From: Bacteroidales bacterium
GTDB lineage: Bacteria > Bacteroidota > Bacteroidia > Bacteroidales > UBA932
Direction of reading: 5' to 3'
Assembly (NCBI GenBank): GCA_017534745.1
Contig: JAFXVX010000017.1
Span: 109,836-173,835, forward strand
Length of the DNA: 64,000 nucleotides
Of this stretch, positions 1 through 64,000 are shown one piece after another (position 1 is the stretch's first letter; the number at the start of each line of letters is the position of its first letter). The notes beneath the pieces are model-generated. The model was not told the DNA's origin. It did no database searches and worked only from the letters and a program-made list of their open reading frames with translations. Both the position numbers and the translations under genes were made by a program.

Positions 1-140
1 TCCCCATTGCTGTCCACGATGACGCCGCTGAAAGTAGCGGTCTTCTGCGGAGCCTGCGGGGTGTCCTGCGCCGAGAGCGCAAACGCCGTCCCGGACAAGA
101 TTGCCAGGGACAGGCCGATTAGTTTAAGGATACGAATCAT
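1..140 (-). CDS. N-terminus of a secreted protein, probably a TonB-dependent receptor or other protein with a carboxypeptidase-like regulatory domain (partial)
   Basis: Only the first 46 codons are in the window; the gene runs off the left edge. Reading leftward from the ATG at 138-140, the product begins MIRILKLIGLSLAILSG, followed by a hydrophobic stretch ending near AFALSAQ, a typical Sec signal peptide with no lipobox Cys. After a short linker comes TATFSGVIVDSNG, which resembles the first beta-strand of the carboxypeptidase-regulatory-like domain at the N-terminus of SusC-type receptors (x-G-x-V-x-D-x-x-G). That assignment is an inference from about 15 residues. A TAnnTTTG box (TATATTTG, minus strand, 176-183) and a small hairpin (TAGAAC/GTTCTA, 146-160) lie upstream, in the region shared with the divergent lipoprotein gene. 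Confidence 0.6.
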   Translation of the reverse strand, partial: MIRILKLIGLSLAILSGTAFALSAQDTPQAPQKTATFSGVIVDSNG

Positions 141-189
141 TGTGTTAGAACTTCGTTCTACATGGTTAGGATTCACAAATATAAAAAAA

Positions 190-220
190 TTTGAAATTCA
201 CTTACGTATTGCCATATTTG
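190..220 (+). promoter_or_regulatory. Bacteroidota-type promoter for the lipoprotein gene at 248
   Basis: TTTG at 190-193, a 19-nt spacer, then CATATTTG at 213-220, one mismatch from the TAnnTTTG consensus. This is the spacing expected for the primary sigma factor of Bacteroidota. The downstream ATG is 27 nt beyond the box. Confidence 0.55.
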
Positions 221-247
221 CACAAAATTTTGACTTTTAGAAACGAT

Positions 248-1264
248 ATGAAGAGAGTGTTTTTTGTTGTGGCGCTCGGAGTAGCACTGGCGGCGACGGT
301 CGCAACCGGATGTAAGAAAGACGAAGGCTATGTGATGTCGGAGGAGGAGAAAGCGATCGAGGCGCAGTATCTGGAGATGACGGAAGGCAGCGGAACGGGA
401 CTGATCGGCACCGAAAGCGAAGCCTGTTTTACAAAAAACGGCAGCCGGTATGGACTGAAGGTTCATTTCAAATACACGCCGTCAATGTCCTCGCAGCCCC
501 TCGACGAGGGATATTTCGACGTTCCGTATGAAAATGTGGCGCCGGAGAGCCGCGCATTCCCCCGCCGCTACTATCTATGGGCGCCCGGGGACAGGGGCGA
601 CATCCTCTTCAAGTATCTGTATGACAATGTAGAGCAGAATGTCAAGAGGGCCATCCTCTTCAACAACCCCGGCGATGGTCCCCGCCACTTCATCGCAATT
701 GAACTGGAGAACGGGGATATCCGTCATTTCGCCATCACACCCAAGAAGGAAGGCTTCCCGGCGGAGGTCCTCCTACTGGAAGGCAATTACAACTTCACCC
801 AGAATGAGACGAAGATGTCGGCCGTCTATCACCACAAGCCCATATCAGACAAGAACGTCGATATCCTCAGCATCACCTTCGACAGCGGGGATGTGCCGCA
901 CTACAACGTGACCCTCAACTTCGTGGTGGATCCTGCGACATCTGTCTCCGTGGATAACATCCGGGGCCGCTATTACGGGAGCGACAACGGCGAGTATTTC
1001 TCAGACAAACACGTTTTCGGCTCCTGGCTCTCATGGGGTGGACATTATTTCACGGTCAAAAATGAATGGGGGGAGACCGTGTCTATGGGATTCCCCGTGC
1101 CGTCCTCGTCGAACTACATCAATCTCGGTTATAACTCCTCCTCCGGCATACTCGACGCCGCCGGCGTTGTGGATATGCAGGTTTACCTTCTCAGTTCGGA
1201 GGGGAAAGTCAAACTCTCCATCCTCTCCCCCGGTATGCTCTTCTCTGACATTACGGAAGACTGA
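248..1264 (+). CDS. Hypothetical lipoprotein, 338 aa
   Basis: The start at 248 (MKRVFFVVALG...) is chosen because it gives a clean type II signal peptide ending at a Cys (ATVATGC, Cys about residue 21), followed by charged residues, so the mature protein should be lipidated. An in-frame start further upstream would add a non-signal extension. The remainder is rich in Tyr, aromatic residues and alternating hydrophobics, as in beta-rich secreted proteins of Bacteroidota. I do not recognise a family. A promoter of the expected type ends 27 nt upstream. The gene stands alone between a divergent secreted protein and a convergent APH-RapZ fusion. Confidence 0.8.
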   Translation: MKRVFFVVALGVALAATVATGCKKDEGYVMSEEEKAIEAQYLEMTEGSGTGLIGTESEACFTKNGSRYGLKVHFKYTPSMSSQPLDEGYFDVPYENVAPESRAFPRRYYLWAPGDRGDILFKYLYDNVEQNVKRAILFNNPGDGPRHFIAIELENGDIRHFAITPKKEGFPAEVLLLEGNYNFTQNETKMSAVYHHKPISDKNVDILSITFDSGDVPHYNVTLNFVVDPATSVSVDNIRGRYYGSDNGEYFSDKHVFGSWLSWGGHYFTVKNEWGETVSMGFPVPSSSNYINLGYNSSSGILDAAGVVDMQVYLLSSEGKVKLSILSPGMLFSDITED

Positions 1265-1290
1265 GACCATTTCGGCCGGGCATAGCGCCT

Positions 1291-1327
1291 TCTGTCATTT
1301 CGACCAAGCGAAGCGCGCGGAGAAATC
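1291..1327. repeat. Short interspersed repeat of the 'TGTCATTTCGA..GGAGAAATCT' type
   Basis: The 37-bp stretch between two convergent genes begins CTGTCATTTCGACC and ends CGCGGAGAAATCT. It has the layout of a short intergenic repeat common in bacterial genomes (TGTCATTyCGA, variable core, GGAGAAATCT) and is related in form to the elements found inside feoB in this window. It overlaps the last base of the APH-RapZ stop codon. Confidence 0.5.
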
Positions 1328-2757
1328 TACAGCACTTTTTCGACGTCCAGCTCCCGGTGCTTGAGGGAGACCAGGACGTCGAATTTTTTTGCTATGTGCT
1401 CGGCAAGGTGCTCGGCGCAATAGACTGAGCGGTGCTGGCCGCCGGTGCAGCCGAAGGCCACCTGCATGTGGGTGAACTTGCGCTCGATGAAGCGCTTGAC
1501 GTGGGCATCGACAAGGGGATAGACGTTCCCGAGAAAATCGTTGACGCCGCCGTCGTCTTCAAGGAACTTGATGACTTCGGAGTCGCGGCCGTCGAACTGG
1601 CGGTAGTATTCGAACTTGCCGGGGTTGTTGATGGCCCGGCAGTCGAAGACGAAGCCGCCTCCATTGCCGCTGGTATCGACGGGGATACCCTTCTTGTAAG
1701 CGAAACTGAAGATACTGACTTCCAGCTTCTTATAGTCGGCCGCCTCGTAGAGCTGCGGCATATTGGTGAGAGCCTTGAGCAACTCGTTCAGATACGGATA
1801 CGCCTTGAACGGGCGGCGGAGAAGTTTACGAAGATTGTCGATGGCGAAAGGGACGCTGCCGATGAAATACGGCTTCTTCTCGAAGTAGCCCCGGAAGCCG
1901 TATGCGCCGAGGACCTGGAGGGTGCGGAACAGGACGAAAAGTCTGTAACGCTCCCGGAAGGCCGCCTCGTCGAGGTCGGGCTCATAACGGCGGAGCGAGG
2001 CCAGGTAGGCGTTCTCGAGCTCTTCCCGGAGGTCGTCCGGATAGCGGGAACGGGCCTGCCAGACAAAGGATGCGAGGTCGTAGTGGACCGGGCCGCGGCG
2101 ACCTCCCTGGAAGTCGATGAACCAGGGTTCACCGTCCTTTATCATCACGTTCCTCGACTGAAAGTCGCGGTACATGAAGGTCTGACCGTCCTCTTTCAGC
2201 AGGTCCCGGCGGAGACGGTCGAAGTCGTCTTCGAGCGCCGCCTCGTTGAACTCCAGTCCGGTAGCCTTGAGGAAACAGTATTTGAAGTAGTTGAGGTCGA
2301 AACTGACTGTCCGCCCGTCGAAGGCCTCCTCCGGGTAGCATACGCTCCAGTCGAAGCCGTCACGGCAGGCGTACTGTATATCGGGAAGGGAGGCGACGAC
2401 CTTGCAAAGGAGGGCGCGCTCAGAGGGGCTGTAGGAGCCCCGCTCGCGCCCCTGAGCGATGGCATCGAAAAGGAGCTCTTCGCCAAGATCCTCCTGGAGA
2501 TAGCGCATACTGTCCGCGCTGACCGCCAGCACCTTAGGCACGCGAATCCCTTTCGCCGCGAAGTGCTTATCAAGCGCAAAAAACGCCTTGTTCTCCTCCA
2601 GGTCTCCCCCGATGACACCTATGACTGTGCCGTTTACGCCGGGGCCGCCGCAGAAGATCCGGAAGTACCGCCTGTTGCTTCCGGAACCCTTGATCTGCTC
2701 CACCGCCGCGGCCTCGTGCCCCGCGTATTCCCTGTAAAGTTCCCTGAGTTTTTCCAT
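1327..2757 (-). CDS. Aminoglycoside-phosphotransferase-like kinase fused to a RapZ C-terminal domain, 476 aa
   Basis: Residues 1-330 resemble the APH/AmgK kinase fold: a Ser/Gly-rich N-lobe (GSGSNRRYFRI), the catalytic loop MYRDFQSRNVM (in place of HxDxxxxN) and the Mg-binding IDFQGGRRGPVHYDLAS motif. Residues 340-476 match the C-terminal domain of RapZ: FSFAYKKGIP, a DCRAINNP motif, then FGCTGGQHRSVY and LKHREL. In E. coli RapZ a P-loop domain precedes this domain, and RapZ binds small RNAs and RNase E. Here a sugar-kinase-like domain replaces the P-loop half, so the substrate may be a cell-wall amino sugar; that is inference from AmgK. The gene is isolated, with a 570-bp non-coding stretch upstream holding the 110-bp palindrome. 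Confidence 0.85.
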   Translation of the reverse strand: MEKLRELYREYAGHEAAAVEQIKGSGSNRRYFRIFCGGPGVNGTVIGVIGGDLEENKAFFALDKHFAAKGIRVPKVLAVSADSMRYLQEDLGEELLFDAIAQGRERGSYSPSERALLCKVVASLPDIQYACRDGFDWSVCYPEEAFDGRTVSFDLNYFKYCFLKATGLEFNEAALEDDFDRLRRDLLKEDGQTFMYRDFQSRNVMIKDGEPWFIDFQGGRRGPVHYDLASFVWQARSRYPDDLREELENAYLASLRRYEPDLDEAAFRERYRLFVLFRTLQVLGAYGFRGYFEKKPYFIGSVPFAIDNLRKLLRRPFKAYPYLNELLKALTNMPQLYEAADYKKLEVSIFSFAYKKGIPVDTSGNGGGFVFDCRAINNPGKFEYYRQFDGRDSEVIKFLEDDGGVNDFLGNVYPLVDAHVKRFIERKFTHMQVAFGCTGGQHRSVYCAEHLAEHIAKKFDVLVSLKHRELDVEKVL

Positions 2758-2910
2758 TTCACTTTGGTTTGGGACCGTAAATATACAAAAAAATACACTC
2801 CCCAGCCTGCAACCGCCGAAGCCCCCTCCCGATGAACCTCACCTTACCACCCAAGCCACCCTGCCACTGAAACCGCCATACCGATGGGCTCCACACCTCT
2901 TACGGAATAC

Positions 2911-3020
2911 CCGTGGCGGGCAAGTGCCTTATAGATAGCTCATTACGCAAAACTCTATGCTCCTTTTCGCGCATAGGAATTCGCGCAACCCATTAACACA
3001 CAGCCCCTTACCCGCCACGG
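2911..3020. repeat. 110-bp palindromic element, copy 1
   Basis: Two 49-nt arms face each other around a 12-nt centre (CTCCTTTTCGCG, 2960-2971). The outer 14 nt of each arm pair almost perfectly (CCGTGGCGGGCAAG at 2911-2924 against CTTACCCGCCACGG at 3007-3020), and the innermost part pairs as CTATG/CATAG. The middle of the arms is less complementary. The copy at 25982-26091 has exactly the same length, arm length and centre position, the same CCGTGGCG ends and the same CTATGCTCCTTTT core. No ORF crosses it convincingly. Confidence 0.75.
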
Positions 3021-3254
3021 CCTCTCACTTCGTCTCGCCCAGGCTCCGCCACGTCGGTGGCTTAGCCACTTATCCCCCACGGCGCAGCGACACCCAGGAG
3101 CACTTTTCCTCCAAGATGTGCGTGGGTGATGTGCCGCGCTACCACATGAGAGCGCCGGCGAGGGTGGGCGTGGGGCAGGGGGTGAGGCAGAACATGGGGT
3201 GGTAAGAGAGGGAGAGGGAGGAGGGTGGAGGGTGAAGGTGAAGGTGAGGGAGGG

Positions 3255-3445
3255 TGCGAGTAATGGAAGATTTTATGCGCCATTACTGACAAATATGGCG
3301 GTTTTTGCGAGTATTGGCGCGTTTTTCTTACCATTACCAGCACCTGGCGCAGCAGAAGGGCGCTCGTGAAAATCACCTGGCACACGAATGTGCCATATAC
3401 GTCACCAAATGGGGGTCGAAGTGGCAGGTGAATTTCACGAAGCAC
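3255..3445. other. Non-coding segment rich in inverted repeats
   Basis: The gene-free stretch 2758-3515 is 758 bp long. Besides the 110-bp palindrome it holds a purine-rich tract of GGAGGGTGA-like units (about 3205-3255) and then this segment. Inverted repeats: GTAATGG (3260-3266) with CCATTAC (3280-3286); CGCCAT (3278-3283) with ATGGCG (3295-3300); a 16-nt stem with one mismatch, TCGTGAAAATCACCTG (3364-3379) with CAGGTGAATTTCACGA (3425-3440), enclosing GGCACA-CGAA-TGTGCC (3379-3394). This could be a structured RNA or a decayed small mobile element; I see no promoter of the usual type. Short ORFs here are low-complexity and unconvincing. Confidence 0.4.
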
Positions 3446-3515
3446 ACGGGGGCTAGAGGGGGAAAAGCACTCGAAGAGAGTGGCGGCAAATTGCTGTGAG
3501 GGATAGAGTCGGGTG

Positions 3516-6500
3516 TCAGAGGGGGAAGAACAGGAGGGCGAGGCGGTAGGTGGCGAAGGCGAGGAGCCAGGCGACGGCGATGGTGTAGATGGCGCAGAGG
3601 ATGGCCCAGCGCCAGCCGCCGGTCTCGTTCTTGATGGCGACGAACGTTGCGACGCACGGGAAGTAGAGCAGCACGAACACCATGAACGCCAGGGCGGCGG
3701 CCGGCGACACCGACTGCTTCAGCGCTGCCTGCAGCGCCGTGTCGGAGGAGTCCTCAGGCGACTGGCCTGCGAGAGATTCCGGGTCGGAGCCCGGAATGAC
3801 GGAGGCGTCAAGTGGAGTGGCGGCAACGGCTGCTGCGTCACCGGAGTCGGCGGAGAGAGATTCCGGGTCGGCGCCCGGAATGACGGAAGTGTCGGAGCCC
3901 GGAATGACGGAGGCTGCGGTCGAGGAAGAGGAAGCAACTGCGGAGTCGGCTGAGAGAGATTCCTCGGCTTCGCTCGGAATGACAGAGGAATCGGTGCTCG
4001 GCGTAGCGGAGGGAGTGGAGGGCGAGACGGAAGGAGCGGAGGCTGGGGCGCCCTGGGAGTACATGACGCCCATGGTGCTGACGACGAGCTCCTTGGCGCC
4101 GACGCCGGCGAGGAGGCCGACGTCCATGCGCCAGTCGAAGCCCAGCGGGTCGAGCACCGGCGCCACGGCCCTGCCGAGCCGCCCGATCAGCGACTGCTCC
4201 TGCTGGACGACCGTCAGGGAGTCTATGCGGGCGTCGAGCGCCGCGAGAGATTCCGGGTCGGGGCCTGGAATGACGGAGGAGGAAGCGGAGATGCCCTCGC
4301 TGGCGTTCGGCATAACAGGGGCATCGGCGGCGAGAGATTCCGGGGCGGGGCCCGGAATGACGGAGGAGGCAGGAGCTGGAATGACGGCAGCGGAGGAGGA
4401 AGCGGAGATGCCCTCGCTGGCGTTCGGCATGACAGGGGCATCGGCGGTGAGAGATTCCGGGTCGGGGCCTGGAATGACGGAGGAGGCGGGAGCTGGAATG
4501 ACGGCAGCGGAGGAGGAAGCGGAGATGCACTCGCTGGCGTTCGGCATGACAGGGGCATCGGCGGCGAGAGATTCCGGGTCGGGGCCCGGAATGACGGAGG
4601 AGGCGGGAGCTGGAATGACGGCAGCGGAGGAGGAAGCGGAGATGCCCTCGCTGGCGTTCGGCATGACAGGGGCATCGGCGGTGAGAGATTCCGGGGCGGG
4701 GCCCGGAATGACAGAGGAATCGGCGGCGAGGGCGGGAGAGGTAGCGAGGAGGGTGGCACGGGCTGATTTGGCGGCGGTGAGGTCGGGGTTGCGGGGAAAG
4801 TAGCCGAGGAACCAGATGAGGACGGAGAATAGGAGGATGGTGGTGGCCATTTTCTCGAGGTACTGGCGGCCCTTCTCCCAGGTGTGGCGGCCGATGGCTT
4901 TGCCGGTGGGCATCCTGTAGGGCGGGAGCTCCATCACGAAGGGCAGGTCGTCGTCCTTGACGAAGCGGGCAAGGACCATTGCGGACAGGATGGCGAGGAC
5001 GATACCGAGAAGATATATTCCGAGAAGCACCAGGGCGGCATGCCGGGGGAAGAAGGCCCCGGCGATCAGCACGAAGACCGGCAGGCGGCCGGCGCAGGAC
5101 ATGAACGGGATGATAGCTATCGTGATAAGGCGCGACTTACGGCTTTCGATCGAACGGGTTGCCATTATGGCCGGCACGTTGCAGCCGAAACCCATGACCA
5201 TGGGGATGAACGACTTGCCGTGGAGGCCGATGCGGTGCATCAGCTTGTCCACAATGAACGCCGCGCGTGCCATATATCCGCTGTCCTCCATCAGGGAGAT
5301 GAAGAAATAGAGGATCATAATATTCGGTAGGAACACCAGCACGCTGCCGACGCCGGCGATGATCCCGTCCACAACGAGATCCTTGAACCAGCCTTCCTTC
5401 ATGAAACTTCCGACGAAATCGCCGAACTTCCCGACCAGCCAGTCTATCCAGTCCATCGGATACTGCCCCACGGCGAACGTCGCCCAGAATACTATATACA
5501 ATATAGCCACGAATATCGGGAACGCCGCCCAGCGATTGGTAACGACGGCGTCGAGCTTGTCGGTGAGTGAAAGCCTCGGGCGCTCCTCGAGGTGTTTTTC
5601 ATACACCTCGGCGAGCGCGCCCCGGATGAACGCGTACTTGGCATCGACGATGGCCGACTCGGGGCTGCTCCCGAGCAGGCCCTCGATGCGGGCGTTCTCC
5701 TCCCGCCTCGCCTCCGCAAGCTCCTCCGCGACAGGCAGCTCGCCGAGGACCGCCTCTATGTCCCTGTCGCCCTCAAGGTACTTGATGGCGAGGTAGCGGG
5801 TCGAATAGCGGAAACGGATGTTTTCATCCTTGCGGATAATCTTCTTCAGCCGCTCAATACTCTTCTCGATCTCAGGCCCGTGGTTGATGTGGATATGGCG
5901 AGCGAGAGACGGGTCGGACTTCTCATAGACCTTTATCACGGTGTCGAGAAGTTCGGGGATGCCGCGGCCGTCGCGGCTGACCGTAGGGCAGACCGGGACG
6001 CCGAGAAGATACCCCAGCTGCCTGAGGTCCACCTTGTCGCCCTTCGACTCGAGTTCGTCGTACATATTGAGCGCCATCACCGTGCGCAGGTTCATATCGA
6101 TGACCTGCGTCGTGAGATAGAGGTTTCGCTCGATATTCGAAGCGTCCACGACGTTGATGACAACGTCCGGGGTCTTCTCTATGAGGTTTTTACGGACATA
6201 CAGCTCCTCGGGGCTGTAGGCCGAGAGGGAATACGTCCCGGGGAGATCCACGAAAATGAACTTGTAGCCGCCATAATCAAAACGGCCCTCCTTGGCGTCC
6301 ACCGTCACACCGCTGTAGTTGCCGACGTGCTCATGTGCGCCGGAGGCGATGTTGAACAGGGATGTCTTGCCGCAGTTGGGGTTGCCGACGAGGGCGACAC
6401 GTATCTCGTGTCCCCTCTCCTCGGCGATGTGGCTGAGAGCAGTCTCCAGCCTCTCGTCCTCAGACATATCGGCGGGAAGCGACTGGAGGTGCACGTCGGA

Positions 6501-6746
6501 AAGGAGCGCCTCCCGCGCATCCTCGTCAGTGACGACCTCTATGGAAGCCGCTTCCTCCCTCCGGAGCGAGACCTTGTATCCGAGAATCTCGTACTCGACG
6601 GGATCCTTCAGGGGAGCGTTCAGGACAACCCGAACCTCCTTCCCCTTGATAAACCCCATCTCTATCAGCCTCTTACGAAAGCTCCCGTGACCACCCACGC
6701 GGACGATCACTCCCCTTTTCCCAGTCTCGAGCTCAGATAAAAACAT
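3516..6746 (-). CDS. feoB: Fused FeoA-FeoB ferrous iron transporter with repeat-derived in-frame insertions, 1076 aa
   Basis: Imports Fe(II) across the inner membrane. Residues 1-75 form a FeoA SH3-like domain (MFLSELETGKRGVIVRVGG). From about residue 115 comes the G domain: GNPNCGKTS (P-loop), DLPGTYSLSAYSPEE (G3), NMYDE (G4). The membrane part includes GFGCNVPAIMATR and FMSCAGRLPVF, both conserved Gate residues. The start at 6746 aligns with FeoA. The fused family is usually near 830 residues. The surplus lies in two loops, about residues 652-844 (after LGYFPRNPDL) and 895-1008 (after GVMYSQ), made of repeated SSVIPGPDPESL, PVMPNASEGIS and SVIPSEAEESL units encoded by short palindromic DNA repeats. 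The core resumes correctly after each (EQSLIGRLGRAV; ALAFMVFVLLYFPC), so the gene looks intact. Divergent from the porin-imelysin operon. Confidence 0.93.
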   Translation of the reverse strand: MFLSELETGKRGVIVRVGGHGSFRKRLIEMGFIKGKEVRVVLNAPLKDPVEYEILGYKVSLRREEAASIEVVTDEDAREALLSDVHLQSLPADMSEDERLETALSHIAEERGHEIRVALVGNPNCGKTSLFNIASGAHEHVGNYSGVTVDAKEGRFDYGGYKFIFVDLPGTYSLSAYSPEELYVRKNLIEKTPDVVINVVDASNIERNLYLTTQVIDMNLRTVMALNMYDELESKGDKVDLRQLGYLLGVPVCPTVSRDGRGIPELLDTVIKVYEKSDPSLARHIHINHGPEIEKSIERLKKIIRKDENIRFRYSTRYLAIKYLEGDRDIEAVLGELPVAEELAEARREENARIEGLLGSSPESAIVDAKYAFIRGALAEVYEKHLEERPRLSLTDKLDAVVTNRWAAFPIFVAILYIVFWATFAVGQYPMDWIDWLVGKFGDFVGSFMKEGWFKDLVVDGIIAGVGSVLVFLPNIMILYFFISLMEDSGYMARAAFIVDKLMHRIGLHGKSFIPMVMGFGCNVPAIMATRSIESRKSRLITIAIIPFMSCAGRLPVFVLIAGAFFPRHAALVLLGIYLLGIVLAILSAMVLARFVKDDDLPFVMELPPYRMPTGKAIGRHTWEKGRQYLEKMATTILLFSVLIWFLGYFPRNPDLTAAKSARATLLATSPALAADSSVIPGPAPESLTADAPVMPNASEGISASSSAAVIPAPASSVIPGPDPESLAADAPVMPNASECISASSSAAVIPAPASSVIPGPDPESLTADAPVMPNASEGISASSSAAVIPAPASSVIPGPAPESLAADAPVMPNASEGISASSSVIPGPDPESLAALDARIDSLTVVQQEQSLIGRLGRAVAPVLDPLGFDWRMDVGLLAGVGAKELVVSTMGVMYSQGAPASAPSVSPSTPSATPSTDSSVIPSEAEESLSADSAVASSSSTAASVIPGSDTSVIPGADPESLSADSGDAAAVAATPLDASVIPGSDPESLAGQSPEDSSDTALQAALKQSVSPAAALAFMVFVLLYFPCVATFVAIKNETGGWRWAILCAIYTIAVAWLLAFATYRLALLFFPL
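3771..3983. repeat. Interspersed short palindromic repeats inside feoB, second loop
   Basis: Copies of a 30-bp unit beginning GAGAGATTCCGGG and ending CCCGGAATGAC lie at 3771-3800 and 3855-3884, with a fragment near 3890-3908. A related copy with a different centre (TTCCTCGGCTTCGCTCGGAA) is at 3954-3983. ATTCCGGG and CCCGGAAT form a perfect 8-bp stem. On the feoB strand they read in frame as VIPGSDPESL, VIPGADPESL and VIPSEAEESL. None of the copies introduces a stop or frameshift. Confidence 0.8.
4245..4712. repeat. 117-bp tandem repeat array inside feoB, first loop
   Basis: The unit starting GAGAGATTCCGGG begins at 4245, 4332, 4449, 4566 and 4683. Three intervals are exactly 117 bp (39 codons); the first is 87 bp because 30 bp between two CGGAGGAGG direct repeats is missing. 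Each unit contains a palindromic repeat (ATTCCGGG/CCCGGAAT) and a second one, GAGATGCCCTCGCTGG followed by CGTTCGGCATGAC. Both 117 and 87 are multiples of three, so length changes keep the reading frame. On the feoB strand a unit reads as 39 residues beginning SSVIPGPDPESLA. Confidence 0.9.
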
Positions 6747-6757
6747 TCGTGTTCCGG

Positions 6758-6778
6758 TATTTTTGCGACGCAAAAATA
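6758..6778 (-). promoter_or_regulatory. Perfect palindrome over the feoAB promoter, candidate operator
   Basis: Arms TATTTTTGCG (6758-6767) and CGCAAAAATA (6769-6778) flank a single A: a perfect 10-1-10 inverted repeat. On the minus strand the right arm supplies TATTTTTG, a good TAnnTTTG box, with ATTG 20 nt further upstream. The start codon of feoAB follows at 6746. A palindrome lying on the -7 box of an iron-uptake gene suggests a repressor site, perhaps for a Fur- or DtxR-type regulator; the identity of the regulator is not shown. Confidence 0.5.
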
Positions 6779-6872
6779 AAGTTCAGGACGACATCCGTCA
6801 ATCCCTATAAATGGGGATTTTGCGGGCCCCGGGACGGCATTCGAGGGGGGAGAGAATCCCAATTTTTTGTGA

Positions 6873-6903
6873 TTGACTCCGGGGCGCGAGCGGGGTAACT
6901 TTG
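6873..6903 (+). promoter_or_regulatory. Probable promoter for the porin-imelysin operon
   Basis: TAACTTTG at 6896-6903 matches TAnnTTTG; a weak ATTG ends 20 nt upstream at 6875. The box ends only 9 nt before the ATG at 6913, so the leader would be very short or nearly absent. Confidence 0.45.
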
Positions 6904-6912
6904 TCCTCCGAA

Positions 6913-8241
6913 ATGAAAAAAGCCATAATCACATTACTATTCGCCGCGGCGTCCATCATAGTGGTGGACGCCCAGGTGATGCCGGAGGAGGAGACCGGGC
7001 CGAAGACGAAAGCGGGGAAATGGTTCAAGGAGGCGCTGGGGAGGCTGACCGTCGGCGGGTACGGCGAGGTCGCGTTTTCACAGAATTTCTACAGCGACAA
7101 CATGTACCGCTACTCGAACGCGGACGCCCATAAACATGAGCGTCACGGCCGTGTCGATATTCCCCACGCCGTGATTTTCCTTGGCTACGACTTCGGCAAG
7201 GGCTGGTCTATGCAGACCGAAGTGGAGTTTGAGCACACAGGGACCGGATCCGCCGTCGAACGTGAGTTCGAGGAGGCCGGCGAGTGGGAAAAGGAGATTG
7301 AAAAGGGCGGCGAAGTCGCCCTCGAGCAGTTCTGGATACAGAAGAGTATATTCCAGGAACTGAATATCAGGGTGGGACAGATAGTCGTCCCCGTGGGCGC
7401 GCTGAACAACGCCCACGAGCCGCTTAACTATTTCACCGTTTACCGGCCGGAAGGGGAATACACCATAATGCCTTCCACCTGGCACGACACCGGCATCAGC
7501 ATCTGGGGCGAGATAGGTAAAAAGAAATGGATGCGCTACGAGGTGCTCCTCATTCCATCCCTCGACGGGTTCATGTTCGACCGTGACCACTTCGTCAAAT
7601 ACGGTTCCTATTCGCCGTATGAATTCCGCGTATCAAATAAATACGCGGTGGCGGCGCGACTGGACTTCAAGCCCGTGACCGGCCTGCGCCTTTCCGCCAG
7701 CGGCTACTACGGTCAGGCCATGGGCAACACCTACCCCAACGAGGAGTTCGCCGACAAGTACAATGTGCCGGGCCACACCGTAATCGGCGCCTTCGACTTC
7801 GTCTATAAGAGCCCCGGGAACAACATTATAGCCCGCGGAAACGCCGACTACGGATACCTCTCCGACGCCTGGACCATCAGCTACCTCAAGCGCAACCGCG
7901 CGGCCAACAACGCCCCCTACAAGAAATCCACAGTCGGAAAGGGCGCCATGGCCTTCGGCGCGGAGTTCGGCGGCAATGTCCTCTATTCCAAGAAGGATCC
8001 GGAGCAGAAACTCTACCTTTTCGGCCGTTACGAATACTACAACAGCTACATCCCGGCCGCGAACCAGAATGCGGCGCCGTGGACCGGCCGACACAGGATA
8101 GCCTTCGGCCTCAACTATGTGCCCCTCCCCTACATCGCCGTCAAAGCGGAGTATTCCCACCGTTTTCTCAAATCCGACTACAACAACGAGCCTTCAATCT
8201 CATTCGGGATTGTCTATATGGCTTTCTTCAATAGGAAATAA
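6913..8241 (+). CDS. Outer-membrane beta-barrel porin, 442 aa
   Basis: The ATG at 6913 gives MKKAIITLLFAAASIIVVDAQ, a standard Sec signal peptide. The mature protein begins with a Lys/Glu-rich stretch and then TVGGYGEVAF, the typical first strand of a Bacteroidota porin, and continues with alternating aromatic/polar strands (IFLGYDFGKGWSMQTEVEFEH, NIRVGQIVVPVG, YLFGRYEYYNSYI). It ends in a strand terminating near the C-terminus (FGIVYMAFFNRK). It resembles phosphate-selective-porin-like (OprP/OprO fold) proteins. Directly followed by imelysin after 15 nt, so it probably provides the outer-membrane step for an iron-related system; the solute is inferred from context only. Confidence 0.8.
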   Translation: MKKAIITLLFAAASIIVVDAQVMPEEETGPKTKAGKWFKEALGRLTVGGYGEVAFSQNFYSDNMYRYSNADAHKHERHGRVDIPHAVIFLGYDFGKGWSMQTEVEFEHTGTGSAVEREFEEAGEWEKEIEKGGEVALEQFWIQKSIFQELNIRVGQIVVPVGALNNAHEPLNYFTVYRPEGEYTIMPSTWHDTGISIWGEIGKKKWMRYEVLLIPSLDGFMFDRDHFVKYGSYSPYEFRVSNKYAVAARLDFKPVTGLRLSASGYYGQAMGNTYPNEEFADKYNVPGHTVIGAFDFVYKSPGNNIIARGNADYGYLSDAWTISYLKRNRAANNAPYKKSTVGKGAMAFGAEFGGNVLYSKKDPEQKLYLFGRYEYYNSYIPAANQNAAPWTGRHRIAFGLNYVPLPYIAVKAEYSHRFLKSDYNNEPSISFGIVYMAFFNRK

Positions 8242-8256
8242 TTAAAACAGACAGAT

Positions 8257-9507
8257 ATGAAAAAGATCATTCCAATTGCCCTTCTTGCCGCTACTGTCCT
8301 TGCCGGCTGCGACAAGAACAAGGGCTTCCAGGGAGACCTCTCCGAGGAGGAAGCCGAACTCAAGGCTGCCGTGGAGCAGTATGTCCCCGGGGTGATTTAT
8401 TCCATCTACGGCACGCTCGCGGACGAGACGACCGATCTCAGCGACCTCTTCGCCGAGGCGAAGGCAAAAGCCAAGGCAAACACCCTGGTCCAGGCCGACA
8501 TCGACGCCATCGCGACGAAGTTCCTGAAGGCCCGCGAGTACTGGGAGAAGAGCGAAGCCTTCCTCTACGGGGCGGCCTCCGATTTCGGCATTGACCCCCA
8601 TATCGATGACTGGCCCCTTGACCTCAACGTCCTCTCCAAGACACTGAGTAACAACGTCCTGATGAATGATCTCGACACATACGGTGCCGACAGGATCTCC
8701 AGCGTCGGCGAGTCATCCCTCGGTTTCCACGGGCTGGAGTACATCCTGTTCCGCGACGGAAATGTCCGCGGGGTCGCCGACATCACCAGCGGCGAGACCA
8801 TCGTGTCCGAGACCGATGAAGGGGTGGAAGAGAGCTATGTCGTGACCGGAATCAACGAGCTGATATTCGCGGCGGCGGTTGCGGAAGACCTCCGCAGCGC
8901 CTGCTCGAGGCTCCACGTCTGCTGGGATCCGGGCGCTCCCGCCGAGAGGATTTCCTATATCGCAGATGAACTCGAACTCCCCTACACTTCCGGCGGTTCG
9001 GCCTACACCTACGGCGAAAGCCTTCTCCGCACCGGTCTTGTCGGCGGCATCCACGAGTTCTGGACGGAGGCCTCGACGAAAATCTTCGTCTCCGGTATGC
9101 AGAACATCTGCAACGAGGTGGCCCACACCAAGATAGCGACGGCAAACTCCCAAAACGAGGAGGGCGTCCACGACTCCAGTTACATCGAGTCGCCCTATTC
9201 GAAGAATTCCTACAGGGACTTCCTCGACAACATCCTTTCCATCCAGTACTCCCTCTACGGTAAGGCCGACTCCGACGCTCCGGTGGACGCCTCCTTCATC
9301 AACTTCCTGAAAAAACACAACAGCGCTCTCGGTAGCAAACTCGAGAGCGCCCTCGCCGGCGCTAAGGCATCCCTGCAGGCCTGCATCGACAGGGGCGTCG
9401 CCTTCGTCGATGAGCCCACCGCCGACTGCGCCTCGAACGCTATCGAGAAGATTGACGCCCTCAACAACGTCCTCGGCGAGGCAGCCGATTACATTTCAAG
9501 ACTATGA
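8257..9507 (+). CDS. Imelysin-family (M75) iron-regulated lipoprotein, 416 aa
   Basis: Signal peptide with lipobox (MKKIIPIALLAATVLAGC, Cys 18). The helical body carries the imelysin signature region SSLGFHGLEYILFRDG (about residues 152-167), corresponding to the conserved GxHxxE motif, and a long C-terminal helix pair ending NNVLGEAADYISRL. Imelysins (IrpA, ICMP, EfeO-related) bind metal and are induced by iron limitation; peptidase activity is doubtful. It lies between the porin and the di-haem oxidoreductase, whose ATG overlaps its stop by 4 nt (ATGA), indicating coupled translation. Imelysin next to a DUF1111-type di-haem protein is a recurrent arrangement. Confidence 0.9.
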   Translation: MKKIIPIALLAATVLAGCDKNKGFQGDLSEEEAELKAAVEQYVPGVIYSIYGTLADETTDLSDLFAEAKAKAKANTLVQADIDAIATKFLKAREYWEKSEAFLYGAASDFGIDPHIDDWPLDLNVLSKTLSNNVLMNDLDTYGADRISSVGESSLGFHGLEYILFRDGNVRGVADITSGETIVSETDEGVEESYVVTGINELIFAAAVAEDLRSACSRLHVCWDPGAPAERISYIADELELPYTSGGSAYTYGESLLRTGLVGGIHEFWTEASTKIFVSGMQNICNEVAHTKIATANSQNEEGVHDSSYIESPYSKNSYRDFLDNILSIQYSLYGKADSDAPVDASFINFLKKHNSALGSKLESALAGAKASLQACIDRGVAFVDEPTADCASNAIEKIDALNNVLGEAADYISRL

Positions 9508-11324
9508 GAAAGATACTTACAGGAATTGTCCTGATCCTTCTTGTTGCCGGTTGTAACGGCAATAAGAGCGGCACGATAATCAACCGGCAGGAGTCCGACG
9601 CGAAGTACGTGGGGCAGGCGAACGAGGTGTTCGAGGCGTCGGAGTGGTACCCTGGCGGAGAACTCGGAACGACACTGAACGTCTTCGACGACAGCTACGA
9701 AGACGAGGCGCCGGCGGTGACGGCCGCGGGGCTTACCGCAGCCTTCAACCACGGCGAGATGTTCTTCGAGCGCAACGTGAAGGTGATGACCAGCGGCACC
9801 GATTTCGGCGGGCTTGGCCCGGCGGCGGTGCGCAAGTCCTGCTTCGACTGCCACCCGGGCTACGGCCACGGCCAGTGGCAGAAGGAGTACGTCGCCAACG
9901 ACTCCAGGAGCTACGGAAACGGCTACCTGCTTGTGGTTTACAAGGCGACCGGCGAGAACAACAATCCCCACGGCGACTACACCAATGACGGCCCGTACGT
10001 GGCCGAAGTGACAGGCATGCCGCAGACTATGGCGAACAGCCCGTTCCTGCCGCCGATTGACGAGTCGCAGATTTCCATCACATGGACTCCTGTCACGGCG
10101 ATGGCCTCCGGCCTTCCGATGACCTTCTCCGACGGGGAGGCGTATGCGCTCATATATCCGACCGTAACCATCCCTGAATCCGCGTTCAACACCAACCCGA
10201 CTCCCCATGCTTCCGGTGCGCCCATCGGATACCGGCTCGAGTCCACCATCGGCGTCATCGGCGCCGGCCTGATCGACGCTATCGACCAGGAGGACATCAA
10301 AGAGCAGTACAGGGCCGAGGCGCCGTATGTGGACCTCAACCCTGCGTTCTGGGACAAGGATGCGGACGATTTCGCCGCGTCTGCGTTCTACGGCAACTGG
10401 CAGAGCGGGACCGTCCCGGTCTATGGGATGGAAGGTGTTGCCCTGGGCGACGGCTACGACGCTGATGGCAATCAGGTCCCCCGCGGCACTTTCCGCGGCG
10501 GCAAACTGCTGAAGAAGTTTACCTACGCTATGACCCGCGGCACGCTCCAGGACGGAGCGGGCGCCAACGCCATCTGGAACATCACCAATGTCACTCGTCC
10601 CGACAGGCCGTTCCTTTACACGACCGTCGCCTGGGCGAAGGCGATGTCTCAGAACGCGGATGTCATCGCCGCGATCCGCGCCCAGGGTGAATCCTCGCCA
10701 TACTACTGCGACGTCAACGGCGACGAGACTGTGACGGACGAGGAGATCGCCGAGGCGGTCCTCGCCCTCCTCAGCCCTTCGACCAACCAGTTCGACAACC
10801 CTTATCACAATTTCACCCCGGAAATGTCGGCGGATTCGTTCTACGACTTCATGGTGTGGCACAGGGGCCTCGCCGTTCCACGTGCGAGGAACCTCGACAA
10901 GCCTGAGGTCCAGAAGGGTAAGAAACTCTTCACCTCGATGGGCTGCGCAACATGCCACCGCCCGAAATGGCAAACGAGGGAAGACAACTACTGGTCGCCC
11001 GCGATGAACGGCGGCAAGCCGCTCCCGCGCTACGCCAACCAGACCATCTACCCCTACTCGGATTTCATCCAGCACAGGCTTTATATGGTCAACGATATCC
11101 ACGGCACGTGGTGCCGCACGACCCCGCTGTGGGGCCGCGGACTGTCGGTGGCGAACACCGGCCGCGGCGACCGTCTCCACGACTGCCGTGCCCGCAACAC
11201 TCTGGAAGCGATAATGTGGCACGCCTATTCGAGAGAATCGGATGCCTACTCTTCAGCCGAGAAATTCTACAACCTTTCAAAAGAAGACCGTGAAGCCGTC
11301 ATTAAATTCATCGACTCCATATAA
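9504..11324 (+). CDS. Di-haem c-type oxidoreductase (DHOR/DUF1111 family) lipoprotein, 606 aa
   Basis: Lipobox signal (LILLVAGC). Two CxxCH haem-binding motifs are visible: SCFDCHPGYGHG near residue 113 and GCATCHRPKW near residue 482, the arrangement of the di-haem oxidoreductase family (formerly thiol oxidoreductase), distantly related to cytochrome c peroxidases. There is also a YCDVNGDETVTDEEI segment resembling an EF-hand-like calcium loop. Located in the periplasm or on a membrane leaflet. Upstream imelysin and downstream ResB-CcsA, which makes c-type cytochromes, fit a periplasmic iron or haem redox role. Confidence 0.88.
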   Translation: MRKILTGIVLILLVAGCNGNKSGTIINRQESDAKYVGQANEVFEASEWYPGGELGTTLNVFDDSYEDEAPAVTAAGLTAAFNHGEMFFERNVKVMTSGTDFGGLGPAAVRKSCFDCHPGYGHGQWQKEYVANDSRSYGNGYLLVVYKATGENNNPHGDYTNDGPYVAEVTGMPQTMANSPFLPPIDESQISITWTPVTAMASGLPMTFSDGEAYALIYPTVTIPESAFNTNPTPHASGAPIGYRLESTIGVIGAGLIDAIDQEDIKEQYRAEAPYVDLNPAFWDKDADDFAASAFYGNWQSGTVPVYGMEGVALGDGYDADGNQVPRGTFRGGKLLKKFTYAMTRGTLQDGAGANAIWNITNVTRPDRPFLYTTVAWAKAMSQNADVIAAIRAQGESSPYYCDVNGDETVTDEEIAEAVLALLSPSTNQFDNPYHNFTPEMSADSFYDFMVWHRGLAVPRARNLDKPEVQKGKKLFTSMGCATCHRPKWQTREDNYWSPAMNGGKPLPRYANQTIYPYSDFIQHRLYMVNDIHGTWCRTTPLWGRGLSVANTGRGDRLHDCRARNTLEAIMWHAYSRESDAYSSAEKFYNLSKEDREAVIKFIDSI

Positions 11325-12537
11325 GATCCTTTCATTTGGCTGCCTTGCGGTGCTCATCGTGATGATGGGCGCCGCAACGGTCGTTGAAAGCATCCATGGG
11401 ACAGAAGCCGCCCTGAAGGCCGTTTACCATAACCCGGTTTTCATAGCCCTCTGGGCTGTGACGGCAGTCGCAGGGATCATCTACATCGTGAAGATGGGTC
11501 TGCTCCGGAGAGCGGCCACCTTCTCGCTCCACATCGCCTTTGTCATTATCCTTGCGGGCGCGCTCATTACGCACTATGCGGGAGAAAGCGGATCCATACA
11601 TCTTAAAGAGGGAGAGCCTTTGTCGGAGTGGGAACTCGACGACGGGACGGTGGCGGCACTGCCTTTCTCGCTGACCCTCAGGAAGTTCACGATAGACTAC
11701 TACCCCGGCTCGAAAGATCCCCGTGACTATAGAAGCGATGTAGAGGTGGACGGCGAGCCTGCGGTTATATCGATGAACAAGATACTCAAGAAGGATGGCT
11801 ACAGGTTCTTCCAGGCCGACTACGACGAGGACCTTTCCGGCTCCATCCTCGCCGTAAGCCGCGACCCCGCCGGCGTCCCCGTCACCTACGCCGGCTACCT
11901 CCTCCTTCTCCTCTCAATGCTCGCCTTCTTCTTCGAAAAACAAAGCGGCTTCCGCCGCGCCCTGCGCCGGCTGCGCGAAAACGGAAGGTCCGGAGCAATG
12001 CCCGTTTGGGTACTGGTGGCGTTGATTGTACTGGCTGCACTGATTCTGGCGTACGTCACGGTGTTCGGGCTGAGGGGGAAGCACCTGTTGCCGGTGCTCC
12101 GGTCTCCCCTGCTGCCGATCCACGTCATCAGCATTATGCTGAGCTACACCCTCCTCGCCATCACTATGGGCATCGGCATAGCTTCTCTGATTTCAGGAAA
12201 GAAAGAGAGACGCAGGGACGTATCGCTCGTTTTCCTATACCCTGCCGTGTTCCTGCTGGCGTTCGGGATTTTTGCAGGTGCAGTCTGGGCGAACATCTCC
12301 TGGGGAGGCTACTGGGGCTGGGACCCGAAGGAGACGTGGGCGCTGGTGACGATGCTCCTCTACAGCGCTGCGCTTCACGCCGGCCAGCTCGGCGGCGTAT
12401 CACGCCGCACCGGCCGCCCTACTTTCTTCCGCAACCCGACTTTCTTCCATATATATATAATAGCCGCCTTCCTCGCCGTCCTCATCACCTGGTTCGGCGT
12501 CAACTACCTCCTCGGCGGCATGCACTCCTACGCCTGA
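11242..12537 (+). CDS. Fused ResB-CcsA cytochrome c biogenesis protein, 431 aa
   Basis: Attaches haem to CxxCH apocytochromes in system II. The N-terminal half is a short ResB-like part: membrane segments near residues 30-55, 65-80 and 85-105, a periplasmic loop with SLTLRKFTIDYYPGSKDPRDY, then another membrane segment. The C-terminal half is CcsA-like with the Trp-rich haem-handling motif WGGYWGWDPKETWAL (about residue 355) and a flanking His (PIHVISIMLSY). The start is uncertain: ATG 11242 overlaps the previous gene by 83 nt; GTG 11290 is an alternative, and the next ATG falls inside the first membrane segment. It very likely matures the di-haem protein encoded just upstream. Confidence 0.88.
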   Translation: MPTLQPRNSTTFQKKTVKPSLNSSTPYKILSFGCLAVLIVMMGAATVVESIHGTEAALKAVYHNPVFIALWAVTAVAGIIYIVKMGLLRRAATFSLHIAFVIILAGALITHYAGESGSIHLKEGEPLSEWELDDGTVAALPFSLTLRKFTIDYYPGSKDPRDYRSDVEVDGEPAVISMNKILKKDGYRFFQADYDEDLSGSILAVSRDPAGVPVTYAGYLLLLLSMLAFFFEKQSGFRRALRRLRENGRSGAMPVWVLVALIVLAALILAYVTVFGLRGKHLLPVLRSPLLPIHVISIMLSYTLLAITMGIGIASLISGKKERRRDVSLVFLYPAVFLLAFGIFAGAVWANISWGGYWGWDPKETWALVTMLLYSAALHAGQLGGVSRRTGRPTFFRNPTFFHIYIIAAFLAVLITWFGVNYLLGGMHSYA

Positions 12538-12570
12538 GCGAAAAATTTTTGAAAAAATTTCCAAAAAAAA

Positions 12571-12601
12571 TTTGGAAGTTAAAAATATTGCCGTATCTTT
12601 G
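12571..12601 (+). promoter_or_regulatory. Promoter of the YtrA-type operon
   Basis: TTTG at 12571-12574, 19-nt spacer, TATCTTTG at 12594-12601, a full match to the Bacteroidota consensus. The candidate operator begins one base later. Confidence 0.8.
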
Positions 12602-12602
12602 C

Positions 12603-12626
12603 AGTGTACTAATAAACTAATACACT
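12603..12626 (+). promoter_or_regulatory. YtrA-like operator, AGTGTA-N12-TACACT
   Basis: AGTGTA at 12603-12608 and TACACT at 12621-12626 form an inverted repeat with a 12-nt AT-rich spacer that itself is partly symmetrical. It covers the presumed transcription start, 9 nt before the ATG. The published Bacillus subtilis YtrA site has the same half-sites with a spacer of about 13 nt. The operon encodes a YtrA-type GntR protein, so autorepression is the simplest reading. Confidence 0.7.
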
Positions 12627-12634
12627 CAAACGAT

Positions 12635-13459
12635 ATGGTAACAGTCAAGAACTTAAGCTTCTCCTATCCGTCGCAGGAAGTCCTGAAGGACATCTCGATG
12701 GAAATGAAAGAAGGCTGCATCTACGGCCTTCTTGGCGAGAACGGTGTCGGCAAAACGACCCTCCTCACCCTCCTCTGCGGGCTTAAAAAGCCTGCCGCCG
12801 GTTCGATAGACATCGAGGGCCGCGACCCTTACAATCGTCTCCCCTCCCTCCTGGCGGACCAGTTCTACCTTCCTGACGAAGTGGAAGCCCTCAACGAAAA
12901 GGCCTTCTCCTTCGCCGCTTCCCGCGGAGTTTTCTATCCGAACTTCAGCGCCGACAACTTCAAGGCCCTTCTCGAAGAGTTCGAGGTGGACGGCGAAAAG
13001 AAGATGAACACGATGAGCGCCGGCCAGCTCAAGAAGACCTGGATCGCCTTCGCCCTCGCGACCGGCGTGAAGTACTACTACCTCGACGAGCCGACCAACG
13101 GGCTTGATATTCCCTCGAAGGCGCAGTTCCGCAAGTCCATCATGAAATACGCACGCGAGGACGCGACCTTCGTGATCTCCACCCACCAGGTGAGGGACCT
13201 CGAGAACATCATCGACCCCATCATCATTCTCGACAGGCGGGACGTACTCGTCAACGCCACGGTCCAGGAGATCACCTCCAAATTCTTCTTCGACTACGGC
13301 AACGAAATCCACGAAGACGCCCTCTACGTCGAGCGCATTCCCGGCGGCTGCATCCAGGTCCGCCCGAACACGACCGGAGAGGAGTCCAAGATCAACATCG
13401 AAGCCTTCTTCAACACGGTCCACTCCCACAAGGAGCTTGTCAAATCTTTACTTGCATAA
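12635..13459 (+). CDS. ABC transporter ATP-binding protein, 274 aa
   Basis: Start chosen at 12635 (MVTVKNLSFSYPSQEV), just after the promoter and operator. Motifs: Walker A LGENGVGKTT (about residue 36), a degenerate signature NTMSAGQLKKTW, Walker B YYYLDEPTNGLD and the H-loop STHQ. The C-terminal part (residues 210-274) is a family-specific extension. It couples ATP hydrolysis to the membrane protein encoded 3 nt downstream. Such ATPase-membrane-YtrA operons respond to cell-envelope-active antibiotics in Firmicutes; the role in Bacteroidota is inferred. Confidence 0.93.
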   Translation: MVTVKNLSFSYPSQEVLKDISMEMKEGCIYGLLGENGVGKTTLLTLLCGLKKPAAGSIDIEGRDPYNRLPSLLADQFYLPDEVEALNEKAFSFAASRGVFYPNFSADNFKALLEEFEVDGEKKMNTMSAGQLKKTWIAFALATGVKYYYLDEPTNGLDIPSKAQFRKSIMKYAREDATFVISTHQVRDLENIIDPIIILDRRDVLVNATVQEITSKFFFDYGNEIHEDALYVERIPGGCIQVRPNTTGEESKINIEAFFNTVHSHKELVKSLLA

Positions 13460-13462
13460 GCC

Positions 13463-14302
13463 ATGAACGAGACATTTTCAGCAGGAAGATTCTTCCGCTT
13501 CTTCCTCTTTGACAACAAGCAGATCTGGAGCCGCAACACAAGGGCTGTAGTTACCTTCGGCGGTCTCGGCATTATACTATATGTAGTCACGGTGCTTCTC
13601 GGGCTGATATTCGCCCAGGAATGGAACGGTCCCTCCCTCTGGGCCAGGGTCTTCACCCTCGCCTTCGCCTCGCTGGTGCTGGTGTTCTACCAGACGAGGA
13701 CCTACGGCTACCTGACGGAGCCCAAGGCCGGCAGCGCCTACCTGATGCTCCCGGCATCGCGCCTGGAAAAGTTCATCTCGATGATGGTTATCACCCTCAT
13801 TGAACTGCCACTTGCATTCTTCGGTATCTACCTTTGCGTGGACGGGCTGATCGCCCTCATCGACCCCACGGTCGAAGGCGCGATCATCACCAATATCAGC
13901 AACATCTACTCTTCGTTCAACCAGTTCGTTTCCAGCAACGCAGAGGCGGTTGATCTCGGGATCGGAGCCGCCGGGCTGACTTTCCAGTTCTGGGTGGACA
14001 CCTGCATCTACCTTCTGTATTTCCTGCTTTGCGGAATCTGTTTCAAGAAGCACAAAATTGCATCCGGCCTCGCAATCCTCATCGGCCTGTCTCTGCTTAT
14101 CACGATCCTCTTCGGGGTCTCCATCCACGCCGGACTGTTCAACGGCATCACGAGGATGCTGCAGGGCCTTTCCGACGCTCCGGTCGAGAAGACGACCAGC
14201 CTGATCAACTGGATAGTGAACTCCGGCTTCGTTCTCAACGGACTGACGGTGATCGGCCTTGCAACCGGAATCTACTTCCGTATCAAGACCTTAAAACACT
14301 AG
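13463..14302 (+). CDS. ABC transporter membrane subunit, 279 aa
   Basis: Polytopic membrane protein with about six hydrophobic segments: near residues 30-50, 58-73, 108-128, 180-195, 200-225 and 250-270. A soluble loop with the sequence TRTYGYLTEPKAGSAYLMLPASRLEKF resembles the coupling region (LPxSRxEKF) of ABC-2 type permeases. The only apparent partner is the ATPase 3 nt upstream; GntR follows after 4 nt. Substrate unknown. Confidence 0.85.
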   Translation: MNETFSAGRFFRFFLFDNKQIWSRNTRAVVTFGGLGIILYVVTVLLGLIFAQEWNGPSLWARVFTLAFASLVLVFYQTRTYGYLTEPKAGSAYLMLPASRLEKFISMMVITLIELPLAFFGIYLCVDGLIALIDPTVEGAIITNISNIYSSFNQFVSSNAEAVDLGIGAAGLTFQFWVDTCIYLLYFLLCGICFKKHKIASGLAILIGLSLLITILFGVSIHAGLFNGITRMLQGLSDAPVEKTTSLINWIVNSGFVLNGLTVIGLATGIYFRIKTLKH

Positions 14303-14306
14303 GATC

Positions 14307-14651
14307 ATGGATTTCTCAACTGAAAGACCGATATTCCTGCAGATTGCGGACTCCTTCTACGAGAGCATCCTCTCCGGCGCACTTAAGCCGGGAGAGAGGA
14401 TACCCTCGGTGAGGGAGGAGGGCGCCGAACTCGGCGTCAATCCGAACACTGTGATGCGTACCTACGAACGGCTGACAGCCGACGGGGTCATCTACAACCA
14501 GCGCGGCATCGGCTACTTCGTCGCCGACGATGCGCGCGAAAAAGTCCTCGAGGCGGAGAGAAAGCGCTTTATGGAAGCGGAGCTTCCGGCTTTCGTCCGC
14601 AGAGTCAAACTCCTTGATATAGATCCATCCGTAATCAAAAAAGCACTGTAG
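14307..14651 (+). CDS. GntR-family transcriptional regulator, YtrA subfamily, 114 aa
   Basis: Short GntR protein with only the winged helix-turn-helix: PIFLQIADSFYESILSGALKPGERIPSVRE, then LGVNPNTVMRTYERLTADGVIYNQRGIGYFV. The roughly 40-residue C-terminal tail (REKVLEAERKRFMEAEL...) is helical and likely mediates dimerisation, as in YtrA, with no ligand domain. It sits in the operon with the ATPase and membrane subunit and most probably binds the AGTGTA-N12-TACACT site at the operon promoter. Confidence 0.93.
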   Translation: MDFSTERPIFLQIADSFYESILSGALKPGERIPSVREEGAELGVNPNTVMRTYERLTADGVIYNQRGIGYFVADDAREKVLEAERKRFMEAELPAFVRRVKLLDIDPSVIKKAL

Positions 14652-14653
14652 TC

Positions 14654-15370
14654 ATGAAAAAAGCATTATCAATATTTCTTGCCGCCGTCGCACTGACCGG
14701 CTGCCTCAACATCAAATTCAACAAAGAAGGCCTACTCAATATCACCGGAGACGCAATAGAGCTCGGCAGCTCGAAGAAAATCAAGGCGGAAGGCCCGGCC
14801 GTAGTCAAGGCCTATCCAGTGGAGGCTTTCACGGCCATAAAGGTCAACGGAGGGTTCGATGTGGACATCACTGTCGGCGACGAGACCAAAGTCGAGGTAG
14901 AGGCCGCGGAGAACATCCAGGAGGTTCTCAAAATCGAGACCGTGGACGGAGTGCTCGTCATCAGCACCAAGGACAAGGTGGCGATCGACAGGTCCGATAT
15001 CTCGATACAAACCCCGGCTCTCAGGGCAATCACCATCAACGGCGCGGGAGACATCGATATCAATTCCGACCTCGAGTGTGAGGATTTTGTCCTGGAGATC
15101 AACGGCGCCGGCGATGTCAGCACCGAAAAGATTGCCTGCAAAGGCCTGTCGGTCAAGGTCAACGGAGCCGGCGACGTGGATTTCAAGGAGATCGACTGTA
15201 ATAATCTCGACGTCAAGATCAACGGCGCAGGAGACTTCTCCGTAGCCGGAAAGGCCGTAGATGTCAACGCGGAAATCAGCGGAGTGGGCGAAATCGACGC
15301 CTCCGCACTTGAGGTTTCCGGGACATTCAATAAAAAAGTCTCCGGTATCGGTAAGGTGAAAAAGAATTAG
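14654..15370 (+). CDS. DUF2807 (head GIN domain) lipoprotein, 238 aa
   Basis: Lipobox signal (AAVALTGC, Cys 17). Then FTAIKVNGGFDVDITVGDE and a right-handed beta-roll marked by INGAGDI, INGAGDV, VNGAGDV and INGAGDF, spaced about 20 residues apart, ending with ISGVGEI and VSGIGKV. This is the DUF2807 signature; molecular function is unknown. It starts 2 nt after the GntR gene, so it is part of the same operon. Its stop overlaps that of convergent rimM (TTA/TAG, 15367-15370). Confidence 0.9.
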   Translation: MKKALSIFLAAVALTGCLNIKFNKEGLLNITGDAIELGSSKKIKAEGPAVVKAYPVEAFTAIKVNGGFDVDITVGDETKVEVEAAENIQEVLKIETVDGVLVISTKDKVAIDRSDISIQTPALRAITINGAGDIDINSDLECEDFVLEINGAGDVSTEKIACKGLSVKVNGAGDVDFKEIDCNNLDVKINGAGDFSVAGKAVDVNAEISGVGEIDASALEVSGTFNKKVSGIGKVKKN

Positions 15371-15885
15371 ATAAGCCCTGCGGGGATGCTCAGAGTGAGC
15401 GTCCGCGCCTCGGGATCTATCGAGCGGAGGAGCTCCCCGTTGAACGGGACGAGAGCCTCCGCTTTTCCTGTATTCAGATACAGGCAGGGGTTGCCGGGGA
15501 TGTCCTCCCAGCCGGAAACGGTGCCGGCGACGGCGCCGTTCGCTGCGTCCACGACGCTCCACCCCTCGAGGGGGGAGAGGTCGCCGTCGAGGAGGCGCTC
15601 CATCAGCGAGTCCTCGTCGTACTCAAAGGCCTCATCGGGGAGAAGAAGCTCCCGGCCGACCATCTCCTCGGCGTCGTCCTTGGAACGGACGCCGGTCAGG
15701 CGCACGAGGGCGCGGTTATTACCCCTTCTTGTGAAATTTTCAATAAAGAAAGGAACCGGAAGTCCGTCGAACTCGACGAATACCGGTTCCTCCAGGGAGA
15801 TATCTTCCGGATCGAAATCGATGAAACTTACGAGAAGTTCTCCTTCGACACCGTTGGATTTCGCAACCTTCGCGATGCGCTCCAT
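15367..15885 (-). CDS. rimM: Ribosome maturation factor RimM, 172 aa
   Basis: Assists late assembly of the 30S head and binds S19. The N-terminal RimM beta-barrel (IAKVAKSNGVEGELLVSF, then VEFDGLPVPFFIENFTRRGNNRALVRLTGVRSKDDAEEMVGRELLL) is followed by the PRC-barrel half (GWSVVDAANGAVAGTVSGWEDIPGNPCLYL...EALVPF). It begins 2 nt after the rpsP stop, the usual rpsP-rimM pairing. Length is normal. Confidence 0.93.
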   Translation of the reverse strand: MERIAKVAKSNGVEGELLVSFIDFDPEDISLEEPVFVEFDGLPVPFFIENFTRRGNNRALVRLTGVRSKDDAEEMVGRELLLPDEAFEYDEDSLMERLLDGDLSPLEGWSVVDAANGAVAGTVSGWEDIPGNPCLYLNTGKAEALVPFNGELLRSIDPEARTLTLSIPAGLI

Positions 15886-15887
15886 CG

Positions 15888-16463
15888 CTACTCGGCGCTC
15901 TCCTCTGCTGCAGGTGCTTCCTCAACTGCGGGAGCCTCAGCCTCGACGGCGGCTTCCTCAGCGGCAGCTTCCTCAGCCTCGGCGACGCGGGCGGCCTCCT
16001 CAGCCTCAGCCTTCTTCTTGGCGAGAGCTTCGGCACGGGCCTCGTTGACCTTGGCCTCGGCGGCCTTGGCGGCCTTTGCCTTCTCGATGGCCTCGTTCTT
16101 GAGACCGGAGATCTTGGAGCCTATCTTGGCATCCTGGGCGGCCTTCCACGCTGCGAACTTGGCATCGGCCTGCTCCTGGGTGAGAGCTCCCTTCGCAACG
16201 CCACCCTGAAGGTGCTTGCGGAGAAGGACACCCTCGTAGGAGAGGATCCTGCGGGCAGTGAGAGTAGGCTGGGCACCGACATTGAGCCACGCAAGAGCCT
16301 TATCCGCATCGAGGATAATGGTAGCGGGGTTCGTGTTGGGGTTGTAGGAGCCGATCTGCTCGATGAAACGACCGTCACGCGGGGCGCGCGAGTCAGCCAC
16401 GACAATGTGGAAGAATGCGAAATTCTTCTTTCCGTGGCGCTGTAAACGAATCTTAACAGCCAT
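15888..16463 (-). CDS. rpsP: 30S ribosomal protein S16 with Ala/Glu-rich C-terminal extension, 191 aa
   Basis: The N-terminal 80 residues are a clear S16: [44 protein letters not shown], then [12 protein letters not shown]. The remaining 110 residues are an Ala/Glu/Lys-rich helix ([21 protein letters not shown]...) ending in a low-complexity acidic tail. S16 is about 80-90 aa in most bacteria; long tails of this kind occur in Bacteroidota S16. First gene of the rpsP-rimM operon. Confidence 0.95.
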
Positions 16464-16523
16464 TGTGAATCTGTTTTAAATGTTTATGTTACGTACTTTC
16501 CTTCCAACCCGTGGAAGGGACGG

Positions 16524-16531
16524 CAAAGTTA
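16524..16531 (-). promoter_or_regulatory. -7 box of the rpsP-rimM promoter
   Basis: TAACTTTG on the minus strand, 61 nt before the rpsP ATG. No clear TTTG is visible 19-20 nt upstream. The leader carries a small hairpin, CTTCC/GGAAG (16501-16517). Confidence 0.5.
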
Positions 16532-16554
16532 GAAAAACTTTTCGATAAAAAAAA

Positions 16555-16585
16555 TTTGGCGTTTTATAAAAGTGTTGTATCTTTG
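16555..16585 (+). promoter_or_regulatory. Promoter of the tRNA-Leu gene
   Basis: TTTG (16555-16558), 19-nt spacer, TATCTTTG (16578-16585). The tRNA begins 16 nt downstream. Confidence 0.8.
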
Positions 16586-16601
16586 CAGTCCCAAACCAAC
16601 T

Positions 16602-16684
16602 GCGGTAGTGGTGAAATGGTAGACACGCTACTTTGAGGGGGTAGTGCCCGTAGGGGTGTGGGAGTTCGACTCTCCCCTACCGCA
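16602..16684 (+). tRNA. tRNA-Leu (anticodon GAG)
   Basis: Acceptor stem GCGGTAG pairs with CTACCGC. The anticodon stem CTACT/GGTAG holds the loop TTGAGGG, giving anticodon GAG. A long variable arm and a GTTCGACTC T-loop region complete a class II tRNA. The discriminator is A; CCA is not fully encoded (ACCT follows). Confidence 0.95.
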
Positions 16685-16689
16685 CCTGA

Positions 16690-16720
16690 AGAGACGACCT
16701 TTCGAGGCCGTCTCTTTTTT
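16690..16720 (+). terminator. Rho-independent terminator after tRNA-Leu
   Basis: AGAGACG (16690-16696) pairs with CGTCTCT (16709-16715) and is followed by a run of T. Confidence 0.85.
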
Positions 16721-16724
16721 CGTT

Positions 16725-16756
16725 TTTGTGAATTCCGGCGGAAAAGAGTATTTTTG
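16725..16756 (+). promoter_or_regulatory. Promoter of the phosphoesterase-STAS-NRPS-PPTase operon
   Basis: TTTG (16725-16728), 20-nt spacer, TATTTTTG (16749-16756), right behind the tRNA terminator. All four downstream genes are tightly packed, so this may drive the whole block to 25.99 kb. Confidence 0.65.
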
Positions 16757-16780
16757 TCTTTGATGTACGCACAATTCAGT

Positions 16781-17824
16781 ATGAAAAGATTTTTCCTCTT
16801 ACTGCTTATACTGCTTCCCGTGGCCGCAGCCGGTCACTGCAGGAAGGAGAAGGCCCCCGAGGTGGCCTGCGAACTCCACTACAACGCCGACGGCAAGTTC
16901 AAGATACTCCAGCTGACGGACACCCACTTCATCGCGGGTGATCCGCGCTCGGAGAGGGCGCTGCAGAACATCAACGCCGTGCTGGACGCGGAGAAGCCGG
17001 ATTTTGTCATCCACACGGGAGACATCATCTTCGGCAATCCGGCGGATGAGTCGGCCCGTCAGGCCCTCCAGCCGCTCGTGGACCGCGGCATCCCGTTCGC
17101 CGTCGTGCTGGGGAACCACGACAGCGACTTCTCCCTCACCCGGAGCGAGATGTACGACCTCGTGCGCGCCACCCCAGGCAACGTGAACACGCCGGCCGAC
17201 ACGTCGGCGCTCTTCGGCTATTCCAACGATATCATTACCCTCTCCGGCGCCAAGGGCCCGGAGCACGTCTTCTACCTGTTTGACAGCGGCAGCTATGACA
17301 CCGTTGCCGGCATCAAGGGCTACGGCTACATCCGCGCGAACCAGATCGACTGGTATCGCCGCGCCTCGGCGTATTTCACCGGCAAGAACGGCGGGAAGCC
17401 CGTTCCGTCGGTCGCATTTTTCCATATCCCCTTCCCTGAATACACCCTTGCGCTCCACGGCGACCCCAAGAAGGGTCGCGCCGTCGTTGGAAACTACGGC
17501 GAGGAACCCTGCCCGCCGAAATTCAACTCGGGGCTGTATCTCGCGATGAGGGAATGCGGCGACGTCTTCGCCACCGTCACCGGCCACGACCACGACAACG
17601 ACTTCGTGATGCTCTGGCAGGGATTCCTTATGATCTACGGCCGTTTCAGCGGCTGCGACACGGTCTATAACCACCTCAAGCCCAACGGCGCCCGCGTCTT
17701 CGAATTCACCGAAGGCGACGACGGCGTCCGCACCTGGATCCGCCTCAGCGACGGCCGCACGGAGCAGGAACTCTACCTCTTCCCGCAAATGAAAACGCTC
17801 AGCGAAACTAAAAAAGACCAATGA
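16781..17824 (+). CDS. Secreted metallophosphoesterase (calcineurin-like), 347 aa
   Basis: All metal-binding motifs of the superfamily are present: LTDTH (residues about 43-47), HTGDI, GNHDSD, the isolated His in FFHIPFPEY, and GHDHDND. The start at 16781 (MKRFFLLLLILLPVAAAGHC) gives a signal peptide with a possible lipid-attachment Cys; an ATG at 16763 would place the start on or just after the transcription start. It acts outside the cytoplasm on phosphate esters; the substrate is unknown. It is 3 nt ahead of the STAS gene and first in the NRPS operon, which may reflect transcription only. Confidence 0.88.
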   Translation: MKRFFLLLLILLPVAAAGHCRKEKAPEVACELHYNADGKFKILQLTDTHFIAGDPRSERALQNINAVLDAEKPDFVIHTGDIIFGNPADESARQALQPLVDRGIPFAVVLGNHDSDFSLTRSEMYDLVRATPGNVNTPADTSALFGYSNDIITLSGAKGPEHVFYLFDSGSYDTVAGIKGYGYIRANQIDWYRRASAYFTGKNGGKPVPSVAFFHIPFPEYTLALHGDPKKGRAVVGNYGEEPCPPKFNSGLYLAMRECGDVFATVTGHDHDNDFVMLWQGFLMIYGRFSGCDTVYNHLKPNGARVFEFTEGDDGVRTWIRLSDGRTEQELYLFPQMKTLSETKKDQ

Positions 17825-17827
17825 TAT

Positions 17828-18130
17828 ATGGAAACGACTTTCAACAGGGAAAACGACATCTTGAAAATCAAGGTTGACGGCCGGCTCGACGCCGCGACCT
17901 CCGAAGATTTCGTAGTGGAGACAGAAAAAAGGATTGACGACTCCCTCAGGAGCATCGAGATCGACTGCAGCGCGCTTGAATACATCAGCAGTGCGGGCCT
18001 TCGCGCCTTTATGGCCCTCTACGACCGCATCTGCGACGGCGGCGGCAGCATCACGCTCCACGGAGTGGGCGAGCAGGTAGGCGACGTGCTCCGTATGACA
18101 GGAATGAACGAAGTATTCACTATCGACTGA
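17828..18130 (+). CDS. STAS-domain protein, anti-sigma-factor-antagonist type (RsbV/SpoIIAA-like), 100 aa
   Basis: Single STAS domain: ILKIKVDGRLDAATSEDF, then SIEIDCSALEYISSAGLRAFMALYD. The Ser in YISSAGLR corresponds to the residue that is phosphorylated by an RsbW-type kinase and dephosphorylated by a SpoIIE-type phosphatase. It lies 6 nt ahead of the NRPS gene. A protein with both SpoIIE phosphatase and HATPase domains is encoded at 26092-28149, on the other side of the NRPS, and is its obvious candidate partner. Confidence 0.92.
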   Translation: METTFNRENDILKIKVDGRLDAATSEDFVVETEKRIDDSLRSIEIDCSALEYISSAGLRAFMALYDRICDGGGSITLHGVGEQVGDVLRMTGMNEVFTID

Positions 18131-18136
18131 TAACCA

Positions 18137-21100
18137 ATGGAAAAGCAATACCCTTTAAGCCGGTCCCAGTATGGCCTCTACGTGGCCTGCCTCGGACGTC
18201 CCGGCAAGGTTCTCTATAACCTCCCGTTTTTGTATGTTCTCGACGGTTCCCTCGACGGGGACCGTCTCTGCAAGGCCGTGGAAGCGGCCGTGGAAGCCCA
18301 CCCTGTCCTTTTCACCAGGATTTCCCAGGGAGCCGACGGCGAACCGGTCCAGACCGTTCAGAAAGAAAAGCTCGACCTCAAGGTCGAGCGTGCAGAAAGC
18401 ATCGACGAGGTCAAAAAAGACCTCATCAAGCCCTTCGACATCCTCTCGGACAGGCTTTTCCGCATCCGCATACTGAAGGATGCCTCCAACCTCGGCCTCT
18501 TCATTGATATCCACCACATCATAAACGACGGAGCCTCCGCACAGCTGCTCCTTCACGATATCGAAAAAGCCTACAACGGGGAGGCTCTCCCCGGAGAGGA
18601 GCTCTCCCTCGCAGACTTTGCCGTGGAGGAAGCCGCCCTCCGCGCGACTCCGGCCTATGCGGAGGACAAGGCCTGGTTCGCCGCGACCTACGACTGCTCA
18701 GACACTTTCTCGGAGGTCGGCCCCGACCTCGAGGACACTGAGATAAAGGACGGCCGCTTCGGCCGCGTCCTCGAAGTGTCTCCGGACGAGGTGAGCGCAT
18801 TCTGCAAGAAGGCAGGCCTTTTCAAAAGCACCTTCTACACCGGAGCATACGCTTTCCTTCTCGCCCGCTACTGCGGCGCTGACGAGGCGCTTTTCAACAC
18901 CGTGTTCTCCGGCCGCGACGACAAGCGTCTCGCAAACACCGTCGGCATGTTCGTCAAGACCATCCCGGTCTATGCCAAATTCGATGCGGAGACTTCCGTG
19001 GAGAGTTTCCTCGGAGCCGTCCAGGAGCAGATGGGCGGAGCCCGGAAGCACGGACTCTACAGCTACTCCGAGGCCGTCCTCGACCTCGGTCTGCAGACGG
19101 CGACTGACTTTGGCTGGCACGGCGAGATATTCGGAGACGATTCCTTCGCGGGCAAGCCCATGTCGGGCGAGCTCATAGAAGAGACGCGCATCTCAAGGCT
19201 CTACATCAAAGCATACCTTCTCGGCGGCAGGATCCACCTCGAGGCGGAATACAATGCCAACGAATACTCCGAAAGCCTTATCTCGGCATTCCTCGAAAGC
19301 TATGAAGAGGTCATAAAGGGCTTCCTTTCAAAAGGCAGACTGTCCGAAATCGGCATCGCCTCAGAAAGCCAGATCAGTCTCCTCGACTCCTTCAACGCTC
19401 CGGAAAAGCCCTACGACTTCTCCGAGACCGTGGTCTCCGTCTTCCGCCGCCAGGTCAGCCTGACTCCCGACAAGACGCTCGTCGTCTTCAAGGACAGGCG
19501 CTACACCTTCCGCGAAGCGGACCGCATCACCGAAAACATAGCCGCCCACCTTCTTTCGAAGGGGCTCGGCCACGAAGACGTGGTCTCCATCATCATTCCA
19601 CGCTGCGAATGGATGATCCTTGCGCCCCTCGGCGTGCTCAAGGCCGGATGCACCTACCAGCCGCTGGACCCGACCTACCCGGAGGAAAGGCTCAACTTTA
19701 TGATGAAGGACGCCGGAGCGCGCTACCTGATTGCCGACAGGGATCTGCGTCACCTCGTCACCGAATACGAAGGCGAGACCCTGTTCACCGACGAAATCGC
19801 AGGACTCCCGGACGGAGACGCGTCCGCGGTGGAAGTCAATGCCGAAGACCGCATGGTACTTCTGTACACGTCCGGCTCCACCGGTGTCCCCAAAGGTTGC
19901 GAGATACTTCACCGCAACGTGGTGGCCTTCTGCCACATGAGCACTGAGATGACCCACCTGGACGCCTCCAGCCGCATGTCCGCGTACGCCAGTTTCGGCT
20001 TCGACGCCCACCTGATGGACGTCGTCTCCCCCGTTCTCACAGGGGCCGAAGTCCACGTCATCCCGGAGGAGATACGCCTGGACCTGATGGCGCTCAACGA
20101 CTATTTCAACGAGAATGGCATCACCCACGCCTTCATGACGACCCAGGTGGCCTACCAGTTCGCCACCAGCGACATCCCCAACAAGTCACTCAAGTACTTC
20201 CTCACAGGAGGCGAAAAACTCGCCTCGCTGGTCCCGCCGAAGAACTTCACCCTCTTCAACGCCTACGGCCCCACGGAGACCGTCTGCTACGTCACGGCCT
20301 ACCCCGTCACCGACTACAGGAAGAACATCCCGATCGGAAAGTCCGTCTCCAACTGCCGGTGCTACATAGTGGACGCCAACGGCCACAGGCAGAGCGTCGG
20401 TGCAGCCGGCGAGCTCTGGATCAGCGGACCGCAGGTCGGCCGCGGCTATCTCGGCAGGCCGGACAAGACCGCCGAGGTGTTCATCCGGAATCCTTTCACC
20501 GACGATCCGTTCTATGCCGACGCCTACAGGACGGGAGACATCGTCCGTTACCTTCCCGACGGGAACATCCAGTTCGTCGGGCGCAAGGACGGCATGGTCA
20601 AGATACGCGGTTTCCGTATCGAACTCAAGGAAGTGGAGGCGGTCATCCGTGAATTCCCCGGCATCAAGGACGCCACAGTGCAGGCCTTCGACGCCAAGGG
20701 CGGCGGAAAGTTCATTGCGGCCTACATTGTGGCCGACGAGAAGATAGACATCGAGGCGATGAACGCCTTCATCATGGAGGAGAAACCTCCGTACATGGTC
20801 CCCGCCGTCACGATGCAGATAGACGCCATCCCCCTCAACCAGAACCAGAAGGTCAACCGCAAGGCCCTGCCGGAGCCCGTCCTCCAGAAGGAGGAGGGCA
20901 CTGCCCACAGCGCTCCCCTCAACATTCTCGAACAGGAGATTGCGCGTATGGCCGGCATCGAAGGAGAGCCGGACATCACTACGCCGCTCGGCTTCCTCGG
21001 TCTCACATCCATCTCGGCCATCAAGCTGGCAGTCCAGCTGAGCAAGAAATACGGCGTCTCCCTCAACGCCAAGGAGATGGTGAAGACCGGTACCATCCAG

Positions 21101-24100
21101 TCCGTCGAGAACGAAATCCTCGCGGTGATGCTTTCCGGCGGAGCGACTCCGGCTGCAGAGCCTGCCAGGCAGGAAGTTGCGGTGAGCCGCACCTTCGGCC
21201 TCAGCGCGCCCCAGCAGGGCGTCTATGTGGACTGCCTGAAGAACCCCGCTTCGACCATCTACAACATCCCTACGAGCATTCTCCTGCCCGAAGGGATCGA
21301 GCCGGAGAAGGTCGTCTCCGCCGTCAAGGCCATAGTAAAAGCCCATCCGGAGCTCACGGTGAGCTTCGGGAGCGAAGGCTCCGACGTCGTGCAGACTACT
21401 CACCCCGACATCGAAGTGGACGTGCCCGTCCTGAAGGTCTCCAAGGGGGAGTTCGCAGCCCTCAAGGCCGACTTCGTGAAGCCGTTCAACCTCGCCCAGG
21501 CTCCGCTCTGCCGCTTCTGCGTCGCTGAGGCCGAAGGTGAGGTCTACCTCCTTTCGGACATGCACCATCTGGTCTCGGACGGAGCGTCCTACGACATTTT
21601 CTTCCGCCAGCTGTGCTCGCTCCTGGAAGGCGGCACCATCGATTCCGAGCAGCTCGATTACGCCGGGTTCGTCTCCCGCGAAAAGACCACAGACCTCAGC
21701 GGGGCGGCCGCCTTCTTCGACAGCCAGCTCGGCGGGGTCGAGGGCGTCACCGAACTGACTTCCGACCTCACAAACCCGTTCCCCGACGGGAGAACGGAGG
21801 CGGCGTCAGCCCCCGTGGACTGGCCCGCAGTGGAGGCGTTCTGCCGCGCGAACGGCGTCACGGCAGCCCACTTGATGCTGTCCTCTGTCATCTACACCCT
21901 GTCGCGGTTCTCCGCGAACCCCGACGTGACCCTCGTCACCATCAGCAACGGGCGCGCGGACACTGCGATCGCCGACACCATCGGCATGTTCGTCAACACC
22001 CTCGCGATCCACGCCAAAATCTCGCCTGAAAAGGTCTCCGACTTCGTCCGCAGCGTCAGCCGGACCTTCGACGAGACTCTCAGCCACGAGAACTACCCCT
22101 TTGCGAAGATCGCCGCCGACTACGACCTTACGGCGGAGATCATGTTCGCCTACCAGATAGGCGTCATCGACCACTACTCCGTCGGAGGGAAAGCCCTCAG
22201 GACGGAGAGTCTCGAGCTCGACGTGCCGAAGTTCCCCATCGCATTCTACATCAACGAAATCGACGGCGTGCCGTCAGTGCTGGTGGAATACGACAACGGC
22301 AAGTACAGCCGCGCCATGATGGAAAGCCTGGCCGCCTCGGTGGCGACCGCCGCAAAGCGCTTCGCGGAGGCCCCGGATGCACTACTTACCGGCATCTCCC
22401 TGCTGGATGAGAAGCGCACGGAGATCCTGAACAGTTTCAACGAGACGTCTGTCGAATACGACGCCTCCGAGACTATAGTCTCCCTCTTCCGCCGCCGCGT
22501 CGCGGAGAATCCGGACAAGCCGGCGGTCGTCTATGAAGACAAGGTCCTGACCTACCGTGAAGTAGATGCCATCTCGGATAAGATCGCAGGAAAGATCCTC
22601 GCTCTCGGCCTCGGCCGGGAGAGCGTGGTCTCCGTCCTTATCCCCCGCTGCGAGTGGATGAGCGTGGCTTCCCTCGGCGTGCTGAAGGCCGGCTGCGCCT
22701 ACCAGCCGCTGGATCCCGGATACCCGAAGGAGAGGCTCAATTTCATGATTCAGGACGCCTCGGCGAAGCTGCTGATCGCGGACGAAAGCCTCATCGGGCT
22801 CGTCGATGAATACAAGGGCCCCGTACTCCTCACAAAGGACATCGCCTCCCTCCCGGAGACCAAAGTCCCCGCGGAGGTCGCTCCGCGCCCGCAGGATCTT
22901 TTCATCCTTCTCTACACGTCCGGTTCCACCGGCACCCCCAAGGGCTGCCAGTGGGAGCACCGCAACATTGTAGCCTTCTGCGCATGGTACAGAAGGAAAT
23001 TCTCGCTCGGGAAGGACTGCCGTGTCTCAGCCTACGCAAGCTACGGCTTTGACGCCTGCCAGATGGACATGTACTCGGCGCTAACCGCAGGGGCGACTTC
23101 CTACATAGTCCCCGAGTCGGTAAGGCTGGACCTCCCCGCCCTCGCGGCGTTCTATGAGAGGGAAGGCGTGACCCACGCCTTCATGACGACCCAGATTGCC
23201 TACCAGTTTGCGACGACGCAGAAATGCGCCTCGCTCCGGTACCTTCTCACCGGCGGCGAGAAGCTCGCAAGCCTCACCCCTCCGGAGAATTACACTCTCG
23301 TCAATATCTACGGCCCGACAGAGTGTACCATCTGTATCACCACCTATGACCTGAAGGACACCCTCCGCGACATCCCCATCGGCAAGCCGACCGACAACAC
23401 GAAGCTCTACATCGTCGATTCGGAGGGCCAGAGGCTTCCTCTCGGGGCGGCCGGTGAGCTCTGGGCCGAAGGGCCGCAGGTCAGCCGCGGATACCTCAAC
23501 CGTCCTGAGAAGATGGCGGAAACCTATATCCCGAACCCCTTCGGGCCGGGCATCATCTACCGCACCGGCGACATCGTCCGCTACCAGGACGACGGCAACA
23601 TCCAGTTCGTCGGCCGTCGCGACGGGCAGGTCAAGATCCGCGGTTTCCGCATCGAGCTCAAGGAGGTCGAGGCGGTGATCCGTGAATACCCCGGCATCAA
23701 GGACGCCACCGTACAGGCCTTCGACTACAGCGGAGGCGGCAAGTACATTGCGGCCTATATAGTAGGTGAAAGCGAGGTGGACATCAGCAAACTCAACGCG
23801 TTCATCGCGGAGAGAAAGCCGTCCTATATGGTCCCCGCCGCGACAATGCAGATAGACTCTATCCCCCTCAACCAGAACCAGAAGGTCAACCGCAAGGCCC
23901 TGCCGGCACCGGTGATAAACGCCGGCCAGCGCGACTACGAAGCCCCTTCAGGCGAGACGGAGAAGCTCTTCTGCAAGATATTCGAAGACGTCCTCTCGAT
24001 GGACAAGGTCGGCGCGACGGACAGCTTCTTCGACCTCGGAGGCACCTCCCTGATGGTGACAAGAGTCATCATCGAGGCCGACAAGGCGGGCCGCCACGTA

Positions 24101-25423
24101 GCCTACGGCGACATCTTCGACCACCCGACCCCGAGGCTCCTCGCCGGCTTCCTTGACAAAGACAAGGAAGCCCCCGCCGGAGAGGACAAAACAATCACCG
24201 GATACGACTACAGCGCCATCGACAGGCTCCTCGAGGAGAACACCCTCGACGCTTTCCGCAGCGGAGAGGCGCTCGGCATGAAGAATGTGCTCCTCACCGG
24301 CTCTACAGGGTATCTCGGCATACACATGCTGAACGAGCTCATCCACTCCGACGCCGCGACCATCTACTGCATGGTCCGCGGGAAGGGGCGGGAGGATGCC
24401 GAGCGCAGGCTCAAAACCCTTCTCTACTACTACTTCGAGTCCACGTTCCAGGATCTCTTCGACAGCGGAAGGCTCCGCGTCGTTGTCGGCGATGTCACAT
24501 CCGACATCGGCGCGGCCGTCAGACCGCTTTCCGCGGACGCGCCTGTCGACACAGTGTTCAACTGCGCCGCCGTCGTGAAGCACTTCTCGAAGGGGACTGA
24601 GATAGAGGACGTCAATATAGGAGGAGCCGCGGCGTGCGTGGAGTTCTGCCTCGCCGAAGGCGCAAGGCTGGTCCACGTGTCCACCTACAGCACCGCAGGT
24701 CTCAACACCGGAGACCTCGATCCCTCGACCGTCCTCACCGAGACTAAACTCTACTACGGCCAGTCGATGGAGAACGCCTATGTCCACTCCAAGTTCCTTG
24801 CCGAGAGGCTTGTTCTGGAAGCGGCGGCGACCCGCGGACTCTCCGCCAAGATAGTCCGCCTGGGGAACCTGGCGCCGCGTTCGACCGACGGCGAGTTCCA
24901 GATCAACTTCCAGAGCAACAGCGCCATGGGGCGTGTCCGCGCCTACAAGGTCATCGGAGGCTATCCCTACGAGGCGACCGAACAGCCGATGGAGTTCTCC
25001 CCCATCAACGAGGTGGCGCACGCCATAGTCCTCTTGAGCGGGACTCCGGAAAAGTGCCGTATGTTCCATCCCTACAACAACCACTACGTCTTCTTCGGAG
25101 ACGTGCTCGATGAGCTCAGGATCATAGGAGACGCGCCAAGGCAGATGGAGGACGAAGAGTTCGCCGTGAAGATGGAAGAAGCCGGCGCGGACCCGGAGAA
25201 AGCTCCGCTTCTCACCGGCGTGCTCGCCTACCGCGACATGGCCCACGGCAAGAAAGCCACCATGATCATGCCGGAGAACAGGTACACCTCACAGGTGCTC
25301 TACCGTCTCGGCTTCCACTGGTCGCCGACCTCCTGGGACTATGTTGACAAGTTCCTCATAGCCATCTCCAGGCTCGGTTACTTCAAACCCAAGCGCGGAT
25401 CCTGCAATGGTCCTCGTAAATGA
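18137..25423 (+). CDS. Two-module nonribosomal peptide synthetase with terminal reductase (C-A-T-C-A-T-R), 2428 aa
   Basis: Domains in order, with approximate residues. C1 1-410 (HHIINDG at 125). A1 420-915 (YTSGSTGVPKG, FNAYGPTE, YRTGDIVRY, catalytic Lys in NQNQKVNRK). T1 930-1000, with the carrier Ser in the unusual context LGLTSISA instead of LGGxS. C2 1015-1425 (HHLVSDG). A2 1435-1930 (YTSGSTGTPKG, NIYGPTEC). T2 1940-2015 (DLGGTSL). R 2040-2428, an NAD(P)-binding thioester reductase (LTGSTGYLG, active-site YVHSK). All catalytic motifs seem intact. By eye the ten-residue pocket codes are DAMFLGACYK (A1) and DAMFLGIICK (A2), suggesting bulky hydrophobic residues. A leading C domain and terminal R domain predict N-acylation and reductive release of a dipeptide aldehyde. 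PPTase overlaps the 3' end. Confidence 0.95.
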   Translation: MEKQYPLSRSQYGLYVACLGRPGKVLYNLPFLYVLDGSLDGDRLCKAVEAAVEAHPVLFTRISQGADGEPVQTVQKEKLDLKVERAESIDEVKKDLIKPFDILSDRLFRIRILKDASNLGLFIDIHHIINDGASAQLLLHDIEKAYNGEALPGEELSLADFAVEEAALRATPAYAEDKAWFAATYDCSDTFSEVGPDLEDTEIKDGRFGRVLEVSPDEVSAFCKKAGLFKSTFYTGAYAFLLARYCGADEALFNTVFSGRDDKRLANTVGMFVKTIPVYAKFDAETSVESFLGAVQEQMGGARKHGLYSYSEAVLDLGLQTATDFGWHGEIFGDDSFAGKPMSGELIEETRISRLYIKAYLLGGRIHLEAEYNANEYSESLISAFLESYEEVIKGFLSKGRLSEIGIASESQISLLDSFNAPEKPYDFSETVVSVFRRQVSLTPDKTLVVFKDRRYTFREADRITENIAAHLLSKGLGHEDVVSIIIPRCEWMILAPLGVLKAGCTYQPLDPTYPEERLNFMMKDAGARYLIADRDLRHLVTEYEGETLFTDEIAGLPDGDASAVEVNAEDRMVLLYTSGSTGVPKGCEILHRNVVAFCHMSTEMTHLDASSRMSAYASFGFDAHLMDVVSPVLTGAEVHVIPEEIRLDLMALNDYFNENGITHAFMTTQVAYQFATSDIPNKSLKYFLTGGEKLASLVPPKNFTLFNAYGPTETVCYVTAYPVTDYRKNIPIGKSVSNCRCYIVDANGHRQSVGAAGELWISGPQVGRGYLGRPDKTAEVFIRNPFTDDPFYADAYRTGDIVRYLPDGNIQFVGRKDGMVKIRGFRIELKEVEAVIREFPGIKDATVQAFDAKGGGKFIAAYIVADEKIDIEAMNAFIMEEKPPYMVPAVTMQIDAIPLNQNQKVNRKALPEPVLQKEEGTAHSAPLNILEQEIARMAGIEGEPDITTPLGFLGLTSISAIKLAVQLSKKYGVSLNAKEMVKTGTIQSVENEILAVMLSGGATPAAEPARQEVAVSRTFGLSAPQQGVYVDCLKNPASTIYNIPTSILLPEGIEPEKVVSAVKAIVKAHPELTVSFGSEGSDVVQTTHPDIEVDVPVLKVSKGEFAALKADFVKPFNLAQAPLCRFCVAEAEGEVYLLSDMHHLVSDGASYDIFFRQLCSLLEGGTIDSEQLDYAGFVSREKTTDLSGAAAFFDSQLGGVEGVTELTSDLTNPFPDGRTEAASAPVDWPAVEAFCRANGVTAAHLMLSSVIYTLSRFSANPDVTLVTISNGRADTAIADTIGMFVNTLAIHAKISPEKVSDFVRSVSRTFDETLSHENYPFAKIAADYDLTAEIMFAYQIGVIDHYSVGGKALRTESLELDVPKFPIAFYINEIDGVPSVLVEYDNGKYSRAMMESLAASVATAAKRFAEAPDALLTGISLLDEKRTEILNSFNETSVEYDASETIVSLFRRRVAENPDKPAVVYEDKVLTYREVDAISDKIAGKILALGLGRESVVSVLIPRCEWMSVASLGVLKAGCAYQPLDPGYPKERLNFMIQDASAKLLIADESLIGLVDEYKGPVLLTKDIASLPETKVPAEVAPRPQDLFILLYTSGSTGTPKGCQWEHRNIVAFCAWYRRKFSLGKDCRVSAYASYGFDACQMDMYSALTAGATSYIVPESVRLDLPALAAFYEREGVTHAFMTTQIAYQFATTQKCASLRYLLTGGEKLASLTPPENYTLVNIYGPTECTICITTYDLKDTLRDIPIGKPTDNTKLYIVDSEGQRLPLGAAGELWAEGPQVSRGYLNRPEKMAETYIPNPFGPGIIYRTGDIVRYQDDGNIQFVGRRDGQVKIRGFRIELKEVEAVIREYPGIKDATVQAFDYSGGGKYIAAYIVGESEVDISKLNAFIAERKPSYMVPAATMQIDSIPLNQNQKVNRKALPAPVINAGQRDYEAPSGETEKLFCKIFEDVLSMDKVGATDSFFDLGGTSLMVTRVIIEADKAGRHVAYGDIFDHPTPRLLAGFLDKDKEAPAGEDKTITGYDYSAIDRLLEENTLDAFRSGEALGMKNVLLTGSTGYLGIHMLNELIHSDAATIYCMVRGKGREDAERRLKTLLYYYFESTFQDLFDSGRLRVVVGDVTSDIGAAVRPLSADAPVDTVFNCAAVVKHFSKGTEIEDVNIGGAAACVEFCLAEGARLVHVSTYSTAGLNTGDLDPSTVLTETKLYYGQSMENAYVHSKFLAERLVLEAAATRGLSAKIVRLGNLAPRSTDGEFQINFQSNSAMGRVRAYKVIGGYPYEATEQPMEFSPINEVAHAIVLLSGTPEKCRMFHPYNNHYVFFGDVLDELRIIGDAPRQMEDEEFAVKMEEAGADPEKAPLLTGVLAYRDMAHGKKATMIMPENRYTSQVLYRLGFHWSPTSWDYVDKFLIAISRLGYFKPKRGSCNGPRK

Positions 25424-25994
25424 CGCCCTGGCCGGGATAGACCTCGACGCCGCGGCAGCGCTTCTTCCGCCCTGGAGGCTGGAGAAAGCGCTCCGCTACG
25501 TCAGGGAGTCCGACACCCGGCAGAGCGTTGCGGTCTGGCTTCTCCTCCGGGAAGCCTGTCTCCGCCACGGGCTCCCGGACGTCCCTGCGGTCGCCTTCGG
25601 GGAGCACGGCAAGCCGTTTTTTCCGGATTACCCTTCGCTGCACTTCAATCTCAGCCACTGCCGGGAGGCCGCCGCCTGCGCCGTCTCTGCCTCCCCCGTC
25701 GGCATCGACGTCGAAGCGGTGATGCCTCCGGACAGGAAAGTGATGGAAAGGGTGCTGAGCGGGGAGGAAATCCGGGCTGTGCTCGCCTCGGCGGACCCCG
25801 CCGTCGAGTTCACACGGCTCTGGACCGTCAAGGAGAGCTTCCTCAAGCTCACCGGCGAGGGTCTCACTGACGACCTGCCGGGGCTTCTCGCCCGCGCGGA
25901 AGGCGTCCGCTTCCGCACCGTCGTCCGCAGCCGCTACGTCTACACCGTCGCCGGCCACAACGACGGCGACCCCCTCGCTGACCGTGGCGCCTAA
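25407..25994 (+). CDS. 4'-phosphopantetheinyl transferase (Sfp-type), 195 aa
   Basis: Transfers phosphopantetheine from CoA to carrier-protein serines, here most likely the two T domains of the NRPS. Motifs: FNLSHCREAAACAVS followed by VGIDVE (Mg-binding Asp/Glu), and FTRLWTVKESFLKLTGEGL, the WxxKES signature. It overlaps the NRPS 3' end by 17 nt, so the two are co-transcribed. The last five codons (ADRGA and stop) lie in the left arm of the 110-bp palindrome, which may have altered the original C-terminus. Confidence 0.93.
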   Translation: MVLVNDALAGIDLDAAAALLPPWRLEKALRYVRESDTRQSVAVWLLLREACLRHGLPDVPAVAFGEHGKPFFPDYPSLHFNLSHCREAAACAVSASPVGIDVEAVMPPDRKVMERVLSGEEIRAVLASADPAVEFTRLWTVKESFLKLTGEGLTDDLPGLLARAEGVRFRTVVRSRYVYTVAGHNDGDPLADRGA

Positions 25995-26091
25995 AGCGCT
26001 GCAGGTTAGACGTTTACATAAAAGCCTATGCTCCTTTTGGCGCATAGGCTTTTATGTAACCAATTGACGGTCCGCCATTTAGGCGCCACGG
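25982..26091. repeat. 110-bp palindromic element, copy 2, between convergent stop codons
   Basis: Arms of 49 nt around the 12-nt centre CTCCTTTTGGCG (26031-26042). The outer 14 nt are perfectly complementary (CCGTGGCGCCTAAA at 25982-25995 with TTTAGGCGCCACGG at 26078-26091), as are the inner 17 nt (TTACATAAAAGCCTATG at 26014-26030 with its complement at 26043-26059). The left arm contains the stop of the PPTase gene, and the right arm abuts the stop of the SpoIIE gene at 26092. Same length and symmetry as the copy at 2911-3020. It may also act as a bidirectional transcription terminator, although no T-run is present. Confidence 0.85.
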
Positions 26092-28149
26092 CTACTGGGG
26101 GATGCGACGGGTGAGGGTGAGGATGTTGTAACGGCCGGAGTACTCGTAGTTGATGGTGTCCATCACTTTGCGGACGAGGAAAATGCCGAGCCCGCCCTTG
26201 CGGCGCTCGTAGCTGTTCCGCTTGAGGTCCGCTTCCGGGGCGGAAGTCGGGTCGAAGGGCTTGCCCGAGTCCTTGACAATAAAGACGTATTTCTCCGGAG
26301 TCTTGCGGGCCGTCACCTCAACAGTGCCCTTCGACCCATCGGGATATGAGTAGAGCACGCAGTTGGTCGCGACCTCCTCGACTGCAAGGTTGATGTCCAG
26401 CTGCTCCTTGCGCTCCATCCCTGCCTCAGCCGCGAATTCCTCGATGAATTCGCCGAGGCGGGCGATCTCCTTCCTGTTGTTCTCCAGAGTGATGCTCTTC
26501 TCCAGAAGGACGGTCTCCTGCTGGGGGATATAGCGTATTGCAAGGATGGTGAGGTCGTCACTTTGGGGAGCGCCGGCGACGAATTTGCCGACCGCTTCAC
26601 AGGTTTTCTCAGTAAGCACCTCGGGATCGGTGCTTCCGCAGGCTTCCAGGGCATTTTTCATCCTTTCTTCGCCGAAGAGTTCCTGATTCCTGTCCATAGC
26701 TTCCGTTACCCCGTCGGTGTAGAGGAACAGGGTCCGGTCCGCCTTGAGAGCGGTGTCCTCCATCGTGAATGAATACTTGCGGAGGAAACCTAGGGGGGTA
26801 TTGGGCTTCACGGGGAGGAACCCGCACCTGCCGTCCTCGACGATAGCGGGAGGGTTATGCCCGGCGTTGCAGTAGCGGAGAGTGCCGGTCGGAAGGTCCA
26901 GCACGCCGGCGAAGAAGGTCACGAACATATTCCGTCTTTCAAGCTCCCGGATACGGCTGTGCATCGACGATACGATGATACGCGGATTGCTCTCCCTGTC
27001 TCCCAGGGTACGGAACATGATCCTTGAAGTCGCCATCAGCAGTGAAGCGGGCACGCCCTTGCCGCTGACGTCGCCTATGCAGAAAAAGAGTTTTTCGTCA
27101 CGGATGAAAAAATCGTAGAAGTCGCCTCCGATCTCCTTCGCCGGGACCATCTTGGCAAAGATCTTCACGTCGGGCCTGTCCGGGAACCTGGCAGGCACCA
27201 TGCCCATCTGGATGTCGTGGGCGATGTTCATCTCCTTTTCCATCAGGCGGCTCTCCGTCTCGACCTTCTGGCGGGAGCGCTCGCCGCGGAGAGTGCCGAA
27301 AAGGACAATCAGCATCAGGATGACGATCATCAGGCCGATAAAGGCCGTGAATATGCCGTCATTGATGACATCGGCATAGACGATACTGTACGGGACGGAT
27401 AATATCATCTCCGAGCCGCGGTTGCCGATGGCTCCGCGGTAGATGAAATTGTGCCGTTCGTCCGGGATTTCGAAGGAATCGTCGCTCGAAAGGACGACCT
27501 TCCCCGACACGTTGAGAAGGAGGAATTTTGCGTTGCCGTAGATACGTCTCTCGCTGATTTTATGCTTCAGCCAGTCGGTAGGGATATCGACAAGGAAGAC
27601 TCCGGCAAGCTGGTCCTTCCCGTTGAAGATCGGGTGGGCGAACGTGCAGACGGAGAATCCATAGACTCTCGAGACATACGGATCCGTCCAGACGTCACGG
27701 CGCTCTTTCAGCGGGATGTCGTACCACTCGGTCCCTACAAACTCTTCCCTTTTGATGGGAACATTCCTGATTTTATCACCGTCCCTGAAAAGGCCTATAT
27801 CCTCACAGTCGGGATGGGTCTCGACATAGGAGGGGTAAAAGACCAGCCCGCAGCCGCACATGGCCGAATTGTTTGAGAGGATCCCCTTTGCGAGATTCAC
27901 GACGCCCCCCGTCCGGTCTATATCCACAAGCTGCCTGACGGGAATGGACAGGTCGAACACCGTCTGCCGGATGTCGTTCATCGCCTCGTTCAGGGTCAGG
28001 TTTACATACCCGAGCTCAAGCTCCGCCAGAGCCTCGGAGTCGCGGCTCAGCCTCCGCAGGTCGCGCAGCGCATGTACGCCGGCGACCACAAACACCAGCA
28101 GCAGCGCCAGAACTATCCCCAGGATATTGTACCCTTTAATCTTCTGCAT
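26092..28149 (-). CDS. Membrane sensor with SpoIIE/PP2C phosphatase and HATPase (RsbW-like) domains, 685 aa
   Basis: TM1 about residues 8-28; extracytoplasmic sensor (dCache-like) 35-265 with WYDIPLKERRDVWTDPYVSRV and a LAGVFLVDIP strand; TM2 266-290. SpoIIE phosphatase about 320-530: DIQMGMVP, EIGGDFYDFF, FFCIGDVSGKGVPASLLMA, LYTDGVTEA and SDDLTILAIRY supply the Asp metal ligands. The C-terminal GHKL ATPase 560-685 has DINLAVEEVATNC (N box) and KGGLGIFLVRK (G box). One polypeptide thus combines RsbU-like phosphatase and RsbW-like kinase activities on a STAS protein, the nearest being that at 17828. A truncated TonB fragment lies 6 nt upstream on the same strand. Confidence 0.93.
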   Translation of the reverse strand: MQKIKGYNILGIVLALLLVFVVAGVHALRDLRRLSRDSEALAELELGYVNLTLNEAMNDIRQTVFDLSIPVRQLVDIDRTGGVVNLAKGILSNNSAMCGCGLVFYPSYVETHPDCEDIGLFRDGDKIRNVPIKREEFVGTEWYDIPLKERRDVWTDPYVSRVYGFSVCTFAHPIFNGKDQLAGVFLVDIPTDWLKHKISERRIYGNAKFLLLNVSGKVVLSSDDSFEIPDERHNFIYRGAIGNRGSEMILSVPYSIVYADVINDGIFTAFIGLMIVILMLIVLFGTLRGERSRQKVETESRLMEKEMNIAHDIQMGMVPARFPDRPDVKIFAKMVPAKEIGGDFYDFFIRDEKLFFCIGDVSGKGVPASLLMATSRIMFRTLGDRESNPRIIVSSMHSRIRELERRNMFVTFFAGVLDLPTGTLRYCNAGHNPPAIVEDGRCGFLPVKPNTPLGFLRKYSFTMEDTALKADRTLFLYTDGVTEAMDRNQELFGEERMKNALEACGSTDPEVLTEKTCEAVGKFVAGAPQSDDLTILAIRYIPQQETVLLEKSITLENNRKEIARLGEFIEEFAAEAGMERKEQLDINLAVEEVATNCVLYSYPDGSKGTVEVTARKTPEKYVFIVKDSGKPFDPTSAPEADLKRNSYERRKGGLGIFLVRKVMDTINYEYSGRYNILTLTRRIPQ

Positions 28150-28155
28150 CGTATG

Positions 28156-28341
28156 TTAGTGCAACTTAAAAATAACCGGGAAGATAAATCTGACGTTAAC
28201 CCATACCGCAAAATCCGACGCCGGCCCTCCATAAAACATCGGGCGCACCTCCGGATCCATTAGCGGCACCTCCTCCTGCTGCCCAGAACACACGGCAGAA
28301 GCAACCAGCACCAAAGCAATAACCGACATCAGAAGTCTCAT
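28156..28341 (-). pseudogene. Truncated TonB C-terminal-domain protein, 61 codons
   Basis: Begins with a signal peptide (MRLLMSVIALVLVASAVCSG), then MDPEVRPMFYGGPASDFAVWVNVRF. This matches the start of Bacteroidota TonB C-terminal domains (P-x-F-x-G-G-x-x-x-x-F-x-x-W-V-N-x-x-x-x-Y-P), but the ORF stops right after FPVIFKLH, losing the rest of the domain. Either a remnant of a longer gene or a short secreted peptide. The initiation region is intact, and SpoIIE follows after 6 nt, so it may still serve as the first cistron of that operon. Confidence 0.6.
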
Positions 28342-28427
28342 AACGTGGACAAATTTAACAAAAATTATTGATTTTGAGAGCGGAAAGGAAAGGGAGGCTT
28401 CAAAATTCTAGCCCATCCGTTAGAATA

Positions 28428-28511
28428 TAAAAAGAGCATTGGCCCTCGCGGGAAAATGCTCTTTATGGTAATCAATTCCGGCCGATTTCACGGCCTGGTT
28501 GCTGTCAAAAT
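28428..28511 (-). ncRNA. Candidate small RNA or leader, about 85 nt
   Basis: On the minus strand a consensus promoter (28517-28548) is followed by an approximately 85-nt non-coding stretch. It contains a hairpin GGCCG-TGAAAT-CGGCC and ends in a strong hairpin, AAAGAGCATT (complement of 28455-28464) with AATGCTCTTT (complement of 28431-28440), running into TTTTTATATT. Promoter, structured body and intrinsic terminator without an ORF suggest a stand-alone small RNA. It could also be an attenuated leader for the TonB-fragment/SpoIIE genes 90 nt downstream. The remaining 28342-28607 sequence holds nothing else I recognise. Confidence 0.5.
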
Positions 28512-28516
28512 CACTG

Positions 28517-28548
28517 CAAATGTAGTCCTTTTTTGTTATTCACGCAAA
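28517..28548 (-). promoter_or_regulatory. Promoter of the candidate small RNA
   Basis: Read on the minus strand: TTTG (28545-28548), 20-nt spacer, TACATTTG (28517-28524). Confidence 0.65.
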
Positions 28549-28607
28549 TAATTTTTGCAGATATTGCAAAATCTTCTACGATAACACACTACACCGGACA
28601 CAGATGC

Positions 28608-29339
28608 TCAGGAGTAGAGGCCGCCGTTGATGGAGATGACTTCGCCGGTGATGTAGGAGGCGTCCTCGGAGGCGAGGAAGGCCACGAGGGCGGCGACTTC
28701 CTCCGGCTTGCCGAAGCGCTTGGCCGGGATGGTCTTCTTGAGCTCCGCCTCGTCGAGGCCTTCGACCATGTCAGTGCGGATGAAGCCGGGGGCGACGGCG
28801 TTGACCGTCACGCCCCGCTGGGCCATCTCCTGCGCGAGGGCCTTGGTCGCGGCGATGAGGCCGCCTTTGGCCGCAGAGTAGTTGGTCTGGCCCGGAAGGC
28901 CCTTGAGACCGGAGAGCGAGGCCATATTGATGATACGGCCGTAGCGGTGGAGCGCCATCGCCTGGAGGCAGGGCCTCGTGACGTTATAGAAACTGTCGAG
29001 ATTGGTGCTCAGCACCTTACGCCAGGCGTCGGGCTCCATCCAGAGGAGGAGCGAGTCGGCGCGGATGCCCGCATTGTTGACAAGGACGCTGATGTACTCG
29101 TCCGGGTGAGCCGTCTGCCAGGCCGAGATGGCCTCGGCCGCGGCTGCGGGGTCCGCGACGTTGAACTTGATGAGTTCACCGTCGCCGCCTGCGGCCTTGA
29201 CGGCCTCCAGCGCTTCCTTGGCGGCAGCGTCATTGGAAACGTAATTGATCAGGATAGTGAAGCCTTCGGAGGCAAGGCGGACGGCGATTGCGCGGCCGAT
29301 TCCGCGGCTTCCTCCAGTGACGAGTGCATACTTTGCCAT
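28608..29339 (-). CDS. fabG: 3-oxoacyl-ACP reductase FabG (SDR family), 243 aa
   Basis: NADPH-dependent short-chain reductase of fatty-acid elongation. Motifs: ALVTGGSRGIGRAI (cofactor binding), LVNNAGIRAD, the catalytic Ser in INMASLSGLKG with YSAAKGG (Tyr and Lys), and PGFIRTDM; C-terminal ASYITGEVISINGG. Length is standard. The start at 29339 (MAKYALVTGG) is preferred over ATG 29348. Its own promoter lies just upstream. It could supply acyl chains for the NRPS, but it more likely serves general lipid synthesis. Confidence 0.93.
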   Translation of the reverse strand: MAKYALVTGGSRGIGRAIAVRLASEGFTILINYVSNDAAAKEALEAVKAAGGDGELIKFNVADPAAAAEAISAWQTAHPDEYISVLVNNAGIRADSLLLWMEPDAWRKVLSTNLDSFYNVTRPCLQAMALHRYGRIINMASLSGLKGLPGQTNYSAAKGGLIAATKALAQEMAQRGVTVNAVAPGFIRTDMVEGLDEAELKKTIPAKRFGKPEEVAALVAFLASEDASYITGEVISINGGLYS

Positions 29340-29355
29340 AACGTTCAAATTTTTA

Positions 29356-29386
29356 CAAAAATAACAATTCTGCGCCGGAGGGCAAA
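29356..29386 (-). promoter_or_regulatory. fabG promoter
   Basis: Minus strand: TTTG (29383-29386), 19-nt spacer, TATTTTTG (29356-29363). Confidence 0.75.
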
Positions 29387-29422
29387 TCTTTTTGCAGGGG
29401 AATTTGCTATATTTACGGCATT

Positions 29423-30058
29423 ATGAAAACAAAAACCGCCGGAGTCGTCGCGCTCCTCGCTACAATCCTCATAGCCATGGCCTGCAACACCGCCCAAAAG
29501 TCCTCGGCCGAAGCCGTTCTGGAAAATATCCGGACCCGGACGTCCATCCGCCAGTACACCTCAGAGCCTCTCAAAGAGGCCGAAATTGAGACACTCCTGA
29601 AAGCCGGGATGGCCGCTCCGAGCGGCAAGAACACCCAGCCGTGGTCGTTCGTCGTCGTGACCGACTCGGAGACCAGGACCTCCCTCGTGACCAAGGGTGT
29701 CAACAGGATGTATGCGGAAGCCCCCTGCCTGATAGTGGTTTGCGGCGAAACGACGATGCTGCGCAGGCCAGCAGATGCCCCTGCAGACGCCCCCGAGGAG
29801 GAGATGCCCAACCCCAACTGGTCCATCGACTGCTCGGCCGCGACGGAAAACATCCTCCTCGCCGCCCACGCCCTTGGCCTGGGCGCCGTCTGGACGGCCT
29901 GCTGGCCCTATGAGGACCGATATGCCCCGGTCAAAGATATTCTCGGTATCCCCGAAAAGATAATGCCCCTTGCCATCATTCCCGTCGGTCACCCCGCCGA
30001 GTTCCCCGTTCCAAAGGACAAGTGGAAGCCAGAACGCATCCACCGCGAGCGCTGGTAA
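29423..30058 (+). CDS. Nitroreductase-family lipoprotein, 211 aa
   Basis: FMN-dependent nitroreductase fold: IRTRTSIRQYTSEPL, LLKAGMAAPSGKNTQPWSFVVV, then AATENILLAAHALGLGAVWTACW and a C-terminal PLAIIPVGHPAE. Unusually it begins with a lipoprotein signal (MKTKTAGVVALLATILIAMAC), so the enzyme should be exported and lipid-anchored rather than cytosolic. Followed 14 nt later by the large MG2-like protein gene. Confidence 0.9.
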   Translation: MKTKTAGVVALLATILIAMACNTAQKSSAEAVLENIRTRTSIRQYTSEPLKEAEIETLLKAGMAAPSGKNTQPWSFVVVTDSETRTSLVTKGVNRMYAEAPCLIVVCGETTMLRRPADAPADAPEEEMPNPNWSIDCSAATENILLAAHALGLGAVWTACWPYEDRYAPVKDILGIPEKIMPLAIIPVGHPAEFPVPKDKWKPERIHRERW

Positions 30059-30072
30059 GGGCTTGAACCTCA

Positions 30073-32514
30073 ATGAAGTGCCTTCGGTATATCGTACTGC
30101 TGACTGCGGCGCTGCTTTCGCTGGCTGCGGAAGCGGCACAGGTGTCGGCGGCAGAAGCAGCGAGGGCACCGGCAGCGGTTGCGGACACATCACTGGCTGT
30201 GAAGGGCGCCACTATGCTGGATTCGCTGCTACTGCGGTTCAACACGTATTCCGCCTGGTGCGCACCGGAGAAGGTCTATCTCCATTTCGACAGGACCTGC
30301 TATACTGCTGGCGAAACCATCTGGTTCAAGGGATGGCTTAAGGAGGCGTCGCAGAAGTCTGTGCTGCCTCCCAGCAATTACATGTATGCAGAGGTGCTGG
30401 ACGACAAAGGCGAGGCGCTGCTTAGGGTGAAGGTCAAGCGCAGCGGGGACGGTTTCCCCGGGTGCATTGACCTGCCGGAGGACCTTGTATCGGGATATTA
30501 CACCATCCGGGCATATACCCTCTGGCAGCTCAACTACCCGGAAGAGTATCTGTTCAACGACAGAATCCGTATCATCGGAGCGGAAAAGGAGAAAAAGGGA
30601 AAGCAGGGGCCGACGCCGGAGGAAATGGAAATTTCCTTCTGGCCCGAGGGCGGAAGGTATTACGCCGACCACGGGGCCACCATCGGCTTCAAAGCGGTGG
30701 ACGGACTGGGCCGGAGCGTTGATTTCCAGGGGGTTCTCGTAAACGACGCAGGGAAGGAGCAGGCTCAGGTTGCCAGTACCCATGACGGCATGGGAGCCTT
30801 CTCGTTCGTGCCCAAAGCCGGCCGCAGCTACAGCGTCCGCGACGCTGCCGGCAGACTGCACCCCCTTCCAGTGCCGTCGAAGGATGGTGCAACCATCCAG
30901 GTGCAGACCCATTCCGACAAGTACTACGTCAGTACTCTTGGCTTCGGCGGAGGGGAAGCCAGCCTGCTGGTGCGCGACGCCGCCGAACTGTACCCCCTCG
31001 CCAATGTTTCTCTCGATGGGAAAAGAAACATCATGATGCTGGAGCGCACCTTCTTCCGCCCGGGGATCAACCATTTCCTCCTGGTTGACTCCCGGGGGAA
31101 AATCCTCTCTGAGCGGTTGATTTTCATCCGCGACGGGGAGGCGCCGGACTGCTTCCTGGAGATGGAGCAGTTCAAGGCGGACCGGAGGTCGCTCGTCAAG
31201 GGCGTCATTTCCCTGACTGGCCCTGACGGCGCGCCACTGGACGGCCATTGCTCGGTGTCCGTAGTGAGAGGCGTGCTCAAGAACTGGCAGCAGAGCGACG
31301 GCATCACTTCATATATGGGCCTCAGCAGCGAGCTGAAGGGCAGGGTCAATAATCCGTATTACTACTTCGATCCGGAGATTCCGCTTGAGGAGAGAGACGC
31401 AGCGTTGGATCTTCTGATGATGATCCAAGGCTGGCGCTACTACGACCTGGACCAGATCACCGACCTGAGCGGCGGGAATATCCGCCTGCGGCACATGCGG
31501 GAGCGGATGCAGGAGATCCGCGTCCATGTGGACCGTCTCCTGTCGTCCAAGATGCCGAAGAAGTTCACTTTCACCGTTTTGGTTCCACGGCGGAACGTCA
31601 TGGAGTCGATTGATATCGAGGAGGGTAAGCACTTCATCGTGGACAGCCTGGATTTCCCGGAGAACACCGAGGTGATCATCAATATCGGCACTTCGCGCAT
31701 AGGGGCGCACTATATCCCAAAATGGGACGGGGACATCGCCGCGAAGCCGTTTCCCTACAAGCCGGCCCCCGGATTCACGAAAAACGTGCAGATGGATGAG
31801 CCGCCGCTGGACGGGCCCGCGTCGGACGACACGCTGCAGGCCGCGATGGTCACGGCCTCGTACGCGGAGGACGACGTGCTGATTTTCGGGCGCAGTTTCC
31901 GTGAGGACCTGGAGACCTACAAGGAAATGACCCTGGTGGAGTATCTCAGTATGAGAAAGGCCATGTTCGAATACGACGGGGAAAATATGTACAACCGGAG
32001 CAGGCGGCGCTCCCTCACCTCGGACTCCGAAGACTCAACCGACTTCGGGGAGGACGACGAGAACGACTCGGGGAAAGTCAAGCTCATAGTGGATGAGACC
32101 GAGGAGGAGTGGTGGGCCTTCGATATGCTTCGCCTAGAGGACCTGCGGACCCTGAGCGTTTCCACCCACCCGGACCCCGTCTATGGCGGCGACGGCGGCG
32201 TGGTCCACATCACCATCAAGCCCGGCGCCATGAACCAGAACCTGTCGAGGAATCCCTCCATCCTCTATTTCGTCCCTCTGGGATACCAGCTTCCCCGCTA
32301 CTTCGAGGCACCCCGCTACGACCAGGGCGAGGACATGCCCTATGACCAGCGCAACACCCTCTGGTGGGATCCGGACGTGGAGCTCGCCGGCGGCCGCGCC
32401 CCTCTCGACTTTTTCAACAACGACCTTTCGGACTACCCCTACGTCGTCCGTATCGAGGGCCTCACCTCCGACGGCCACCCCTTCTCCCGCCACTGCCTAA
32501 TCGCGCCGCAGTAG
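30073..32514 (+). CDS. Large secreted protein with MG2-like domain (Bacteroidota 'EKVYLHFDR' family), 813 aa
   Basis: Signal peptide (MKCLRYIVLLTAALLSLAAEA). Near residue 65 is EKVYLHFDRTCYTAGETIWFKGWL, the hallmark of a Bacteroidota family with macroglobulin-like beta domains, often annotated as carboxypeptidase-like or TonB-plug proteins. Further beta-rich stretches follow: GYYTIRAYTLWQLNYP, MEISFWPEGGRYYADHGATIGFKAVD, LDLLMMIQGWRYYDL. The region DEPPLDG...DDTLQAAMVTASYA resembles the link to a degenerate plug-like domain, ending GGVVHITIKPG. An acidic linker (SEDSTDFGEDDEND) lies near residue 655. Predicted periplasmic or surface exposed; function unknown. Confidence 0.8.
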   Translation: MKCLRYIVLLTAALLSLAAEAAQVSAAEAARAPAAVADTSLAVKGATMLDSLLLRFNTYSAWCAPEKVYLHFDRTCYTAGETIWFKGWLKEASQKSVLPPSNYMYAEVLDDKGEALLRVKVKRSGDGFPGCIDLPEDLVSGYYTIRAYTLWQLNYPEEYLFNDRIRIIGAEKEKKGKQGPTPEEMEISFWPEGGRYYADHGATIGFKAVDGLGRSVDFQGVLVNDAGKEQAQVASTHDGMGAFSFVPKAGRSYSVRDAAGRLHPLPVPSKDGATIQVQTHSDKYYVSTLGFGGGEASLLVRDAAELYPLANVSLDGKRNIMMLERTFFRPGINHFLLVDSRGKILSERLIFIRDGEAPDCFLEMEQFKADRRSLVKGVISLTGPDGAPLDGHCSVSVVRGVLKNWQQSDGITSYMGLSSELKGRVNNPYYYFDPEIPLEERDAALDLLMMIQGWRYYDLDQITDLSGGNIRLRHMRERMQEIRVHVDRLLSSKMPKKFTFTVLVPRRNVMESIDIEEGKHFIVDSLDFPENTEVIINIGTSRIGAHYIPKWDGDIAAKPFPYKPAPGFTKNVQMDEPPLDGPASDDTLQAAMVTASYAEDDVLIFGRSFREDLETYKEMTLVEYLSMRKAMFEYDGENMYNRSRRRSLTSDSEDSTDFGEDDENDSGKVKLIVDETEEEWWAFDMLRLEDLRTLSVSTHPDPVYGGDGGVVHITIKPGAMNQNLSRNPSILYFVPLGYQLPRYFEAPRYDQGEDMPYDQRNTLWWDPDVELAGGRAPLDFFNNDLSDYPYVVRIEGLTSDGHPFSRHCLIAPQ

Positions 32515-32515
32515 C

Positions 32516-32588
32516 CTAGCGTTCACGGACTTAGAGAAGCGACGAGGGCGGCTGCCGTCGCCCTGGCGGAACGTCGGGAGTTACGCTA
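32516..32588. terminator. Hairpin region between convergent genes, possible bidirectional terminator
   Basis: TAGCGT (32517-32522) pairs with ACGCTA (32582-32587) and encloses AGGGCG-GCTGCCGT-CGCCCT. It lies directly after one stop codon and overlaps the other. No strong T-run, so termination is inferred from position. Confidence 0.4.
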
Positions 32589-33195
32589 TCGGTCCGGACG
32601 TGTCGTGAAGGGCAATATAATTGCGCAAAGCCGCGCAGCCGGTGAACTGCACGGCCGAAATACCCACAGCCTGCGCGCCGATGACGTTGGGCATGTTGTC
32701 ATCTGTAAAAAGGCACTCCTCCGGCTTCAAGCCATATCGGTCCAGCAGACGGTGGAAGATTGCCGCATCGGGCTTCAGGAGATGCTCTTCGCCGGATACG
32801 ACCATTCCATCAAGTATGGCAAAAACGCGTTTTGAGCGCACTAGATCAAATGTTTCCAATGACCAGTTGGTGAGGCCGTACAGCCGGTATCCGGCTTCTT
32901 TCAAATCGCACTCCAACTTGTACATTCCGGGGATTTCCTCTCTTATCATCTTTATCCAGTCACTCTGGTACAAGCGTATCTCCTTCTCCCATTCCGGGAA
33001 AAGTGCTATTCGCTCAGCAACTGCCACATCAAAAGGTTTTCCCTTATCCATTTCAGCATTCCACGCACTTGTACACACGTTTTTGATAAACCATTCGGCC
33101 TTTTCGACGCTGCCGAAATAGGGATCGAACAGATAGTGCGGGTTCCAGTCCAGAAGCACCCCGCCAAAGTCGAAGATAATGTTCTTTACTGCCAT
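32581..33195 (-). CDS. HAD-superfamily (subfamily IA) hydrolase, 204 aa
   Basis: Motif I IIFDFGGVLLDWN (nucleophile Asp 10), helical cap, motif II YGLTNWS, motif III Lys in LLKPDAAIFHRLLDRYGL, motif IV CLFTDDNMPNVIGAQAVGI. This is the pattern of small-molecule phosphatases related to YihX/alpha-glucose-1-phosphatase (FDFGGV type). Substrate unknown. Convergent with the MG2-like gene; upstream lies a 384-bp stretch with a gyrA remnant. Confidence 0.9.
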   Translation of the reverse strand: MAVKNIIFDFGGVLLDWNPHYLFDPYFGSVEKAEWFIKNVCTSAWNAEMDKGKPFDVAVAERIALFPEWEKEIRLYQSDWIKMIREEIPGMYKLECDLKEAGYRLYGLTNWSLETFDLVRSKRVFAILDGMVVSGEEHLLKPDAAIFHRLLDRYGLKPEECLFTDDNMPNVIGAQAVGISAVQFTGCAALRNYIALHDTSGPIA

Positions 33196-33361
33196 ACGTC
33201 CGCGAAGGTAACACTTTTTTCCGAACTATTCCTCCGCAAATCACCCTTATACCCTGCCATAGACGACTCCTCTTTGAGCGGAAAACGAGACTCGAACGCA
33301 ATTTATTATCTTATTATCAATCAGGCGCTTACAAAAGAGAAAGGGTAGGCTCAGAATAAGG

Positions 33362-33380
33362 TGTAACAGTGGCTGTTACA
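33362..33380. promoter_or_regulatory. Palindrome TGTAACAG-TGG-CTGTTACA
   Basis: Perfect 8-bp inverted repeat with 3-nt centre in the gene-poor stretch 33196-33579. It lies about 38 nt beyond the truncation point of the gyrA fragment and about 165 nt upstream of the HAD gene start. It could be an operator or part of a junction; no partner is evident. A second perfect palindrome (TCAAGATATCTTGA) is at 33546-33559. Confidence 0.35.
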
Positions 33381-33418
33381 GCGCAATTATTTGGCGGCAG
33401 CACGGATCCTGACTGGAA

Positions 33419-33520
33419 GGACATCGAGTAGTCGATGTAGGCCGTGCGCATCTCCTTATCTATCTCAACGGGCTGGATGACGCCCGTAGTCTCTTCAATG
33501 ATACTGTTTTCTTTGCTTTT
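33419..33520 (-). pseudogene. gyrA: Remnant of the 5' end of gyrA (about 34 codons)
   Basis: Read on the minus strand, an open frame without its own ATG encodes a segment ending GVIQPVEIDKEMRTAYIDYSMS, the conserved N-terminus of DNA gyrase subunit A in Bacteroidota (I-x-P-V-x-I-x-x-E-M-x-x-x-Y-I-D-Y-S-M-S-V-I). Homology ends abruptly after the SMS; the frame then continues with unrelated residues (FQSGSVLPP...) to a stop. An in-frame TAA lies a few codons upstream, so it cannot be translated normally. The rest of the 33196-33579 interval holds only the palindromes noted. Confidence 0.7.
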
Positions 33521-33579
33521 CCGAAGGGCAATTTACATCTGGAAGTCAAGATATCTTGAGCCCCCGGACAAAAACAGTA

Positions 33580-35502
33580 CTACCACTCCTCGGGCTCGAA
33601 GCCTTCGGGGTCGTCACCGCCGATGACGGTGCCATGGTCAGGCTCCGAATCCTTGATGCACCGTACGGGGATGGCATAGGTGCGGGGCCCGTTGCCTATT
33701 CCCTGCGATGTGGAGACGAAGTACGGACGGTATCCCCTGCGGTTATTCTTCTGCTCCGTCCTCAGCGGCGTGGAGCACCAGAAGAATGCGCGCGGAGCCC
33801 CTGTGATCCAGTAATCAGCGTAAATGCCGACATACCGGTAGGATGAAGCGGGGAAGAAGAGCACGTTCTCTACGCTCTTGCCGTTGCTCCAGGCGCCGGT
33901 CGGAAGGTCCATGATGGATTTTACCTCGCTGTACACGGGCACATGGTAGCCGGCCGGGCAAGGGTCGAACATCGTCTTGACGCAGGCGAGCTCCTTCTGG
34001 TCGTCACCGGTGCAGGAGGCATTCCACCAGTCGTAGATCTTGACGTCGTCCTCATAGGTGCACCAGTCTTCAGTGGTGATGCTGACTCCGGAGGGATGGA
34101 ATCCGCCGTAGAAGACATGGGGATTGAGGATCGAGTTCACGAGCGAGCCCTCTGTGCCGGAAGCTCTGGAGACGAACGGCGATAGGTCTGCGGGAGCAGT
34201 CCCCGAGGTGTATTTCTGCAGGAACGGATCCTTGCGGCCCCACTGATAGTAGAAGCCGTTGTATCCATCATTGGAGAATCCCTTGTGCAGGGCGCCGAGG
34301 TTCATGTTGAGCCAGGTCTGCCCGTTGGAGAGTTCGACGTCCTCAATCTCCCTGTTGGCCCAGATGTGCCATGACCAGAGCGTATTGTCAGAAGCGTCCA
34401 CGACGGAAACAAGCGCCGTTCCGCTCTGGAACGTCTCCGTAGTCGTGAAGTAAATATATCCGTCGATCACCGAGAACGTACCTTCCAGGAACGGGTCTCC
34501 GTCGGAATAATAGACCTTCACGGCGGCTCCGTCCTCAAACTCTGCACTGATCCCGCTCTCGCCGCAGGCGGAGGTCTCGACGCCGTTGCCCCTTACAGTG
34601 GCTTTGAACTTATAGGATCCCGGCTCGGTAATCATATAGCAGTTGGCCGTAGCTTCGGCTGAAATGTCGGTGAAATCGTCCTCCAGCGGCACCTCGATGC
34701 TCTTGTAGGCTGATCTGAGGAGACTGAGCCGCCCGGGATAGGTGTACTGGAACGCAAGTCCGTTCTGGAGCAACACGCGCACGGTCACATTGGAATAATC
34801 TCCCGGGGCAAGCGTCGCGAAGACAGGTTCGCCGAAAGCGATGCCTTCTCCGTCCGCATTGATGGTCACCGAGTTGCCGCCGCTACAGTCGGTCTCAGGC
34901 TCCTTGCCTTCAGAATAATTGACATGAACGGTTCCGGAAAGGGGTTCCGTCGCACTGACGGTAATGGATGAAATCCGGCTCCTTTGCAGCAGGGGAGCGC
35001 TGCTGACAGTCGTCAGCTTCAAAAGCGAGGCCGCATTGCGGAATGCAAAATTGCGGCGGGAGTCGCAAAGTGCCACCATGGGGAAGACCTCCGTCGAGAA
35101 GCCTCCGGGAACGTATTTCTGGCTGCCCGGAATGGAGGCGGTGAAGATTCCTCCTTCGTACCAGGCGCCTTCGGCCGGATAGACGGCGAAGAAATCCGTA
35201 CCTTCGATGGTCTCCTGCTCCGAATAGAGCGCCGCCCGCGTCGTCCCGCCCTCCTCGACGAACATAGTCATCGATTCGGCCCCGTTGCTCACGAAAACGG
35301 GATCGTCCGTCGTCCAGACCACGTTTCCCTGTCCGGAAGGGTCCATGACCATCATTGTCTTGACGGAGGGGTCCTCCGCCCCCGGCATGCTGGCGGTAAA
35401 TCCTGAAAGGATCATGCGCTCCGGGGCATCCGTCTGCTCATCGGCCTCCCTCGTGCAGGCGAGGGCAAGCAGGCCGAAAAATAGTATGCTGTATTTTTTC
35501 AT
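33580..35502 (-). CDS. Fimbrillin-like lipoprotein with FISUMP-like C-terminus, 640 aa
   Basis: Start at 35502 (MKKYSILFFGLLALAC, lipobox Cys 16). Residues 20-290 resemble fimbrillin/Mfa-like scaffolds of this locus (VVWTTDDPVFVSNG, TDFFAVYPAEGAWY, AFRNAASLLKLT, VTVRVLLQNGL). The C-terminal third contains IWANREIEDVELSNGQTWLNMNLGAL, then FDPCPAGYHVPVYSEVKSI and a final YAIPVRCIKD, as in the Fibrobacter succinogenes major paralogous (FISUMP) domain. It ends in an acidic tail, GGDDPEGFEPEEW. Last gene of the 30-kb locus, beginning 1 nt after the previous stop. Probably a surface adhesin or ligand-binding lipoprotein. Confidence 0.85.
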   Translation of the reverse strand: MKKYSILFFGLLALACTREADEQTDAPERMILSGFTASMPGAEDPSVKTMMVMDPSGQGNVVWTTDDPVFVSNGAESMTMFVEEGGTTRAALYSEQETIEGTDFFAVYPAEGAWYEGGIFTASIPGSQKYVPGGFSTEVFPMVALCDSRRNFAFRNAASLLKLTTVSSAPLLQRSRISSITVSATEPLSGTVHVNYSEGKEPETDCSGGNSVTINADGEGIAFGEPVFATLAPGDYSNVTVRVLLQNGLAFQYTYPGRLSLLRSAYKSIEVPLEDDFTDISAEATANCYMITEPGSYKFKATVRGNGVETSACGESGISAEFEDGAAVKVYYSDGDPFLEGTFSVIDGYIYFTTTETFQSGTALVSVVDASDNTLWSWHIWANREIEDVELSNGQTWLNMNLGALHKGFSNDGYNGFYYQWGRKDPFLQKYTSGTAPADLSPFVSRASGTEGSLVNSILNPHVFYGGFHPSGVSITTEDWCTYEDDVKIYDWWNASCTGDDQKELACVKTMFDPCPAGYHVPVYSEVKSIMDLPTGAWSNGKSVENVLFFPASSYRYVGIYADYWITGAPRAFFWCSTPLRTEQKNNRRGYRPYFVSTSQGIGNGPRTYAIPVRCIKDSEPDHGTVIGGDDPEGFEPEEW

Positions 35503-35503
35503 C

Positions 35504-37957
35504 CTAATTGTATCGAATGGCAATATAAGAAATAGCGCTGTTGTGTGCGTTGGTCTCCGCGTCCGACAGTCGGGCATCCGCATAATCGACGCCGCTGCTG
35601 CAGAAGTCGTTCTCCGGGACCATCCTCAGATAGACGTTCGGCTTGCCGAGAATCTCCGTCGGAAGTTCAAAATTGATCTGCTTGAATCCGATGAACGAAC
35701 TGTAAAGCGTGTTGGACCACACCGAGATGTCGGGAACGGTGTATTTCGCCACTTCCTTCCATCCGTAGTCGTTCTGGGAGTCGGTCGTGTTCCACTCCAG
35801 CTTCCAGAAGCGCGGCGCATAGTATGTCTGGCAGGCATTCAGCACCGAGATCTGGAGTGAAATGTTGGAAGCCGAGATGCCCTGGGTGGAGAAATTCAGC
35901 AGCCAGCCGTACGGGCGGGAGGTCTCGTTGTTCCACCAGTAGTCGGAAGACCAGCAGGCGTAACATCCGGCGGGAAGCAGCCCCTTGCCGATCATGCTCG
36001 AGCTGGTGTAATTGATGCTCCCATAGGTGCCGGGCACATAACGGCACACGTCTGCCGCGGCGCCGGGACCGCACCACTGGATGACGGCGCCCGTCCTGTC
36101 GACCAGATTGTCCATCTGCGGATCCCAGCTCTCCCTGGCAGGGTCGAGGAGTATGCCGCAACCGTTGGCGTTGCCGGGGTGGAGGCCGAAGAGGAACTTG
36201 GCGTTCTGGCCCTTGGGACCGAGATAGTCAAAGCAAAGCTCCGGCTTCATGTGCTGGTTGGTGCCGTCCTCGGAAGTGTAGTTGAGAGCCGGGTTGCCGG
36301 TGTACTTGGTCTGGTAAGTATGGGTGAACCAGCCGTTGTTGCCATATGTCGGAAGGCAGACTTCACGGACCCGGTCAGGCCTCCAGTAACGGTATTCGCA
36401 AAGGAGTTTGGAGAAGCTCTCCTCCACGTCCATCTTCATATTGTCCCAGACATCTCCCTTGGTCTGAGGCCGGATCTGGTAGGTGCCGATGCGGCCGAGG
36501 GTCGGGCTGGTATCCATGTCCAGCGGATCGGCGCCGTTCTCCCATTCCATGCGCGGGAACCTTTCATGCACGATTACGCCGGAAATGTTGCCGCTGCCGT
36601 AAGGAATGGTCTCGGGAATGCCGCCGGAGACAGGGTCTCCGTGCATACGCCACAGGCAGGTCGAATTGATGTACATGTACATGTCGTCGCCGTTGATGTC
36701 CCTAAGGAGACGCGGGTACTTCGTCAGGCGGTGGCCGTTGGAGGCGATGGTATAACCCTCGTTCACCGGCATGATGTTGCCCTTGCGGACCGGGATTTCC
36801 ACGTCCTTGAGGGTCACATAGGTGAAGATGTCGTCATCTGTCAGGTCTCTCATGTGCTTCTGCTTGGAAGGGACGTCGTGGGATTCGCCCGGAGTGTTGC
36901 TGATAAACATGGCCGAAGTGACGTCGTTGACAATCAGATAGGAAGGGTCGTCGTAGAGCACCGGCCTCGTGTCGTAGAGAAGCACCTCGACGTGGTCGTA
37001 GAGGTCGCAGACATTGTCCTCGATCGTTTTGGTGATGAGGCATATCCCCTCCTTGCCGTCTTCGCTCTCAAGATAGATCGTCCGGCGGTCCAGCGTATAG
37101 TTGATGGCGGCGAGGGTCAACTGCTCGTTCTCCCCGCTGTTGCGGCCGCTCTTGTCACTGACCACGATACCCTTCACGATGACGAATTTATCGAGTCTCT
37201 TTCCGCTCTCCACCGTCTCATACTTGAGCTCATACATGGAAACATCCGTACCGATCTTCTCGGTGGAAGTGCGCTGGATGAGGTTCAGTGAGAAAGTAAG
37301 CGGTTCGCCCCAACCGTCGATGTACCGAAGCCGCACCTGAGCGGTACGGGGGATCTCCTCGTTCGGGTTCGGATCTGCGGTGACAGTCAGCGTCCTGCTG
37401 TCGGAGGACCCGTCATTGGAAATATTGAAATCCCTTACCCATTCCCCCTCCATGCCGGAAGAAGTCGAGTAGGTGATGACCTTCTCTATCCGGTCGGAAG
37501 GGATGTTGGTCGAGATGAGGTAGGTGTCGTCGCCGCCGGCTCCCTTCACCTGGAGGGACCGGTTGTCCATTGTGATGTAAGCCTCCTTGAGGCCCTTCTG
37601 ACGGAATGTGATGGTGTCGCGGCGGCTGTCCACGTCACTGCACAGCAGGAAGACGACCTGGCGCTTGAAGGACTTGTTGAAGTCGCATTCCGCCTTGATA
37701 TAGCCGTTTGAAGAGTGGTCCTTCGGGAGTTCCAGGCGCAGCCAGTCGCTGTCCGGAGTAAGTCGCTCGATATGGTATTCACCGTTGGAATAGACCGGGA
37801 TGTTGACATTTCCCCCGTCCGCCTCCACAAGGAAGTTCTTCTCGGTGGCGCCTAGTTTGACAAGGGGAATATCCCGCTCAACGGAGTTGCAGGAGAGCGC
37901 GACGGCGGCTCCTGCAACCATACTGAAAACAAGTAATATCCTTTTCATACTTTCCAT
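35504..37957 (-). CDS. BACON/DUF5689-type surface lipoprotein, 817 aa
   Basis: Lipobox (GAAVALSC). BACON-like domain around residues 30-120 (NIPVYSNGEYHIERLTPDSDWLRLEL ... DTITFRQKG), a second Ig-like domain to about 220, then a DUF5689-like segment (FVIVKGIVVSDKSGRNSGENEQL, IYLESEDGKEGICLI). The C-terminal half contains a discoidin/lectin-like beta region and ends AISYIAIRYN, similar to the end of the neighbouring 37957-40404 product (IGAITVRYN). Its ATG overlaps the upstream stop (TGATG), so translation is coupled; MKRILLVF at 37948 is an alternative start. Likely exposed beside the SusCD pair as a binding protein. Confidence 0.82.
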   Translation of the reverse strand: MESMKRILLVFSMVAGAAVALSCNSVERDIPLVKLGATEKNFLVEADGGNVNIPVYSNGEYHIERLTPDSDWLRLELPKDHSSNGYIKAECDFNKSFKRQVVFLLCSDVDSRRDTITFRQKGLKEAYITMDNRSLQVKGAGGDDTYLISTNIPSDRIEKVITYSTSSGMEGEWVRDFNISNDGSSDSRTLTVTADPNPNEEIPRTAQVRLRYIDGWGEPLTFSLNLIQRTSTEKIGTDVSMYELKYETVESGKRLDKFVIVKGIVVSDKSGRNSGENEQLTLAAINYTLDRRTIYLESEDGKEGICLITKTIEDNVCDLYDHVEVLLYDTRPVLYDDPSYLIVNDVTSAMFISNTPGESHDVPSKQKHMRDLTDDDIFTYVTLKDVEIPVRKGNIMPVNEGYTIASNGHRLTKYPRLLRDINGDDMYMYINSTCLWRMHGDPVSGGIPETIPYGSGNISGVIVHERFPRMEWENGADPLDMDTSPTLGRIGTYQIRPQTKGDVWDNMKMDVEESFSKLLCEYRYWRPDRVREVCLPTYGNNGWFTHTYQTKYTGNPALNYTSEDGTNQHMKPELCFDYLGPKGQNAKFLFGLHPGNANGCGILLDPARESWDPQMDNLVDRTGAVIQWCGPGAAADVCRYVPGTYGSINYTSSSMIGKGLLPAGCYACWSSDYWWNNETSRPYGWLLNFSTQGISASNISLQISVLNACQTYYAPRFWKLEWNTTDSQNDYGWKEVAKYTVPDISVWSNTLYSSFIGFKQINFELPTEILGKPNVYLRMVPENDFCSSGVDYADARLSDAETNAHNSAISYIAIRYN

Positions 37958-40404
37958 CAGTTATAGCGTACGGTTATGGCGCCGATACGGACGACGCTCT
38001 GGTCCACGGTCGTGGAGGCTGTAATCGTACCCTGCTCAATGCCGATAGCCTGGCGCCAGGTGGATGCACTGGTGGGGGGGGCGATGTCGGTAATGGTATT
38101 GGCGGCTTTGAACCGCACGGTAACGGTGTTGACACCGAAGCAGGACCCGGGGAGCTTTACCAGATGCTCGGTAAATCCGGGACATGCATCCTGCGAGGTC
38201 TGGGGACTGCTCCACCAGGCGCAGGAGCGCTGCTTGATAGTGGTCAGCCGGTTGAAGGCCGACCCGTCCGTCGAGTACAGGACATCCCAGTTGGAGGGCG
38301 CGGAAATGGTTTTCGAAGTGGTGTCCCCGTGGCCCCAGGCGATGCCAATAACTAGGTTGGTCCCGCTGACGCCGGAGGTTGAGAACTGGACGTCGAAATA
38401 TTTGCCGTCAAGGGTTTCCTTGAAATCCCACCATTGATTTGAAATCTGAAGCGCTCCGTTGTTGACAAGACCCTTGAGGTTGGTGGTCCCGTAGCCGTTT
38501 GGCATATCCTCGGTCGGGAGGTACGGATTGTTGTAATCGTTGCCGAATCCGGTCTTTGCATCGTGAAGTTTGAGAGAGCCCTTCCCGATATCCTGAGTGA
38601 AATTCTTCTCTTCTTCGGAATCCCAGTTCCACTCGCAGATTATGTTGGAGAACTTCATGGTCTCGTCGGAGAGGTCGATATCCTCGGGTTTCATCGCGCG
38701 GATCTGGTACTTGCCGAGATTGCCCCAGCGTACCGGAGCGACATTGTCGGCGACGATGACCCCGTTCAGCGTTCCGGCCCCCTGCGGAAGGGCGCTGTAC
38801 CAGGCCACATCCGTCCCGGTCCTTCTCCAGGGAGCGGCGGCGTTGGTGAGCATGAAGATGGTCTGGCCGGATGCGTCGGTGCACATCAGGGGAGCGACAT
38901 CCCAGCGAGGCTCGGCGGCGCCGAGGGGATTGAGATCATCCGCCATGCAGTAGCCCTCGCTTGCATTGGTGTAGCAGCCGTCCTTGAACAGGATCTCGAT
39001 TCCGGGGATGGACACCCATGTGTAGATATCGGTATCGGCAAGCTGCGGGATGGTCTTTTCCTTTACTGGGATTTCCACATTCGTTTCCAGTACTTCAATC
39101 TGGTCCTTCACAAGCTCCGAGAGTGTGAAGCGGACAGGATTGTTCTCCCGCAGAAGCGTGGCGCCGTCGAGGTCGATGAGTAGGCGGTCGCCCCTGTTGA
39201 ACACATTTTCTTCTTTCGAGGAGAATTTAAGGCAGATGCCGTAGTTGCCGTCAATGCTTTCGAGATAGGCCGTACGGTCATTCTCGCTTCGGTCGAAGGC
39301 GAACTGGCCGGTCTGCGGGCTGGAGCAGATGTTGGGACTCGAAGGGTCGCTTATGACGATGCCTTCGAGTTTGTCGGTTGTGGACAGGACGCCGGCAGCT
39401 CCTCTTCGAAGCTCCTCGAAGCTCAGAAGCTTTTCGGCGGCCTGGTCGACGTAGAGCACCGTATCTGATGCAAGCCCTTCGCAGGAGACCCTGATAGTGG
39501 CGCTGCGCGGGGCTCCGGTCATGTTTTCCTGCGTGACAAACGACAGCCCTTCTTCAGTCACCTCAATGGAGGAAATCCAGGAAGCGTCGCTGGAAGCGCT
39601 CACGTCCGGCAGAGACCAGATGTTGTTGGCCGAAGTTTCCACCAGGTAGGAATCAGCGTTGGCGTAGTAGTGCTTGCTCTGCTCGGTGAGGTTGAAAACA
39701 GGGCCTGAGGCCGTCTGCATGAGGGAAACTATCGCGTGGTTCTCCTGTCCGGCCGCATCTGTCATATAGAAGATGACGTCCGCGACGCGGTCTGCGGCGG
39801 AGTCGTTGGCCGATACCGAGAATTCCACCTTGTCGGAGGAAATCTTATAGGCCGTAACCCATGCTCCGGAGGCCCCGCCGCCGACTTCCAGCGTGTCCGG
39901 GACTTCTTTCCCTTCGGTGAAATAGACCGCCTTGGCGCGGAATTCATCGAGGCAGAATCCGAGATTGGTAGTCATCGGTATTTCAAAGTCGTGGCTGTCC
40001 CCCGGGAGGACTACACGGCTTGTCGTGAGGTTGATATAGGGCGAGGTGATGGCTCCGGCCTGGATGACTCGTACGACCTCTTCCTTCCCGTCGCTGCGGA
40101 TGATGATATTGACCCCGCGGGCCACGCCGAAGTTGGCCGACCAGCTCACCATAAAGTCGCCCAGTCCTTCTCCTGAGAGTTTGTTGAGCGAAGCCCACTC
40201 CGTAGGCTTTTCGAGGGCTACGGTCCATGCCCCGTCCGCATAGACGGTGATGTGGGTGTTGCCCGGATCGCACGAGACTTTGAGCGTATGCTGGAGGACT
40301 CCGAGGTCGTCAATGATGGAGTAGTCCTTCTGGCAGGCCGTGAGAGCGGCGGCGAGTATGGCTGCCGCTCCGAAGCGAAATAATTTTCTACAGTCCATAC
40401 TCAT
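37957..40404 (-). CDS. BACON/DUF5689-type surface lipoprotein, 815 aa
   Basis: Paralogue in layout of the next gene. Lipobox near residue 24 (AAALTAC). A BACON-like domain near residues 30-115 (HITVYADGAWTVALEKPTEWASL, GVNIIIRSDGKEEVVRVIQAG), two more Ig-like repeats, then a DUF5689-like region (LEGIVISDPSSPNI, AYLESIDGNYGICLKF) and a C-terminal beta-sandwich ending IGAITVRYN. Start candidates are 40404 (MSMDCRKLF) and 40398 (MDCRKLF); both overlap the end of susD, as expected in a tightly packed operon. Confidence 0.82.
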   Translation of the reverse strand: MSMDCRKLFRFGAAAILAAALTACQKDYSIIDDLGVLQHTLKVSCDPGNTHITVYADGAWTVALEKPTEWASLNKLSGEGLGDFMVSWSANFGVARGVNIIIRSDGKEEVVRVIQAGAITSPYINLTTSRVVLPGDSHDFEIPMTTNLGFCLDEFRAKAVYFTEGKEVPDTLEVGGGASGAWVTAYKISSDKVEFSVSANDSAADRVADVIFYMTDAAGQENHAIVSLMQTASGPVFNLTEQSKHYYANADSYLVETSANNIWSLPDVSASSDASWISSIEVTEEGLSFVTQENMTGAPRSATIRVSCEGLASDTVLYVDQAAEKLLSFEELRRGAAGVLSTTDKLEGIVISDPSSPNICSSPQTGQFAFDRSENDRTAYLESIDGNYGICLKFSSKEENVFNRGDRLLIDLDGATLLRENNPVRFTLSELVKDQIEVLETNVEIPVKEKTIPQLADTDIYTWVSIPGIEILFKDGCYTNASEGYCMADDLNPLGAAEPRWDVAPLMCTDASGQTIFMLTNAAAPWRRTGTDVAWYSALPQGAGTLNGVIVADNVAPVRWGNLGKYQIRAMKPEDIDLSDETMKFSNIICEWNWDSEEEKNFTQDIGKGSLKLHDAKTGFGNDYNNPYLPTEDMPNGYGTTNLKGLVNNGALQISNQWWDFKETLDGKYFDVQFSTSGVSGTNLVIGIAWGHGDTTSKTISAPSNWDVLYSTDGSAFNRLTTIKQRSCAWWSSPQTSQDACPGFTEHLVKLPGSCFGVNTVTVRFKAANTITDIAPPTSASTWRQAIGIEQGTITASTTVDQSVVRIGAITVRYN

Positions 40405-41911
40405 TGTAAGCTTTGTTGTCAAGATTGTGTCTTGAATAGGTTACTTCCGTTTCCGGAATCGGATAATACTCATGGCAGGGAAGCATGTTCTCGCGAAGGC
40501 CTTCGAAGTCGGTGTTGTCATAGACTACATCATACCAGATGCCCCATCTGACTAGGTCGAACTTGCGCTGGAACTCTCCGCAGAGCTCACGGGCCCTTTC
40601 GTTGCGGATTTCATCAACGAGACGGGCCTGGGTGCGGAACACGTAGCCGGAGAGTCCGGCACGGGCGCGCACCTTGTTGAGGTATGCGATGGCCGTTTCG
40701 ACGTCTCCTTTTTCGCAGTAGCACTCTGAAAGCATGAGCAGGGCGTCGGAGTAGCGGTACACCTTGTAGTTGTTGCCGTCGTTGGATTTGACCATGTCCG
40801 GGCACCAGAACTTCGGGCCCGGCCAGGGGTTGGAATTAACTGAGGAGAACACCTGTCCCTCATACTCCCATGCCTCGTTGTAGAGCCTTCGGATGTCGGC
40901 GCCTCGACGGGGCTGGAGGCCCTGGCTGAAGTATTTGGTGGGACGCGCGCTGGTGTGCAGGTCCGCGTCCACCCCGAGCCAGGGGATTTCGATGCCGTCA
41001 TAGACGGCCCTCTGTATGTTGGTGTAGGAGCTGTTGGGGGTCATGTAGGCCGCAAGGTTGGAAACATACGACACGCCGCCGCGCACGTAGGCGTGCTGGA
41101 TTTCCAGGATGGACTCCGGCGTATTCTTGTTGCGGAATGTCGCGTTGTAGCCGTAGTCGTACTCGGAAAGGTCGCCGTAGATGGTCTCCAGGTGCCTGAG
41201 GGCTTCGATAGCCGTATCGAGCCACATCTCTTTGTTGGCGCTGTCGTCCTTGAAGGCGTTCCAAAGGGCCATTTTCCCGATAAGGTGCCAGCAGAGAGCC
41301 GCGCCGACGCGGGCCCCCTCATTGTCGGAGGTCCTCGTCTGTGCAGCAAGCGGAGCTATCTCCTGGAGGTCCTGGATAAGGGCCTTCCGGGTCTCGATGG
41401 CGCTCATCCTCGGCAGTACGGCGATACGGTCCATCACCTCAAAATCGGTCACGTCGTCAAAGTAGAAGGGTACATCGCCGAACATGCATGTGAGCGTGTA
41501 GAAGTACATTGCCCTGAGGGCCTTGGCTTCGGCAAGAAGCTGAATCTTCTGGGGGTCTGTAATGTAGGTTGAAGACTTTATCCCTTCGATTGCGAAATTG
41601 CAGCGCTGAACTCCAAGATAGCCGTTGGTCCACGCCGTGGAACCGAAACGCGGGCGGGTAGGGGAGATGTCCAGACGGCAGTCGAGAGTACCGTAGTTGA
41701 TGAAAAAGATGTCGCTCTGGCACTCGGTGATGGTGAAGAATGTCTGGATGTAGATATTCTTCAGGGGAATATAGCAGCTGTTGACAACGCTCTGGCACTC
41801 CTTGTAGCTGCGGAAGAAATTGTCCGGAACGGACAGCGACGAGGTGTCTTCCTTCAGGGAGCAGCCTCCTGCAAGAAGTGCAAAGGAAAGTATATATAGT
41901 ATCTTTTTCAT
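40388..41911 (-). CDS. SusD/RagB-family outer-membrane lipoprotein, 507 aa
   Basis: Lipobox (FALLAGGC, Cys 17) followed by the typical acidic start and NFFRSYKECQSVVNSCYIPLKNIY. TPR-like helices follow (LLAEAKALRAMYFYTLTCMFGDVPFY, a strong SusD signature) and the C-terminal RagB block (DALLMLSECYCEKGDVETAIAYLNKVRARAGL, LVDEIRNERARELCGEFQRKFDLVRWG). Forms the lid of the SusC transporter encoded 1 nt upstream. The ligand cannot be inferred from sequence; no glycoside hydrolase is present in the window. Confidence 0.95.
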   Translation of the reverse strand: MKKILYILSFALLAGGCSLKEDTSSLSVPDNFFRSYKECQSVVNSCYIPLKNIYIQTFFTITECQSDIFFINYGTLDCRLDISPTRPRFGSTAWTNGYLGVQRCNFAIEGIKSSTYITDPQKIQLLAEAKALRAMYFYTLTCMFGDVPFYFDDVTDFEVMDRIAVLPRMSAIETRKALIQDLQEIAPLAAQTRTSDNEGARVGAALCWHLIGKMALWNAFKDDSANKEMWLDTAIEALRHLETIYGDLSEYDYGYNATFRNKNTPESILEIQHAYVRGGVSYVSNLAAYMTPNSSYTNIQRAVYDGIEIPWLGVDADLHTSARPTKYFSQGLQPRRGADIRRLYNEAWEYEGQVFSSVNSNPWPGPKFWCPDMVKSNDGNNYKVYRYSDALLMLSECYCEKGDVETAIAYLNKVRARAGLSGYVFRTQARLVDEIRNERARELCGEFQRKFDLVRWGIWYDVVYDNTDFEGLRENMLPCHEYYPIPETEVTYSRHNLDNKAYNEYGL

Positions 41912-41912
41912 C

Positions 41913-44900
41913 TCAGAATCGGATTTGTGCGCTGAAAACTACGGAACGGGATTTCGGATACGAGCCGATGTCCGCGCGGCGGAGGGTCGAGGAGGAGCCT
42001 TCGGAGGAGACGTCGGGGTCAAATCCGTTGTACTTCTTCAGGAGGAAGAGGTTGTCGCCTACGACGCTCACCGTGATATCCTTCATCCACTTGACTTTTC
42101 TGGAGAGGTCGAAAGTGTAACTCAGGCTCACGGTCTTGAGCCTCAGGTAGGAGGCGTCGTAGATCATGAAGTCGCTCGGCGGAGCCTGCTCCGAAAGAAT
42201 GCCCGCCCTCGGGAGGTTGGACTCGGGGTTGCGCTCCGGATGCCAGGAGTTGAGCATGTACCGGTACTGGTTGGTCCTTCGTGAACCGGCCATGTAGAAC
42301 TCGGAGAAATTGTAGATCTTGCCGCCGACGGAGTAGGCGAGGTATATGCCAAGCTTGACCCCGAAGATGTGGAAGGTGTTCTGCAGACCGCCGTAGATGA
42401 CAGGATCGGCCGAACCCTGGTACATCAGGTCGTCCTGGTTGAGCACTCCGTCGTGGTTGATGTCGTAGTAACGCGGGTAGCCGAGGCTGTAGGCGCTCGT
42501 GCCGATGCCGGCGAATGTGTGGGTCGCCTGGTTGGCCGTGACCTCCTCCTCGTTGTGCCATACTCCGCCGTACTTGAAGCCCCAGAGGGAGTTGAGCGGA
42601 TAACCTTTGACGTAGCCGTACATCATGAAGGAGTTGTTGCCGGGGGAATTGTAGGCCGAGACGAACTCCTCGCTGCCGACATCCTCCACCAGCTGGGTGT
42701 TGTGCGAGATGGTGAACGTGGTGCTCCAGCCGAAGTTCTTCTTGTTGATGTTATGGGTCTCGAGGGAGAACTCGACGCCTTTGTTGGACGTCTTTCCGAT
42801 ATTGGCGTAACGCGACGAATAACCGGTCTGGCGGGCCATCTGGACCGTCAGCAGGAGGTCGGTCGTCCTGGAGTAGTAGTATTCGGCCGTGATGTTGACG
42901 TTGCCGCCGAGAATAGAGAAGTCGATTGCGGCGTTGTAGAGGGCTGTTTTCTCCCATGTAAGGTTGGGGGAGGCGAGCCTGGAGCGGTAGTAGGCCACCG
43001 GCTGCGAGCCGTTGAAGACGTAGCCGTCGGTGGTCGTCGAAAGGGCGGCCAGCGAGCGGTATTCGCTGATGGCGTCGTTGCCGGTCAGACCGGCGCTCAG
43101 GCGCAGCGACAGGTCGTCGATCCAGCCGACGTTCTTGAGGAAGGGCTCGTTGGAAATGTTCCAGCGGAAGGCCCCGGAGGGGAAGAACGCCCATTTGTGG
43201 TTGTCGGCGAAGTTGGACGCGCCGTCGGCCCGGACCGTTCCCGTCAGGTAATAGCGGGATTTCCAGTTATAGTCGGCGCGACCGAAAAATGACATCTTGG
43301 TCTTGGAAGAATACGCGGTGTTGGCCGTGTAGGTCTCCTTGTCGAGGACGGCGTTCATGTTGTTCCACATAACGGCGTCGTCCATATAGCCGCTGCCTTC
43401 AAGTTCGAGCTTCTTGTTGGCCGACTTGTAGAACGAGACGCCGGCCATGAGGTTGAGCGTATGGTCCTTGAGTTTCGGGACGATATAGCTCACCGTCGTC
43501 TCGTCGGAGAGCGACCAGGAGTGGTACTCCTCGCGGTAAGCGTCACCGCCGTCCGTCTCGTTCTTGGCAGGCAGCGCTCCCGGGTTGTAGCGGTAGTGAT
43601 GTCTCTGGAACATGAAGTAGGAGAGCGTGCTCTTGATGCTCAGGTCCTTTATCGGGTGGATGTCCACCTTGAAGGAGTGGTTGGTCGAATGGTACTCCCT
43701 CAGATTGGTGATAAGGTCGATGGCTGCCCGCGGAGTGTTGATGCGGCGGTTGTCGTTGTTGCCGTCAACAAGGGGGTTGTTGTAGTCGCCGGGAGCGATG
43801 AAAGGGGAGAGGTACTGTGCCGCGTTGCGGTAGGACGTGCCTCCGATGGAGGCCCTCGCTACATCCTGCAGGCGGTAGGTGTACGAGCCGGTGTACCCGA
43901 CGTTGAGCCACTTGAAGAGGTCCCTGTCCACGGAAACGCGGCCCGTGAAGCGCTTCTGTCCGCTGCCCTGGACAATGCCCTGGCTGTCGTTGTAGGAGAA
44001 CGAGGCGTAGTAGGAGCTCTTCGGGACTTTTCCGGAAATGGAAAGGGCATAGTTCTGCGTCACAGCGGTCCTTGTCATTTCCTTGATCCAGTCCGTTCCC
44101 GTAAGGGAGAACGGGTCCGGGTAGGATGTCTCCGACTGCGGGCGCTCCTTGTTGCTGAAGTAGGCGTAGTCGTTGCGGTACAGGGCGAACTCGGTGGCGT
44201 TCATGATGTCCAGGCCCTCGGGAAGCCATGCCACGCCGACATCCGCCTTGAAACTGACATTGACCTTGCCTTCGCTTCCGGCCCCGCCCTTGGTGGTGAT
44301 GATGATGACGCCGTTGGCGCCGCGGGAGCCGTAGATGGCCGTTGAGGAGGCATCCTTCAGGACGGAAATGGAGGCGATGTCGCTCGAGTTGATATCGTTG
44401 AGGTCGTGGATGGCGTCCATGACCCCGTCCACGATAAACAGGGGCTCGTTGGAAGCCGTGATGGATCTGGAACCGCGGATACGGATCGTCGCCGTCGCGC
44501 CCGGAGCGCCGTCGGTGGACATGAATTCCGCACCGGCGATGCGGCCTTGGAGGGCGTTGTCCACGGAGACGGCGGGCGTCTCGAGGACATCGCTCATCTT
44601 GACGTTGACGACCGAGCCCGTGAGGTCGGATTTCTTGACGGAACCATAGCCGATGACGACCGTCTCTTCCAGCATGTTGCTGTCGGGTGTCATGACGACA
44701 GTGATCGCAGTCTCGTCTCCGGCCGTCACGTTTCTGTCGGCGAAGCCCATGCAGGAGAATACGAGGGTCTCACCCGGAGCGGCCATCACTTTGAAGAGAC
44801 CGTCGATGTCAGTGACTGCGCCGCGGGCAATGTCGCCCGCGGGGATGACAGCCGCGCCGATGACGGGAAGATTGTCCTGGTCCAGTACCGTACCGGAATA

Positions 44901-44972
44901 CTCTTTCATCTGCGCCAGGGCGCCGAGTGCCGGCAGCAGGGCAAATATCACGAGGAAAACCGTTTTTCTCAT
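41913..44972 (-). CDS. SusC/RagA-family TonB-dependent outer-membrane transporter, 1019 aa
   Basis: Start at 44972 (MRKTVFLVIFALLPALGALAQ signal peptide). A carboxypeptidase-like domain (YSGTVLDQDNLPVIGAAVIPAGD ... SCMGF) precedes the plug (ETVVIGYGSVKKSDLTGSV, GVIIITTKGG). The long beta-barrel ends with aromatic SRSVVFSAQIRF. Energy-dependent importer working with SusD. The start overlaps the upstream lipoprotein gene by 4 nt. Confidence 0.95.
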   Translation of the reverse strand: MRKTVFLVIFALLPALGALAQMKEYSGTVLDQDNLPVIGAAVIPAGDIARGAVTDIDGLFKVMAAPGETLVFSCMGFADRNVTAGDETAITVVMTPDSNMLEETVVIGYGSVKKSDLTGSVVNVKMSDVLETPAVSVDNALQGRIAGAEFMSTDGAPGATATIRIRGSRSITASNEPLFIVDGVMDAIHDLNDINSSDIASISVLKDASSTAIYGSRGANGVIIITTKGGAGSEGKVNVSFKADVGVAWLPEGLDIMNATEFALYRNDYAYFSNKERPQSETSYPDPFSLTGTDWIKEMTRTAVTQNYALSISGKVPKSSYYASFSYNDSQGIVQGSGQKRFTGRVSVDRDLFKWLNVGYTGSYTYRLQDVARASIGGTSYRNAAQYLSPFIAPGDYNNPLVDGNNDNRRINTPRAAIDLITNLREYHSTNHSFKVDIHPIKDLSIKSTLSYFMFQRHHYRYNPGALPAKNETDGGDAYREEYHSWSLSDETTVSYIVPKLKDHTLNLMAGVSFYKSANKKLELEGSGYMDDAVMWNNMNAVLDKETYTANTAYSSKTKMSFFGRADYNWKSRYYLTGTVRADGASNFADNHKWAFFPSGAFRWNISNEPFLKNVGWIDDLSLRLSAGLTGNDAISEYRSLAALSTTTDGYVFNGSQPVAYYRSRLASPNLTWEKTALYNAAIDFSILGGNVNITAEYYYSRTTDLLLTVQMARQTGYSSRYANIGKTSNKGVEFSLETHNINKKNFGWSTTFTISHNTQLVEDVGSEEFVSAYNSPGNNSFMMYGYVKGYPLNSLWGFKYGGVWHNEEEVTANQATHTFAGIGTSAYSLGYPRYYDINHDGVLNQDDLMYQGSADPVIYGGLQNTFHIFGVKLGIYLAYSVGGKIYNFSEFYMAGSRRTNQYRYMLNSWHPERNPESNLPRAGILSEQAPPSDFMIYDASYLRLKTVSLSYTFDLSRKVKWMKDITVSVVGDNLFLLKKYNGFDPDVSSEGSSSTLRRADIGSYPKSRSVVFSAQIRF

Positions 44973-46114
44973 AGCACCGTGTCTTTTCCGCTGTGGCCGA
45001 TGAGAGGGAAGATGTCCTCGTCGAAGAGAACGCTGAAGCGATAGATGCACAGATTGTCGATGAATATCCTGTTGCATCGCTCCATTGCGGCGCCGCTCAT
45101 GTCACCCGCCTCGAAGTGGATGGTCGTATTGACCCCCACCGGATTCTGGTCCGTCCCCTCGATGAAGAGGATGTAGCGCGAACCTTCGAAAATATCCGAG
45201 GGATATGAGGGGGAAGCGAGGTCGTATGTAGGGATGTCGTCGAACGTGATGGAGGTACCGCCCGTCCCGGTGAAGTCGCGGATGTAGCCGCCGCCGCTCA
45301 GGCGGACGGTAAGCGAGCCCGTATCTACGGTCTCCTCCTCTCCGCCCTCGGCCCTGGTGCGCAGCGCCATCGGCACTATAGGCTCGGTACCGCCGCTGAA
45401 ATCGGGAAGGATGTCCCCGTTCTGCACCACCGCATCGAACGTCACCACCACAAGGGTATCGTTCAGGAATCCCGGTATCCTGGGGGTCATGAGGTCCGCA
45501 CCGATGGCTTTGTCGCCACCGATCTTGACGTAGCCTTCCTTGCTGTAGGTGAAGGCCATCTCCTGACCGGGAAGTACGGAAGCGGTGTAACCGACGGCCT
45601 GCTGGGCCGTGGTCCAGCGGCTGATCGGGAGGTCCTTGTGCGTGGCGTTTGGCTCGGCGGAGCCGTTAAGCCATGAGAAATCGTCAGCGTAACGCACCTG
45701 CATCCCCTGTTCTACCTTAAAATAGTTGCCGAGAAAGCGGTCGGCGGAGGTGAACAGGATGTTTCCGTAGCGCCTCTGGTAAAGGCATTCTCCGGGAAGG
45801 AGAGTGCGCTCGGAGAGCGGCCTGGCCGTCAGCTCTATCTTCCAGAGCCCGTCCTGCACCTTGACAGGCGCGCCCAGGGTGGCCCAGCCTTCTCCGCTAT
45901 CCTGCCATTTGGCCTCGAAATCTACATTGGAACGGAGGTAATAGGTCGCCGTCCCGCCCTGGACGCTGATCCAGGTGCGCTCTATGGGAATGTCGCTCTC
46001 CGGGCTGTCGTACACCCGGATGAAGTCCGGGCGCTCCGCATTGGGGTCCTTCCTGCCGCATGAAAGGGCGGCGAGCAGAAGAACCGTCAGTATATAGGAT
46101 TTTTTCATATTCAT
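44969..46114 (-). CDS. BACON-like lipoprotein, 381 aa
   Basis: Lipobox signal (LTVLLLAALSC). N-terminal region IERTWISVQGGTATYYLRSNVDFEAKW and ...GNILFTSADRFLGNYFKVEQGMQ resembles a divergent BACON/Ig-like domain; the remainder is a beta-sandwich with IFIDNLCIYRF near the end. MKKSYI at 46108 is an alternative start two codons later. Its stop overlaps the SusC start by 4 nt and its start follows the nuclease gene by 2 nt. Placed between a surface hydrolase and the SusC gene, it is probably a surface binding component. Confidence 0.75.
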   Translation of the reverse strand: MNMKKSYILTVLLLAALSCGRKDPNAERPDFIRVYDSPESDIPIERTWISVQGGTATYYLRSNVDFEAKWQDSGEGWATLGAPVKVQDGLWKIELTARPLSERTLLPGECLYQRRYGNILFTSADRFLGNYFKVEQGMQVRYADDFSWLNGSAEPNATHKDLPISRWTTAQQAVGYTASVLPGQEMAFTYSKEGYVKIGGDKAIGADLMTPRIPGFLNDTLVVVTFDAVVQNGDILPDFSGGTEPIVPMALRTRAEGGEEETVDTGSLTVRLSGGGYIRDFTGTGGTSITFDDIPTYDLASPSYPSDIFEGSRYILFIEGTDQNPVGVNTTIHFEAGDMSGAAMERCNRIFIDNLCIYRFSVLFDEDIFPLIGHSGKDTVL

Positions 46115-46116
46115 CT

Positions 46117-48837
46117 CTACTTGCTCATATCAAACTCCACGAGAATCGGCATGTGGTCCGAAGGGATTTTCGGCTTCTTCTCATCGTCATTCGGATCGTA
46201 ATACGGCGTCGATTTGGTGTGCGAGAAGGAATCGTGGAGCACCATGGAATTGCTGTCCACCCTGCGCCGCATCGATTCGCTGCCGTACATCATGTCATAG
46301 CGGACCTGTCCGCCGGTGGAAGTCGTAAAACGACCGGAACCGGTGTACAGCGAACCCTCGCCTTCGCGCAGCATGTCAAAGAGGGCCCTGCCGAACATGA
46401 GTTCCCCATTGAGGGTGGGATCGGTCCTGTCGGGCGACCGTAGCACCCGGCGGTGGGTCTCCACCCATTTGTCACCGTGGTCCACATACTCCTTGTAGGC
46501 GATGTCCGTGAGATATTCCTCATCGAGCGGAGACACGGAGTTCATGTCGCCCATGATCAGCCAGTCGTCGCCGCAATCGGTGCGGGTCACCGTCTCGTTG
46601 AGTGCTCCGGAAAGCTCGCGCCGCTGCACTGAATAGCCTTCGCGGTTATTCTTGCTTGTCTCGTTGTTGTTGCGGTATTTGAAGGGCCACAGGTGCACGG
46701 AGACGATATTGACAGTCTTGCCGTAGGCCGTTATCTGGAAGTGGCCGCCGCCGCGGGTGAGGGATACATTGCTCTCTCCCGGAACGGCGCAGTTGTGAAG
46801 GCGCTTGACCGTCGTGACCGGATACTTGGAAGTGATCACCTGCGGGAAGAGATTGATGTTGGTATGGGCATCGTTGAAATAGTAGGCGCTGACGGCGTGG
46901 TAGGAGTGCCCCCAGCGGGCGGCGAGGTTCTTCCACTCATTGTTCATGTAGTTGCCGTCGCTCTCATAGATATTGTTGTTCTTGAACAGTTTATAGCTTC
47001 CGGCACCGACCGTCTGGGCTGCATTGTCCTTCCACCCGGACTTGGCTTCGCAGAAGACGCACACATCGGGGTCGTAGCGCTTGATGAACGCGACGAAATT
47101 GTCGAAATTGTTGTGCTGGTCGCCCCACATGCCGTACTGGAGGTTGTAGACCAGGACGCGTAGCGGCTGCTCGGCCGCTTTTTCGAGCGGCACATGTCGA
47201 AGCTCGATATTGTCCAGATAGATGCCGTTCACGATTCCGCCTCCCTCGTCCGATCCCTGCAGGCGCAGCTGCGAGAGGTCGTTCAGGTGGGAATACGTGA
47301 TCTCGACATGATGCCATCCGCTCTCATATTTGTCGGAGGCCGGACCGGGCATGACCTTGCGCTTGACGGTGCATGTATTGTTGTAGGAATGGGTATAGCG
47401 GTTGTTGCCGTAGTTGTCGTCGGCATCCAGGAGAAAGTTTTCCAGAAGGATGTCCTCCCCGTCCACGACCATCTTTTCGGCGATGCCGCTGCCGCTCAGG
47501 AGAGTCGAGAGTTCGTCGTCGCTGTTGTAGCGGAGACAGGCGTCGAAAGACAGCTTCACATTGTAGTATGTCTCGTCGATGGGGATGGTCTTCATCATCT
47601 GGTAGATACCCCTGCTGCCGCTGTCGCCGACGCCGACGCATCCCTGAAACTCCTGGCAGCGGAACATGTAGCTCAAGTCACCGATATTGCGGCTGCGGAC
47701 ATACTCCGCGCTCACGCTGGGACGCTCGCCTACGGTCCAGCCGTTCACCGTGGCCCAGTTGACCTGCATGTAGGCGGAACCGGGCGTTGCCGTCCCCACC
47801 TTCGTAAAGGCCTGCTCATAGCCCTTGCGGACGCCCGGGTTGTCGTTCGGGTTGGACGAGGCGTCCGGGGCGTAGGACGACACGGCCGCGTTGCCCTTGA
47901 CATTTCCTCCCCAGACGAAGTTGTCGAAATGCTCGAAGAAGAGAAGGTCTTCATCCGGAGCATAGTCAAACTGCGAATCGCCGCCTTCCTCTTCGAGGGA
48001 GACGACTTCTCCGGCGGCTACTTCGAAGGGCTTGACGGAGAACACCTGTCCCTTGTGGTCCATCCCCGTGAGGGTCAGCGTAAGGCCGTCCGGATAGCTT
48101 CCGGGGGCGATGAGAAGATAGAACGTCTTCCCGTCCGGGGAAATCTCCACGCCCGCACCGTCATTGGTGCAGTTGAGATTGATGAAATCAACTCCTTCGG
48201 TCAGGGTATATTCCCCGTCGGCAGTGTAGGAAGCTATGCCAGCAAGGTTGTCCTCCACGGTCCCGGCCGTGCTCCTCGAGGCGAGGTGCACGGAGGCGAG
48301 GCGCCCGCTTCCGCTCACCCGGACGCTCACGGCGCCGATGAGTTCCCGGAACACCAGGCTGCCGTCCCCTCCGCCGGAGCTGGCAGCCATCATCGGATAC
48401 TGAGCGAGCAGTTCCGCCGTGGTTCCGTACATCTGGGAATATGGAATGATAAGGCCCTTGAGCGGCGCGTCTTCCGCAGCAGAGAACCAGAAGCGCGATC
48501 CTCCCGGATAGAGGAACATCAGGTAGTCGCCGGAAGTAGCCTCCGGAACATCCAGATAAACCTTCCCGTCATCACCCATCTTCGGTGAGTAGATGGCGGA
48601 TTTGAGATAAATCTCGTCCTCTTCCGAGAAGACGTGCGCGCCTGCGCCGATTACTTCACGGAGCGAAGCCTCCTCCGTACCGACGGAGAAACCGGCTTCG
48701 GCGCCGGCCTCCTCCTCGGGCATGGGACTCTGCTTTTCTACACCCCCGCCCCGGGCGAAGTCCAGCTTCTGCTCCTGGGTACAGGACAGAAGCAGGAAAG
48801 CCGCTCCGAGGAAGAAGATTATGCTTTTTCTTGTCAT
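46117..48837 (-). CDS. Fimbrillin-like scaffold fused to an endonuclease/exonuclease/phosphatase domain, 906 aa
   Basis: Lipobox signal (LGAAFLLLSC). Residues 20-290 form a fimbrillin-like domain (VFSEEDEIYLKSA, LMFLYPGGSRFWFSA, LIGAVSVRVSGSG). A beta-sandwich follows at about 310-580 (YLDNIELRHVPLE). From 590 comes an EEP/DNase-I-fold domain: LRVLVYNLQYGMW, DVCVFCEAKSGW (metal-binding Glu), SVHLWPF, LIMGDMNSVSPLD (Asp/Asn) and the C-terminal PSDHMPILVEF with the catalytic His. All key residues look present, so phosphodiesterase or phosphatase activity (nucleic acid, lipid or inositol phosphate) is expected at the cell surface; which substrate is unknown. Confidence 0.9.
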   Translation of the reverse strand: MTRKSIIFFLGAAFLLLSCTQEQKLDFARGGGVEKQSPMPEEEAGAEAGFSVGTEEASLREVIGAGAHVFSEEDEIYLKSAIYSPKMGDDGKVYLDVPEATSGDYLMFLYPGGSRFWFSAAEDAPLKGLIIPYSQMYGTTAELLAQYPMMAASSGGGDGSLVFRELIGAVSVRVSGSGRLASVHLASRSTAGTVEDNLAGIASYTADGEYTLTEGVDFINLNCTNDGAGVEISPDGKTFYLLIAPGSYPDGLTLTLTGMDHKGQVFSVKPFEVAAGEVVSLEEEGGDSQFDYAPDEDLLFFEHFDNFVWGGNVKGNAAVSSYAPDASSNPNDNPGVRKGYEQAFTKVGTATPGSAYMQVNWATVNGWTVGERPSVSAEYVRSRNIGDLSYMFRCQEFQGCVGVGDSGSRGIYQMMKTIPIDETYYNVKLSFDACLRYNSDDELSTLLSGSGIAEKMVVDGEDILLENFLLDADDNYGNNRYTHSYNNTCTVKRKVMPGPASDKYESGWHHVEITYSHLNDLSQLRLQGSDEGGGIVNGIYLDNIELRHVPLEKAAEQPLRVLVYNLQYGMWGDQHNNFDNFVAFIKRYDPDVCVFCEAKSGWKDNAAQTVGAGSYKLFKNNNIYESDGNYMNNEWKNLAARWGHSYHAVSAYYFNDAHTNINLFPQVITSKYPVTTVKRLHNCAVPGESNVSLTRGGGHFQITAYGKTVNIVSVHLWPFKYRNNNETSKNNREGYSVQRRELSGALNETVTRTDCGDDWLIMGDMNSVSPLDEEYLTDIAYKEYVDHGDKWVETHRRVLRSPDRTDPTLNGELMFGRALFDMLREGEGSLYTGSGRFTTSTGGQVRYDMMYGSESMRRRVDSNSMVLHDSFSHTKSTPYYDPNDDEKKPKIPSDHMPILVEFDMSK

Positions 48838-48881
48838 CTTATGGTATTAAATCGTTATCTCTGGATAAAAGGTTCGACGGA

Positions 48882-50555
48882 CTAAACCCCTTCGTAGAGC
48901 GTAGGCTCACTGAACGCGCTTCCTGCCGGAAGGGCGAACAGTACACTGGCATCGGCCTTTATATAGATGTCTGAAGCTTCACTGACTGTAAATGCCTCCT
49001 CTCCGGCCTCGAACAGGGCGCCCGTCGCATGAGGGCCGGCCGTGGCTGCACCAAGGGTCTTTTTGGCCGCAGCTGAGGTAATCGTGGCGTCGGTAGTCGT
49101 CTTCAGCAGAACCGATGTCCCGGCAGGAATGCCGGTGACCTTTCTCCACTGAGGCTGCCCGCTCACTACGGAAAGGGCCTGGGTCGTACAGAGTTCACCG
49201 TCAAGATAAAGAAGAGATGCCTTGTCCGCTTCGCTCATTTCGGCTTCTGGAACCGCAAAGGGCTGACTGCTTTCCAACATGAAGGTCTTGTTCAGCGTAG
49301 GATTGTAATAAACTGTAAACGTAGCGTCATCCGGATAACCCTGCAGATAGAAATTGGCATCAGCTCCGCCCCCGCTGGACAAAACCGGGATCAATTCGCC
49401 AAGAACGAAACTGCGCTGCAGTCCATCTGTAGCAATGGCATAGTGGGTTCCAACTTTATTGCTGCTTATCGTGCAGAATTTGAACCTGATTCTACGGTTT
49501 TCACCAGAATCGACAAGGGTCAAGCCTTCAGCCTTGTACCATCCATTATAGACAGGTTCGAAAGCCAGGGAGTTGGCATTGGTGGTTCCAAAATTGTAAG
49601 TCGTCCCGTTGTAAATGTAATTTCCCCTCAGCCGCCGGTTCGTCGCCGGTGTCTCCGTTATGCTCAGCGCACCCATCTTCTTGAAGGTGGTGCGGGAGAA
49701 GGTCTTCGCGGAAGTGGTCGCCTGCTCGAGAAGGGTGTAACCGCCGGCGTTTTTCAGCGTGATCTTATAGTTGTAAGTTCCTGTCGGGACAGGGAGGTAC
49801 ACGACCATATCTGTCTTTTCGGAGAAATCGTAACGGACCGTAATGCTGCCTGCACCGCTTCCGGCCTTGATTTCATCCACGAAGTGCGGACTCTCGTAAT
49901 TCTCGCCGGACTTTACCTCAACGGGAGTTCCTTCCCCGGCATCCTCGCCCTCGGCTGTGAACTTCCCGGAGGTCGTGAGGTCGAATCCGCCGGAGATCAC
50001 CGCGTCGGCGGAAGAGAGCTCCAGCGTTCCCGCTTCGGCCGGCACACCATTGACAGTGAGTCGCATGACGGCCGCCATGTGGGTGAAGAAGAGTTCGCCG
50101 TCGATCTCGTCGTCGGTGTTGTCGTCGTGAATAGTCGCCGTAAGCGGGACCATCCCGGCATCGGCCACATCGGCGTAATCATACTCCGAAGGAAGGGTGA
50201 CGGAGCCGGTGATGGCTCCCTCCCCGACCAGCGAAGCGGGTGACCAGGCGCGGGTCCAGTTGTATTCCCCTTCCGCAATGGAAGCCTTGAACACGAAATC
50301 TTCCCCGCTGCCTTCTCCCTTGAATGTGAATACATTCCCGGAGTTGGCGTCATAGACGGCGATTTCATCGCCCTCGGACCAGCTCCAGACGGCGTTGTCG
50401 TCCATCGCCGCCCTGGTGCCTTCTGCGGGCTTCAGGGTGTAGGTGACGAGGTCTGCCGGAGCGGCAGGCGTCTCGTCCTGAAGCACCTCCTCCCGGGCGC
50501 AGGAAAGCACGGCGCTGAGCAGGAAGGCTGGAAGAATAAAGTATCTCGTTTTCAT
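48882..50555 (-). CDS. Fimbrillin-like lipoprotein, 557 aa
   Basis: Lipobox (LPAFLLSAVLSC). The N-terminal 310 residues carry the scaffold seen throughout this locus: VWSWSEGDEIAVYDANSG, YNWTRAWSPASLVG, VTLPSEYDY, FFTHMAAVMRLTVNGVPA, VVYLPVPTGTYNYKITLKNAG. The C-terminal 240 residues (YIYNGTTYNFGTT... to SDIYIKADASVLFALPAGSAF) are a separate beta-rich region with no family I recognise, possibly a ligand-binding or adhesin tip. The gap of 44 nt to the next gene is one of the largest in the locus. Confidence 0.82.
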   Translation of the reverse strand: MKTRYFILPAFLLSAVLSCAREEVLQDETPAAPADLVTYTLKPAEGTRAAMDDNAVWSWSEGDEIAVYDANSGNVFTFKGEGSGEDFVFKASIAEGEYNWTRAWSPASLVGEGAITGSVTLPSEYDYADVADAGMVPLTATIHDDNTDDEIDGELFFTHMAAVMRLTVNGVPAEAGTLELSSADAVISGGFDLTTSGKFTAEGEDAGEGTPVEVKSGENYESPHFVDEIKAGSGAGSITVRYDFSEKTDMVVYLPVPTGTYNYKITLKNAGGYTLLEQATTSAKTFSRTTFKKMGALSITETPATNRRLRGNYIYNGTTYNFGTTNANSLAFEPVYNGWYKAEGLTLVDSGENRRIRFKFCTISSNKVGTHYAIATDGLQRSFVLGELIPVLSSGGGADANFYLQGYPDDATFTVYYNPTLNKTFMLESSQPFAVPEAEMSEADKASLLYLDGELCTTQALSVVSGQPQWRKVTGIPAGTSVLLKTTTDATITSAAAKKTLGAATAGPHATGALFEAGEEAFTVSEASDIYIKADASVLFALPAGSAFSEPTLYEGV

Positions 50556-50561
50556 ACGCCG

Positions 50562-51389
50562 TTAGTTCCAATTGTAGGGATTGTCCTGCTCCACGGTGAA
50601 GTCCTCCCCCTTGACATCGGATTCCAGAAGGATGTCGTTGAGGTAGAAATCGAGGTTCCCCAACTTGTAGATTTTGGCTCTCTCGAAGGTCTGGGCCGCC
50701 GCTCCCGTCGATGCCTGGAAGAGCTCGGGGGCCGCAGCCGTGCCGACCTTGATCGAATAGGCATAGCTGCCCGTCGGCATCGGGAGGGTTACCTCCACAT
50801 TGGAGGTCTCGCTGAGGCTGAGCGGAATGGTCACGCCCGCCGCGCCGTCAGTAGCCGCGATAGCTGCAGGGCTGCCGGCAAGGCTGAAGGTGCCGCTGAT
50901 ATTCTTCTCTGTCGCCGTGACGGTGAGCTGCGTCATTTCCTCGCTCACACCGGCTATGGTGAAGCGGAGAAGGGCGGCTGCGTGCTTGAAACTCAGCGTA
51001 TTGCCTGTCGCACTGACCTCTGCGACCATCGGGAAGGTCTTCCCGGCCGCGGCCTCATCGGCCGAATAGGTGGCGGGAAGCGTCACAGAAGTGGTGCCCG
51101 CCGCGACCGAAGCGGGATAAATCGCCGTCGAGAACACGCTGGTACGCGGGGCCTCGGCCGTATATACACCCTTGCCGACCTTGTCGGTGAAGGTGACGAA
51201 GGCGCTCGTCGTATTGTCCCAGATCTTAATCTGGTCGCCGGCGCTCCAGGAGAAGACGCCCGCATCTGAGATGGCCGCCTTGGTGGCCACGGCTTCGAAG
51301 CTCCATTCCACGAGATCGGCGGGAGCGGCGTTCTTGCTGCACGCGGCAAGGGCGAGAAGGGATGCTGCTATGTATAATGTACGTTTCAT
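50562..51389 (-). CDS. Fimbrillin-like lipoprotein, short form, 275 aa
   Basis: Lipobox (LLALAAC). Minimal version of the scaffold: VFSWSAGDQIKIWDNTTSAFVTFTDK, STAIYPASVAAGTTSVTLPATYS, LSFKHAAALLRFTIAGV, VEVTLPMPTGSYAYSIKVG. It ends with a short tail, DNPYNWN, recalling the Trp-ended tails of the small peptides in this locus. There is no cargo domain. The next gene begins 6 nt downstream. Confidence 0.82.
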   Translation of the reverse strand: MKRTLYIAASLLALAACSKNAAPADLVEWSFEAVATKAAISDAGVFSWSAGDQIKIWDNTTSAFVTFTDKVGKGVYTAEAPRTSVFSTAIYPASVAAGTTSVTLPATYSADEAAAGKTFPMVAEVSATGNTLSFKHAAALLRFTIAGVSEEMTQLTVTATEKNISGTFSLAGSPAAIAATDGAAGVTIPLSLSETSNVEVTLPMPTGSYAYSIKVGTAAAPELFQASTGAAAQTFERAKIYKLGNLDFYLNDILLESDVKGEDFTVEQDNPYNWN

Positions 51390-51406
51390 ATTCTTCCTGT
51401 GTTATT

Positions 51407-51547
51407 TTACCAATCTTCATCTTCCGGATCGCCGTCCTCTACGCCGGGACCCCCTATCTGCTGGCTTAAGATGCTTTGTTCCAGTGCGAAGGCCAGCTCC
51501 TCCGACTGCGGGAATTGATATTCTTTCTTCATTATGTAGTTTTCCAT
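51407..51547 (-). CDS. Small acidic Trp-ended peptide, 46 aa
   Basis: ATG 51547 overlaps the stop of the upstream SGNH gene (TAATG), favouring real, coupled translation. The product begins MENYIMKKEYQFPQSEEL and ends GVEDGDPEDEDW: a basic/amphipathic N-terminus and a strongly acidic tail with C-terminal Trp. No signal peptide. The 54-aa peptide at 63516-63680 has the same plan, and small proteins of this style accompany other Bacteroidota surface loci. Function unknown. An internal ATG (MKKEYQ) is an alternative start. Confidence 0.55.
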   Translation of the reverse strand: MENYIMKKEYQFPQSEELAFALEQSILSQQIGGPGVEDGDPEDEDW

Positions 51548-54438
51548 TATTCATCAAGCCAGGGGCCGATTTGATTCCATATATAATTGACCAGGTTGGT
51601 CGTTCCGTTTTCGTCGGGATGGGTTCCGACACCTTTGGAATAGCCGATTTCCGTATTGGTCTGATTGCTCGTTCCCATCTTGTGGATATTGACAAGACGG
51701 ATGTCGAATCCCTTGTCCGCAAGGAAATCCCTGATGGCGAAGGATGCGTTGGCATAGCCGTCGCTGACCTGGTCGTGAACGATCATCAGGATCTTCGCCT
51801 GAGGGTGGGCGGCATGGAAATCCCGGAGGATGCTGACCGAACCCTGCGAGTAATTGCCGTACAGCTCTCCGGAAGCCGCGCCGTAGGCCGCTGCGAGCGA
51901 TTCGGAGGAATAATCACCGAGGATGATATCGGTATTGTTCCCGAATTTCGCAAAGTCATTGCGGCCGCCATAGAAGATCAGAAGGTCCGGATTTCCGAGA
52001 CCGTAGTTGAGCGCGCGGGCCTGGAACGAATTGGCCTTGATCGCGGAATCAAAAGTCTTCAGGCCTTCTATGGTTGCGTCCAGGTAGGTCACGGCCGAGC
52101 CGCTGAAGGCGTTCGAGGCCTCAAGGCGGGCATTCGACATCTTGTCGTAGATGAGCTTCCACCACCAGGTCCCCTGGACATAGTCCAAGTTGCCGTTGGG
52201 GTAATGCCTGGACATCGTATAGCTGACATCGGAGAACACATAGCCCTGGTAGGTCGAGATGGAGTCGCCCATCAGGCTGACCTTCTTAGTGACGGTACCG
52301 GGAGCGTCCACGCCCTGAGGCTCCGGATAGCCGAAGGTCGGGTCGTATGCCCATGCAAGGGCCTCTACGGCTTCGTTTCCGGCATTCCACTCGTCCTTGC
52401 CTGCATTGAGGACCGCCGCAATACCGCCGTCAGCCACGGTGTACTGCGTTTCTCCCACCGTCACGGTGCCGAGGCCCCGGAGGTTGGTGTCGCCGAGCTT
52501 GGCATTGCAGTTCTCTTCCGTGACGGTGACGCCGGAAGCGGCCTTGTAGTTGCTGGCCCACGTGTTCGTGGAGAACACACGCTTGACGACGGCTCCCGCG
52601 TGGGGAATATATCCTATCGCAGATGCGGCCTGGCTCATGCTCGAGACGTTGCCGTTCTCGACCCGGGTGCCGCTTACGGTGATATTGGAATAGTTGACGG
52701 GAGTCATGCAATTGAAGACTTCCACACCTCCGTCTGTCTTGTTCGTCCCGGCATAACCGGTGATGCCTCCTATTCTGTTAATAGTGGTCCCTGCCGCCTG
52801 CGTACTCTTCATCTCGAGCGGATAGGCATAGCAGTTGGCGATGCGCACCCTTCCGCTGTTCGCCGAAGCGATGTTGACGGACCCGGCAATGCCGCCCATG
52901 AAGGCGTTTGGATTGCCTGTCTGCAGGGTGGCGCCATAGAGATGGCCGTTCTTATAGACCGGCTCATAGACGCAGTTGATGACGAGGATGTCATGCGATG
53001 CGTCATTCGGATTGAGGTAGCCTGCGATGCCGCCGGCGCAGTCGGTCCCGGCAGTGGAGAATCCATGCGCCGCACAGGCATTGATGAGACCGCTGCGCAT
53101 GAAGCCCACGATGGCTCCCGCCCCGCGGGCGGTGCTGCTGACGGTTGTTTCCGCATCCACGCGGCAGCGCTCGACAGTTCCGCCGTTGATCACGCCGGCG
53201 ATGGCGCCTGCGTAGTTGCCTGTGGCAGAAATACTTGCGCCTGCGATGTTGAGATCCCTGACAGTGCCGCTGAGATAGCCGAAGAGGCCGGCATTGGTTG
53301 TCCCGGGAGCGACCGTCAGATGGCTGATGGTGTGCCCGGCGCCGTCAAAAGTACCGGTGAAGCGGGTGTCATAATCGGTCCCGACCGGGGGGAAATTCGC
53401 CACCGGGCTCATATCGATATCGGCGGTGAGACAATAGTTGAGCGCCTTGTATGCGGCATCCTCCGCCTGGAGCGACTGGAAGGCCACGAGATCGGCCGCG
53501 GAGGCGATCCTGAAGGGATTCTCTACGGAGCCGTCGCCGCCGCTGAGGGTGGCGCCGACAGGGGGCATCTTATAGAGTTTGGCACGCATGACCTCCTTGA
53601 GGCCGGTGGTGGACTTGCTCATGAGAGTGGTCTCGCCGGCCTTGAGGGAGACGGCGTAGTCGTATGCCCCCACGGGAATGGGAACATAGACCTGCACGTT
53701 GTTGCCCTCGCGGGAACCGAGATCGATGCTGATGGCGGAGCTGCCGCCCTCTGAGGCCCGGATTTCGAGGCCGGCTCCGATGCGGTCGGCCTTGACCTCG
53801 ATGGTAGCGTCTTCCGGAGTCATGTCCTCGCCGTCGGCGTAGGTCTTTCCGTCGGAGGCGGAGTTGCCCCGGAGGGTGAAGTCGCCGGAAAGGGAGACGG
53901 AAGGCGAAGAGATTTCAAGGCCGGTCGCGCCGGAAGGAAGTCCCTCGATGGTCACCCTAAGGATGGCTGCGAGGTGCTTGAAGGCGATCTCCTCGTTCTC
54001 CACGGTGCCGGCAAGAGGTACGGTCCGGGCTTCGGAGGCCTCGGAAAGAGTGTAGGCGGCAGGAAGTGTCACGCCGTCATACACCGAGACGTCCGAAACC
54101 ATGGATGCAGGATAGACGGCACGGGTGAAGCTGTACTCCGTATCGGGCTCGCCGGCGTAGGAGAAGGTCACGGTGCTGCCGCCTTCACCCTTGTTGGTGA
54201 AGATCTTGTAGGAGGAACTATTCGTGTCCCACACGGCGATCTCGTCTCCCGCTTCCCACGCGGTCTTGCCCGCATCGTTCATCACGGCCCTGCTCTCCTC
54301 CCCGAGCGACGCCCGGAAAGAGTAGGTCTTCGCCTCCCCCGCCGGATCTCCGCCCTGCGGGACCTCGGTCCCGACCGGCTCACGAGAGCAGGCTAAAAGC
54401 GTCGTCGCAATCAAAAATATATGGATAAGCCTATTCAT
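51547..54438 (-). CDS. Fimbrillin-GLUG-type scaffold fused to an SGNH/GDSL hydrolase, 963 aa
   Basis: Lipobox (LIATTLLAC). Fimbrillin-like domain to about residue 290 (TAWEAGDEIAVWDTNSS, YSFTRAVYPASM, FKHLAAILRVTIEGLP). Residues 310-640 are GLUG-like beta-helix repeats (TFDGAGHTISHLTV, AGAIAGVINGGTVERC, GGIAGYLNP). The C-terminal 240 residues are an SGNH hydrolase: VSLMGDSISTYQGY (block I Ser), YGGRNDF (block III Asn) and THPDENG (block V Asp/His). Predicted exported esterase or deacetylase. Paralogue of the 57572-60424 product, with which it shares the whole architecture. Confidence 0.9.
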   Translation of the reverse strand: MNRLIHIFLIATTLLACSREPVGTEVPQGGDPAGEAKTYSFRASLGEESRAVMNDAGKTAWEAGDEIAVWDTNSSSYKIFTNKGEGGSTVTFSYAGEPDTEYSFTRAVYPASMVSDVSVYDGVTLPAAYTLSEASEARTVPLAGTVENEEIAFKHLAAILRVTIEGLPSGATGLEISSPSVSLSGDFTLRGNSASDGKTYADGEDMTPEDATIEVKADRIGAGLEIRASEGGSSAISIDLGSREGNNVQVYVPIPVGAYDYAVSLKAGETTLMSKSTTGLKEVMRAKLYKMPPVGATLSGGDGSVENPFRIASAADLVAFQSLQAEDAAYKALNYCLTADIDMSPVANFPPVGTDYDTRFTGTFDGAGHTISHLTVAPGTTNAGLFGYLSGTVRDLNIAGASISATGNYAGAIAGVINGGTVERCRVDAETTVSSTARGAGAIVGFMRSGLINACAAHGFSTAGTDCAGGIAGYLNPNDASHDILVINCVYEPVYKNGHLYGATLQTGNPNAFMGGIAGSVNIASANSGRVRIANCYAYPLEMKSTQAAGTTINRIGGITGYAGTNKTDGGVEVFNCMTPVNYSNITVSGTRVENGNVSSMSQAASAIGYIPHAGAVVKRVFSTNTWASNYKAASGVTVTEENCNAKLGDTNLRGLGTVTVGETQYTVADGGIAAVLNAGKDEWNAGNEAVEALAWAYDPTFGYPEPQGVDAPGTVTKKVSLMGDSISTYQGYVFSDVSYTMSRHYPNGNLDYVQGTWWWKLIYDKMSNARLEASNAFSGSAVTYLDATIEGLKTFDSAIKANSFQARALNYGLGNPDLLIFYGGRNDFAKFGNNTDIILGDYSSESLAAAYGAASGELYGNYSQGSVSILRDFHAAHPQAKILMIVHDQVSDGYANASFAIRDFLADKGFDIRLVNIHKMGTSNQTNTEIGYSKGVGTHPDENGTTNLVNYIWNQIGPWLDE

Positions 54439-54445
54439 GGCAACA

Positions 54446-57400
54446 TTACTCGCTTACTTTACCATCAAACAAGCCGACAAGAGCTGTAGGAATAGGATAA
54501 TGTGTATTACTGCCAATGGCGACATCAGACCACCCCATATCCTCTCCCTCCACCGGAGTATAAGCTGTAATCAAGTTTGATGCAGCATCGAGAATCTCAG
54601 CGGGATACTTGCTATTTGCGGCGAATGTCGTTGTTCCATCTGAAAGCGTAACCGCTTTCTGCGCATATGTATTAAAAGAATAATTGGTATTATACGCGGT
54701 GGACAGCCAGTGACAGGCGGAATAAGTCCCGACACAATTTGTAGGCTTCCAGCGGGCAGGGCAGGTTTTATTCCCACGGAAAAACATATCCTTGAATGTA
54801 GCGCCGGAAACATCCTTGCCACAGAGAATACTCTTTGTTTTGCCATCACCGGCAGAAAGAGCACTTCCGGAATACGAACTTGACGCATTAACGCTTCCGC
54901 TAGTACCGGCATGGGTAGTCTTGTCCTGAATATGATGGGCTACTCCTGCAACCAGGCAGCTCTGGAAGGTTGCTCCAGCAGCAACATATCCAACAATATA
55001 TCCCAGCAGGTATTTGTTGGTGGATGAGCCATTAGTCGCCACTACCATCTGTCCAAGGTCTCTTGTCAGACAGTTGGCAACAAGTGCTATGGTATTGCAC
55101 TGGCCGACAAGAGCACCGGCACAGAAATTTGTACCGTTTCCTGCGCCGATAACCCTTCCGTAAGTCGCGCAGTTCACTACCTGGGAACCTTCTTTGTTGA
55201 TAATGCCTACAATGCCGCCAATACGGTTTGACCCTCGACACTCTGCGTCCTTGGAATTATAGCACCGCTTTACAGTGACCGCAGTCCCGCCTTCTATACA
55301 TCCTACAATGCCGCCCACGTTGGGGGAATTACTTACGTCACCATAAATCTTCGCAGTATTCATACACATATCAATGGTCCCCCCTTTGCATAACCCTACG
55401 ATTCCCCCAATGCCAGATTTTACCGCTGTAACATTACCATTATTAATGCAAGACGTTATGTTTGCAGTGCTGTTTACAAGACCGGCGATGCCTCCTGCAT
55501 ACGCATTATTATCGGTAATAGTTGCCTCGACTGCCCCCTCGTTCACGCAGGAAGAAATCGTGCCGGACACAGCCACATTCCCCACAATACCCCCCACATT
55601 GGTTTTTCCCGTGACGGCAGCCTTGTTCGTACAGGAGGTACCGCCGATCGTGAGCGTAGTCTTGTTCGGATAGCCGATGATGCCGCCGACATTGGTATTG
55701 CCACCAGTTACGGTTGCGTCCTTATCATTGAGGGTAACCCCGTTGATGACAATATAGACGCCATCTGCCTGGGCAGAGGCATTGTCCGTACCGCCGATGA
55801 TACCGCCGACTCCGCTCTGTCCGGTAACAGTGCCATGGTTAACGGCATTGGTAATGGTAAGGGTCTTTCCTGCCGTCTGGCAATAAAAGGAGCCGATGAT
55901 GCCGCCCTTGTAATTGGCGGCGGTGCCTACCGCACCGTAATTGTCGCAATCCGACACGGTGGATTCTTCCGTAACGACGCCGATAATACCGCCGCCCCGG
56001 ACATCGCTGCAGTTGACGGCTCCGTAGTTTACACAGCCGGTAACATTCCCCGTACCCTGATGAATGCCGATGATGCCGCCCACCTGGGTTGTGCCATTTA
56101 CGGAGACATCCTCTCCTTCAGCTCCGAAAGAGCAATTGGAGACCGTACCGAATGTACGCCCGGAGAGGCCGCCGACATTGTTGCTGCCGGAGACAGTCGT
56201 GTGGGTAACGACGCAATTCTCCATCACGGAACCGTTGCCACTCTGATTGGCGACGAGGGCTCCGACCCATCCTGCAGTGCTGCTGACCGTCGCGTTATCT
56301 ATATGGATGTTGGTGAATCTCGCATTTTGGGAAGCCTTCCAAAGGCCCGTATTTACGGCATTCCCGGAAAGGGAGAAGTTTTGCAGTTTGAAGCCCTGGC
56401 CATCATAAGAACCGCTGAATCGAAGTTCCACAGAGGAAGCTTCCCCGATCATAAACGCGCTGATATCGGCCTTGCCGTCGGTGCTGAACTTGCCGCCGAA
56501 GGAGAAGTCGATGTCGGCGACCTGCTTGTAGTGTTTGTCGAGGCCGGCGGTGCCGAGGCGGGAAATGTTGCACCAGTCATCCACGGTCTTGACCTGATAA
56601 GGATCACCCTCGGTACCGGCTCCATCGTAGAAGGTTCCGGCTCGGAAACTCATGTAAATGATCTTGTTGCGGGCCGAGGCGCGGTCGAAGGCACTGCGGG
56701 TGCGGGTATAGGTATTGCCGCCGTTCTCCGCAGTGACGGTAAGCCCCTCGATGTTTCCGCTTGCCACATAGGGAGCCAGAAAATAGAACGAGGTGGCCGT
56801 ATCGGGATCGAGGGCGGTGCTGTAGGTCACCGTGATTTCATGGCTCGCGGCATCGCTTCCCGCATTGGCAGTGAAGGCGGGATATTCCCCGCTCCAGTCC
56901 ACGGTGTAGGCTTCGCCCAAGGCGAGGGCTGCGTTGGAGCAGCTGAGCTTCACTGTGCCACCCTGGATGCTCTGGCAGTCATCCACGTTGCCGAGAAGGT
57001 CCACCCGGATGACAGTCGCAAGGTTGCGGAAGGTGATGTCCGCATCGCCAAGCTGCGCCCTGGCGGCCATCGGGTTTTTGTCCCCGAGGTCGGAGAGCCC
57101 GCTGATTTCCGAAGGAAGGGCAAACACGGCATTCCCTGCACTCATCGTGAAGGCGCCATACGGATAGTAAATCGATGCGGTCTCCCCGGAGAGGACCCTT
57201 ACGGGCGTTGCGTCGGAAGCGACCTTGAAGCGGTCCTTCGTCGCGTCATAGACATACTGCACGCCGTTTTCGGGGCATTCCCCGCCGGTTACATGGACGA
57301 GTACGGCATCGCCGCTCTCAAAGGCCGTGACGCCCTCGGCGCTGATGCTGACCCTGGTATCAAGACCCTCGATGCCGGCACTGAAGGATACGAGGTATTC

Positions 57401-57550
57401 CCCGTCCCATTCCACTCCCGGAAGGGCCTGCTGCGAGGTCTCTTCCGCTTTTCCGGAGGGATTCACCGCCTCGCCGTCATTCTGCTCTTTAGCGCAGGCG
57501 AGCGCGAGGGCCGCCGCGGTGATGAGCCAAACTGTTGTTCTGAGTTTCAT
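54446..57550 (-). CDS. GLUG-repeat fimbrillin-like lipoprotein, 1034 aa
   Basis: Lipobox (AAALALAC). The fimbrillin-like N-terminus (residues 45-300: ITFRNLATVIRVDLLGNVDD, NKIIYMSFRAGTFYDG) is followed by more than ten GLUG-type repeats of 25-40 residues, each with a GGIIG or GGIVG core and a Cys-containing strand (VSDCDNYGAV, ISSCVNEGAV, VKRCYNSKDA). These build a beta-helix as in bacterial adhesins. No enzyme domain. The 3' half of the gene, encoding the repeats, is visibly richer in A+T than the 5' half. Paralogue of the 60504-63500 product. Confidence 0.88.
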   Translation of the reverse strand: MKLRTTVWLITAAALALACAKEQNDGEAVNPSGKAEETSQQALPGVEWDGEYLVSFSAGIEGLDTRVSISAEGVTAFESGDAVLVHVTGGECPENGVQYVYDATKDRFKVASDATPVRVLSGETASIYYPYGAFTMSAGNAVFALPSEISGLSDLGDKNPMAARAQLGDADITFRNLATVIRVDLLGNVDDCQSIQGGTVKLSCSNAALALGEAYTVDWSGEYPAFTANAGSDAASHEITVTYSTALDPDTATSFYFLAPYVASGNIEGLTVTAENGGNTYTRTRSAFDRASARNKIIYMSFRAGTFYDGAGTEGDPYQVKTVDDWCNISRLGTAGLDKHYKQVADIDFSFGGKFSTDGKADISAFMIGEASSVELRFSGSYDGQGFKLQNFSLSGNAVNTGLWKASQNARFTNIHIDNATVSSTAGWVGALVANQSGNGSVMENCVVTHTTVSGSNNVGGLSGRTFGTVSNCSFGAEGEDVSVNGTTQVGGIIGIHQGTGNVTGCVNYGAVNCSDVRGGGIIGVVTEESTVSDCDNYGAVGTAANYKGGIIGSFYCQTAGKTLTITNAVNHGTVTGQSGVGGIIGGTDNASAQADGVYIVINGVTLNDKDATVTGGNTNVGGIIGYPNKTTLTIGGTSCTNKAAVTGKTNVGGIVGNVAVSGTISSCVNEGAVEATITDNNAYAGGIAGLVNSTANITSCINNGNVTAVKSGIGGIVGLCKGGTIDMCMNTAKIYGDVSNSPNVGGIVGCIEGGTAVTVKRCYNSKDAECRGSNRIGGIVGIINKEGSQVVNCATYGRVIGAGNGTNFCAGALVGQCNTIALVANCLTRDLGQMVVATNGSSTNKYLLGYIVGYVAAGATFQSCLVAGVAHHIQDKTTHAGTSGSVNASSSYSGSALSAGDGKTKSILCGKDVSGATFKDMFFRGNKTCPARWKPTNCVGTYSACHWLSTAYNTNYSFNTYAQKAVTLSDGTTTFAANSKYPAEILDAASNLITAYTPVEGEDMGWSDVAIGSNTHYPIPTALVGLFDGKVSE

Positions 57551-57571
57551 ATTAGGTTATAGCGTTTGGTG

Positions 57572-60424
57572 TTATTCGTTGAGCCAGGAGCCGTATTGCT
57601 CCCAGATATAATTGGCGATATTCTCGCATCCTGTCGCGTTGGGATGGGACCCCTGCTCCTTCTTTACGCCGATGTCGTTGTTGGTGGAATTGGTCGTGCC
57701 GCGCTTATGGAGGTTGGCGAAACGGATGTCAAATCCCTTGTCGGTGAGGAAAGAAGTGACTGCGGAAGCCGCATCCTCGAAGTCGTCGTTCATCAGGTCG
57801 GTGAGGATGAGGAGGATCTTGAGCTGCGGGTTCTTGTCATGGGCGGCCTTGAGGATGGCGACGGTTCCCTGGCTGTAGTTGTCGTAGAGTTCCTGGGGAG
57901 CGTCGTAGGCGGCCTGGAGGGAGTCGTCGCCGAAGTCGCCGAGAAGGACATTGGAGTTGTTGCCGACGTAGCCGAAGTCGTTGCGGCCGCCGAAAGAGAA
58001 CAGGACGTCCGGATTGCCGAGCCCGTAGCGCTGATAGCGGTACTGGAGGCTGTTCTCCTGATAATGAGGGGCGCTGGGTGAGGTGCTCATCCCCGGCTTG
58101 ATGGGGTCGACATAGCTCACGGTGGAGCCGCCCCAGGCGTTGTCGGCCTCCAGGCGGGCATTGTCCATCTTCCCGTAGATCAGGCGCCACCACCAGGTGA
58201 GCTGCTCATTGTGGACCATAGGCTTGTATTTGTCCTGTATGTCGCTCGTGTTGGGGTAATGCTTGTTCTGCTGATATTTGTCGTGGGCGAACATGAAGCC
58301 CTCGTAAGTGGAGATGGAGTCGCCGATGAGGCTGACCTTCTTCGTGACGGTCCCCGGCCAGTCCACACCGACGGGCTTGGGATAGCCGAAAGTGGGATCA
58401 TAGGCCCATTCCAGGGCTTCCACTGCAGGGGTCGTGTCGTTCCACTCCGTGGCTCCGGCATTGAGCGCGGCAGCGATACCTCCGTCCACCTGCTTGTACT
58501 CGGTCTCGCCGAGGAAGGTGCTGCCCCATCCGCGCATGTTGGGATCGCCGAGTTTGACGGTGTTGAGCGAGTGGCTGACGCTCACGTTGCCGGGATTGCC
58601 GTAGCAGCGCTTGAAGGCCGTGGAGGAGAAGGTGCGGGTCACGGTCGCTCCGGCTGCATAGACGCGGCCGATGATGCCGCCGATGCTGGTGAGGCTGGAG
58701 AAGTTGGATGCATTGACGCGGGTGCCGCTCCTGAGGATGTTGGAATAGGTAATCGGGCTGAAGCAGTTCTGCACTGTAACCGCTCCGTCGGCGCGGCCGA
58801 GGATGCCGCCGATGTGATAGACGGTGGTGGAAGCGTCCTGCGAACTCGCAAGTTCGAGCGGGTAGGCGTAGCAATTGACGATCCCGATGGTGGAGTTCGT
58901 GAGGGTCTTCGCAGTTCCGGTCAGATTCTCATTGTAGGTCGCGCTGCCGGCGATGCCGCCCATGTAGGCGACTGCATTGGTTGTGGCGAGACATGCGTGG
59001 GAGATCTTACCGTCCTGATAGACAGGCTCGTAGGTGCAGTTGATGATGAGGGTGCTCTGGTTGTCGCTGATGGGGTTGATGGCTCCCGCAATGCCGCCGG
59101 CTGCCTGGGAGGCGGAGATATCGGCGTGGGAGGCGCAGGAGGAGATGGTGGCGGAGCGGACGAGGCCCGCGATAGCGCCCGCCATGTGGCCTCCGGCCAT
59201 GACGGTCGTCGAAGCGTCCACGCGGACGCCTTCGACCGTAGCTTTGTACATGTTGGCGCCGACGGCAGCGGCGAAGTGCCCTTCGGAAGTGATGGTCGCG
59301 CCGATGATGTCAAGGTCCCGGACCGTACCGCTGAGGTAGCCGAAAAGGGCGGCGTGGCTGGGAGCGCTGACGGTGAGGTTGCTGATGGAGTGGCCGTCGC
59401 CGTCGAGGGTGCCGGTAAAGCGGGTGGCGTAGGCTTTGCCGCCGATGGGGGCGAAGCCGGTCTGGCCTGCCATGTCGATGTCGGCGGTGAGTTTGTAGAA
59501 ATCGTCGCGGTAACTTTCTTGCGCGGCGCAGAGGGCCTGCATGGCCATCAGGTCTTCCGGCCCTGCGATCTGCCAGGGGTTCTCCTCAGTGCCGTCACCG
59601 TATTCGAATCCGTAAAGCAGCAGGGTCATCTGCAGCATCTTGTGGCGGAGGACATCCTTGACGGAGGGTGTCGTCTGGGTTTCGACCACTTCGTCACCCT
59701 TCTTGATGGAGAGGAGGCAGGAATAGCTGCCGACGGGAAGCGGGAAATAGAGTGTGAAATTCTTCCTCCCGCCCGGGGTGAGGGGAATGGTCACGGCTCC
59801 TTCGCCGGCGGCCGCGCGGATTTCCTCCGGGTTCGCCTCGGGGCTGACAATCTCGAAATCACCGCTGAGGGAGGCCTCGGGAGATGAGAGGACAAGGGCC
59901 GTAGCATCAGCCGGGATGCCGGCCATCGTATAACGGAGAAGGGCGCCAAGCTGCTTGAAAGCAAGATGTCCGTCCTCGACCGTCGCCGTCATAGGATACA
60001 GGCTTCCGGACTGGGCTTCCTCCGGAGTGTAGGTCGCGGGGAGGGTGACGGTGCCGTTGTCCTTGGCCATCGAGACGGGATAGACGGCCCTGGTGAAGGA
60101 ATACTCCACGCCTTCTTCCCCCTCGAAGCGGAAGGTCCCGTCGCCGCTCTTCGATGTGAAAGTGCAGAAGCGCCCTTCATTCTCGTCCCAGACGGCAATC
60201 TGATCTCCGGCCTTCCAGGAGACTGTACCGTCGGAAGCGACGGAAGTCCTGACGGCATTCTCGCCGTCGGGACCTTCCGCGTTCTCCGCGATAGTAGCCT
60301 CAAGGGTGTAAACAATTCCCTTTCCGGGTTCGGGCCCGGCTCCGGGATTCTTCTCCTCGCGCGCGCATGAGAAAAATATTGTAGCTACCGCGAGGACTGT
60401 CGTAAACAGCCTTAAATTACTCAT
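57572..60424 (-). CDS. Fimbrillin-GLUG-type scaffold fused to an SGNH/GDSL hydrolase, 950 aa
   Basis: Same architecture as the 963-aa paralogue: lipobox (VATIFFSC), fimbrillin-like domain (VSWKAGDQIAVWDENEG, YSFTRAVYPVSM, AFKQLGALLRYTMAGIPA), beta-helix repeats, then the hydrolase with VSLIGDSISTYEGF, FGGRNDF and SHPNATG as blocks I, III and V. The hydrolase domain contains an extra loop (DPIKPGMSTSPSAPHY) compared with the paralogue. A perfect 15-bp hairpin lies 27 nt upstream of the start, which may set its expression relative to the previous gene. Confidence 0.9.
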   Translation of the reverse strand: MSNLRLFTTVLAVATIFFSCAREEKNPGAGPEPGKGIVYTLEATIAENAEGPDGENAVRTSVASDGTVSWKAGDQIAVWDENEGRFCTFTSKSGDGTFRFEGEEGVEYSFTRAVYPVSMAKDNGTVTLPATYTPEEAQSGSLYPMTATVEDGHLAFKQLGALLRYTMAGIPADATALVLSSPEASLSGDFEIVSPEANPEEIRAAAGEGAVTIPLTPGGRKNFTLYFPLPVGSYSCLLSIKKGDEVVETQTTPSVKDVLRHKMLQMTLLLYGFEYGDGTEENPWQIAGPEDLMAMQALCAAQESYRDDFYKLTADIDMAGQTGFAPIGGKAYATRFTGTLDGDGHSISNLTVSAPSHAALFGYLSGTVRDLDIIGATITSEGHFAAAVGANMYKATVEGVRVDASTTVMAGGHMAGAIAGLVRSATISSCASHADISASQAAGGIAGAINPISDNQSTLIINCTYEPVYQDGKISHACLATTNAVAYMGGIAGSATYNENLTGTAKTLTNSTIGIVNCYAYPLELASSQDASTTVYHIGGILGRADGAVTVQNCFSPITYSNILRSGTRVNASNFSSLTSIGGIIGRVYAAGATVTRTFSSTAFKRCYGNPGNVSVSHSLNTVKLGDPNMRGWGSTFLGETEYKQVDGGIAAALNAGATEWNDTTPAVEALEWAYDPTFGYPKPVGVDWPGTVTKKVSLIGDSISTYEGFMFAHDKYQQNKHYPNTSDIQDKYKPMVHNEQLTWWWRLIYGKMDNARLEADNAWGGSTVSYVDPIKPGMSTSPSAPHYQENSLQYRYQRYGLGNPDVLFSFGGRNDFGYVGNNSNVLLGDFGDDSLQAAYDAPQELYDNYSQGTVAILKAAHDKNPQLKILLILTDLMNDDFEDAASAVTSFLTDKGFDIRFANLHKRGTTNSTNNDIGVKKEQGSHPNATGCENIANYIWEQYGSWLNE

Positions 60425-60451
60425 TCAGAGGTATTTCTTTAGTGTTATCAA

Positions 60452-60491
60452 GCGTGTGCGGGCCGCTCTGCAGTCTGCGGCCCGCACACGC
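60452..60491 (-). promoter_or_regulatory. Perfect 15-bp hairpin between two genes of the 30-kb locus
   Basis: GCGTGTGCGGGCCGC (60452-60466) and its exact complement (60477-60491) flank a 10-nt loop. It lies between the stop of the GLUG gene (60504) and the start of the SGNH gene (60424) on the minus strand. No T-run follows on either strand, so RNA stabilisation or processing, or partial termination, is more likely than full termination. Confidence 0.6.
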
Positions 60492-60503
60492 GGAAAAATA
60501 GTT

Positions 60504-63500
60504 TTACTTGTAGTGACCGTTGGTGACAAGGATCGTCGGAACAGGATAGTTCACATCATCCGGGTTGGACCAGGTAGTGGTCGTGTAGGCCGAGCCGTCC
60601 ACATTGCAGGAAGGGGTCTCATATCCCTGATTATGAACGAGTTGGACTGTGCGGATGTCTGCAACCGTAGTCTTTGTGATGCCGCTGGTGGCACCTGAAG
60701 TATTCTGCGCGTTCACATGAGCATTGCGAGTTGAATTGACATTCGCATTGCCATAACCTCCGGCAAAGCCACCGATATTGGCATTGGTGGTGGTCACATG
60801 GAAATCGTCGTCCTCAACAAGGGAGTAAGAATCCCAGATACGGCCCTTATTGCTGGAAGCGCTTGCATAGCCGACGAATGATCCCACATACTGGCACCCT
60901 TCGGCAGTGATGCTGCCGCCGACTACGCCGTTCTGATACATAAACGAATAGTTGTCAGCGCTGTTCTGGAAGTATCCGACAAATCCGCCGATTCTGGAAG
61001 TGGACTGAATCGAATCGAGACCCACGACGTCCATGGCTACCAGATTGGCTCCGACGTATATGCGGTTGCTCTTGTCGGTGTTGGTGCTGGCATACCAGAA
61101 GTGGCCGATTGCGCCGCCCACATCCTGATGGCCCGATACGGTACCGCGGAACGCAGTGCATCCCTCTATCCACGATCCGGCACGAGCCAGGCCGACGAGA
61201 CCGCCGACACGGCCCTGATTTGCGCTTGCGGTGACGGAGGCTCCGTCCACATGGCAGTTCTTGAGCGACATCTTCTTGGTTATCGCTGCATTTGCATTAT
61301 GGCCGCATGTTCCGGATATGCCTCCTACGTTCTGGTATCCGGAGACATTGCCCGAAGAAACGGCATTTCCCACGGCGCCGCCTTGAAGGACATAACCAGC
61401 GATGCCGCCGATATGGTAATATCCGCTAACTTTGCCTGTATTCTTCACGTTTGAAATGTCGGATTTGACTTCTCCCGCTATACCGCCGACTACATTGTTA
61501 CCTTCAACGACACCCAGATCGATATCGGCTTTATTCTCGGTATATTTGCCTTCGGAAGCGGTGATGCTGCCGCCTGTTATGGAGCCCGCGATTCCGCCTA
61601 CTGTGGCCCCGCAGACAGAGAAGGTGGCGCTGCTTTCATTGGTGCAATCCTTAATGGTGCCGCCGGTGACTTGTCCGGCAATACCGCCGGCAATACCTGT
61701 GGACACAACAGCGCCTTCGTTGGTGCAGCCAAGGATATCTCCGGCCTCATTTCTCCCTGCAATGCCGCCCACATACTGAGCGCCGCCGACGCTGCCGGTA
61801 TTGGTGCAGCTTTCAATCGAGCCTTTGCTCTTGAGACCGACAATGCCTCCTGCAAAATTGCCTACACCAGATATGGTGGATTTGTTCTCGCAGTTGATAA
61901 TCTTGGCATTGTCATTGTTGACCTGCCCGACGATACCGCCGAAATAAACAGCAGTGCCGTTCACGGTTGTGGTGCCATTGAGCGAACAGCCATTAACATT
62001 GACCGAACCATTTATATAGTTGATAAGTCCTCCATAGTACTGCTTCTTCGAGCTGTTAGTCGCTTCAATGGTAAGGTCGGTACCGGAGCAGTTTGTTACC
62101 GCGCCGCCGTAAATACCGCCGATAAGACCTCCGGCTCCATAGTCGGCGTTGCTGGAAATGGTGGAATTGGAAATGGAACAATTGCTGATTGCAAGGTCTG
62201 AACCCTTTGAATAACCGACAAGTCCTGCGGTGAACTTGCCGCCGGTTACGCTTGCGCCGGAGATGGAGATGTTCTCAAGAGTGGCGCCATTGAGAGCCTT
62301 GAAAGGAGCTACGCCTTCGTTGCCGCTGGGAGAACCGGTGATGGTAAAGCCGCTCAGAGTCTTGTTGCCGCCGTCATAGGTGCCGGTGAAGGGGGCTGAA
62401 TCGGAAGCGATCATGTAATTGCTTAGGTCGGCGCCCTTGAAGTCGATGTCTGCGGTCTGGATGTAGCTGGCCGCGAGGAAGCGGGAGCCGTCGATCTTGG
62501 TTTCTGGATTGTAGCCGTAGCCTTCGGCGGCGTACTTGCTGATGTTGCGCCAGTCGCGGGCCGTGGCGATCTTGTACGGGTTCTCAGACGAGCCATCGCC
62601 GCCGGAGAAGAGACCGGCGAAGAAGGAGAGGCTGTAGATCTTGTTGCGGGTCGCGGTGAAGTCTCCGCGCTCTACTGCGAAGTTGGTGAGACCGGCCGCG
62701 TCCGCCGTCGTAAGGTCGGCGGTTACTTTAATGTCCGGATAGGCGATGCCTGCAGGGACGATGAACCAGAAGGTCTCGGGAGTGGCTGAAAGCTGCACGG
62801 AAAGGTCGCTGATGGACATCAGGGCGCCTGTGCCGGCGGCATCGGGGGAGAGGGCGGGGTCGGTTCCGTCCCAGCTGAAAGAGAAGACGGTCCCTTCGCC
62901 GAGAGGCATCCTCGCGGTGCCGGCATTCTCCAGACTGACGGCGCTGAGCTTGCGCTCGCCGGTGATCTCCACCTTGAGGATGGCGCCGACGGCCTTGAGG
63001 AGGACGGAGTAGTTGCCTTCCTCACCGGCCACCTTGCCGGCGAGAGGGTTCTTGTCGCCGAGGTCTTTGAGGGAAGTGACGGCGGCAGGCATCGTATAGG
63101 CGATGTGATCGGTTTCAAGGTCGAAGCTCGCAAAAGGATAAAAGACTTCCACGTCGGCGGAGATGGCGACCGCATCGGTCTCCGTCGCGGGAGCGAACTG
63201 CGTACCGTCATAGACATACTTGCCGGTGTTGCCGGCGGAATAGACGAGGACTTCGTCACCGCTCTCGAGCGTAACGGTGCCGGCCGCATCGTCGATAGAG
63301 GTCTTGGCGGCTTCCGTAGTGGCGCCGAAGCTCAGGAGAAGGCCTTCGCCGGTGATGCCGGTCTGCTCTTCATCGGTCTGCTCCTGGGAGGTCTCGTCAG
63401 AGGTGGAAATGGTGTCGTTCGGCTGGTTATCTTCCTTGGCGCAGGAGAATATCACGGCCGCTGCGGCTGCTGAAGCAAAGATTTTGTAAAGCTTTTTCAT
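60504..63500 (-). CDS. GLUG-repeat fimbrillin-like lipoprotein, 998 aa
   Basis: Signal with a lipobox-like AAAAAVIFSC (Cys 20). Fimbrillin-like domain to about residue 300 (VTLESGDEVLVYSAGN, AVGAILKVEITGE, FWFIVPAGIAYPDIKVTADL, NKIYSLSFFAGLFSGG). Then some 15 GLUG-type repeats (GGIVGLKSKGSIESCTN, GGIAGRNEAGDILGCTN, GGIAGQVTGGTIKDCTN). No enzyme domain. GGAGGAG stands a few bases before the ATG at 63500, a Shine-Dalgarno-like sequence unusual for Bacteroidota. Second gene of the locus after the small peptide. Confidence 0.9.
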   Translation of the reverse strand: MKKLYKIFASAAAAAVIFSCAKEDNQPNDTISTSDETSQEQTDEEQTGITGEGLLLSFGATTEAAKTSIDDAAGTVTLESGDEVLVYSAGNTGKYVYDGTQFAPATETDAVAISADVEVFYPFASFDLETDHIAYTMPAAVTSLKDLGDKNPLAGKVAGEEGNYSVLLKAVGAILKVEITGERKLSAVSLENAGTARMPLGEGTVFSFSWDGTDPALSPDAAGTGALMSISDLSVQLSATPETFWFIVPAGIAYPDIKVTADLTTADAAGLTNFAVERGDFTATRNKIYSLSFFAGLFSGGDGSSENPYKIATARDWRNISKYAAEGYGYNPETKIDGSRFLAASYIQTADIDFKGADLSNYMIASDSAPFTGTYDGGNKTLSGFTITGSPSGNEGVAPFKALNGATLENISISGASVTGGKFTAGLVGYSKGSDLAISNCSISNSTISSNADYGAGGLIGGIYGGAVTNCSGTDLTIEATNSSKKQYYGGLINYINGSVNVNGCSLNGTTTVNGTAVYFGGIVGQVNNDNAKIINCENKSTISGVGNFAGGIVGLKSKGSIESCTNTGSVGGAQYVGGIAGRNEAGDILGCTNEGAVVSTGIAGGIAGQVTGGTIKDCTNESSATFSVCGATVGGIAGSITGGSITASEGKYTENKADIDLGVVEGNNVVGGIAGEVKSDISNVKNTGKVSGYYHIGGIAGYVLQGGAVGNAVSSGNVSGYQNVGGISGTCGHNANAAITKKMSLKNCHVDGASVTASANQGRVGGLVGLARAGSWIEGCTAFRGTVSGHQDVGGAIGHFWYASTNTDKSNRIYVGANLVAMDVVGLDSIQSTSRIGGFVGYFQNSADNYSFMYQNGVVGGSITAEGCQYVGSFVGYASASSNKGRIWDSYSLVEDDDFHVTTTNANIGGFAGGYGNANVNSTRNAHVNAQNTSGATSGITKTTVADIRTVQLVHNQGYETPSCNVDGSAYTTTTWSNPDDVNYPVPTILVTNGHYK

Positions 63501-63515
63501 TTCATTCTCCTCCCG

Positions 63516-63680
63516 TTAATTCCAATTGTCGTTGTCATCGACCGGCTCGTAGGGCTCGGTGTTGCCTTGGCCTATTGGAGACATGAAAGAAGCCTCCGTC
63601 CGGAGGGGCCTGACGCGGCAGTCCGGAGAAAAGTACACTTTTGCACTTTTTGCAAAAGCCTTGAATTCAGATTTTTTCAT
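63516..63680 (-). CDS. Small acidic Trp-ended peptide, 54 aa, first gene of the locus
   Basis: Begins MKKSEFKAFAKSAKVYFSPD and ends EPYEPVDDNDNWN. Basic N-terminus, acidic C-terminus ending in Trp-Asn, no signal peptide. It starts 70 nt downstream of a TAnnTTTG box and its stop is 15 nt ahead of the GLUG gene. It matches in plan the 46-aa peptide at 51407-51547. Could be a leader-type regulatory peptide, a secreted or processed peptide or a chaperone-like factor; I have no family for it. Confidence 0.6.
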   Translation of the reverse strand: MKKSEFKAFAKSAKVYFSPDCRVRPLRTEASFMSPIGQGNTEPYEPVDDNDNWN

Positions 63681-63751
63681 CGTTTGGTTATAGTGTTTTT
63701 GTTACAATTTCGTGGTTTTTGTCGCGCTTGTGTGATACGCGCTTTTGCGTA

Positions 63752-63759
63752 CAAAGGTA
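63752..63759 (-). promoter_or_regulatory. -7 box of the 30-kb locus promoter
   Basis: TACCTTTG on the minus strand, 72 nt ahead of the 54-aa peptide ATG. No TTTG is visible at the correct upstream distance, so either the promoter is weak or an activator or alternative sigma factor is needed. The leader contains an ACGC/GCGT hairpin (63737-63750). Confidence 0.45.
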
Positions 63760-63886
63760 TTAATTATAACCTCCCTTTTATATACCGCTAGTCTAAAAGT
63801 AGGTGTCTGGGAGGTAGTTCTAATTGTAACTATTTGATTATTATGTGTTTATTTGCAGCCGACCTGCGCCGAAATAGTAGGTTATA

Positions 63887-63918
63887 TTTGCGTTTTCAAC
63901 TTATTATCTTTAATTTTG
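63887..63918 (+). promoter_or_regulatory. Promoter of the rightmost plus-strand gene
   Basis: TTTG (63887-63890), 20-nt spacer, TAATTTTG (63911-63918). Confidence 0.65.
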
Positions 63919-63941
63919 CGGAACATGGTTATGAGTTTCAG

Positions 63942-64000
63942 ATGATGAATAGACACGTTTTTTATATCCTTGCGGGCTTGCTTTTTTTATCCTGCAGACA
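63942..64000 (+). CDS. N-terminus of a lipoprotein (partial)
   Basis: Begins MMNRHVFYILAGLLFLSCR at 63942, or one codon later at 63945. LLFLSC is a convincing lipobox. The gene leaves the window after 19 codons. Divergent from the 30-kb locus, with its own promoter. Confidence 0.6.
   Translation, partial: MMNRHVFYILAGLLFLSCR

Follow-up and report, generated by a model that had tools for sequence, protein, structure and literature searches.

The question raised by this locus is why a transporter gene, feoB, encodes two loops that are far longer than those of related proteins and that read as repeated copies of a few short peptides. The gene was found in the window, which is the whole 64,000-nucleotide stretch of DNA that was analysed, and its product is a FeoA-FeoB fusion, in which the Pfam domains FeoA, FeoB_N, FeoB_Cyto, Gate and FeoB_C are found (Table 1). 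Loop 1 is 163 residues longer than that of the relative L095, and loop 2 exceeds its counterparts in L090, L095 and G378, which have 10–14 residues, by 89 to 93. Both loops together have gained about 252–256 residues, close to the figure of about 250 guessed in a sequence-only reading of the window. Between the loops stand 51 core residues (amino acids 857–907), and the ancestral ends of loop 1 are still discernible (RNPDLTAAKSARATLLATSP ... LDARIDSLTVVQQEQ in the host protein vs RNKELIAAKAEKEALATEVPPTLDARIDSLSLVQQEN in L095). The loops carry net charges of −16 and −15, and the added sequence is acidic, Ala/Ser/Pro-rich and probably disordered. An AlphaFold2 model based on a 65-sequence alignment (mean pLDDT 67, pTM 0.59; pLDDT of at least 70 at 660 of the 1085 residues) has two long stretches with pLDDT below 50, residues 685–834 and 912–1008, which are the inserts, and four short ones of 6 to 14 residues outside them. 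The low pLDDT of the inserts suggests disorder, of which it is an indication and not a proof.

The same sequence-only reading had placed short palindromic repeats, inserted in frame, at 3720–4790, which agrees with the positions of the two loops, and it had described the loops as translated copies of these repeats. This description was borne out: 12 full units occur in the loops together with four 5' half units, and all have the coding-strand orientation and codon phase 0. Seven of the full units are of the VIPGPDPESL type and four of the VMPNASEGIS type, and one reads VIPSEAEESL. A covariance model trained on 33 copies, six of them from this feoB, recovers the same 12 full units with E-values from 4e-11 to 6e-5. 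Furthermore, a scan for complementary stems identified 11 sites in the window, ten in feoB and one at 1294, against a mean of 0.45 sites in 20 mononucleotide shuffles of the window. The covariance model also scores a weaker copy between two convergent ORFs (Table 1), a usual location for a REP.

Table 1. Features of the feoB locus and of its repeat units (positions in the window)
Feature	Position	Strand	Details
feoB (FeoA-FeoB fusion)	3516..6773	-	1085 aa; TTG start as listed, alternative start nearby possible
feoB loop 1, aa 661-856	4206..4793	-	196 aa vs 33 aa in L095; 9 full + 3 half units
feoB loop 2, aa 908-1010	3744..4052	-	103 aa; 3 full units + 1 half unit
Tandem array, 117-bp unit	4274..4718	-	3.8 copies, 96% matches; much of loop 1
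Full unit, ATTCCGGG stem, VIPGSDPESL	3773..3800	-	stem scan + covariance model
Full unit, ATTCCGGG stem, VIPGADPESL	3857..3884	-	stem scan + covariance model
5' half unit, GTCATTCC without 3' arm	3901..3908	-	
Full unit, ATTCCGAGCG type, VIPSEAEESL	3956..3983	-	stem scan + covariance model
Full unit, VIPGPDPESL	4247..4274	-	stem scan + covariance model
Full unit, ATGCC type, GTTATG variant, VMPNASEGIS	4288..4316	-	covariance model
Full unit, VIPGPAPESL	4334..4361	-	stem scan + covariance model
5' half unit	4378..4385	-	
Full unit, ATGCC type, VMPNASEGIS	4405..4433	-	stem scan + covariance model
Full unit, VIPGPDPESL	4451..4478	-	stem scan + covariance model
5' half unit	4495..4502	-	
Full unit, ATGCC type with stem mismatch, VMPNASECIS	4522..4550	-	covariance model
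Full unit, VIPGPDPESL	4568..4595	-	stem scan + covariance model
5' half unit	4612..4619	-	
Full unit, ATGCC type, VMPNASEGIS	4639..4667	-	stem scan + covariance model
Full unit, VIPGPAPESL	4685..4712	-	stem scan + covariance model
Superfamily copy (ATTTCGACC type) between two convergent ORFs	1292..1331	+	17.9 bits, E 0.009

Equally long loops were not found in the FeoB proteins of relatives. The segment between the motifs HTWEK and FPC is 412 residues long in the host protein and 124–217 (median 134) in 107 distinct relatives. These segments were taken from 138 loci (L061–L199 less L170), the rest being duplicates or loci without such an ORF; an ORF with both motifs was absent from 7 of 110 loci (L110, L117, L130, L134, L172, L181 and L188). 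Of 590 loci from named relatives 80 were kept; most belong to MAGs of uncultured Bacteroidales, often from the rumen or other gut sites, and some to Candidatus Cryptobacteroides and Coprenecus, and the window presumably stems from this group. The FeoB query matched all 119 sampled genomes of the family, where the weakest matches resemble other GTPases, and a 250-aa part of FeoB matched 279 of 300 genomes of the genus. A pattern search detected no unit copy in the feoB loops of the 107 distinct relatives. Pattern matches in the feoB genes of L071, L173 and L176 fall within the conserved core and are regarded as chance, and the FeoB of L139 (SSSVIPGGADDS), considered as a degenerate copy, was rejected on reading its DNA. 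The closest FeoB found, that of the genome G378, is 94% identical over 250 aa and has short loops without units; both inserts are therefore taken to be recent.

Some relatives have an enlarged segment as a whole (217 aa in L111 and L178, 198 in L140 and 189 in L150), and the loops of L140, L111 and L150 owe their size to simple sequence rich in Ala/Gly/Asp/Pro, where a search for units found none. Thus, FeoB loops tolerate growth in general. It could be argued from this that slippage has expanded a low-complexity, naturally variable linker and that the likeness to REPs is secondary, since the loops vary among relatives, with some unit-free low-complexity expansions, and the 117-bp array is a plain tandem repeat. 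Slippage probably does explain the tandem part of the feoB array. However, the units form palindromes, and copies lie in other parts of the genome as well, intergenic spaces included, by which slippage as the general explanation is largely refuted; both loops share a unit superfamily, and slippage alone does not create units. As an account of the locus it is highly improbable.

A misassembled repeat or a decaying feoB pseudogene would be another origin of such loops. The genome is a draft of 21 contigs (completeness 96.83, contamination 2.36) and probably a MAG, and tandem repeats are error-prone and can be misassembled. Nevertheless, the frame runs for 1085 codons without a stop, and the core is conserved in an alignment with 64 relatives, which entered it out of 75 usable FeoB loci. 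The 250-aa FeoB query matches the host genome once, and the same elements are present on other contigs and in genes of other species. An artefact or a dying gene is therefore extremely unlikely.

The element itself is a hairpin, GTCATNCC...GGNATCTC, of 26–41 bp and typically of about 27 bp. The palindromes had been assigned to three families, all of which share both of these ends and differ in stem and loop. In the 33 aligned copies the outer five stem pairs form without exception, AT first, as was largely set by the search pattern; because this pattern fixed most of the outer letters, the third and the inner pairs are the sole informative ones. The third pair is UA in 27 copies, GC in 3, CG in 2 and AU in 1, with changes on both sides, and the three inner pairs form in 9/33, 11/33 and 14/33 copies. 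C or T precedes GTC in the tag of 32 of the 33 copies and A in that of L024 (the GTC itself being in the pattern), while the 3' end reads CT, often CTC (CT being part of the pattern). By hand count, the hairpin loop spans 5 bases in ATTCCGGG units of 26 bp and 6 in the feoB ones, and it is longer in imperfect units. Opposed pairs of units occur in several genes, and all 12 feoB units share one orientation. Since the units share both ends and one stem pair varies on both sides, the repeats fit a single superfamily, which appears closest to the CGTC-tagged REPs described in PMC3733652. Separate origins of the three families were ruled out by the shared ends.

CGTC REPs are defined in that paper by an unpaired 5' end reading CGTC (or TGTC, CCTC), a stem of 8–9 bp with AT first, a loop of 4–5 bases and a short unpaired 3' tail, most but not all of these tails fitting CCA (PMC3733652). 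The same paper describes them as dispersed, predominantly as head-to-head dimers, and as showing no association with transposase genes, and classes two Rickettsia elements, RPE-4 and RPE-6, among them (PMC3733652). The present units resemble them in the CGTC/TGTC tag, the AT start of the stem, the short dispersed hairpins and the absence of a flanking transposase, here at five Y1_Tnp loci; in both, some copies are found inside genes, including ones for replication and repair, and Bacteroidetes are among the phyla listed (PMC3733652). They appear to differ in the tail, which is CT or CTC here and not the CCA of most CGTC REPs in that account (PMC3733652), and in the stem, where most aligned units have five outer pairs and then mismatches; a clear phase bias, described below, is a further difference. 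Furthermore, the feoB inserts, of about 163 and 90 aa including units and spacers, exceed the range of 43–82 aa that Di Nocera et al. (2013; PMC3733652) give for larger clusters encoded by REPs.

Other known systems share some of these properties. Neisseria dRS3 (CGTC-1) belongs to the same hairpin superfamily according to PMC3733652, but is found mostly in large clusters, whereas the present units are dispersed and often in genes. GTAG REPs with RAYT are likewise short, tagged, dispersed hairpins that can lie in genes; the tag here is CGTC/TGTC and not GTAG, and no full unit stands beside any of the five host Y1_Tnp genes tested. The palindromic elements (RPEs) of Rickettsia are also inserted in frame in conserved protein genes, although that genus belongs to another phylum and is confined to obligate intracellular life, and the units here have 26–41 bp against the 105–146 bp given for RPEs in PMC2229807. 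Palindromes lying in frame inside genes have been described in Rickettsia and in other bacteria, and a guanylate kinase bearing an RPE is reported to be active with a changed substrate affinity (PMC2229807). In the open-access literature, none of the papers listed reports such repeats in FeoB or in Bacteroidales, and no paper mentioning the encoded peptides was found. Matches to the repeat DNA words were unrelated by title, among the matches listed, and those to feoB with intragenic palindromes were unrelated by title and start of abstract. The earlier remark that no described feoB case was known holds for the open-access papers listed, but elements of this kind inside genes were already known. 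The feoB case extends a recognised type of event to a further lineage, at unusual density and size.

The units are not confined to feoB. A loose pattern gave 54 hits in the host genome, 10 of them in feoB, against 3 in a reversed control, and of the 44 hits elsewhere one (L025) is unlike a unit. When 150 candidates per genome were scored with the covariance model (E up to 0.05), at least 123 copies, those of feoB included, were found on many contigs of the host genome. Among the candidates scored, G124 has 103 matches, G121 72, G378 48 and G022 3, and there were none among the 150 scored in each of G131, G096 and G058. A stricter pattern hits 29 of 61 genomes, host included, with 0 to 51 hits each; within the genus it hits 21 of 37, again with the host. 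The sequence-only reading had seen in the locus a transporter colonised by repeats, and feoB does carry them, but it is not special in this respect: repeat insertion in genes is genome-wide. Neither of the two findings that this reading had named as refuting it, relatives with loops of similar length and absence of the units from the rest of the genome, was obtained.

With 40 stretches taken from the host genome, and with repeats by context left out of the count, the placing of 88 host copies at 60 loci outside feoB was examined; two of these copies (L007 522 and L039 1367) look like chance palindromes. With genes called by a simple codon-usage script trained on 20 window ORFs, 57 copies lie inside predicted genes, 20 are intergenic and 11 are at gene ends. 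Among copies sampled from the best-scoring model hits, 22 were internal, 19 intergenic and 8 at gene ends in G124 (n=49); the corresponding figures for G378 (n=26) were 19, 4 and 3. The coding fraction of the 60 loci is 0.881, and the internal share of the host copies is below it; genes are therefore under-hit, yet far from avoided. At L023, L033, L037, L045, L206 and L212, copies overlap or abut the ends of predicted genes, and such copies may supply last codons or an altered start.

Pfam domains were found in 18 of 20 unit-bearing ORFs scanned, two having none, and the proteins were named from these domains. They comprise a UDP-glucose dehydrogenase, an epimerase, an altronate dehydratase, IF-2, an OstA-like protein, gyrase/topoisomerase IV A, DnaX, an endonuclease/phosphatase joined to a galactokinase, an MFS transporter, an HHH protein, a MiaB-like radical SAM protein, a nucleotidyl transferase, a glycosyltransferase, an amylase, PriA, the ATP synthase gamma subunit, a DUF1015 protein and shikimate dehydrogenase. 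In the joined gene (L219 2385–4592), a repeat-interrupted endonuclease/exonuclease/phosphatase domain continues into a galactokinase-like GHMP kinase in a single frame. The N-terminal part of IF-2 (L205 1–2664) alternates EPEP-rich stretches with translated repeats, VISSEVEKSP.

Comparison with related genomes shows how the same sites differ in their content. The host aroE has two unit clusters and aligns to that of G378 in three pieces; the second cluster (host about aa 206–258) is missing in G378, and at the first, by reading, G378 has a shorter, altered unit. The two host clusters are near-identical, including a few flanking bases, which argues for copying within the gene. A single AtpG loop holds different units in three genomes, VMPSDSEGIS in the host, GTCATTTCGAG..GAGAAATCT in G378 and VIPSETKES in G121, where the covariance model match lies inside atpG. 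In altronate dehydratase and UDP-glucose dehydrogenase (named by flanking residues), the sites are common to host and G378 and the details differ.

The best explanation overall, to which we give a probability of roughly 0.85, is that CGTC-type REPs, mobile or recombining, have been tolerated in disordered linkers and amplified by tandem duplication. Hairpins of about 27 bp would have multiplied in this Bacteroidales lineage and entered genes as well as intergenic spaces. Where a copy left the frame open and fell in a flexible surface linker, it would have been tolerated and would by now belong to the open frame. Each of two naturally variable loops of feoB presumably received at least one REP, and a 117-bp tandem duplication with exchange between copies would have brought the insert to some 250 residues once the lineage had split from G378, the closest relative found; this is the order of events that we infer. 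On our reading of the sequences, some flanking DNA is included in the repeated stretches of feoB and aroE, as would be expected from duplication or recombination rather than from a transposon whose ends are fixed. The comparisons yielded no insertion of a single unit whose borders are exact to the base, the loops being too divergent even against G378. The mobile or recombining repeat system proposed from the sequence is supported, its mobility being deduced from copy number and empty sites, while its supposed choice of tolerant loops is better read as the survival of insertions in tolerant loops. As the insert is acidic, Ala/Ser/Pro-rich and probably disordered, FeoB, which is presumably expressed, most likely still works, with the insert as a near-neutral passenger.

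Units inside genes are read in a clearly preferred phase. Half of the host's 57 gene-internal copies are read in the one phase that gives VIPSEAEES. Sense phases 0/1/2 of internal copies number 29/4/3 in the host, 13/0/1 in G378 and 9/3/1 in G124, and antisense phases 0/1/2 number 1/12/8, 0/4/1 and 0/2/7, respectively. A chi-square test of the sense phases, on copies that are not independent, gave p values of 1e-8 (host), 1e-5 (G378) and 0.02 (G124). The 26-bp unit has a stop in one phase, and the common 27-bp units are open in all three sense phases; the bias is therefore for the most part not due to stop codons. In most unit types, phase 0 encodes acidic VIPSEAEES-like peptides, and the remaining phases encode peptides that are basic or of Cys/His type. 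The bias is most simply read as purifying selection on composition.

The inserted peptides might instead be adaptive, the acidic phase being selected as a disordered linker and REPs acting as linker donors. Such a preference would account for a phase bias that persists although the common units have no stop in any sense phase, for the net charges of the feoB loops and for the occupation of the same AtpG loop by different units in host, G378 and G121. It is unlikely, given that purifying avoidance of basic and Cys-containing phases gives the same bias, that tandem and inherited copies were counted although they are not independent, and that 57 internal copies of 88 against a coding fraction of 0.881 indicate net selection against insertion.

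Selfish repeats as a source of protein segments have been argued mainly from Rickettsia. The tolerated REPs described here belong to an unrelated lineage, whose members have from none to over 100 copies and in which filled and empty loops are found in related species. FeoB, AtpG, AroE, IF-2 and DnaX are suitable test proteins, as gain, loss, reading phase and fitness cost would be measurable in them by comparison, which makes this lineage well suited to testing how selfish DNA is built into functional proteins. Annotators should be aware that acidic stretches of the VIPSEAEES type in proteins of this group probably represent translated REPs and not domains.

The spread of the units could be due to a RAYT-like Y1 transposase of the L055 type that mobilises the REPs in trans, and the distribution of such proteins offers some grounds for this. 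L055-type proteins, taken at a best E below 1e-30, are present in 12 of the 13 genus genomes with at least 7 pattern hits vs 10 of the 24 with fewer (37 genomes in all; Fisher p 0.004 at this threshold). Any Y1_Tnp match is present in 19 of 21 genomes with hits vs 8 of 16 without (p 0.009; Spearman 0.36, p 0.03). However, thresholds of 1, 3, 5, 7 and 10 were tried for L055, with p values of 0.107, 0.003, 0.004, 0.004 and 0.028, and these association statistics ignore phylogeny and genome completeness. For a second Y1 type (L057) the trend is weaker (p 0.05 to 0.29), and G096 has many such Y1 proteins (14 and 10 matches) and no units among the candidates scored. Moreover, no full unit was found within about 1.5 kb on each side of any of five Y1_Tnp genes of the host, whose genome has four further Y1-like genes; at one of the five loci (L056) there is one weak partial unit match (13 bits, E 0.057). 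The association of Y1 transposases with the units is a lead only, and mobilisation in trans is doubtful.

A wider proposal makes the REPs of this genus a standing source of linkers, in which selection favours the VIPSEAEES phase for its soluble acidic spacer, permissive loops are reoccupied by units that differ between species, a diffuse pool of Y1 transposases moves the units, and conserved proteins such as FeoB, AtpG and AroE are being remodelled now; we consider it rather unlikely. The RAYT-like Y1 proteins (L057, L055 and many relatives) are about 300 aa long, numerous and diverse in the genus, with up to 14 matches per genome, unit-free genomes included, and may serve other repeat families.
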